A DNA stretch of 27,518 nt. Source: a virus. Every line of letters begins with the position of its first letter. The first letter of the stretch is position 1. Where the stretch lies: IMG/VR virus record IMGVR_UViG_3300035698_004246, positions 1-27,518 of that record; one strand, 5' to 3'. The position numbers and the translations under genes were made by a program. Of the stretch, positions 1 to 27,518 are shown in pieces. Below the pieces are notes generated by a model. The model saw nothing but the letters and a program-made list of their open reading frames with translations, ran no database searches and was not told where the DNA came from.

Positions 1-1737
1 GTCGCTATTTGTGTATGTGTCCTTTGTTCTAAAAATAACTGTTGCAATTGATGTTATCTCTGGTCCTGGCAAATTACCAAGTAAAAGATTGCCCATTTCA
101 ATTGGCGCACCTTGTCTAGCATCTTTAACTTTATCATATGTATTTTGTCCCATAATAGCTATCATAGGATTATCTTTTTCGGTTGTTGCAAAAATATGAC
201 ATAAAACATAATCATCGTTTCCAACTTCTGTCTCTTGCCAAGCACCACCAGTAAGCTCATTCCAAGATAGTCTATCTCCAGCACCAAATGATTTTACACT
301 AAACCCTGCTTGTGTTGCCTTTCTCCAATAACCACTTGCACCATCTCTATAATAGATTGGGAGTCCTGTTGTTGAAACTACGGCAGTTGGCGAGAGACCA
401 ATATCTTCATCAGCAATAGCCCCGGCATCTATTCCAAATTGCGCTTCTGTATTGCCTGTTGGATTACCAGCAGCAATTACAAAACTATTAAGTGCTAGTC
501 CGTCATAATAAACTAACCCGTCCTTAAAATGCGCTCTTGCATGTGAATCACCATCCATAGTTATTCCGTGGCGTTCTTCTCCTATATAAATACCTTTGTT
601 ATTTGTTGCGTCCCAATAGACGATTGATACTAAAACTTTAAGTGTTATTATTATAAATTCTTGTGCAAAAGTAGGGTTGACAGAAATTGTTAATGTACCC
701 GCATCGTAATATATATAATGTAAACCCTCTGTTCCATCTATATCAATAGTCTCATTACTTGATTTAGTATATAAAGTTCCTTGTTGATAAAATTGGAAAC
801 TAGTACCTGTTGAAACTGTTAATCGCATATTGCCATCGTCCCAAGCTAGGGCAGAATCAGTTCTATTAACAAAGCCTGTTGGTTCATTTTCATTAACATG
901 TATATTTTCCAACAAAACTATATCAGCTGTATTGGTTGATATGTCGCCACTATTAGTTGCAATGTTTCCAGCGTTAGTAGCTATGTCACCACTATTAGTT
1001 GCAATATTTCCAGCGTTAGTAGCTATGTCACCACTATTAGTTGCAATATTCCCAGCGTTAGTAGCAATGTCAGCAAGGTCAACATTAGCATCAGCCATTA
1101 TTATTTTTCTAGTATTTCCTGCTGTCACATTGACAGCATCTATTGAAACTATTCTTGTTATTGAATCGCTATCGTAAACATTAAAAACATTGTCTGCAAA
1201 GCTTGTTTTCCCTACTAACCCTAAGTTTACATCACTATCGGGCATTGTTATTGTTCTAACATTGCCACTTGTTATTAATGAACCTTCAAAAGCTATTTGT
1301 TTTGTTATATCTCCATTATCGTTTATTCTAAATACATTATCTAAAAATTCAGTCTGCCCTACTAGCCCTAAATTAACATTAGCATCAGGCATAGTAATTG
1401 TTCTTATTGTAGATGCTGATATTGTAGCAACATTAAATTGTAATTGCTTACTTGTATCAGTAGCATCTCTTAAACTAAATTCATTAGTTTTAGCTGTGAA
1501 TAGATTTCTTGAACGTCTTGTAAAATTAACACCATCAGAATGATAAATACCAGCTCTATCAGGCCATACATAACCAGATGAATTTAAGACTGACCAATAC
1601 TCACCAGCATGAAGGTTAGCAGCTGGTAAAAGTGTAACTGTGTCTACTTCACCATCCCATATACTAGCACCGCCACCGCCACCGCCACCACCATCAGTAC
1701 CTTGCAATTCACCATTAATATAAATTTCATCAGACAT
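1..1737 (-). CDS. Large tail fibre protein, N-terminal 579 residues (3' end beyond window)
   Basis: An uninterrupted frame runs from ATG at 1737 to the left edge, 579 codons without a stop, so the C-terminal receptor-binding part is missing. The start overlaps the stop of the upstream gene by 8 bases. In order I see a short N-terminus, an eight-glycine linker (residues 16-23), and three 49-residue modules with aligned methionines at 116, 165 and 214 in a TITMPDANVNLG-type motif. Heptads of the form IATNxGD/N follow (about 223-266) and probably form a trimeric coiled-coil stalk. A beta-rich region then runs to the edge. Repeated modules plus a heptad stalk are typical of phage tail fibres. The role as the distal host-recognition fibre is inferred from architecture and its place after the baseplate genes. 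No enzymatic motif is visible. Confidence 0.8.
   Translation of the reverse strand, partial: MSDEIYINGELQGTDGGGGGGGGASIWDGEVDTVTLLPAANLHAGEYWSVLNSSGYVWPDRAGIYHSDGVNFTRRSRNLFTAKTNEFSLRDATDTSKQLQFNVATISASTIRTITMPDANVNLGLVGQTEFLDNVFRINDNGDITKQIAFEGSLITSGNVRTITMPDSDVNLGLVGKTSFADNVFNVYDSDSITRIVSIDAVNVTAGNTRKIIMADANVDLADIATNAGNIATNSGDIATNAGNIATNSGDIATNAGNIATNSGDISTNTADIVLLENIHVNENEPTGFVNRTDSALAWDDGNMRLTVSTGTSFQFYQQGTLYTKSSNETIDIDGTEGLHYIYYDAGTLTISVNPTFAQEFIIITLKVLVSIVYWDATNNKGIYIGEERHGITMDGDSHARAHFKDGLVYYDGLALNSFVIAAGNPTGNTEAQFGIDAGAIADEDIGLSPTAVVSTTGLPIYYRDGASGYWRKATQAGFSVKSFGAGDRLSWNELTGGAWQETEVGNDDYVLCHIFATTEKDNPMIAIMGQNTYDKVKDARQGAPIEMGNLLLGNLPGPEITSIATVIFRTKDTYTNSD
941..1072 (-). repeat. 42-bp tandem repeat encoding fibre heptads
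   Basis: Three near-identical 42-bp units begin at 941, 983 and 1025, with a partial fourth at 1067. Each unit encodes two heptads (IATNAGN then IATNSGD). The repeat is in frame with the fibre gene, so it is a protein stalk repeat that can expand or contract by 14 residues without breaking the frame. Confidence 0.9.
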
Positions 1738-2104
1738 TAACTTGTACCGCCCAGCCTTTAGCAGTCAAGGCCCATGTGTTAGTTGTACTTTTAATAAATA
1801 AACTGAAATGTAAGTTATCGCTACTATTAAACATGATACCTTCCTCTGGCATCCACAAATAATCTTTCACATCACTAAACGCTTGACTAATAAGTATCTG
1901 ACTAAATGCAGCACCACGCCCACTACTCAGCCATATAACAAAGTCCTCAACAGATAGATGCTTAGTTGCCATAACAACTCTCACCTCTGTTAGCTTAAAT
2001 ATTCTATTAAGCTTCATTGTCTCATCCATTGAGCCATCATCACCACCACTTAAATAAAAATCAAAAGAATCCCATAATTGAGGGTGCGTTGTTTCTGTTG
2101 ACAT
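1730..2104 (-). CDS. Fibre-region protein A', paralogue of the 3736-4107 product
   Basis: A 124-residue protein starting at ATG 2104, with AAGGAGT four bases upstream. I do not recognise the family, but it is clearly a paralogue of the product at 3736-4107. Both share an N-terminal F-F-Y pattern, an EVR segment followed by SVEDF, FSQ in the middle, a FSLF-KS segment and a C-terminal KGW motif at matching positions. It has no signal peptide or membrane segment and is predicted mostly beta. It lies between paralogue B' and the large fibre gene, whose start overlaps its stop by 8 bases. A small virion adhesin, fibre tip or fibre accessory protein is likely; this is inference from context. Confidence 0.75.
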   Translation of the reverse strand: MSTETTHPQLWDSFDFYLSGGDDGSMDETMKLNRIFKLTEVRVVMATKHLSVEDFVIWLSSGRGAAFSQILISQAFSDVKDYLWMPEEGIMFNSSDNLHFSLFIKSTTNTWALTAKGWAVQVNV

Positions 2105-2113
2105 AGTTACTCC

Positions 2114-2929
2114 TTAAGCCCAACCTGATCCAGTGTTTACACGGTATATCAATTTAATACTCATTGTGTTTACAGCTGCGTTACTTGAAATAATTGATAC
2201 ACTTATCTTTTCTCTAATATCAATCCACTTTGTCATTATAGGTAGAATCCCTTCTGATGAACTTGTTGCATTTTTATAAAGTGGTATCCTAGCAAGCTCA
2301 ATCTCACTACCAGTAACACCTTTCCATAATATTAATTCATAATCACCGTTATCAGAAATATCTTTTACTTCTATACCTTCAATTGTGAAGTCCTGAATAT
2401 TAGTACCATCATAAAGCGATCCTGTTACTATCTCAGAGCCATTAAAATCTTCTGCAATATAAGTTGTATTGTACAAATGAAAATAATCAGCTTCCATTGT
2501 GCCACTTTCGGAAAGTGTATATCTATCATTATAATTTGTAGTGCCTTCAATGACAATCGTTTGACCTGGGAACAGTCCATGCGCTGCACAATAAATTCTA
2601 ACAACATCACCACCAAGATCAAGTGCGCTATCAATATCAAGATTTTTAATATCACCTATTATCTTATTTTTAATACCGCCCCACCATGCAGTCCCACTTG
2701 ATGCAATTTGTGTAGGCTCTCTGTATTCAGGATAGCAGACTTGTTTCCCTGCACTTCTCTTGCCTAGTTCATATATTTCTCCACCAAGACTTTCCCTAGA
2801 TGAAGAATCATGATATTCACCAACAGCTTGACTAATATCTGTTGCATTATCCATAATATCAGTTAACAATGTTGAGATATCATCAGACAAATCTTTTTTT
2901 GGATATTCTTCTGTGTTTACATAAATCAT
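2114..2929 (-). CDS. Fibre-region protein B', paralogue of the 2929-3735 product
   Basis: A 271-residue protein. I chose ATG 2929, which forms a TAATG overlap with the upstream stop; a TTG at 2941 is possible but weaker. The core matches the preceding gene's product: a CYPxY segment, a W/FGG segment, then AHGLFPGQ followed by GTTNYN and a YTL strand, and a C-terminal RIPLYK...SEGI block. The HG-(F/L)-x-G-x-x-(V/I)-x-I-x-GTTNYN pattern recurs in many phage structural proteins and probably forms a small beta-sandwich. The N-terminal 60 residues have diverged strongly from the paralogue. A virion surface role, such as adhesin or fibre component, is inferred from location. Confidence 0.75.
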   Translation of the reverse strand: MIYVNTEEYPKKDLSDDISTLLTDIMDNATDISQAVGEYHDSSSRESLGGEIYELGKRSAGKQVCYPEYREPTQIASSGTAWWGGIKNKIIGDIKNLDIDSALDLGGDVVRIYCAAHGLFPGQTIVIEGTTNYNDRYTLSESGTMEADYFHLYNTTYIAEDFNGSEIVTGSLYDGTNIQDFTIEGIEVKDISDNGDYELILWKGVTGSEIELARIPLYKNATSSSEGILPIMTKWIDIREKISVSIISSNAAVNTMSIKLIYRVNTGSGWA

Positions 2930-3735
2930 TAATACGTCCAATCTGTTGCTGTATCTAAGCGGTATAATACTTTTACTTTAACAGTATCATTTGCAGCGTT
3001 GCTTGATAGTAAAGATAAATATAAGTTGTCAGTGATTAACCAATTAGATATGGCAGGAAATATTCCCTCTGATTGATTTGTTGCTGTTTTATAAAGAGGG
3101 ATTCTAGTACGCTCATAATAATTTGACATAATTCCAGAACCACGCCAAATTAATAATTCAAAATTACCTATTGCTGATATCTCTGAAATTTGAACACCTG
3201 CTATTCTATAACGACTAGGGAGTTGATCTTTGACCGTTTCTGTCCCTGTAAATTCTTCTGCTACATAGTCAGCTTCAATTTCAAAATAATCTACATTTAA
3301 TAAAGCTGTTTCTGGTAAAGTGTAAGAGCCATTATAATTAGTTGTTCCTGCGATTGTCACATATTGACCCGGAAAGAAACCATGTGCAGTACAATTTATT
3401 CTAACTAATCCACCACCAGAATTAACAGCATCATCATTATTTAATGTTTTTGACTTTCCTATTATTGTAATCTTTGTTCCACCAAACCAAACACTATTAC
3501 TAGATGTTACTATTACAGGTGGACTATATCTAGGATAGCAAAACATTGGTAATTTTTCTCTTGAGGTTGCCTTGTATAATGATCCAAATAAACTACCAAC
3601 ATCACCTTCATCAGCAATACTACCTATATCAGCTAATTGCGATACTGTAGAACCGTTCTCATAGTAGCTTGCAAACTCTAATAATTCGCTTGCATATGAA
3701 TCTGGTGAAGGTTCACAATTTAAAAATACACTCAT
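2929..3735 (-). CDS. Fibre-region protein B with phage beta-sandwich motif
   Basis: A 268-residue protein starting at ATG 3735, immediately after the stop of the preceding gene, so probably translationally coupled. Residues 118-140 carry the AHGFFPGQ...GTTNYNGSYTL motif seen in numerous phage structural proteins, followed by a YVAEEFTGT strand. The C-terminal half shares RIPLYK and SEGI blocks with the next gene's product. The N-terminal 65 residues are helical and acidic and may form the attachment or oligomerisation segment. It has no catalytic signature. It is the first of two tandem B-type paralogues. Function in host attachment is inference. Confidence 0.75.
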   Translation of the reverse strand: MSVFLNCEPSPDSYASELLEFASYYENGSTVSQLADIGSIADEGDVGSLFGSLYKATSREKLPMFCYPRYSPPVIVTSSNSVWFGGTKITIIGKSKTLNNDDAVNSGGGLVRINCTAHGFFPGQYVTIAGTTNYNGSYTLPETALLNVDYFEIEADYVAEEFTGTETVKDQLPSRYRIAGVQISEISAIGNFELLIWRGSGIMSNYYERTRIPLYKTATNQSEGIFPAISNWLITDNLYLSLLSSNAANDTVKVKVLYRLDTATDWTY

Positions 3736-4107
3736 TTAATCACCACTAACTGACCAGCCTTTTACGCTTAGGCCGAAAAAATTGGTTCCACTTTTCAGAA
3801 ATAAAGAAAAAACAACTTGATCGTCACTATTGAAAATTAATTTAGTATCAGGAATATAATGGTACTCATAAACGCCATTAATTGCTTGACTAAAAAATAC
3901 TTGAGAAAAACCCTCGCCATTAATTGCACTAACTCGCATAGTAAAATCTTCAACCGATGCATGACCAGTTGATAAATGAAGTCTAACTTCTTCAACTCTA
4001 AACAATTTGCCGGGTGCCAATGACTCGGAAAATGCACCATTATCATTACCTGCATAGAACTCAAAGTGCATCCAGTTTTTAGGTGGATAATATTCTGTTG
4101 TTCCCAT
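3736..4107 (-). CDS. Fibre-region protein A, small paralogue
   Basis: A 123-residue protein starting at ATG 4107, with a purine-rich GGAGGAAT just upstream inside the preceding gene's end. SVEDF (51-55), FSQ (67-69) and KGW (116-118) match the product at 1730-2104, so the two are paralogues. No known domain is recognised. It is short, soluble and predicted beta-rich. It sits directly before B, with no gap. The small size and repeated pairing with a B protein suggest an A/B complex, such as a fibre tip and its carrier; that is a hypothesis. Confidence 0.75.
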   Translation of the reverse strand: MGTTEYYPPKNWMHFEFYAGNDNGAFSESLAPGKLFRVEEVRLHLSTGHASVEDFTMRVSAINGEGFSQVFFSQAINGVYEYHYIPDTKLIFNSDDQVVFSLFLKSGTNFFGLSVKGWSVSGD

Positions 4108-4437
4108 TTATTCCTCCAATTCGCTTTCTATTTCATTGATAGCAATTAACTCTTCAACTGTCAGCTTGCCTTCATCTTTAATAGATTGAATAGTAACTTT
4201 CTTTAACTTATCTGAGATCATCTTTTCAACTTTAGCTTTTGTTTCAATTTTCTCAAGTGTAATATTATCAAATTTTACCACCCCATCAACCAAACTACAA
4301 TACTCCAAATTATCATATTGTTCTTTTATTATTTCCTTTATATCTTTAACATTAATATAAGAAGGATGGCTTTCGTTTTCTTCCTTGATCCATGCCCTTT
4401 CAAGAATACTGTTTTCAAATTGTACATAATATTTCAT
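4108..4437 (-). CDS. Hypothetical protein after the LamG-like fibre
   Basis: A 109-residue acidic protein starting at ATG 4437, 7 bases after the fibre stop. The second half (from about residue 55) is highly charged, Lys/Glu-rich and predicted helical, possibly a coiled coil. The first half is mixed. I recognise no family. Small helical genes directly after a fibre gene are often fibre assembly chaperones in contractile-tail phages, and the position fits, but no chaperone motif is visible. It separates the LamG-like fibre from the A-B paralogue array. Confidence 0.65.
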   Translation of the reverse strand: MKYYVQFENSILERAWIKEENESHPSYINVKDIKEIIKEQYDNLEYCSLVDGVVKFDNITLEKIETKAKVEKMISDKLKKVTIQSIKDEGKLTVEELIAINEIESELEE

Positions 4438-4444
4438 ACATCCC

Positions 4445-6175
4445 CTATATTGCTTCCGCTGTTATATATCCCGGAGCGCTAACACCATGAATTTTTAAAT
4501 TGACTGTGAGTGTTCCTGTTGTTACAAAATGTCTCAATGATAGTTTAAAAATTGCAGTACTATTAAGATTAACAATACCACTTGCAGATATTGGGCCACC
4601 GTTTCTTACTTGCTCATAAATACCCTCACCATCACCACAGCCACATGAGCCATTTTCACCAACGACAACGTTTGTAGCACTGTTTCTAATAGAAGATGAA
4701 ACTATGGTATGTCCAGTGCTTCCATTAAATGAAGCGAATATTGCACCATGTGCAGCTAGTTTCCATTTACCAGCTGGAACATCCATTACAACAACCGCTG
4801 AATCATAATAAGTATCTGTTGCCGCAGCGGCTTGTATAGTTGCTGATGTTGATTCCTTTGTACTAACTAAATAACCTCTTTGTTTGCCATTGATATAAAC
4901 TTCTCCATTTTTTTCTGTTGCTGGCATACCAACTGCAAACATACCACTTGCTATCACTTTACGAATTTCATTAATAGTATATGCTCTTTTGTGATAGAAA
5001 AAATTATTCATCTCACCATCAAAAGGATTAGTTTTTGATGCATCATCATAGGCACCAATTGTCAGTTTAGTCCCTGCATTATTCCATCTTGCCGCCAATG
5101 TAGCATCAACTTTATAGGCAAGCAACATATCATCAACACCCATCATCATTAACTCATTACCCTGATCATACATACACCAAGGAATATGATAATTTCCATC
5201 GGTTAATAAAGCATCAATATTTACTTCACTCTCAAGATCAACAGTAGTTCCTGCATTATCAGTATGAACTTTAAAACCTAAATTTCCAGCAGCACTTCTA
5301 TAAAATTGAAAACTATCATTTGCATTACCAGCATCGTACTTAGCAATTAAATATTCTAATGTTCCAACACCCCTATCAGGCTTAATTACTACACCAGTAA
5401 AAAAACTTTCATTAACAGCATTAAATGTAGCTGAATTAAAATACATACAATCGTTACTACCATCTAAATCATTATATGCTGCTTGTCCTAAATGTGTTAC
5501 TGATGCCGTTATCGTTCCAACCTCAGTTAATGTTTCATTGCCTATGTCTCCGCTACCATCAAAGTCTGCTATTCCATTTATATGATTTACAAATAAATCT
5601 GTGCTATTAGGGAAATCACCAGCTGATGAATATTTACCAGTATTCAATTCGCCTATTCTGCCTTTATTAGTAACAACCCATGTGTTAGTAGCAATAGCCT
5701 TTACTGTTATAAAATCATAGTTATCAGCTAACAATGCAAGGTGATTATTATTTGTATCTGACAATTCACCATCAAGGGTATCAGAAGCATTTCCAGCTTT
5801 AATATAAATTACATTTGTCGCATCAATACGTTTAATTGTAATCTCTCTATCAAGATTGTTGCCTATTGTAGTTAAATCAGGCAGTGTAATAATCGTTCCT
5901 GCACCACTTGCATATATAAGACCGTATTTATCAGTATTAATAATTGTATAATTTGTTGTTACTGCTAACGATCTTAGTCCTATTGCTCCAAGAGCCTGTT
6001 TAAGTTGAGTTGTACTGCCAGAATTTGGTGTTTGACCACTAGCCTCTATCACACCAATTAATTCTTCCTGTACGCCATTTAAAAAATCTTCTTCAAGCGT
6101 AGTCCCGGGAGGGCCATCAGTAAACTGCCTTACACCAGAAGAATCATCATAATTTGTTCCACTTGTTCTATCCAT
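4445..6175 (-). CDS. Tail fibre protein with LamG-like domain
   Basis: A 576-residue fibre. I chose ATG 6175 because AAGGAGT lies six bases upstream; an earlier in-frame start at 6208 lies inside the preceding gene. The N-terminus (about 24-39, GTTLEEDFLNGVQEEL) matches a segment common at the start of phage tail fibres, followed by a beta-rich shaft (to about 185). Residues about 240-405 look like a concanavalin A/LamG-type sandwich: a YFNSATF strand, an IGAYDD strand and a GEMNNFFYHKRAYTINEI ending typical of that fold. After a GEVYINGKQRG linker (about 424), residues 430-576 form another beta domain. LamG-like domains often bind glycans, so a receptor-binding role is plausible. The C-terminal part contains a CGCG cluster. 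Confidence 0.8.
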   Translation of the reverse strand: MDRTSGTNYDDSSGVRQFTDGPPGTTLEEDFLNGVQEELIGVIEASGQTPNSGSTTQLKQALGAIGLRSLAVTTNYTIINTDKYGLIYASGAGTIITLPDLTTIGNNLDREITIKRIDATNVIYIKAGNASDTLDGELSDTNNNHLALLADNYDFITVKAIATNTWVVTNKGRIGELNTGKYSSAGDFPNSTDLFVNHINGIADFDGSGDIGNETLTEVGTITASVTHLGQAAYNDLDGSNDCMYFNSATFNAVNESFFTGVVIKPDRGVGTLEYLIAKYDAGNANDSFQFYRSAAGNLGFKVHTDNAGTTVDLESEVNIDALLTDGNYHIPWCMYDQGNELMMMGVDDMLLAYKVDATLAARWNNAGTKLTIGAYDDASKTNPFDGEMNNFFYHKRAYTINEIRKVIASGMFAVGMPATEKNGEVYINGKQRGYLVSTKESTSATIQAAAATDTYYDSAVVVMDVPAGKWKLAAHGAIFASFNGSTGHTIVSSSIRNSATNVVVGENGSCGCGDGEGIYEQVRNGGPISASGIVNLNSTAIFKLSLRHFVTTGTLTVNLKIHGVSAPGYITAEAI

Positions 6176-6181
6176 TTTTTT

Positions 6182-6188
6182 ACTCCTT
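6182..6188 (-). promoter_or_regulatory. Shine-Dalgarno site setting the LamG-fibre start
   Basis: AAGGAGT on the minus strand, six bases before ATG 6175. It overlaps the stop of the upstream gene and favours this start over the in-frame one at 6208. Confidence 0.75.
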
Positions 6189-6780
6189 ACACACCTGTTA
6201 CTGTCCACACAGGATCAAAACGCCACTTACCACTACCAGTCCATGAAGTATTTGAATTTTCATAAATACCTATTATTGGATAACCCATTGAATCAGCCAT
6301 ATTTGTTGGAGGTGTATATGAATATTCACCTAATGTTCCAGAACCCATATATATAGGTCTTCCAACTTGCTCTGACCATAATGTACTTACACCAGTGTCA
6401 TAAATAATACCACGCCTAAGAACTTTAACAGTAGTCGCATTTGAAGCATAACTGTCAAGTGCAACACCCCATATTGGCATCTTAACTGATTGCGCACAAT
6501 CGCCCGGCATTACACGCCCTGATGATGCATCAAGATACAAAGCATCACCAAAAGATAATGCGCTTCCTGCTATCTGACTATAAGCAACCCAACCACGACC
6601 TGTTTTATCAGTTGTTGTAAAAGCAACTTTAGGCTCTGTGAAAAAGTCACCTGCATATTTGAAATCTTCTTCCATTACTGTTACTGAAAAATCTCTTAAA
6701 TCTTGCGCACTGATTGCACCTGTAACATTATCTGCAAATAATGTTAAAATTTCTGATCTTGCCCTTTGCGTATTTGCCAT
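6187..6780 (-). CDS. Fibre-adjacent virion protein with DUF2190-like segment
   Basis: A 197-residue protein starting at ATG 6780 behind GGAGGATTAAA. Residues about 23-35 (ISAQDLRDFSVTV) are a short helix-strand motif common near the N-terminus of phage virion proteins, especially fibres. The middle (about 70-125) reads GDALYLDASSGRV...GVALDS...VKVLRRG, which resembles the small beta-barrel of DUF2190-type decoration proteins. The C-terminus is aromatic-rich. It lies between the gp48-like baseplate gene and the LamG-like fibre, so it may anchor that fibre to the baseplate. That role is inference; I am sure only that it is a real gene with virion-type features. Confidence 0.7.
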   Translation of the reverse strand: MANTQRARSEILTLFADNVTGAISAQDLRDFSVTVMEEDFKYAGDFFTEPKVAFTTTDKTGRGWVAYSQIAGSALSFGDALYLDASSGRVMPGDCAQSVKMPIWGVALDSYASNATTVKVLRRGIIYDTGVSTLWSEQVGRPIYMGSGTLGEYSYTPPTNMADSMGYPIIGIYENSNTSWTGSGKWRFDPVWTVTGV

Positions 6781-6808
6781 TTTAATCCTCCTAGTTTGTT
6801 TTTATTTA

Positions 6809-7573
6809 TTATTCTGGCCTATAGAAAGCTGATGAATAAGCATCTCTATCAAAATCACCACCTAACATTACATCAAATGCTGATCCAAACTCTCTATTAA
6901 AAGCACCATACAAATAATCATCTCCACCAACAGGGTAAGCATCAAAAGCACTACTGAAAGCACTTGTAAAAGCAAAACCCTCAAGAGCGAAGCTTAGTAT
7001 TGTATGCGCTGGCCTATATTTCTGTAATAGACATTCAACTGTTGAAAGTCCTTGCTCTTTTATTAATGGGTCGCCACATTCACTTGAACCACATATAAAA
7101 TAAATTAATGTCCCTTCTAAAAGTGAAATTGTAACAAGCCAATGGAAAATAACAAATTGATCGCCACAGGCATCTCCACAGTCACCAACACCACACCAGA
7201 ATGGAGTGTATTCAGTTATTGTGATAGTATAACCATATGACGCAGCAAGGTCTATATAGTATTCTTTAATAAGCCCACCATGTGCAGATAACAACGCATG
7301 ACACGCTCTCCTTCTTTCTGCTAGTGTCTCATCATCAACACTGCATTCATTTGGTAATCCATAATCCAATTCATGTTCTTCAATTAATTCAGAGGTATAA
7401 CGTGTGTCTCTTTCTCTTATCAATATATCCCATGAAGTTTCAAGGCGAACTAATTCATAAGACAATGCATGTAGATATTGATATATTCCATTTCCAAATT
7501 CAAATAGCCAAGCTCTACCACGAGGCAGGAGTGAACGAAGCATCTCAATATAATTTTGGGTGCTATGAGCCAT
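6809..7573 (-). CDS. Mu gp48-like baseplate protein (DUF2313/YmfQ family)
   Basis: A 254-residue protein, starting at ATG 7573 in a TAATG overlap with the gp47-like gene. The N-terminus has LLPRGRAW (14-22), typical of the family; the middle has the AERRRACHALLSAHGG helix; C161 and C166 lie in the family's FxCGxSxCGDPL segment. The family forms baseplate wedge/fibre-attachment parts in Mu-like phages, equivalent in position to P2 gpI. Extra cysteines (C127, C132, C136) make two Cys clusters. The last 60 residues are a repetitive tail of SAFD-type units (FTSAFSSAFDAYP at about 202-214, GAFNREFGSAFD at about 223-234), also found at the end of the gp37-like protein. Confidence 0.88.
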   Translation of the reverse strand: MAHSTQNYIEMLRSLLPRGRAWLFEFGNGIYQYLHALSYELVRLETSWDILIRERDTRYTSELIEEHELDYGLPNECSVDDETLAERRRACHALLSAHGGLIKEYYIDLAASYGYTITITEYTPFWCGVGDCGDACGDQFVIFHWLVTISLLEGTLIYFICGSSECGDPLIKEQGLSTVECLLQKYRPAHTILSFALEGFAFTSAFSSAFDAYPVGGDDYLYGAFNREFGSAFDVMLGGDFDRDAYSSAFYRPE

Positions 7574-8667
7574 TAATAATCCTCATATGTAAGAGTTCCT
7601 ATGACATGAACCTGTCCACTATTAGCAGTATTATCAGCAGCAGGAACAGAAACACTACTATGCTCAACCCCTGCGGCTCTTGCGATATATTCAGTGATTC
7701 TTGATAAATAAATAGTTTCACCCGGCCCACCATCCTCTTCAATTAAATCTTCAAGTTGTTCTGTAATAGCGGCTTGAACTGCATTTGTATTTGGATAGAT
7801 ACCAATAGTCATATCAACAGTTAATTCTTGAAGTGTTAATATAAATAGTCCCGGCAAAGCTGTGACAGGAATACCAACAGTCTCACCTGTAATAGGGTCG
7901 GTATGACTTTCTAAATGATCGTATACGTCTTGCCTTGCATCAGCATCAGGTATTATTGATGTATCATTGTCCCTTACAAATGCTATTCCAATTGTACCAG
8001 CACCTTGATATTGTGGGAAAGGCCAAACTCTTGTTACTCCACTAATCTCTAGTGACCAATTCACATAATCATGCTCTGCACCACCATGCGGAGCATTACG
8101 TTTTCTTAATAAAATTCTATCTTGATAATCTGGGTCATCTTCTTCATCAAGGCCACCAGTTAAGCCGTCACTATCAACTGTCACATCACTATCAACCCCT
8201 AAAGGTGGGCTTGTGAATGATAGAGTAGTGCTTGCATCTTCATTACCATCAACACCTTTATCAACTGCCGTTATCGCAAGTGTGGCTGTACCTCCTGCAA
8301 TAGTAACATCAGCATCAACTGTATATTCAATTTCTGCTTCTGATTGTATTCTTGTTCCTGATTCGATTACTGTATCATTTACACCAGTTGCTTCAACATT
8401 ACCTGATGCAGCAATGTCAGCACTTCTCAATATACCATGCTCACTACCATGCTTATCAAGGAATGTACCTTCTGCGGAGCTTACAAATAACATACGGCTC
8501 ATGTATTCATAGAAACCCCAAAGAATATGAACAGCACCACCATAAACTTTACTCTGGACATTTAAAACAGAACGTCTAAGGAGTGTTCCAACATTGTCTA
8601 TTCGAGTTTCAAAATCACTTTTAATTCTACTTATTATTGTGCTGAGTGCTGGCCTCTCTAAACTCAT
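7573..8667 (-). CDS. Mu gp47-like baseplate wedge protein (Baseplate J family)
   Basis: A 364-residue protein. ATG 8667 was chosen because GGGAG lies eight bases upstream and the start overlaps the preceding stop as ATGA; an alternative at 8682 has a poor site. The N-terminus (MSLERPALSTIISRIKSDFETRI) and the segment WGFYEYMSRMLFVSSAEGTFLDKHGSEHGI are classic for the family. A repeat-like beta domain (about 100-175) precedes a GLDEEDDPDYQDRILLRKRNAPHGGAEHDY-type core. The family builds baseplate wedges in contractile tails and triggers sheath contraction. Its neighbours gp46 and gp48 are the expected ones. Confidence 0.93.
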   Translation of the reverse strand: MSLERPALSTIISRIKSDFETRIDNVGTLLRRSVLNVQSKVYGGAVHILWGFYEYMSRMLFVSSAEGTFLDKHGSEHGILRSADIAASGNVEATGVNDTVIESGTRIQSEAEIEYTVDADVTIAGGTATLAITAVDKGVDGNEDASTTLSFTSPPLGVDSDVTVDSDGLTGGLDEEDDPDYQDRILLRKRNAPHGGAEHDYVNWSLEISGVTRVWPFPQYQGAGTIGIAFVRDNDTSIIPDADARQDVYDHLESHTDPITGETVGIPVTALPGLFILTLQELTVDMTIGIYPNTNAVQAAITEQLEDLIEEDGGPGETIYLSRITEYIARAAGVEHSSVSVPAADNTANSGQVHVIGTLTYEDY

Positions 8668-9137
8668 TGCATATACTCCCATTGTAAACCATAATTCAAA
8701 GCAATATTACTTCCATTTTGCCTTTTGATATTTACACCTATCCCTAATATTTCCATAATACCTTGTTTAATTCTTTCAGTTTCAATATTAATTTCCATTG
8801 CTGCACCATCATCAATCATCCATTGCAAAGATTCTTCACAATATTGTTGTGCTAAATCAAGAACTTCCGTTACTGTTTTTGATCTGTTTAGTAACCATAA
8901 CTTTGAACCAATTTTGTCATCTTCAATATCATTAGCAACCGTGTCACCCCACCAGCCTCTTTTATCATCACTACTTTCATCTGGGAGTTGATCATCATCA
9001 CTTGCTCTTCTATCTGTAAATAGTGACATATAAACAGCACTCTCAAAACCATTATCCAGTATAATATCACCGTTCTTATAATCAAAGTCACCACCATTAG
9101 TATCATTTGACCAAATAATTTTGATATCTTTTCCCAT
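8664..9137 (-). CDS. Mu gp46-like baseplate wedge protein (GP46/gpW-type)
   Basis: A 157-residue protein starting at ATG 9137 in a TAATG overlap. Family hallmarks are visible: an early GDFDYKNGDIIL strand pair, the ESAVYMSLFTDRRA segment, a DKRGWWGD motif (about 80-87), the KIGSKLWLLNR segment and a C-terminal LALNYGLQWEY-like ending. In Mu-like phages this small protein, equivalent to P2 gpW and T4 gp25, attaches the sheath base to the wedges. It ends in an ATGA overlap with the gp47 gene, which implies coupled synthesis. Confidence 0.9.
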   Translation of the reverse strand: MGKDIKIIWSNDTNGGDFDYKNGDIILDNGFESAVYMSLFTDRRASDDDQLPDESSDDKRGWWGDTVANDIEDDKIGSKLWLLNRSKTVTEVLDLAQQYCEESLQWMIDDGAAMEINIETERIKQGIMEILGIGVNIKRQNGSNIALNYGLQWEYMQ

Positions 9138-9349
9138 TAACTTATTGTTCCTGTAGTTGGTGCAGTTGCACCACCAGCCAGAACACCACTAGCCACACCA
9201 GTAACAACGCCAGCACTTGTTATATGGTCTATTATCCCCTTGCAAAAAGCTTCAAGATATGCGATATCACATTGTGCAGCAGCACCCGGAAGTATAGCAT
9301 CAAGATTAGCTTTTATTAATGCTGCCATTGCAGCCTCAGTCATGGCCAT
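9137..9349 (-). CDS. Small conserved phage protein between gp45 and gp46 genes
   Basis: A 70-residue protein starting at ATG 9349 behind a very strong AGGGGGT site. The first 45 residues are Ala-rich helix containing a LEAFCKGIIDHI segment, and the rest is a flexible Gly/Ala/Thr tail ending in GGATAPTTGTIS. Proteins of this layout are common at this position in phage baseplate operons, but I know no assigned function. A baseplate or spike-associated role is inferred from context. Its strong ribosome site suggests higher expression than its coupled neighbours. Confidence 0.75.
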   Translation of the reverse strand: MAMTEAAMAALIKANLDAILPGAAAQCDIAYLEAFCKGIIDHITSAGVVTGVASGVLAGGATAPTTGTIS

Positions 9350-9358
9350 AGTTACCCC

Positions 9359-9931
9359 CTAAGATTTAAAAGTTTGAAACCTAGTCTTTAACGCAGTAAA
9401 AGCCGCTAAGTTAATTATTGGTTGAACACCAATTCCTGTTGCTGTTGTAATAGCCTCTATTAATGTTATCAATTCTATCACTAAACTAACTAATTCCTCA
9501 GAACTATTTTCAATTTTTAATTTGCCAGATATTAATTCCAATTTAATTTTATCGGTTAACATCTCAATATCGCCATCTTTATTTAATAAAACTCTATGAT
9601 CTTTTGTTTTATCGATATGAGAATATAAAACAACCTCACCTTCTTTTAAATAATCAGGTCTATATCTCGGATCATGGATTTTATTAATTAATGCTAAACT
9701 TCTATTTGCATTTTGAAATAATAACAATGCTATCGAATCAGTCTTTGGATAGCTTGATAAACCATACTCCTCAAGCCTTTCAACATCTGTCAATGTTTCA
9801 TCAGCAAGACAAGACACTTGTAATCTTTGAGTATCACCTGTGTCATTTACTCTACTTACTACGCCCTTACCTATTAGTAATAAGAACTTATTTAATAACT
9901 GATTATATATATTCTTAATATCATCAATCAT
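9359..9931 (-). CDS. Mu gp45-like central spike / baseplate assembly protein
   Basis: A 190-residue protein starting at ATG 9931 (ATGA overlap with the gp44-like gene). The N-terminal half matches the gp45/gpV pattern: GKGVVSRVNDTGDTQRLQV, the LEEYGLSSYP segment, a PKTDSIALLLF strand, and the DHRVLLNKDGDIEM strand pair leading into a short beta region. These proteins form the trimeric membrane-attacking spike under the tail tube. Unusually, the C-terminus (about 148-190) is predicted helical and lacks a visible HxH iron-binding tip motif found in P2 and phi92 spikes. The tip may therefore be supplied by another protein. Confidence 0.85.
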   Translation of the reverse strand: MIDDIKNIYNQLLNKFLLLIGKGVVSRVNDTGDTQRLQVSCLADETLTDVERLEEYGLSSYPKTDSIALLLFQNANRSLALINKIHDPRYRPDYLKEGEVVLYSHIDKTKDHRVLLNKDGDIEMLTDKIKLELISGKLKIENSSEELVSLVIELITLIEAITTATGIGVQPIINLAAFTALKTRFQTFKS

Positions 9932-11130
9932 GAAACATAATCTCCTGCTTCAAATTTGCCAGTAAAAGAATTATCAAATGATGTTTTAACATCTTCATTG
10001 GGCTTCATGTTACCATCATAAGTTACAGGATCAACAACTGTTATTGTTGTTATTGTGCCTTCCGACTCAGTGTGTATAAACTCAACAGAGCTTATTAATA
10101 GATCAGTAAGAACATCAAAAGCCTTATCGGCCACCCTAACTAAAGAATTAATTGTCCAAGGTTTTCCATTGCTCTGCATCCAATCTTGAATTGTATAAAT
10201 GAATTTTCTTGATTGACCTATTCTAACATTTTTCACAATATGTACTCGGTTGTTACATGCTTCAATGTTGCTTGCACCTTCGTTTATAATAACTAATGGC
10301 CTTGTTCTATCAATCATACCATCAAGGGCATTTGCGGTATTAGATTTAACTCCTGAAATATCATTTGGGTTTTTTGTATCAAGAATCATTCCTTGACCTA
10401 AACACTTATATCTTGAAAATCGTTCTTTATTGTTTTGATGTTGTTGACCTGTTAGAATATTATATCCAGTTTGTAAAGTATCTTCCATGCTTTCATTGGA
10501 AGCGGCTTTAGCAATAGTCAGCTTACCATCACCATAACATAAAGGCATTACACCTTTTTCTTTACATATTGCACCAATAATATTTGAAACTTTCTCTGTT
10601 GGATTTATTCTAAAACTATAATCAGCAATTTTAGTATTCATAATTGATTCAACTGCACCATCAATTACAACATCAATATTAAACAGTTTACACATTGCAA
10701 CTATCATTTTTTTAACAGATATCTTCTTAAATTCTTTTGTAGCATCATCATAACAACAATCGACAAGATCGCTTGTTTTGTCTCTGCCTTTAATTTCAAC
10801 TACCCTATCGGTTGCACTATATCTAATATTTATTTCATCAATATAACCAGTAAGAATAATTTCGCCCTTAAATTCAATAACACATTCATTGCCTAATTTT
10901 ATATCCCAATTTAACGGTTGATCAGGGTATTTATCGGAAGCTGTTAACATGAAAGCACCACAAATATTATTCATTGATCTTGATACAACTGCGGTTTTCC
11001 AACCAAGGTAATTTTTCTTATTGACCTTTACAACTAGATCAACAAATTTATTATTCTTGTTTTTCTCTTTCAAACTCTCATTCGGAGTTGCATTTAAATT
11101 TGCTTTTTTTGAACTATTTACTATACCCAT
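9928..11130 (-). CDS. Mu gpP/gp44-like baseplate hub protein
   Basis: A 400-residue protein starting at ATG 11130 just after the N-like gene's stop. The segment LTGYIDEINIRYSATDRVVEIKGRDKTSDLVDC is the hallmark of the Mu gp44 / P2 gpD / T4 gp27-type hub, and WTINSLVRVADKAFDV near residues 320-335 matches the second tube-like domain. The hub closes the tail tube and carries the gp45 spike, encoded next with an ATGA overlap. Residues 1-30 are Lys/Asn-rich and look disordered. Confidence 0.9.
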   Translation of the reverse strand: MGIVNSSKKANLNATPNESLKEKNKNNKFVDLVVKVNKKNYLGWKTAVVSRSMNNICGAFMLTASDKYPDQPLNWDIKLGNECVIEFKGEIILTGYIDEINIRYSATDRVVEIKGRDKTSDLVDCCYDDATKEFKKISVKKMIVAMCKLFNIDVVIDGAVESIMNTKIADYSFRINPTEKVSNIIGAICKEKGVMPLCYGDGKLTIAKAASNESMEDTLQTGYNILTGQQHQNNKERFSRYKCLGQGMILDTKNPNDISGVKSNTANALDGMIDRTRPLVIINEGASNIEACNNRVHIVKNVRIGQSRKFIYTIQDWMQSNGKPWTINSLVRVADKAFDVLTDLLISSVEFIHTESEGTITTITVVDPVTYDGNMKPNEDVKTSFDNSFTGKFEAGDYVS

Positions 11131-11131
11131 A

Positions 11132-12595
11132 TTAATATGATAGTATTTTTACTATCCCTCCAGCAGGTAAAAATCCCGGGTGTATGACATTGTTTCTATC
11201 TATTATTTCTTGCTCTCTGCCTATGTCCTCATATTTATTGTATGCTAAAACAAAAGCTGGCATAATGGTAGCACCAATATCATAATTTTCTAGTGAAGGT
11301 AGATTCCTAGCAAGATAATTAATACTCTCAACAAATACCCTTCTAACCTCTTTTAAGGCCTGATAACTTTCATCATCAGCTAAAGAAATTCCAAACTCTC
11401 TAAAGCCTTCACTTGCTGCGTTATCACCTAATCTATCAAGTTGATCATCAATAGCATTAGTTATTAATTTTAATGTAGCACTTGCATCATCTTGGCTTTT
11501 ATAATCAATTCTTGACGCAACCTGACAAGCAAAGACTAGAGCCGTATTTTTAGTAAAATTAGTTATAAACTCTTGATGTACATAAAGTTGTGCGCTTTGT
11601 TTTGAGTTGATAGGTTCAAAATCAGCATATTCTTGAGAAGCCATATCAACAATATTACGTGTAATGGATTTTCCATATTCTGATGATATTGTCCCAGACT
11701 TAACAGTTGTGCTTTTAATGGCTCCACCTGAAAATTCTGTTTTACTACCGCTACATAAACCACTCACAGTATTATCAACAAAGTCACCTAACATTCCACC
11801 AACATTTTTAAAACCATTTAAAGAAGTCTTTAATGTTGCAGCAATCTGACAACCATCATTCATGATTGAATCAAAAGTTGATGCAGAGGCTTCATCTATA
11901 TAACTTAGACCGTTACTAATAACTGATCTAAGGCCACCACTAATAGCGTTCATTGCCTTGCGTTGTATAGCGTATAAAGATGTTACTGTTGTTGTGAGCT
12001 TAGTTAAATTACCAGCAACAGAATCTTTAATATTAAAACCCATTGCATCACTAAATATATTAGATGCCTTTTCACCTTCTTGATCAAGTAACTCTGTCTT
12101 ATCTGTTTTATCTTCTGGATATTTATTGTCACCAGCTATTACAAATGTCATTGTAAAGCGTGCAAGACCGCCCTGATTAAAACTTTCTACTATTCTAGCC
12201 TTTCCCTTTAGACTAACTTTTTTTTCACCTAAAAATGGGTGTATCAGTGTTCCAGCCCCTTCTTGATTAAGGGCATTTGTTAACTTGTCTCTTAATTTAA
12301 AATAATTAAAATCATTCTTAATATTTGCTATTACATACCCATTAATAGTAAACTCTTCCGCATCTTTACCTAAGTCCTCAGTATAAGGTTTTTCTCTGAA
12401 AGGGTACTGATGCACTATGTTACGTCTGCCTACCATAGTTTCAGAAGATGATACATAAAAATAAGCACCACGAAAAGATGCGGCCTTAACTTCGCCAAGA
12501 TCATTATTTGATTGACCAAAGAGATTATCACGCCATGATCTTTTTGTTGTTATAGAAGTTAAATCTTTATTTACAGCATCTAAAATGTTAGCCAT
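11132..12595 (-). CDS. Mu gpN-like tail/baseplate protein (DNA circularisation N family)
   Basis: A 487-residue protein starting at ATG 12595, overlapping the tape measure stop as TAATG. The N-terminal 160 residues carry the family core: SWRDNLFG, AASFRGAYFYV, GRRNIVHQYPFREKPYTEDLG and the GTLIHPFLGEKKV strand. In Mu, gene N lies between tape measure and gpP and is needed for tail assembly. The family name comes from an early DNA circularisation observation. The middle (about 180-330) is low-complexity helical; the C-terminal 150 residues are mostly helical. It probably links hub and tape measure. Confidence 0.9.
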   Translation of the reverse strand: MANILDAVNKDLTSITTKRSWRDNLFGQSNNDLGEVKAASFRGAYFYVSSSETMVGRRNIVHQYPFREKPYTEDLGKDAEEFTINGYVIANIKNDFNYFKLRDKLTNALNQEGAGTLIHPFLGEKKVSLKGKARIVESFNQGGLARFTMTFVIAGDNKYPEDKTDKTELLDQEGEKASNIFSDAMGFNIKDSVAGNLTKLTTTVTSLYAIQRKAMNAISGGLRSVISNGLSYIDEASASTFDSIMNDGCQIAATLKTSLNGFKNVGGMLGDFVDNTVSGLCSGSKTEFSGGAIKSTTVKSGTISSEYGKSITRNIVDMASQEYADFEPINSKQSAQLYVHQEFITNFTKNTALVFACQVASRIDYKSQDDASATLKLITNAIDDQLDRLGDNAASEGFREFGISLADDESYQALKEVRRVFVESINYLARNLPSLENYDIGATIMPAFVLAYNKYEDIGREQEIIDRNNVIHPGFLPAGGIVKILSY

Positions 12596-14367
12596 TAATA
12601 AACTCCCGGTATTGCAAACATATTACCTAAATAACTTTCTGCTATTACGTTAACTTTTGAACTATCATTAGCAGTCTTTTTGTCAATTCCAGACATCTTT
12701 AATTGTTCTGGTATCGATAGTTTAATATTTACATCACTAATGTTTTTACTTTCACCCATTACTGATATTGGATTCTGTTGTTGTTTTTGTAATATTGGAG
12801 ATGTATCAATATTAGAGCCTTTAAAAAATGACTTTGGTTTTTTATTTATATCCATATATTGTCTGTACAACGGCCCTTCAATACTAGATTCGGGTAATCT
12901 TGGGAGTTCAATTTTAGATAAATGACTTTCACCTATAAAATCTACATTAAACCATAGCGCTTTATCCAAAATACCTGCCATAGCTAGAAATGTCTTTAGC
13001 AGCGTAGGTGTCTCTTTCATGGTGAACATTGAATAGATACCCTTCCCAATGTCGTTTATAATTTCAAGTAAAATTCTGCCAGTTGTAATTATAGCTAATA
13101 CGGCTCCCGATACTGCAAGTACCTTAATTGTTAATGGTGTCATTGCTATAGAAAGGCCAGCCATAGCAACTGCAATTGTTCCTATGACAACACTTAGAGG
13201 CCCTAACGCAGCAGTTAGCCCAATTATAATAGATATTGCCTTTTTTGTTTCAGGATTAAGGCTTTCAAATATTTTATATAAACTTTGCAATTTATTTATT
13301 ATTTTAATAACAAAAGGGGCCAGCTCTCTACCTATTGCCGCTGCTAAGACTTGAACTGTTCCCCAAGCTCTACCAACTTGCGCTGAGAATCCTGTCATTT
13401 GTAGTTGTGCAGCTTTTGTTAGACTGATATTGTCTTTGTATACGGTGCCAATTATTTTCTGCATGTTAGCAATTTCTTTGCCACCTAACGCACTAATAGC
13501 TGTTAATGCTCTAATATTAGGTATCAACTCAGCTAATTGATCTGGTGTTTCTTTTGAAACCTTTGCTAGAGCTTTCATTGTTTTAACAAGACCAGCAATC
13601 CTTAGCTGGGTAGCTCCAACAGGAACACCCAAAGATTGCATCTTGTTTTTTAATTGCGCACTGGGAGATAATAATGAACTAAAGGCACCTCTTAATGCTG
13701 TTGTTGATTCTTCTGTGCTAAGACCACCTAAAGTTAGTTGAGAAACTGCTGAAAGTAATTCTCTGAAACCTACACCAGCATTTTTAGCAATAGGGGCAAG
13801 CTTACCAATATTGCTTGCAAGAGCTTCAACTGTTGTTTTACCAAATTTCTGAGCTGTAAAAAAAGCATCTGCAACATCAGTAGCGTTAGTTGTTTCTTTG
13901 CCATAGGCATTGACAATTGAAGATATACCATCAATAGCTATACCTAGTTTTGTAACACCACCAATTGCAAGTTTTTGCGCAACCTCGAATGTCTTTAATG
14001 AATCATCACTTAGACCTAAGGCTGAAATATTATCAAACATTGCTTTGTTAACATCTGCAATTGAAAACCCTAACTTAACAGCGTTGCCTTGAACTCCTTC
14101 CAACTGTTTGCCGTATTTAGATATTTCATTATCGCTTAAAAGAGTTTTAACAGTATTAAGACCTTTTTCAAGTTTACCAAATGCAGCAAGCGTTCCAGCA
14201 ACAGGAAGAGTTATACCAATAGTCATTTTCTGACCTATTGACTGCATACCACGACCAAAAGCTTTTACCTTCGCCCTTGTTAATGCAAGTTGTTTGCCTA
14301 CCTTTTTAAATGAAGCAGAAAAACGATCTATGAATGATAATTTAATACGTAATTGAGTATCAGCCAT
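12595..14367 (-). CDS. Tail tape measure protein (TP901 core type)
   Basis: A 590-residue protein starting at ATG 14367. An N-terminal basic coiled coil (about 15-45) leads into a TP901-type core (about 65-330) with LGIAIDGISSIVNAYGKET and GLSTEESTTALRGAFSSLLSPS segments typical of the family. Residues about 378-445 form several hydrophobic helices. It fixes tail length and passes into the cell on infection. At about 1.5 angstrom per residue the tail would be about 85-90 nm long, which is a short contractile tail. Its start overlaps the end of the frameshifted chaperone extension, as in other tail operons. Confidence 0.93.
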   Translation of the reverse strand: MADTQLRIKLSFIDRFSASFKKVGKQLALTRAKVKAFGRGMQSIGQKMTIGITLPVAGTLAAFGKLEKGLNTVKTLLSDNEISKYGKQLEGVQGNAVKLGFSIADVNKAMFDNISALGLSDDSLKTFEVAQKLAIGGVTKLGIAIDGISSIVNAYGKETTNATDVADAFFTAQKFGKTTVEALASNIGKLAPIAKNAGVGFRELLSAVSQLTLGGLSTEESTTALRGAFSSLLSPSAQLKNKMQSLGVPVGATQLRIAGLVKTMKALAKVSKETPDQLAELIPNIRALTAISALGGKEIANMQKIIGTVYKDNISLTKAAQLQMTGFSAQVGRAWGTVQVLAAAIGRELAPFVIKIINKLQSLYKIFESLNPETKKAISIIIGLTAALGPLSVVIGTIAVAMAGLSIAMTPLTIKVLAVSGAVLAIITTGRILLEIINDIGKGIYSMFTMKETPTLLKTFLAMAGILDKALWFNVDFIGESHLSKIELPRLPESSIEGPLYRQYMDINKKPKSFFKGSNIDTSPILQKQQQNPISVMGESKNISDVNIKLSIPEQLKMSGIDKKTANDSSKVNVIAESYLGNMFAIPGVY

Positions 14368-14772
14368 TTTGTTTCCTGTTTATAAAGTTTATACCGCTTG
14401 CCCAAAATAAAAGTTCATCTACTTCCATTTCCCACAATGACACTGGCTGAAAATGATAGAACTTAGCAAGATACCAAAGGACTTCTTTCCAATCCTTTGG
14501 TATCTTTACAAAAAATCCCCTATACCCCCTGCAATCTCAACTAAATCTGCAATATCCATATTCTCTTCAATTACATCTAGTGGAATATCAGTTAATGCAG
14601 CAACCAATGGAGCAACTTCACTAGGCTGTAATTGTCCACTCTCTCTACTGAATAAGTCGCTAGGTAATATTTTTAAATGCTTTGCTTTTAATCTTTTTAA
14701 AGTAACCTCTTTAACCTCTACGTTGATACCTTCCATTTCATAGTTGAATGGATACTTTAATTCAATTTTCAT
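14360..14772 (-). CDS. Tail assembly chaperone frameshift fusion (lambda G-GT type)
   Basis: This 137-residue product is made when ribosomes slip back one base at 14509-14515. The first 88 residues are the gp41-like protein, and 49 more come from the -1 frame, starting VKIPKDWKEV and ending RKQNG before a TGA at 14360-14362. Base 14509 is read twice. The extension has the W-L-F-W/F-x-x-E-L-x-F-W spacing seen in the second tail chaperone part (P2 GpE-type). In lambda the analogous GT protein recruits tube subunits to the tape measure. The -1 frame has no stop for 49 codons and ends inside the tape measure start, which supports the reading. Expression ratio is unknown. Confidence 0.82.
14468..14515 (-). 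promoter_or_regulatory. Programmed -1 frameshift signal: T TTT TTG heptamer plus hairpin
   Basis: The slippery heptamer at 14509-14515 sits in frame as GAT TTT TTG, followed at once by the TAA stop (14506-14508). A perfect 14-bp inverted repeat lies downstream: AAGATACCAAAGGA (14493-14506) pairs with TCCTTTGGTATCTT (14468-14481) around an 11-base loop. The base-pairing can start two bases after the heptamer, so the lower pairs probably open when the ribosome arrives. Both elements match the standard X XXY YYZ plus stem-loop design. Confidence 0.88.
14506..14772 (-). CDS. Mu gp41-like tail assembly chaperone (zero-frame product)
   Basis: An 88-residue protein starting at ATG 14772, with AAGGTAAGG upstream. 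It opens with a beta segment (KIELKYPFNYEMEGINVEV), followed by the KRLKAKHLKILP helix and a C-terminal acidic helical part ending IGDFL, as in the Mu gp41-type chaperone family. It lies between tube and tape measure, the expected position. Its stop codon directly follows the slippery heptamer. It chaperones the tape measure and tube subunits and is not expected in the finished virion. Confidence 0.88.
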   Translation of the reverse strand: MKIELKYPFNYEMEGINVEVKEVTLKRLKAKHLKILPSDLFSRESGQLQPSEVAPLVAALTDIPLDVIEENMDIADLVEIAGGIGDFL

Positions 14773-14779
14773 AAATACC

Positions 14780-14878
14780 TTACCTTCTTTTGAATAAATT
14801 AATTAGCTTTTCTTTAACCCATATAAAGGGTGACAATATTATAAATAGAATCATAATCTTTGGATCAAATCCTGACAT
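14780..14878 (-). CDS. 32-residue putative single-pass membrane peptide
   Basis: A short gene between tube and chaperone genes. ATG 14878 lies five bases after AAGGAG, and the TAA at 14780-14782 is followed by the chaperone ribosome site. The peptide starts MSGFDPKIMI, continues as a hydrophobic stretch (about residues 8-20, IMILFIILSPFIW) and ends in a basic Lys/Arg tail (KRR). That fits one membrane helix with a cytoplasmic basic end, or a short hydrophobic virion peptide. No family is recognised. The strong ribosome site and exact fit between two tail genes argue that it is real. Confidence 0.65.
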   Translation of the reverse strand: MSGFDPKIMILFIILSPFIWVKEKLINLFKRR

Positions 14879-14887
14879 ATTTACTCC

Positions 14888-15277
14888 TTATTGCACTGAC
14901 TCAACCCAATTAGGACCTTGGAATGTTATTGGTGTTTCACCTTCACCACCAGTTAATGAAAAATTTCTTAAACATGTCGCTTGTTGCATTGTGTATGCTT
15001 TTCCAGTTCCACCAGCTGATCTAAATATTACTGTTCCGTTTTCTCTTACAGAAGCAATATCACTCAAGCTAATATCATCACGATCCGTAACTGTTACCTC
15101 AAGTTGTGCCATAACTGGCTTATCAATATAACCATGTAACCCTGTATCACCATTTATTGCTTCAAGTTCAAAGTTTGGTTCACCTGAAACACCAATGCCA
15201 GAAGCTACCGCCCCAGCTTTATTTAAAAGGGTTACGCCATTTACTAAAACTTCAACTCTTCCTGTAATCCTAGCCAT
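14888..15277 (-). CDS. Tail tube protein (Mu gpM family)
   Basis: A 129-residue protein starting at ATG 15277 behind GGAGATAAA. Hallmarks are an N-terminal ARITGRVEVLVNGV strand, GEPNFELEAINGDTGLHGYIDKP, the KPVMAQLEVTVTDRDD strand and a C-terminal TFQGPNWVES ending. The length is typical of Mu-like tube proteins. It forms the hexameric-ring inner tube through which DNA passes. It follows the sheath gene by 9 bases. Confidence 0.93.
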   Translation of the reverse strand: MARITGRVEVLVNGVTLLNKAGAVASGIGVSGEPNFELEAINGDTGLHGYIDKPVMAQLEVTVTDRDDISLSDIASVRENGTVIFRSAGGTGKAYTMQQATCLRNFSLTGGEGETPITFQGPNWVESVQ

Positions 15278-15286
15278 TTTATCTCC

Positions 15287-16795
15287 TTATAGTATAAATT
15301 GTAATTTTGAAGCCAAAACTCTAAATTGATTTATCAAATCAGGTGGCAACAATACATTTACACGATTCACATCTGATAGTGATCTTTCAACCACCAAGTT
15401 ATCAATAAATTCTTGTAAGTTTTCAATTAATCCAATATCCCTAAGCTGAGTAAACAATGCAATAATCTCTAATTTAACAGTGCTTGGAGTTGCAATATTA
15501 CTTCCGGGTTGAACTGGGAATGTATCATCAGCAAGTTTAAACCTCGGAATAATAAATCTATTTAACATTCTAGCCTTGTATTGATATCTAAGTTCTCCTA
15601 TCGTTGCCATTGTCTCAACATCAAGATAAGCTGCATCAAGCGTACCAAGTGCATTGGTTTGATAAGTCGTTATGCAACGCTCAATCATAACACTGCCGCC
15701 GCTATCTACAATATAAGTTGCTATACCATCATACAATAATATATCTCTCTCGGCTCTGGTAAATCTATTCTCAACTGGTGGTGGTAATATACCCTTGAGT
15801 TTTAAAAATTGTAATGGTCTTGCTGGATCAATATTAAGTTTAGCCGCTGCAACTGCACCAAATGCAGCACCCCATTCTTCTGGTGATGTTGGTGAGTCAT
15901 AAACACCCGGCATAGTATTGAATGGACTATTTCTAGCATTACCAAGAGTGGTACAACTTGCTTGTGTTCCTCTTAAACCTGTGAACGCATGACCTTGAAT
16001 AGCTTCTAGTGGGCCATAACGATCTTCAAGTTCTTCTTCAAGCGAAGTTAGATTATCGCCATCAATGAATTGATTAATTATATAATGGTATTGTTCGCCT
16101 TCAATAACGCCCCATACATCAGCTACATCTGGATCAGTTGCGCCACCTTCCATTTCTGAGTATGTAATACCACCGTAATAGCCTAAAGGATCGCTTTGAC
16201 CAGCATAGTAATTAGCTCTAAAATCAATATAGTTTCCAGTAGTCCCGGAAACAACTGCGGAGAATATTACACTATTAGAAAATGTTGCTCCACCAACAGC
16301 ATTATAGCTTGCATGAACTGGCAGATATGAATTAAGGTTTACAGTTGTCTTAATCGCACTACAAACATCTGGATTACTATAACCGCTTACTAGTGTTACT
16401 GGCACTTGCGTTCCAGCTATCAATAAATTATAAACACAGTCACCTGTTACTGATAGTAAAGCTTCAAATGTAATAATACCACTTGCACAAGTTCCATCAG
16501 TTACACTTATTGCAATTGCATGAAGCTCTGTATTAGGATTAATATCTTTAAATACTGCACACATTCTAGCTATCGGTGATCCTGCACCAAAGTAGCCATT
16601 TGCAACATTGTCATTAGAGATTGATTTTATAACATCAGCACTTGCCGTTAATGCTGCATCACTCAATTTAGTTCCAATAATAAGAGCTTTATGTGGATTT
16701 TGTGTTAATCCTTGTAATGCTCTGCTTTTATCAACCTCAGTAAATACACCAGCTGTGCGTATAGAGGTGGGGATGTTATCAAAATTAATAGCCAT
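15287..16795 (-). CDS. Contractile tail sheath protein (Mu gpL family)
   Basis: A 502-residue protein starting at ATG 16795 behind GGAGTAAATAATT. The N-terminal FDNIPTSIRTAGVFTEVDKSRA is the Mu-like sheath signature. The C-terminal third, with VENRFTRAERDILLYDGIATYIVD, ITTYQTNALGTLDAAYLDVETMATI and RYQYKARMLNRFIIPRFKLADD, is the conserved contractile core. A variable beta-rich insertion (about 110-240) probably faces outward. The sheath shortens on infection and drives the tube and spike into the host envelope. Confidence 0.95.
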   Translation of the reverse strand: MAINFDNIPTSIRTAGVFTEVDKSRALQGLTQNPHKALIIGTKLSDAALTASADVIKSISNDNVANGYFGAGSPIARMCAVFKDINPNTELHAIAISVTDGTCASGIITFEALLSVTGDCVYNLLIAGTQVPVTLVSGYSNPDVCSAIKTTVNLNSYLPVHASYNAVGGATFSNSVIFSAVVSGTTGNYIDFRANYYAGQSDPLGYYGGITYSEMEGGATDPDVADVWGVIEGEQYHYIINQFIDGDNLTSLEEELEDRYGPLEAIQGHAFTGLRGTQASCTTLGNARNSPFNTMPGVYDSPTSPEEWGAAFGAVAAAKLNIDPARPLQFLKLKGILPPPVENRFTRAERDILLYDGIATYIVDSGGSVMIERCITTYQTNALGTLDAAYLDVETMATIGELRYQYKARMLNRFIIPRFKLADDTFPVQPGSNIATPSTVKLEIIALFTQLRDIGLIENLQEFIDNLVVERSLSDVNRVNVLLPPDLINQFRVLASKLQFIL

Positions 16796-16797
16796 AA

Positions 16798-16995
16798 TTA
16801 TTTACTCCTTTTCTCTGTTTTTTTCTCTTTTAATTCTGTTATAACTTCAACATCTCCACACTTAATTCTACGCCTCCAATAACGTCCTTCTGGCCCTGTG
16901 TAGGAAATGGTGTGATTATTAGTAATAAATTCTTTTGTTTTTGGGTCACGCACTTTTAACCCCTTACTTGGTTTAACTTTCATAGTAAATTCCAT
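16798..16995 (-). CDS. DUF2635 protein (Mu gp38-like)
   Basis: A 65-residue protein. I chose ATG 16995 because AAGGAGAG lies three bases upstream; a TTG at 17016 lies inside the previous gene. The pattern MKVKPSKGLKVRDPKTKEFI ... YWRRRIKCGDVEV matches DUF2635, a short beta protein always found just before the sheath gene in Mu-like phages. Its role is unknown; a tail assembly role is likely from its fixed place. The C-terminus is a Lys/Glu-rich tail. Confidence 0.85.
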   Translation of the reverse strand: MEFTMKVKPSKGLKVRDPKTKEFITNNHTISYTGPEGRYWRRRIKCGDVEVITELKEKKTEKRSK

Positions 16996-16998
16996 ATT

Positions 16999-17006
16999 CT
17001 CTCCTT
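16999..17006 (-). promoter_or_regulatory. Shine-Dalgarno site setting the DUF2635 start
   Basis: AAGGAGAG on the minus strand, three bases before ATG 16995 and two bases after the gp37 stop region. It supports the shorter protein over a start at TTG 17016. Confidence 0.7.
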
Positions 17007-17663
17007 TTATCTCCAACGATCATCTTTAGGGTAATCATCAAAGCCTTCGCTAAAGGCTCTGTCAAAGGCTCCCACATAAGGATCATCGGCTAAAGTTATT
17101 AAGTCCGACATATCAACTGTAAAAGCATTAACTGGTAAATTACCATCATAAGGTAAATTAACACTAGGCCATTGCTCAAGTTGTGTATATATTGATTCAA
17201 GATCATCAACATCACCTTGTGCAACACCATCATCATCGTCAATGCGTTTCTTGTATTCAAATTCAAATTGATACCACAACCAAGCTGGGTTGATATCTAA
17301 CAGCCTAGCACCAGAATAATATATATTACTTTCATCGGTTGCAGTTATTCTATAATTTAATATACCTGAGAATATTTGTGACCTTACTGTATCAAGCAAG
17401 TCGTAGGCAGTTATCCCAAGCTTATCTGTTTTTGAGCTATCATTTTTTAGTGCAACAACAACTCCAAACCTTTCTGTTATAATTTGGCTTATAGAGTTAT
17501 CATTTTGATTGGGTGAGCATTGCTCTAAAAGTGGAATAATAAATGCAGCTTCCTGATTTAATGTATTACGCAAAGCCAATGCCATCTCAGCAGAGCCAGC
17601 AACGTAATTACCAAATCTAGTAGCAGCTAATCTAAGCTTAACTGCTATTTGCCCTAACTTCAT
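17007..17663 (-). CDS. Gp37-like tail terminator / tail completion protein
   Basis: A 218-residue protein starting at ATG 17663 (ATGA overlap). ITERFGVVVALKN and the following DLLDTVRSQIFSGI helix match the Mu gp37-like family, which caps the tail tube and joins it to the neck. The place between a gp10-like protein and the DUF2635/sheath pair is standard. The last 25 residues (about 194-213, DDPYVGAFDRAFSEGFDDYP) form a short aromatic tail like the one on the gp48-like baseplate protein. Confidence 0.8.
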   Translation of the reverse strand: MKLGQIAVKLRLAATRFGNYVAGSAEMALALRNTLNQEAAFIIPLLEQCSPNQNDNSISQIITERFGVVVALKNDSSKTDKLGITAYDLLDTVRSQIFSGILNYRITATDESNIYYSGARLLDINPAWLWYQFEFEYKKRIDDDDGVAQGDVDDLESIYTQLEQWPSVNLPYDGNLPVNAFTVDMSDLITLADDPYVGAFDRAFSEGFDDYPKDDRWR

Positions 17664-18106
17664 ACATTACCCTTTACATATCTTTTTATTCTTCTTAATA
17701 CTATTGGTTCAAACTTTTTCCAAGTAGGATAAATAAAAGGTCTATAATCCATATTACTTGTTCCATACTCTAAAGCCTTTGCATAAGGAACCGTTTCACT
17801 TTTGCCACTTATATATCCAACCTCAACGCCATTAATTATATTTTCAATTATAATACTAGATATTAGCTTTGAACTTTTAACAGCTGGAAAGTTTCCAGGA
17901 AATGAAGGGCTATGATATCCTTTTTTGTTTACCTTATACCTTCTGCTAGTATCCTTGGGAGTATTAATCATATTCGTTAAGATATGCTCACGCATCTCAA
18001 GACCTGTCCTATTAAGGACGATATTAAGACCTCTTTTGATTTTCTCAGGCAGCCATTTAAATTTTAATGCTAACCTGTTTAATCCTTGCGTTTTAAGCTT
18101 AATCAA
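17660..18106 (-). CDS. HK97 gp10-like neck/tail completion protein
   Basis: A 148-residue protein beginning at TTG 18106, which overlaps the upstream stop as TTGA, with AGGAG seven bases upstream. The N-terminal KLKTQGLNRLALKFKWLPEKIKRGLNIVLNRTG helix, the SPSFPG segment and the C-terminal PYAKALEYGTSNMDYRPFIYPTW motif are typical of the HK97 gp10 family. Members act in the neck or tail completion. The non-ATG start is supported by the ribosome site. Confidence 0.85.
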   Translation of the reverse strand: MIKLKTQGLNRLALKFKWLPEKIKRGLNIVLNRTGLEMREHILTNMINTPKDTSRRYKVNKKGYHSPSFPGNFPAVKSSKLISSIIIENIINGVEVGYISGKSETVPYAKALEYGTSNMDYRPFIYPTWKKFEPIVLRRIKRYVKGNV

Positions 18107-18540
18107 GATTCGGCTCCTGTCTCTTCACATTTTATCTTATAATACTCGTGTTTTTCTTTTACATCAATAAATCTATTAATTTTAAATCGACGTCCTGTGT
18201 CACTATCCCCTTGTTCAAGGAATATAAAAAACTCACTCTTGAGAGGAACTAATTCATTTGCATTTTCTTCAACTCTAAACTCTTGATTAAAAGCATCACC
18301 AAAGGAATATGAATTTAATAAATTTATAGATTTATATCTCACAGTAAAAGCATGTGTCACCCTATATTCAGTTTGAACACTTCTAACATAATCTACATAA
18401 GGATTATCAACTGGTTTAATCTCTGCCCATACCGTGGCAAGTGTTTCATAACCCCGAGTGAAACCACCATCAGTATTTGGAAGTTGATTTATCCTTTGTA
18501 TTTGAATACGTCTATTAAGTCTTGGGGTTAACCAACTCAT
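18103..18540 (-). CDS. Head closure / head-tail joining protein (SPP1 gp16-like)
   Basis: A 145-residue protein starting at ATG 18540 (ATGA overlap). The segment LNRRIQIQRINQLPNTDGGFTRGYETLATVWAEIKPV and the later EYRVTHAFTVRYKSI strand are hallmarks of the SPP1 gp16/phage head-tail adaptor family. It forms the ring that closes the filled capsid. A C-terminal strand with FKINRFIDVKEKHEYYKIKCEE completes the beta barrel. Confidence 0.88.
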   Translation of the reverse strand: MSWLTPRLNRRIQIQRINQLPNTDGGFTRGYETLATVWAEIKPVDNPYVDYVRSVQTEYRVTHAFTVRYKSINLLNSYSFGDAFNQEFRVEENANELVPLKSEFFIFLEQGDSDTGRRFKINRFIDVKEKHEYYKIKCEETGAES

Positions 18541-19160
18541 ATATTAATTATCCTATAATTATCTAAAAGCATTGCTGTTAGTGGTGGAGCATCTTTCTGT
18601 GGTGTTCTGGTATCATAAACAACAGAAGCCCAATGTTTAATGGCCTCTTTAATTTGATCAGGAACACTTGTTGATGATGCACCATAACCAGCGGTATAAA
18701 CTATCTTGTAGCCACCTGTATAACGGTCGCTATTATATGGTACAGCCTTGCCATTTTTAATACATAAATAACCCGGCTCTGCGTTTGTATACGCATAATA
18801 ATTATCACTCGAATAAGTTGTTTCTGTTAAGTCTTCACCTACTGTAGTGACTGATGTAATGCTTATTAATGGTGGGCGAGGCAGTTCAATAACCGCCCCA
18901 ACCCAATGATCCATTGTAAGTGTAATTGTTTGCGTAATAAATGCACGATTCGTATAGTCTTCCGCCATACGCCTAACTGCTGTTATTATAGTTCCTAGTA
19001 GAGTGTCTTCATCACTACCATCAATTCTAGTATACTCTTTTAATTCATCAACAGTAACAGGTTCCACAGTTGGGTCGGTTGTTACTTTCCATTCCAAATG
19101 CGGGTCTTGATCTCTAACAATCAATGATGAATCTCTTTCTATAAAACCATAACCGCTCAT
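18537..19160 (-). CDS. Gp6-like head-tail connector protein
   Basis: A 207-residue protein starting at ATG 19160 with AAGGTG upstream. Residues about 25-75 carry EPVTVDELKEYTRIDGSDEDTLLGTIITAVRRMAEDYTNR, the connector helix signature of the HK97 gp6/SPP1 gp15 family. Then come an ELPRPPLISI strand and a C-terminal DQIKEAIKHWASVVYDTR helix. It forms the ring under the portal. It is encoded before the closure protein in the usual order. Confidence 0.92.
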   Translation of the reverse strand: MSGYGFIERDSSLIVRDQDPHLEWKVTTDPTVEPVTVDELKEYTRIDGSDEDTLLGTIITAVRRMAEDYTNRAFITQTITLTMDHWVGAVIELPRPPLISITSVTTVGEDLTETTYSSDNYYAYTNAEPGYLCIKNGKAVPYNSDRYTGGYKIVYTAGYGASSTSVPDQIKEAIKHWASVVYDTRTPQKDAPPLTAMLLDNYRIINI

Positions 19161-19168
19161 TTTACACC

Positions 19169-19387
19169 TTAATTTTTATCTTGATAATTTCCACGCATCA
19201 TTTTATTTTGTATTGTCCTAGACATGTTTTTTATTTTCTCTGTATACACTGCACAACCTACCTTGGTTACAAATACATGCGCCAAATCATCAGGTATTTC
19301 ATAGACATTACCTTTAACAAAATTGGTAACATTTTTCCCATCCATGGAGCCTCTATAAGAATACTTCATTTTAACTTTAATTAACAT
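19169..19387 (-). CDS. Small conserved hypothetical phage protein
   Basis: A 72-residue protein. I chose ATG 19387, which overlaps the upstream gene's end by 11 bases; ATG 19369 (66 residues) is possible, and no clear ribosome site decides between them. A KGNVYEIPDDLAHVFVTKVGCAVYTE segment resembles the short beta-alpha proteins found after capsid genes in many phages, which often read GEVYEVPDELA. The C-terminus is a basic, Met/Asn-rich tail. Function unknown. Confidence 0.6.
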   Translation of the reverse strand: MLIKVKMKYSYRGSMDGKNVTNFVKGNVYEIPDDLAHVFVTKVGCAVYTEKIKNMSRTIQNKMMRGNYQDKN

Positions 19388-20345
19388 GCTCAACCATGTA
19401 TTCATTACTTGAACTATCTGCCACACTCCACTCATCAACACCAGTACCTATTAAGCGTACCCAAGCATCACAATTGGAAGTTGCTGAAATATCCAAATCT
19501 ATTCTTGATAATGGGCCAGAATAACCAATTAAAGAAACTCCTTCTATACCTGGGCCTGAGGCCATTATTTGAACACTCATACTTTGTAATGTTGCGCCAC
19601 CACCTCTTAACTTAATAAGAAGTTGTTCACCTAACATTGCAGAATATAATTGAATAGAAGCATTTGAACACGCACCAGAAGCGGATATAAAAACATATCC
19701 AGTTCTAGCTGGTATTGAAACAACTGAAAGAACCCCAGAATCAGCTCCGTGGCTTTCCATAATTATCAAGGTGTTTGTTGGTGCAAGTAATTGCGCTCCT
19801 TGATGTAATGCGTCAACGGCACTTAGTGAACCATAATAAAAGTCAAATCCGCTTTCTAGTGTGAATGTTGCACTATTATAACCCTCCACAATCGCACTAG
19901 TTGCAACTGACCATGTAGCTCCACCACCGAGATTAATTATTGTATCACTAAATATACTAATTAGAACACTATTTCCAATTGAAACTATTGCTCCTGATTG
20001 AAAATTAAAATTAGCATTTGAATAAACAGCAAAGTCAACATCTGAGTACATTGTAGCGATTGCACTGTTACCTAAACTTAGCATTCCACCAGAATGAACA
20101 TTAAAAGTTGCATCAGAATAAACATCATTGATAGATGATAGATTAAGTTGAAGATTAGCTCCTGAATCAAGAGCCAATGTAGCACCGGATTCAAATGTAA
20201 CACTGGCACCTGATGTAAAAAAAACATCAGCTTCGGTGCTAAAGTAAGCTCCACTATCCATTACAAGATGTCCGCCTGACGCAATGTATAAAGTATCTCC
20301 GCCTTGTGGGCGGTATACTTTGGTTTGATAAGTATCATCAGACAT
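19377..20345 (-). CDS. Ser/Gly-rich repeat protein, possible beta-solenoid head fibre
   Basis: A 322-residue protein starting at ATG 20345 behind GGAGG. Residues about 15-170 are short imperfect repeats of the form SGAxhxhxSGA/T (h = hydrophobic), such as TSGASVTFESGATLALDSGA. This suggests a right-handed beta-solenoid. The C-terminal 130 residues are a distinct beta domain with no repeats. Proteins with similar GGxLxhxSGG repeats occur after the capsid gene in other phages, sometimes as head fibres or decoration. The place between the capsid module and the neck supports that; it could instead be a capsid-stabilising protein. No catalytic residues are seen. Confidence 0.7.
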   Translation of the reverse strand: MSDDTYQTKVYRPQGGDTLYIASGGHLVMDSGAYFSTEADVFFTSGASVTFESGATLALDSGANLQLNLSSINDVYSDATFNVHSGGMLSLGNSAIATMYSDVDFAVYSNANFNFQSGAIVSIGNSVLISIFSDTIINLGGGATWSVATSAIVEGYNSATFTLESGFDFYYGSLSAVDALHQGAQLLAPTNTLIIMESHGADSGVLSVVSIPARTGYVFISASGACSNASIQLYSAMLGEQLLIKLRGGGATLQSMSVQIMASGPGIEGVSLIGYSGPLSRIDLDISATSNCDAWVRLIGTGVDEWSVADSSSNEYMVEHVN

Positions 20346-20363
20346 ATTATTTCCTCCAAAATA

Positions 20364-20390
20364 AGGAGGACGCCACTACAGCGCCCACCT
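20364..20390 (-). terminator. Possible weak terminator or processing hairpin after decoration gene
   Basis: On the minus strand AGGTGGGCGC pairs with GCGTCCTCCT around a 7-base loop, with one T-T mismatch and one G-T pair. Only a broken T-run (TATTTT) follows, so termination may be partial. It lies between the decoration-like gene and the solenoid-like gene, where reduced downstream expression after the capsid would be useful. Confidence 0.35.
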
Positions 20391-20402
20391 CTTAATTAAC
20401 AA

Positions 20403-20897
20403 TTAAACAGGTTCATTGACGGGCCAATGTGAAGGCTCACCAAGTACAACAATTGCACCCATTGAATAAACAGAAGGTTGGCCAACACCAGAGATTTTAA
20501 TTCTTGCGTGTCTCCTTGACCCTTTGTAACCTACAAAATAAGTTTGGCTTGCATATCCTGCAACACTATCAATACTTTGAAAAGCACCACTTGCAAGCGT
20601 TGAATATGCTCCATCTTCACCATGAACACTATGAATCATTTCACTTGGATAAACTTCACTCCAAGTTGATCCTGCCCCGGCTCCATCATCATGTGCATGT
20701 TCAAGTTTTAGTTGAATATACTCATCGGCACTAAAATCTGCTGCGGAAGTGTTCGCACCAACATTAATAACAAATGTTACAGTGTCATAAGTTTTTGTAT
20801 CAACATCAACGCCTTCAACTGTAGAGCCATCAATCACTACATCTTGAGGTGCCAGTGCTTGATAGTATTTGAAATTTGAAAAACCATCTCTTCTCAT
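20403..20897 (-). CDS. Probable capsid decoration/structural protein
   Basis: A 164-residue protein starting at ATG 20897 behind AAAGGAGATATT, 13 bases after the capsid stop. It contains the pattern YDTVTFVINVGANTS ... IQLKLEHAHDDGA ... YFVGYKGSRRHARIKISG, common in phage beta-sandwich structural proteins encoded directly after the major capsid gene. A decoration or capsid-stabilising role is inferred from that. It is followed by a GC-rich hairpin. Confidence 0.72.
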   Translation of the reverse strand: MRRDGFSNFKYYQALAPQDVVIDGSTVEGVDVDTKTYDTVTFVINVGANTSAADFSADEYIQLKLEHAHDDGAGAGSTWSEVYPSEMIHSVHGEDGAYSTLASGAFQSIDSVAGYASQTYFVGYKGSRRHARIKISGVGQPSVYSMGAIVVLGEPSHWPVNEPV

Positions 20898-20910
20898 AAT
20901 ATCTCCTTTA

Positions 20911-22260
20911 TTAAGATGCTATCTTACCTATTTTAATTGAATCGAAGCCTACAACATCTCCACCAACTCTTTTTCTAGTATAAAATTCTACTAGAGGTTT
21001 AGCTGTGTAAGGGTCTCGTTGGATTGTGATTCCTAGTCTATCAATAATCGTATAAGCTCTTGACCAATCTGCTAATGCAACACTTAAAGCGTTTGCAGCT
21101 ATTGTTGGCATAGTGGTTGACATTCTCACCGGAAGACCTAATATAGTTGAATAGGGATCATCGGCAATCATGCTTGGTTTCCAAAGATAGTTACCTTCAC
21201 CATCTTTAAGTTTCATAGTTGCCATCAAAGTTAATCTATTCATCAACCATGTTCCACTATTTAGAAGGTGTTCTTTAAGTGAATATTTAATAGTAACGAA
21301 ACCATCTGATGTTAATGCAGTATCATGCCCCATATTAATTTGTTCAACAGTTCCAAAAGTTGTACCTGTTGCATAATCCAAGAAGCCTCTTGGTTTACCA
21401 ATACCATTACCAGTTACAAAAGCAGCACCTTCTGTTCTAGCAAAGCGATTAGCTATTTTATCAGCCAACCATGACTCAATATTAATTGAAGAATCTTCAA
21501 GCAGTGTTTGAGTTGCTCTTGGCCTAGTTCCCAAAGGATGAACAGAAATTCTTTTTTTATTGAATGTTGGAGTAGTTTTATCAGTTGAAACTACTGTTTC
21601 ACTTTCCCATTCCGAACCAGCATCATCATAATCAACTACTTCTTCATAGGCATCAGTAGTAATTGGTTGAACAGCAGCCAATTGTCTAACTGGATCACCT
21701 TCAAATACTCGTTGAAGAATTCTATTTGACATAAATGGCGTTACTGTATAACCACCATCAGGATCAACACCAACTTGTAATGTTTTTTGATCTTCTGGGC
21801 TTAGTGATCTCTCATCACCTTGATTAGCTAGAAATTTACAAAACACATCTTGATATTTTACAAATTCATCAACATTAATATCTTTTTCAATTTGTTGCAT
21901 CCTACTACGAGTCACACCTTTTGATTGTGACCTTACAGATTCTTTATGTAAAAGAAATTGTTTAGCTTCTTTAATAACCTGTTCATCATTGGCTTTCATT
22001 TGGCCCGGCATACGCTGCATTGACACTTCCAAATCATCAATTCTTTTATTAACAGAATTATCTAACTTTTCTTGTCTCAAAATAACGTCAGTACTCAGTT
22101 TTTCCAACTCTTCTTTGTTGCCACTCTTTTCAATAACAACTTTTAACTTCTCGTGACTTTTCCTTAGTTCATCATATTGAGCCTTTGAGTTTTCGCCGAG
22201 TTTCTCAACTTCGCTCTTCACTTGCTCAATAATCTTTTCTTGATCCGTCTTTACTGGCAT
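20911..22260 (-). CDS. Major capsid protein, HK97 fold with N-terminal delta domain
   Basis: A 449-residue protein. I chose ATG 22260, with AGGAGGT four bases upstream; the in-frame codon at 22290 lies inside the protease gene without such a site. Residues 1 to about 100 are Lys/Glu-rich coiled coil, the delta domain that acts as internal scaffold and is removed by the prohead protease. The HK97 core follows, with LQVGVDPDGGYTVTPFMSNRI, a long-loop DYDDAGSEW segment, and a GTRPRATQTLLEDSSINIESWLADKIANRFARTEGAAFVTGNG spine-helix region. FVTIKYSLKEHL and WLMNRLTLMATMKLKDGEGNYLW are also typical. The cleavage site cannot be fixed by eye. Confidence 0.95.
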   Translation of the reverse strand: MPVKTDQEKIIEQVKSEVEKLGENSKAQYDELRKSHEKLKVVIEKSGNKEELEKLSTDVILRQEKLDNSVNKRIDDLEVSMQRMPGQMKANDEQVIKEAKQFLLHKESVRSQSKGVTRSRMQQIEKDINVDEFVKYQDVFCKFLANQGDERSLSPEDQKTLQVGVDPDGGYTVTPFMSNRILQRVFEGDPVRQLAAVQPITTDAYEEVVDYDDAGSEWESETVVSTDKTTPTFNKKRISVHPLGTRPRATQTLLEDSSINIESWLADKIANRFARTEGAAFVTGNGIGKPRGFLDYATGTTFGTVEQINMGHDTALTSDGFVTIKYSLKEHLLNSGTWLMNRLTLMATMKLKDGEGNYLWKPSMIADDPYSTILGLPVRMSTTMPTIAANALSVALADWSRAYTIIDRLGITIQRDPYTAKPLVEFYTRKRVGGDVVGFDSIKIGKIAS

Positions 22261-22264
22261 TTTA

Positions 22265-22271
22265 ACCTCCT
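22265..22271 (-). promoter_or_regulatory. Strong Shine-Dalgarno site for the capsid gene
   Basis: AGGAGGT on the minus strand, four bases before ATG 22260 and touching the protease stop. It is a near-perfect site and fixes the capsid start. Confidence 0.8.
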
Positions 22272-22924
22272 CAGATTTTAATTTTCTCATTTACTGCTTT
22301 GATACTTTCTAGCAGTGCGTCAAGATTACCTTCCTCAACTGACTCTCTCAGACTTGGCTTGCAGAGCTTAACAAGATACTGTGCAGCGGTTCTTGACATT
22401 CCTGACTCTCTCAGTAATTTTTCAAGATCACGCTCATTAGTAATATTTTCAATTGACTTCACATCAATTATATTTGCGTTAACTTTTGCTGGGAATGTAA
22501 CAGGTGAAATTTCCCATAAATCTATTTCTTTCAAATATCTTATATCGTTTTCCCTGTCGTACTCTTCTTTTTTAATATTAAAGCCTATTGATAAACCTCT
22601 AATAGCTCCAATCTTTAATAGTTCATAAACATCTTTTCCGAGTGAAGTTTTAATTGCAAGTTTACCCTCAACACGCAAGCCAATATCATCTTCCTTTATA
22701 GCTGTCCAAATACCTATCGGCTTGTCATGACTATGCTGATAGAGCATTGCAACACCATTTTTATTGCGTCCACCTTTATCAAGACTTTTTTTAAATGCAC
22801 CCTTCATAACAATATCGCCATAACAATCTTTTTCATCATCAAACATACTGCCATAACCGCCAAATGTTCCATCATCATTAACAGCCTTTACATCACAGAA
22901 TGGTATTGATTTATATACTCTCAT
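22271..22924 (-). CDS. HK97-family prohead protease
   Basis: A 217-residue protein starting at ATG 22924 (ATGA overlap, AAGGAG upstream). It carries the family pattern: GGYGSMFDDEKDCYGDIVMKGAF (about 22-44), LYQHSHDKPIG (about 61-71) containing the expected catalytic histidine near H64, GLSIGF (110-115) with the expected nucleophile S112, and LWEISPVTFPA (136-146). It cuts the delta domain off the capsid protein during maturation. The C-terminal segment (about 160-217) is a helical tail rich in Glu and Leu that may aid encapsidation. Confidence 0.93.
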   Translation of the reverse strand: MRVYKSIPFCDVKAVNDDGTFGGYGSMFDDEKDCYGDIVMKGAFKKSLDKGGRNKNGVAMLYQHSHDKPIGIWTAIKEDDIGLRVEGKLAIKTSLGKDVYELLKIGAIRGLSIGFNIKKEEYDRENDIRYLKEIDLWEISPVTFPAKVNANIIDVKSIENITNERDLEKLLRESGMSRTAAQYLVKLCKPSLRESVEEGNLDALLESIKAVNEKIKI

Positions 22925-23715
22925 CCACTTGCTCCTTTTGTGTTATAAGTTAACACACAATGACAATTAATAAAATTTTCCTTGCTACCTCTACGATCAC
23001 CCGGTTTACTCATCTTATCAAAACCGCCTTTAACTGGGACTTTAAAAAATTCATCCATTCTAATTGCTGGTTTATTTGTCATTGCTCTATGTGTATCTCT
23101 AGTTCTTTCATTATTAATAGGGAGCCATTTTTTATATAAGCTATCGGTAGGTAAATAGGGATTCTCTCTAATGCTTAAATCAACAGCTTCAACCGAAGCG
23201 GTGTGCACTTCTGTATCAACTATTCTCAACGCTCTCCACCTATTAATTGCTCCCCCCATCTTTTCTATTTCCCTTGCCATTTCTAGTCTACTAAGACCGT
23301 TCATAATCCCATTTTTTATTATTGAATTTAATGACTTTTTTGTTGTGTTGTTGACAATATACACACTTGATATTACATTTTTACTAATCCACTTTTCTAT
23401 ATTAGACCAAAAAGAGCCTTCACTTTTGTTTTCACCTAACTCTTTTAATCTATCATTTACATTGTCATGGAATATTTGGATTGTACTTCTATACATCTTT
23501 TCATAAACTTTTCTAAAATCATTTCTGGTGTAATTAACTGCATCATCAACACTCTCTTCACCAATCCCCATTTCAAAATAATGTGCTGCATCTTCAAATT
23601 GTTCATCAAGAATATCTTTAATAGGTTTTAGATGCTTAAGAGTAAGGGTATTCATCTGTCGGTTGAACCACTGTACGTATAAAGCTTTTTGTTTGTTAGT
23701 CGCCAAATCTATCAC
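22921..23715 (-). CDS. Minor head protein (Mu F / SPP1 gp7-like)
   Basis: A 264-residue protein beginning at GTG 23715, overlapping the portal stop as GTGA with AAGGA just upstream. The first half is long helices. The conserved core is in the second half: WRALRIVDTEVHTASVEA, RTRDTHRAM and a C-terminal NFINCHCVLTY ending, the Mu F-like/SPP1 gp7 signature. Family members are few-copy capsid-interior or portal-binding proteins ejected with DNA. HK97 itself has no such gene here, so its presence with an HK97-type portal and protease is a mosaic feature. Confidence 0.87.
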   Translation of the reverse strand: MIDLATNKQKALYVQWFNRQMNTLTLKHLKPIKDILDEQFEDAAHYFEMGIGEESVDDAVNYTRNDFRKVYEKMYRSTIQIFHDNVNDRLKELGENKSEGSFWSNIEKWISKNVISSVYIVNNTTKKSLNSIIKNGIMNGLSRLEMAREIEKMGGAINRWRALRIVDTEVHTASVEAVDLSIRENPYLPTDSLYKKWLPINNERTRDTHRAMTNKPAIRMDEFFKVPVKGGFDKMSKPGDRRGSKENFINCHCVLTYNTKGASG

Positions 23716-25037
23716 AGTTCCTTACCTAGTATTGTATCTATATCTTCTTTACTATAGCCTTCTTCTTTTAATTGTGCTTTTACATCTTCTTCTTTGGTTG
23801 TATCAATAATTCCATCTTCACCTAGTGGTATCATTGACATAGGTACAAGTAAAACATCACCATCAGGCAGCTTTTCCTTGCCTACCATTTCACGTTTCTC
23901 ATTTATAGTTAGGAAATCAGTTCCTTGTGCACGTTTATATTTCATATCTTCTTTGAGAGCCATTGCAGGAACATTGTCTAATGAATAGCCAAACTCTGTT
24001 TTTAATTCATCTTCAAATAGCCAATTATTAAATTCTTCTTTGAATATATTAAGATAAAAGAAAACGGTTTCTTCCCAAAAAGCAAGTCTAGCCTCTGCCA
24101 TATTACTATATGTATTATCACCCGGAATACCAAGCAACATAGGAGGCACACCATAGGCAAGAGCAATACGTCTAGCCATTTCTCTATTACCTTCAATGAA
24201 ATCCATCTCGGCAGGTGAAAAACCGTATAGATCAACATTAGCACCATCAGCACCTTCGATTATAAGGTTCTTACCAGCGTTTATTGATCCACTATGTTTT
24301 TCTTGTAATTGAGTTTTTAAATTATTAAATTGTTTATCGGTTAAGTTTCTTTTAAAAGTAAAGATTGCACCGGGACGACATTCATTGTCTAATAGTTTCT
24401 TGTTCCATTCAGTTGCAGCATTAGCCGTGTCTATTTCTCTTGCTGCACTTTCTGTTATTGCTGCACCATAGTAATCATCAGTTGGATGAAATAGTTTTAT
24501 ATGTCTTATATCACACTTACCATCTTCAACTGGAAAGAAAAACTCTTGTGGAACACCCTTAACTGTATATTTATATTGATAGCCATTAACTTGGCCCATA
24601 TTATCCATTGTGACTATAACCTTATCAGGATTTAATATATTTAATTCTTTTGGAAATTTTCTAATAGACGTTTGACCGGTAATAGTTGATATTTTTCTAA
24701 TATAGGTGTTACCACTCATTATCAAAAATGCAGTTGCCTTTTGCATGAACATTGAAAAACCTGTTGAAGGATTAGGTCTTTTAATAACATCTATCATAGG
24801 GTGGTTTGTTATTTCTTCAAGATATCCATCATCTTTTTTTGTATAAAGTTTCCAGTTAACACTCGACACACTTTTACTAATGATATCTATACAGCGAAAG
24901 GCAATTATATTTTTCAGATAAGTTTCTTTTGCAAAATTACTATAATTTCTATTAGACCACACTGCACTTGCTGTAGATGGTAGTTGCATAAGAACTTGTT
25001 TGAGATTAGACTTAGAGAACCAATTTAAAAAACCCAT
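23712..25037 (-). CDS. HK97-family portal protein
   Basis: A 441-residue protein starting at ATG 25037. An in-frame TAA upstream leaves no other start, and no clear ribosome site is visible, which is odd for so important a gene. Family marks: IIAFRCIDIISKSVSSVNWKLY (about 45-66), a PNPSTGFSMFMQKATAFLIMSGNTYI segment, and GVPPMLLGIPGDNTYSNMAEARLAFWEETV (about 293-322). The protein forms the 12-fold ring at one capsid vertex through which DNA is packed and leaves. The C-terminus is acidic with Lys-Glu-rich helices. Confidence 0.95.
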   Translation of the reverse strand: MGFLNWFSKSNLKQVLMQLPSTASAVWSNRNYSNFAKETYLKNIIAFRCIDIISKSVSSVNWKLYTKKDDGYLEEITNHPMIDVIKRPNPSTGFSMFMQKATAFLIMSGNTYIRKISTITGQTSIRKFPKELNILNPDKVIVTMDNMGQVNGYQYKYTVKGVPQEFFFPVEDGKCDIRHIKLFHPTDDYYGAAITESAAREIDTANAATEWNKKLLDNECRPGAIFTFKRNLTDKQFNNLKTQLQEKHSGSINAGKNLIIEGADGANVDLYGFSPAEMDFIEGNREMARRIALAYGVPPMLLGIPGDNTYSNMAEARLAFWEETVFFYLNIFKEEFNNWLFEDELKTEFGYSLDNVPAMALKEDMKYKRAQGTDFLTINEKREMVGKEKLPDGDVLLVPMSMIPLGEDGIIDTTKEEDVKAQLKEEGYSKEDIDTILGKEL

Positions 25038-25068
25038 ATGCGCCCGATGTGTTAAGGTTTAAGGAGTA

Positions 25069-25101
25069 TCAAATATTTCCCTTGTATTTGAATGTATTTG
25101 A
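25069..25101 (-). repeat. TATTTGA repeats and small hairpin in portal leader
   Basis: On the plus strand TATTTGA lies at 25085-25091 and 25095-25101, ten bases apart, with its inverse TCAAATA at 25069-25075. The inverse can pair with either copy (loop 9 or 19). A fourth copy at 25164-25170 lies inside the promoter spacer. This could be an operator or a leader structure. Confidence 0.4.
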
Positions 25102-25153
25102 GAAAAAAGGTAATCAGTAGGAAAGACGCTGGTAGAATTTTTACCTATCTATT

Positions 25154-25181
25154 ATTATACTGATATTTGAGATAATTGCAA
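25154..25181 (-). promoter_or_regulatory. Sigma-70-type promoter between terminase and portal
   Basis: On the minus strand TTGCAA (25176-25181) is followed by a 16-base spacer and a perfect TATAAT (25154-25159), with AT-rich DNA upstream. Transcription would begin near 25147 and give a leader of about 110 bases before the portal ATG. It would drive the head and tail genes separately from the terminase transcript. Confidence 0.65.
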
Positions 25182-25196
25182 ATTTATATTTTAACG

Positions 25197-26447
25197 CTAC
25201 ACAACACGAATAATTAATTCACCATCATCAAGGTTAAATAGCTTCGTGATGCCCCAACACAGTGCATCACATCTATTTGGTGAATAATCCATTTCATCTT
25301 CATTTGTTTTAAAATCTTCCATTTCTGTTTCGAGTTCCGGGAATGGCCCTATATGTGTTATTACATTTTGATCGTAAACACCACCAACAGGCTCGGCACG
25401 TTTTACTTTGCCCCTTGTGGCCCTGACTGGTTCGTAATTTATATAAGGATCAACAGTCCTTAATGATAACTCTATGTAGTCACCACCGTTATTAACTTCA
25501 CCAACAACTAAATCACAATTAAAATCCTTGTATGCCTTAACTACGGCCTTTGCTGCGTTGCTTGGAGTATAAATATCAGAATAATCACCTAGAACATAAC
25601 CCTCATCATCTTTTTTACCAACTACTATTATTCCATGTTCATCGGAAGTTGCTTTTGATGTAACAGCTGGGTCCCAGGCAACTATTATCCTATCCATATC
25701 AGAAGGTGCCTCACTCGCTCTTTTAATTTTAGCAAGATCAAAAATTCCTCCTGCGACTTCTTCACTAAATTCACCATCATAAAACCTTCTACGCCTTGCG
25801 CCGGAATAGTTTTGTAATCTAGTGATTAAGCTTTTATCAATATTTTCTTTATTAGCATCAACATTAATTTGCATCATGCCATAGTCATTAGGGTTAGGCA
25901 ATTGCAGCTTAGTATCAGGATCAATCTTATCAAAGAACATCTTATATGACCAATGTCCCTTGGTAGTTGGGTTAAGATCATAGAACGCTCTTTTAATTAA
26001 AGAGTTTTTTTCGGCAAGTCGAGTACGTGCCATTTCAACAGCATCATAACTCATTTGGCTCACTTCATTAAAAAAAGCAGTAGAATATTCTGTACCAAGA
26101 ATCTTTTCTGTTCTGTCTTTATCATCAAGGCCACCAATCCATATTTCAGACCCATTTGGTAATCTATCACATAGTTCACTTTTATTAGGATTAGTTTTGA
26201 TATCAGGGAAAGCCAATCTTTTAACTTTTGGAATTGTGTCATTCCAAATTGATTGTCTAGCGTGATTTAAATGTTTCCTGAGAATAATGTGTCGTGATTT
26301 TACTTTAAAAGCCCTGACGTAGAGTGTGTGGACAAAGAAGAATGTTTTAGAACTTCTTGCACCACCGTATAACATGAAATCTAAATATTTTTGTAATGCC
26401 CATGATGCTTCAATTTGCTTTGGATTTTTTTTGAACTTATCTGTCAA
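25197..26447 (-). CDS. terL: Terminase large subunit
   Basis: A 416-residue packaging motor. The start is TTG 26447; the codon immediately upstream in frame is TAA and the next ATG would remove the ATPase motif, so TTG is required. A Walker A-type loop GGARSSKT (28-35) is clear, a Walker B-like AFFNEV (124-129) follows, and the C-terminal nuclease has D259 in VAWDPAV, E317 in VVGEVNN and D394 in RCDALCWG. It cuts concatemeric DNA and pumps it through the portal using ATP. No small terminase subunit is visible in the window. The 159-base gap after it holds the promoter for the head genes. Confidence 0.95.
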   Translation of the reverse strand: MTDKFKKNPKQIEASWALQKYLDFMLYGGARSSKTFFFVHTLYVRAFKVKSRHIILRKHLNHARQSIWNDTIPKVKRLAFPDIKTNPNKSELCDRLPNGSEIWIGGLDDKDRTEKILGTEYSTAFFNEVSQMSYDAVEMARTRLAEKNSLIKRAFYDLNPTTKGHWSYKMFFDKIDPDTKLQLPNPNDYGMMQINVDANKENIDKSLITRLQNYSGARRRRFYDGEFSEEVAGGIFDLAKIKRASEAPSDMDRIIVAWDPAVTSKATSDEHGIIVVGKKDDEGYVLGDYSDIYTPSNAAKAVVKAYKDFNCDLVVGEVNNGGDYIELSLRTVDPYINYEPVRATRGKVKRAEPVGGVYDQNVITHIGPFPELETEMEDFKTNEDEMDYSPNRCDALCWGITKLFNLDDGELIIRVV

Positions 26448-26466
26448 TTATTTTATCTCGTATTAC

Positions 26467-26679
26467 TTATAGGTCTGTATCTAAACTACTCCAACATACA
26501 AATGTTTTATTTTCATTAAGAGTTATGGCTGGGGCTTTATTTGTACAAAAGCTATATAATGTTTTTTTATAATATTTACATTTACAATTTCTGCAATCTA
26601 TTTGTGCATTTTGTATTTTACACATTGGATATATTTCCTTGTCTCTTAACCTTAATAGTCTTCTTAATCTTTTTATCAT
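26467..26679 (-). CDS. Small Cys-rich basic hypothetical protein
   Basis: A 70-residue protein starting at ATG 26679 (ATGA overlap with the lipoprotein gene). The N-terminus is Arg/Leu-rich (MIKRLRRLLRLRD) and looks like an amphipathic helix. Six cysteines follow: C20, then C29, C32, C34, C45 and C62, with a CxxCxC core. This may be a small metal-binding or disulfide domain. No family is recognised and no signal peptide is convincing. The close coupling to its two neighbours suggests a small accessory operon. Confidence 0.6.
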   Translation of the reverse strand: MIKRLRRLLRLRDKEIYPMCKIQNAQIDCRNCKCKYYKKTLYSFCTNKAPAITLNENKTFVCWSSLDTDL

Positions 26680-26879
26680 TGTTTACAATCCCATGTGCAT
26701 TTGGCTTTCACAAATAGCATGTACGCCTCTTTGTTTTTGTTGGGCATTTTATCATAGTTAACTTCTACTTTTTCAATTATAACACATTTTTTGAAACATT
26801 CAACTTTTTCTTGATTTGACTTAGGCTTGTTACATGCTGCGAATGCTAACAGCATTAATAATATTATTATTACTTTCAT
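26676..26879 (-). CDS. Small lipoprotein with twin CX3C motif
   Basis: A 67-residue protein starting at ATG 26879 (TAATG overlap). Residues 1-15 are a hydrophobic signal with an AAC lipobox-like end (C16; the F at -3 is not ideal). The mature part has C28-x3-C32 and C61-x3-C65, a twin CX3C pattern expected to hold two helices together by disulfides in the periplasm. T5 Llp, a short disulfide-stabilised lipoprotein that blocks the phage receptor, offers a functional parallel without visible sequence match. An o-spanin is a less likely alternative, since Rz1-type proteins are usually Pro-rich. Function unproven. Confidence 0.65.
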   Translation of the reverse strand: MKVIIILLMLLAFAACNKPKSNQEKVECFKKCVIIEKVEVNYDKMPNKNKEAYMLFVKAKCTWDCKQ

Positions 26880-27043
26880 TATTCGTTTACTTCTTGCTCA
26901 GATATAAATTCTTCTAGTAGTTTTTTATTTTCTTTTTTAATATACCAAACATAACAAGTTTCGCAAAATTCATTTAAATCTATGTTTGTAATTTCGCAAG
27001 TAGGGTATAGGCTGCCACACCCATTACAAAATATTTTTTCCAT
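26879..27043 (-). CDS. Small zinc-ribbon-like protein (54 residues)
   Basis: This short gene reads from ATG 27043, with AAGGAG about six bases upstream, to TAA at 26879-26881. It has CNGC (6-9) and CETC (27-30), two CxxC knuckles 17 residues apart, which suggests one zinc ribbon. C16 is extra. A Lys/Glu-rich helix forms the C-terminal third. Such proteins may bind nucleic acid or protein. The stop overlaps the lipoprotein start as TAATG, so the two are co-expressed. Confidence 0.7.
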   Translation of the reverse strand: MEKIFCNGCGSLYPTCEITNIDLNEFCETCYVWYIKKENKKLLEEFISEQEVNE

Positions 27044-27052
27044 TATTTCTCC

Positions 27053-27518
27053 TTACCAGTTTTTTGCTTCAATAAATGTTAGAAAAAAATGAATCCCCTT
27101 TGTGCATTCTATTCTGATATCATCATTATAATTATCTGGTTTTATTTCTTTTGTTGTATTATAATTAATACTTGAATAGGTTTTTCCAGTTAACTCTTTA
27201 TTAGTTTTTACTTCTTTTCCTTCCAAATCGTATACTGCTACCAGTTTACAGCCGTTTGATCTGCATTTTCTCCCAACCAAGTTAGACATTCTTTTGTGTT
27301 CAGCTAATATTTTAATTTCAATAATATATTTAACGCCTTCATTATCTCTAACTTTTTTAAATGCGTGAAAACTACCCCTTTCAGGTACTATTTTAAAATT
27401 TGGCAATTTTGCATTTTCAAGATTTGCATCCTCAAGATTTGCATCCTCAAGATTTGCATTTTCAAGATTCGCACTTTCAAGATTCGCACACAAAAGATTC
27501 GCATTTTCAAGATTCGCA
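27053..27518 (-). CDS. Pentapeptide-repeat protein with DUF5758-like C-terminal domain (5' end beyond window)
   Basis: The frame is open through the right edge (first full codon at 27517), so the N-terminus is missing; 154 residues are visible. Seven clear ANLxx pentapeptides and one weak copy (AKLPN) form the end of a right-handed quadrilateral beta-helix. A C-terminal domain follows, with GSFHAFKKVRDNEGVKYIIEI, CRSNGCKLVAVYDLEGKEV and a GIHFFLTFIEAKNW ending, which matches the DUF5758-type domain attached to pentapeptide repeats in phages and bacteria. The function of this pairing is unknown. It is followed by a 9-base gap before the zinc-ribbon-like gene. Confidence 0.8.
   Translation of the reverse strand, partial: ANLENANLLCANLESANLENANLEDANLEDANLENAKLPNFKIVPERGSFHAFKKVRDNEGVKYIIEIKILAEHKRMSNLVGRKCRSNGCKLVAVYDLEGKEVKTNKELTGKTYSSINYNTTKEIKPDNYNDDIRIECTKGIHFFLTFIEAKNW
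27413..27517 (-). repeat. 15-bp tandem repeat encoding pentapeptides
   Basis: Seven 15-base units of the form GCRAATCTTGARRRT (one ends TTGTGT) encode ANLxx. The repeat is coding and continues past the right edge. Confidence 0.9.

Follow-up and report, generated by a model that had tools for sequence, protein, structure and literature searches.

A putative programmed -1 frameshift in a Mu-type tail module, with a hairpin and an SD-like element that appear to be selected across an uncultured clade

The window, as the whole 27,518-nt stretch of DNA analyzed here is called, contains a tail module in which a short chaperone ORF sits between the genes for the tail tube and the tape measure, and the 3' end of that ORF reads GAT TTT TTG TAA. 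The question raised by this locus is whether one start gives rise to two chaperones by slippage on the run of six T, and whether the inverted repeat that follows takes part in it. The reading preferred here, given a probability of about 0.87, is a programmed -1 frameshift that would produce short and fused chaperones, with an SD-like element and a hairpin as its stimulators; confidence in the frameshift is high and in the stimulators good. As judged from sequence, this is a known kind of -1 programmed frameshift, with unusual candidate stimulators.

The tail module and its relatives

The tail feature under study lies on the minus strand throughout (Table 1). Genes are ordered sheath, tube, chaperone ORF, tape measure, DNA-circularisation-like protein, GpP/gp44-like hub and gp45-like protein, with two small ORFs and then a baseplate J-like protein 3' of the gp45-like gene. 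The tail gene order is that of Mu; the major capsid protein is instead of the Phage_capsid family. Between the tail tube and chaperone genes there is also a 32-residue ORF (MSGFDPKIMILFIILSPFIWVKEKLINLFKRR, 14780-14878, minus strand), preceded by an AAGGAG motif and containing a single hydrophobic segment, that could encode a small membrane protein; in some relatives, L002 for example, there is no space for this ORF.

Table 1. Positions of the tail genes and of the proposed frameshift elements in the window
Feature	Position	Strand	Basis
Tail sheath, Mu-gpL-type, 502 aa	15287..16795	-	PHROG 165, 6.8e-144
Tail tube protein	14888..15277	-	Pfam Tail_tube 3.1e-12
Tail assembly chaperone ORF, zero frame, 88 aa, ends ...GIGDFL*	14506..14772	-	Pfam Phage_TAC_7 E 1.3e-7, above cutoff
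SD-like AGGGGG, 9 nt 5' of heptamer	14525..14530	-	Position; function inferred
Second purine block GGGGA	14516-14520	-	
Slippery heptamer T TTT TTG	14509..14515	-	Sequence, X XXY YYZ phase
Zero-frame stop TAA, directly 3' of heptamer	14506..14508	-	
Hairpin 5' arm AAGATACCAAAGGATT, first 14 nt perfectly paired	14491..14506	-	
Hairpin loop GGAAAGA	14484..14490	-	
Hairpin 3' arm AGTCCTTTGGTATCTT, last 14 nt perfectly paired	14468..14483	-	
-1 frame extension, GpE-like, 49 codons + TGA, VKIPKDWKEVLWYLAKFYHFQPVSLWEMEVDELLFWASGINFINRKQNG	14360..14509	-	Conserved across the 57 loci
Tape measure protein, 590 aa, start overlaps -1 frame end	12595..14367	-	Pfam PhageMin_Tail 3.5e-21

The Pfam model that identifies the zero-frame product as a chaperone is also matched by 44 of 55 members of the chaperone family. 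An AlphaFold model of the chaperone (pLDDT 88) showed moderate-score likeness to viral tail assembly chaperones, and a comparison of the fold with the PDB gave no match. Starting at 14509, the -1 frame stays open until a TGA at 14360-14362 and overlaps the tape-measure ATG at 14367. The sequence details given in the first-pass annotation were all borne out, among them that the zero-frame stop directly follows T TTT TTG and that the -1 frame runs for 49 codons and ends inside the tape measure start. The Pfam model Phage_P2_GpE (PF06528) scored the window's own C domain, encoded in this frame, at E 0.14, below the cutoff, and was matched by 25 of 51 homologous C domains (E <= 0.1; best 2e-8); seen beside these homologs, the window's own domain is too diverged to pass the Pfam cutoff alone.

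The sheath protein was used as the query for relatives, and as the basis of the tree, because the chaperone protein found none in viral contigs and none in phages by tblastn, and a DNA-level search also found none. About 80 loci were gathered in this way, and profile searches of all their ORFs in three frames, with frame not a criterion for the C domain, located chaperone and C domain together at 57 distinct loci, one of them the window. In genome contigs, a single-sequence scan found nothing and a profile scan found one WWE3 MAG contig and one weak match. One relative of the tail module (L091, on the same contig as L041) comes from a genome bin assigned to candidate division WWE3, a hint that Patescibacteria may be among the hosts of the clade. 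Another locus (L010) carries a tandem pair of tail-sheath-like genes on a single contig, at 229-1758 and 1773-3158.

The hairpin and the SD-like element

The inverted repeat AAGATACCAAAGGA/TCCTTTGGTATCTT (14506-14493 and 14481-14468) stands alone in the window, where no other perfect inverted repeat reaches 11 bp; its 14 bp just after the heptamer are those noted in the first-pass annotation, and one U-G and one U-A pair extend the stem to 16 bp around a 7-nt loop. An 81-nt region containing the hairpin folds at -27.6 kcal/mol, for a z of -4.0 against dinucleotide shuffles, none of which (0 of 200) was as good. A hairpin in this place could nevertheless be a bystander, with T TTT TTG sufficing for a -1 frameshift like that of P2; it would then reflect a Pro..Trp-Gly protein motif or serve mRNA stability, RNase processing or tape-measure translation. 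P2 has the identical heptamer without a hairpin (PMC3091744), and an I-P..W-G-I motif alone favors CC/GG pairing.

The contribution of the protein was addressed by a synonymous-codon shuffle, in which the peptide is fixed and codons are redrawn from the locus's own usage. The stem signal survives this shuffle, with z of -5.1 to -6.8 for the window in three runs, contrary to what a protein motif alone would leave. Applied to 44 non-redundant sites, the test, which is a population measure (dnaX itself reaches just z -0.8) and leaves outside its model the constraint of a zero frame that in many relatives runs 15-50 nt past the heptamer (that of the window stops at once), gave a mean z of -1.62 against -0.22 in 1,100 background windows, with z below -2 at 34% of sites and in 6.5% of background windows. 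The associated p-value of 3e-10 is optimistic, as are the others given here, since sequences more than 85% identical were removed and the remaining related ones treated as independent. The signal is maximal directly 3' of the heptamer, which also speaks against a bystander; a control position near the tape-measure start deviates as well (Stouffer -5.4). Several relatives, for example L013, L044 and L084, have no stem signal by this test, so the stem is not essential everywhere, a point that suits a hairpin having no role in frameshifting; L018, L028 and L075 are among the relatives with strong stems.

Further evidence against that alternative came from an arm-swap test, in which the 5' half of one genome's site was joined to the 3' half of another's. 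Native sites folded at -14.8 and chimeric sites at -11.7 kcal/mol (z -8.0; leaving out the window gave -7.1, and matching the chimeras for GC gave -6.9), against a range of +0.4 to -3.5 at twelve control offsets, some of which therefore deviate too. The arms are thus co-adapted within genomes. The first-pass annotation had proposed a search for compensatory changes; position by position these are weak, because the register of the stem slips among relatives, and it is in the register-free arm-swap that co-adaptation is seen. Pairing in a fixed register was best at register 10 (relative to the Trp codon), at 0.557 against a column expectation of 0.519, and with so slight an excess a helix conserved base by base was rejected in favor of a drifting stem. 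Relatives thus retain a stem whose individual base pairs shift position, and the window has a register of its own.

A search of Rfam returned a chance miRNA match alone, below the cutoff, and no terminator-like site was found at the hairpin, again to the disadvantage of a role apart from frameshifting. Taken with the shuffle and arm-swap results, a hairpin without any part in the frameshift is rather improbable. The earlier remark that the hairpin is unusually strong for phage tail chaperones agrees with the z values above and with a report that structures at such frameshift sites are rare (PMC3091744).

The preferred reading, with both elements as stimulators, draws also on sequence upstream of the heptamer. 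Anti-SD pairing 6-20 nt 5' of the heptamer had a mean z of -1.05 (n=44) against +0.08 (n=880), with p 2e-10, and the enrichment fades further upstream. With an SD-like element enriched at this place, the site resembles the three-part signal of E. coli dnaX, in which the shift site is preceded at 10 nt by an internal SD and followed by a stem-loop (PMC5009743); the window's AGGGGG ends 9 nt before its heptamer, and an X XXY YYZ heptamer and downstream stem-loop are common to both. Differences are that dnaX is another gene with the heptamer A AAA AAG, and that its shift leads to an early stop and a shorter product, whereas that of the window would lead to a longer one. Within 54 nt the window's stem folds at -23.4 kcal/mol, compared to -19.7 for dnaX, and starts 2 nt after the heptamer rather than 5. 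Stems act at mRNA entry, 11-12 nt from the start of the P-site codon (PMC7282821). The base of the window's stem, 2 nt 3' of the heptamer with all pairs formed, moves to 5 nt with the lowest three pairs melted, and the 11-12 nt spacing is reached if these open. Together, the hairpin and the SD-like element appear to be selected across the uncultured clade.

The slip site and the direction of the shift

An in-phase X XXY YYZ lies beside the C domain in 48 of the 57 loci, in 38 as T TTT TTN, and the base rate of such heptamers in large ORFs of the same loci is 0.6% of codons. Runs of six T at the site were in the phase for tandem slippage in 38 cases and off-phase in 2, compared to 62/66/23 for the three phases in large ORFs. 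At the same place other relatives have heptamers that are not homopolymers (C CCT TTC, G GGA AAC, A AAT TTC and G GGT TTA). No recognisable X XXY YYZ was found at the expected place in nine relatives that keep the -1 layout (L005, L011, L017, L043, L063, L066, L068, L069 and L081), and the stem of L005, at z -4.7, ranks among the strongest.

The same fusion could arise from mixed mRNAs if RNA polymerase slipped on the six T and added one U, and the run itself, as well as longer A runs of 9-10 nt in a few relatives, would be suited to this. Transcription, however, has no need of the 38 to 2 phase bias, and in other relatives the heptamer at this place consists of two short runs; on both grounds ribosomal slippage is favored and slippage by the polymerase is very improbable.

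Although frame was not a criterion of the search, all 57 distinct loci have the C domain in the -1 frame, and in 53 of these no ATG, GTG or TTG precedes it within its ORF. The claim of the first-pass annotation that a -1 frameshift joins the tail chaperone to a GpE-like segment fits these counts, and loss of the -1 frame, which would have spoken against it, was seen at none of the 57 loci. With that layout recurring, a mean column identity of 46% in the C domain (51 sequences) and a start codon so rarely available, it is most improbable that no fusion is made, whether through independent translation of the second ORF or through sequencing error or gene decay, the last two being very unlikely.

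A genuine programmed -1 frameshift of the P2 kind is very likely. P2 E / E+E' resembles the window in its T TTT TTG heptamer, -1 shift, contractile tail and position preceding the tape measure gene, as well as in a TAC_7 short form and a GpE domain in the extension (PMC3091744), and differs in having no predicted hairpin (PMC3091744) and a z of -1.5 in the synonymous test, against -5.1 for the window. In lambda G / GT, which likewise precedes the tape measure gene, a -1 shift yields two chaperones from a single start (PMC5009743), but the heptamer is GGGAAAG and there is no downstream stem signal (z +0.6). Twelve named -1 phages of the same sheath family ranged from z -2.1 to +2.1, with no consistent stem by the synonymous test.

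Mu gp41 / FS-gp41 has in common with the window the tail gene order and the sheath family, and the Pfam chaperone model is named for E and 41. Mu, however, makes a -2 slip at CGG GGG CGA, which has been called exceptional (PMC4378225), and the window differs in this, its extension being in the -1 frame and its site a run of six T. Eight phages combine CGG GGG CGA with a -2/+1 C domain: Mu, D108, MuM16-2, martha, 1.028.O, Pmp9, B23 and Kp4866-3. In a sheath tree of 63 rows, 8 rows grouped near Mu are -2, and all 42 rows of the window's clade and 13 named phages are -1; direction of the frameshift needs two changes on this tree, which is unrooted, has several weak deep branches and need not be the tree of the chaperone. 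One -1 phage, YPCBV-1 (L104, T TTT TTG), is sister to the -2 phage B23 (L101, CGG GGG CGA) with SH-aLRT 100, reflecting either a change of direction or an exchange of the chaperone gene. It had been suggested at first pass that the mechanism switched inside a Mu-type tail, and as worded this is not supported: -1 is the common state in the sheath family, -2 is confined to phages around Mu, and no departure of the window from the Mu mode is visible. On the unrooted tree, the Mu lineage is the likelier innovator, having left the common -1 state. In KS10 (L112) the annotated chaperone shares sequence with a C-domain-like ORF at 5307-5540 that lies in the -2/+1 frame; a search for a slippery site there found none, and the KS10 paper reports no frameshift region (PMC2628397).

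A proposed role in tail assembly

In the mechanism proposed, one start would give two chaperones: termination at the TAA would yield the short, gpE-like form, and continued translation in the -1 frame a longer one fused to the GpE-like segment. Two tRNAs, for Phe on TTT and Leu on TTG, would slip back one base on T TTT TTG. The ribosome would be kept at the slippery codons by the SD-like block some 9 nt 5' of the heptamer and by the hairpin of 14-16 bp directly 3' of it, in the manner of E. coli dnaX. Tail assembly around the tape measure protein would then be set by how much of each chaperone form, short or fused, is made. In lambda the fused share is about 1 in 30. A more speculative extension, put forward only tentatively, is that a large uncultured clade of phages with Mu-type contractile tails keeps the full dnaX-like set of stimulators under selection while base pairs drift, and that the window, as the strongest case, may fuse a far larger share than lambda.

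If this were true, tail assembly in these phages would proceed with a different chaperone stoichiometry. The diverse natural sites, with their graded stems, are suited to asking how the chaperone ratio responds to the strength of the stem and the spacing of the SD-like element, and whether that ratio sets tail assembly. The comparison also makes the -2 slip of Mu a local exception within a -1 family, and the clade offers an example of a probable regulatory hairpin that persists as a trait although the register of its pairs shifts.
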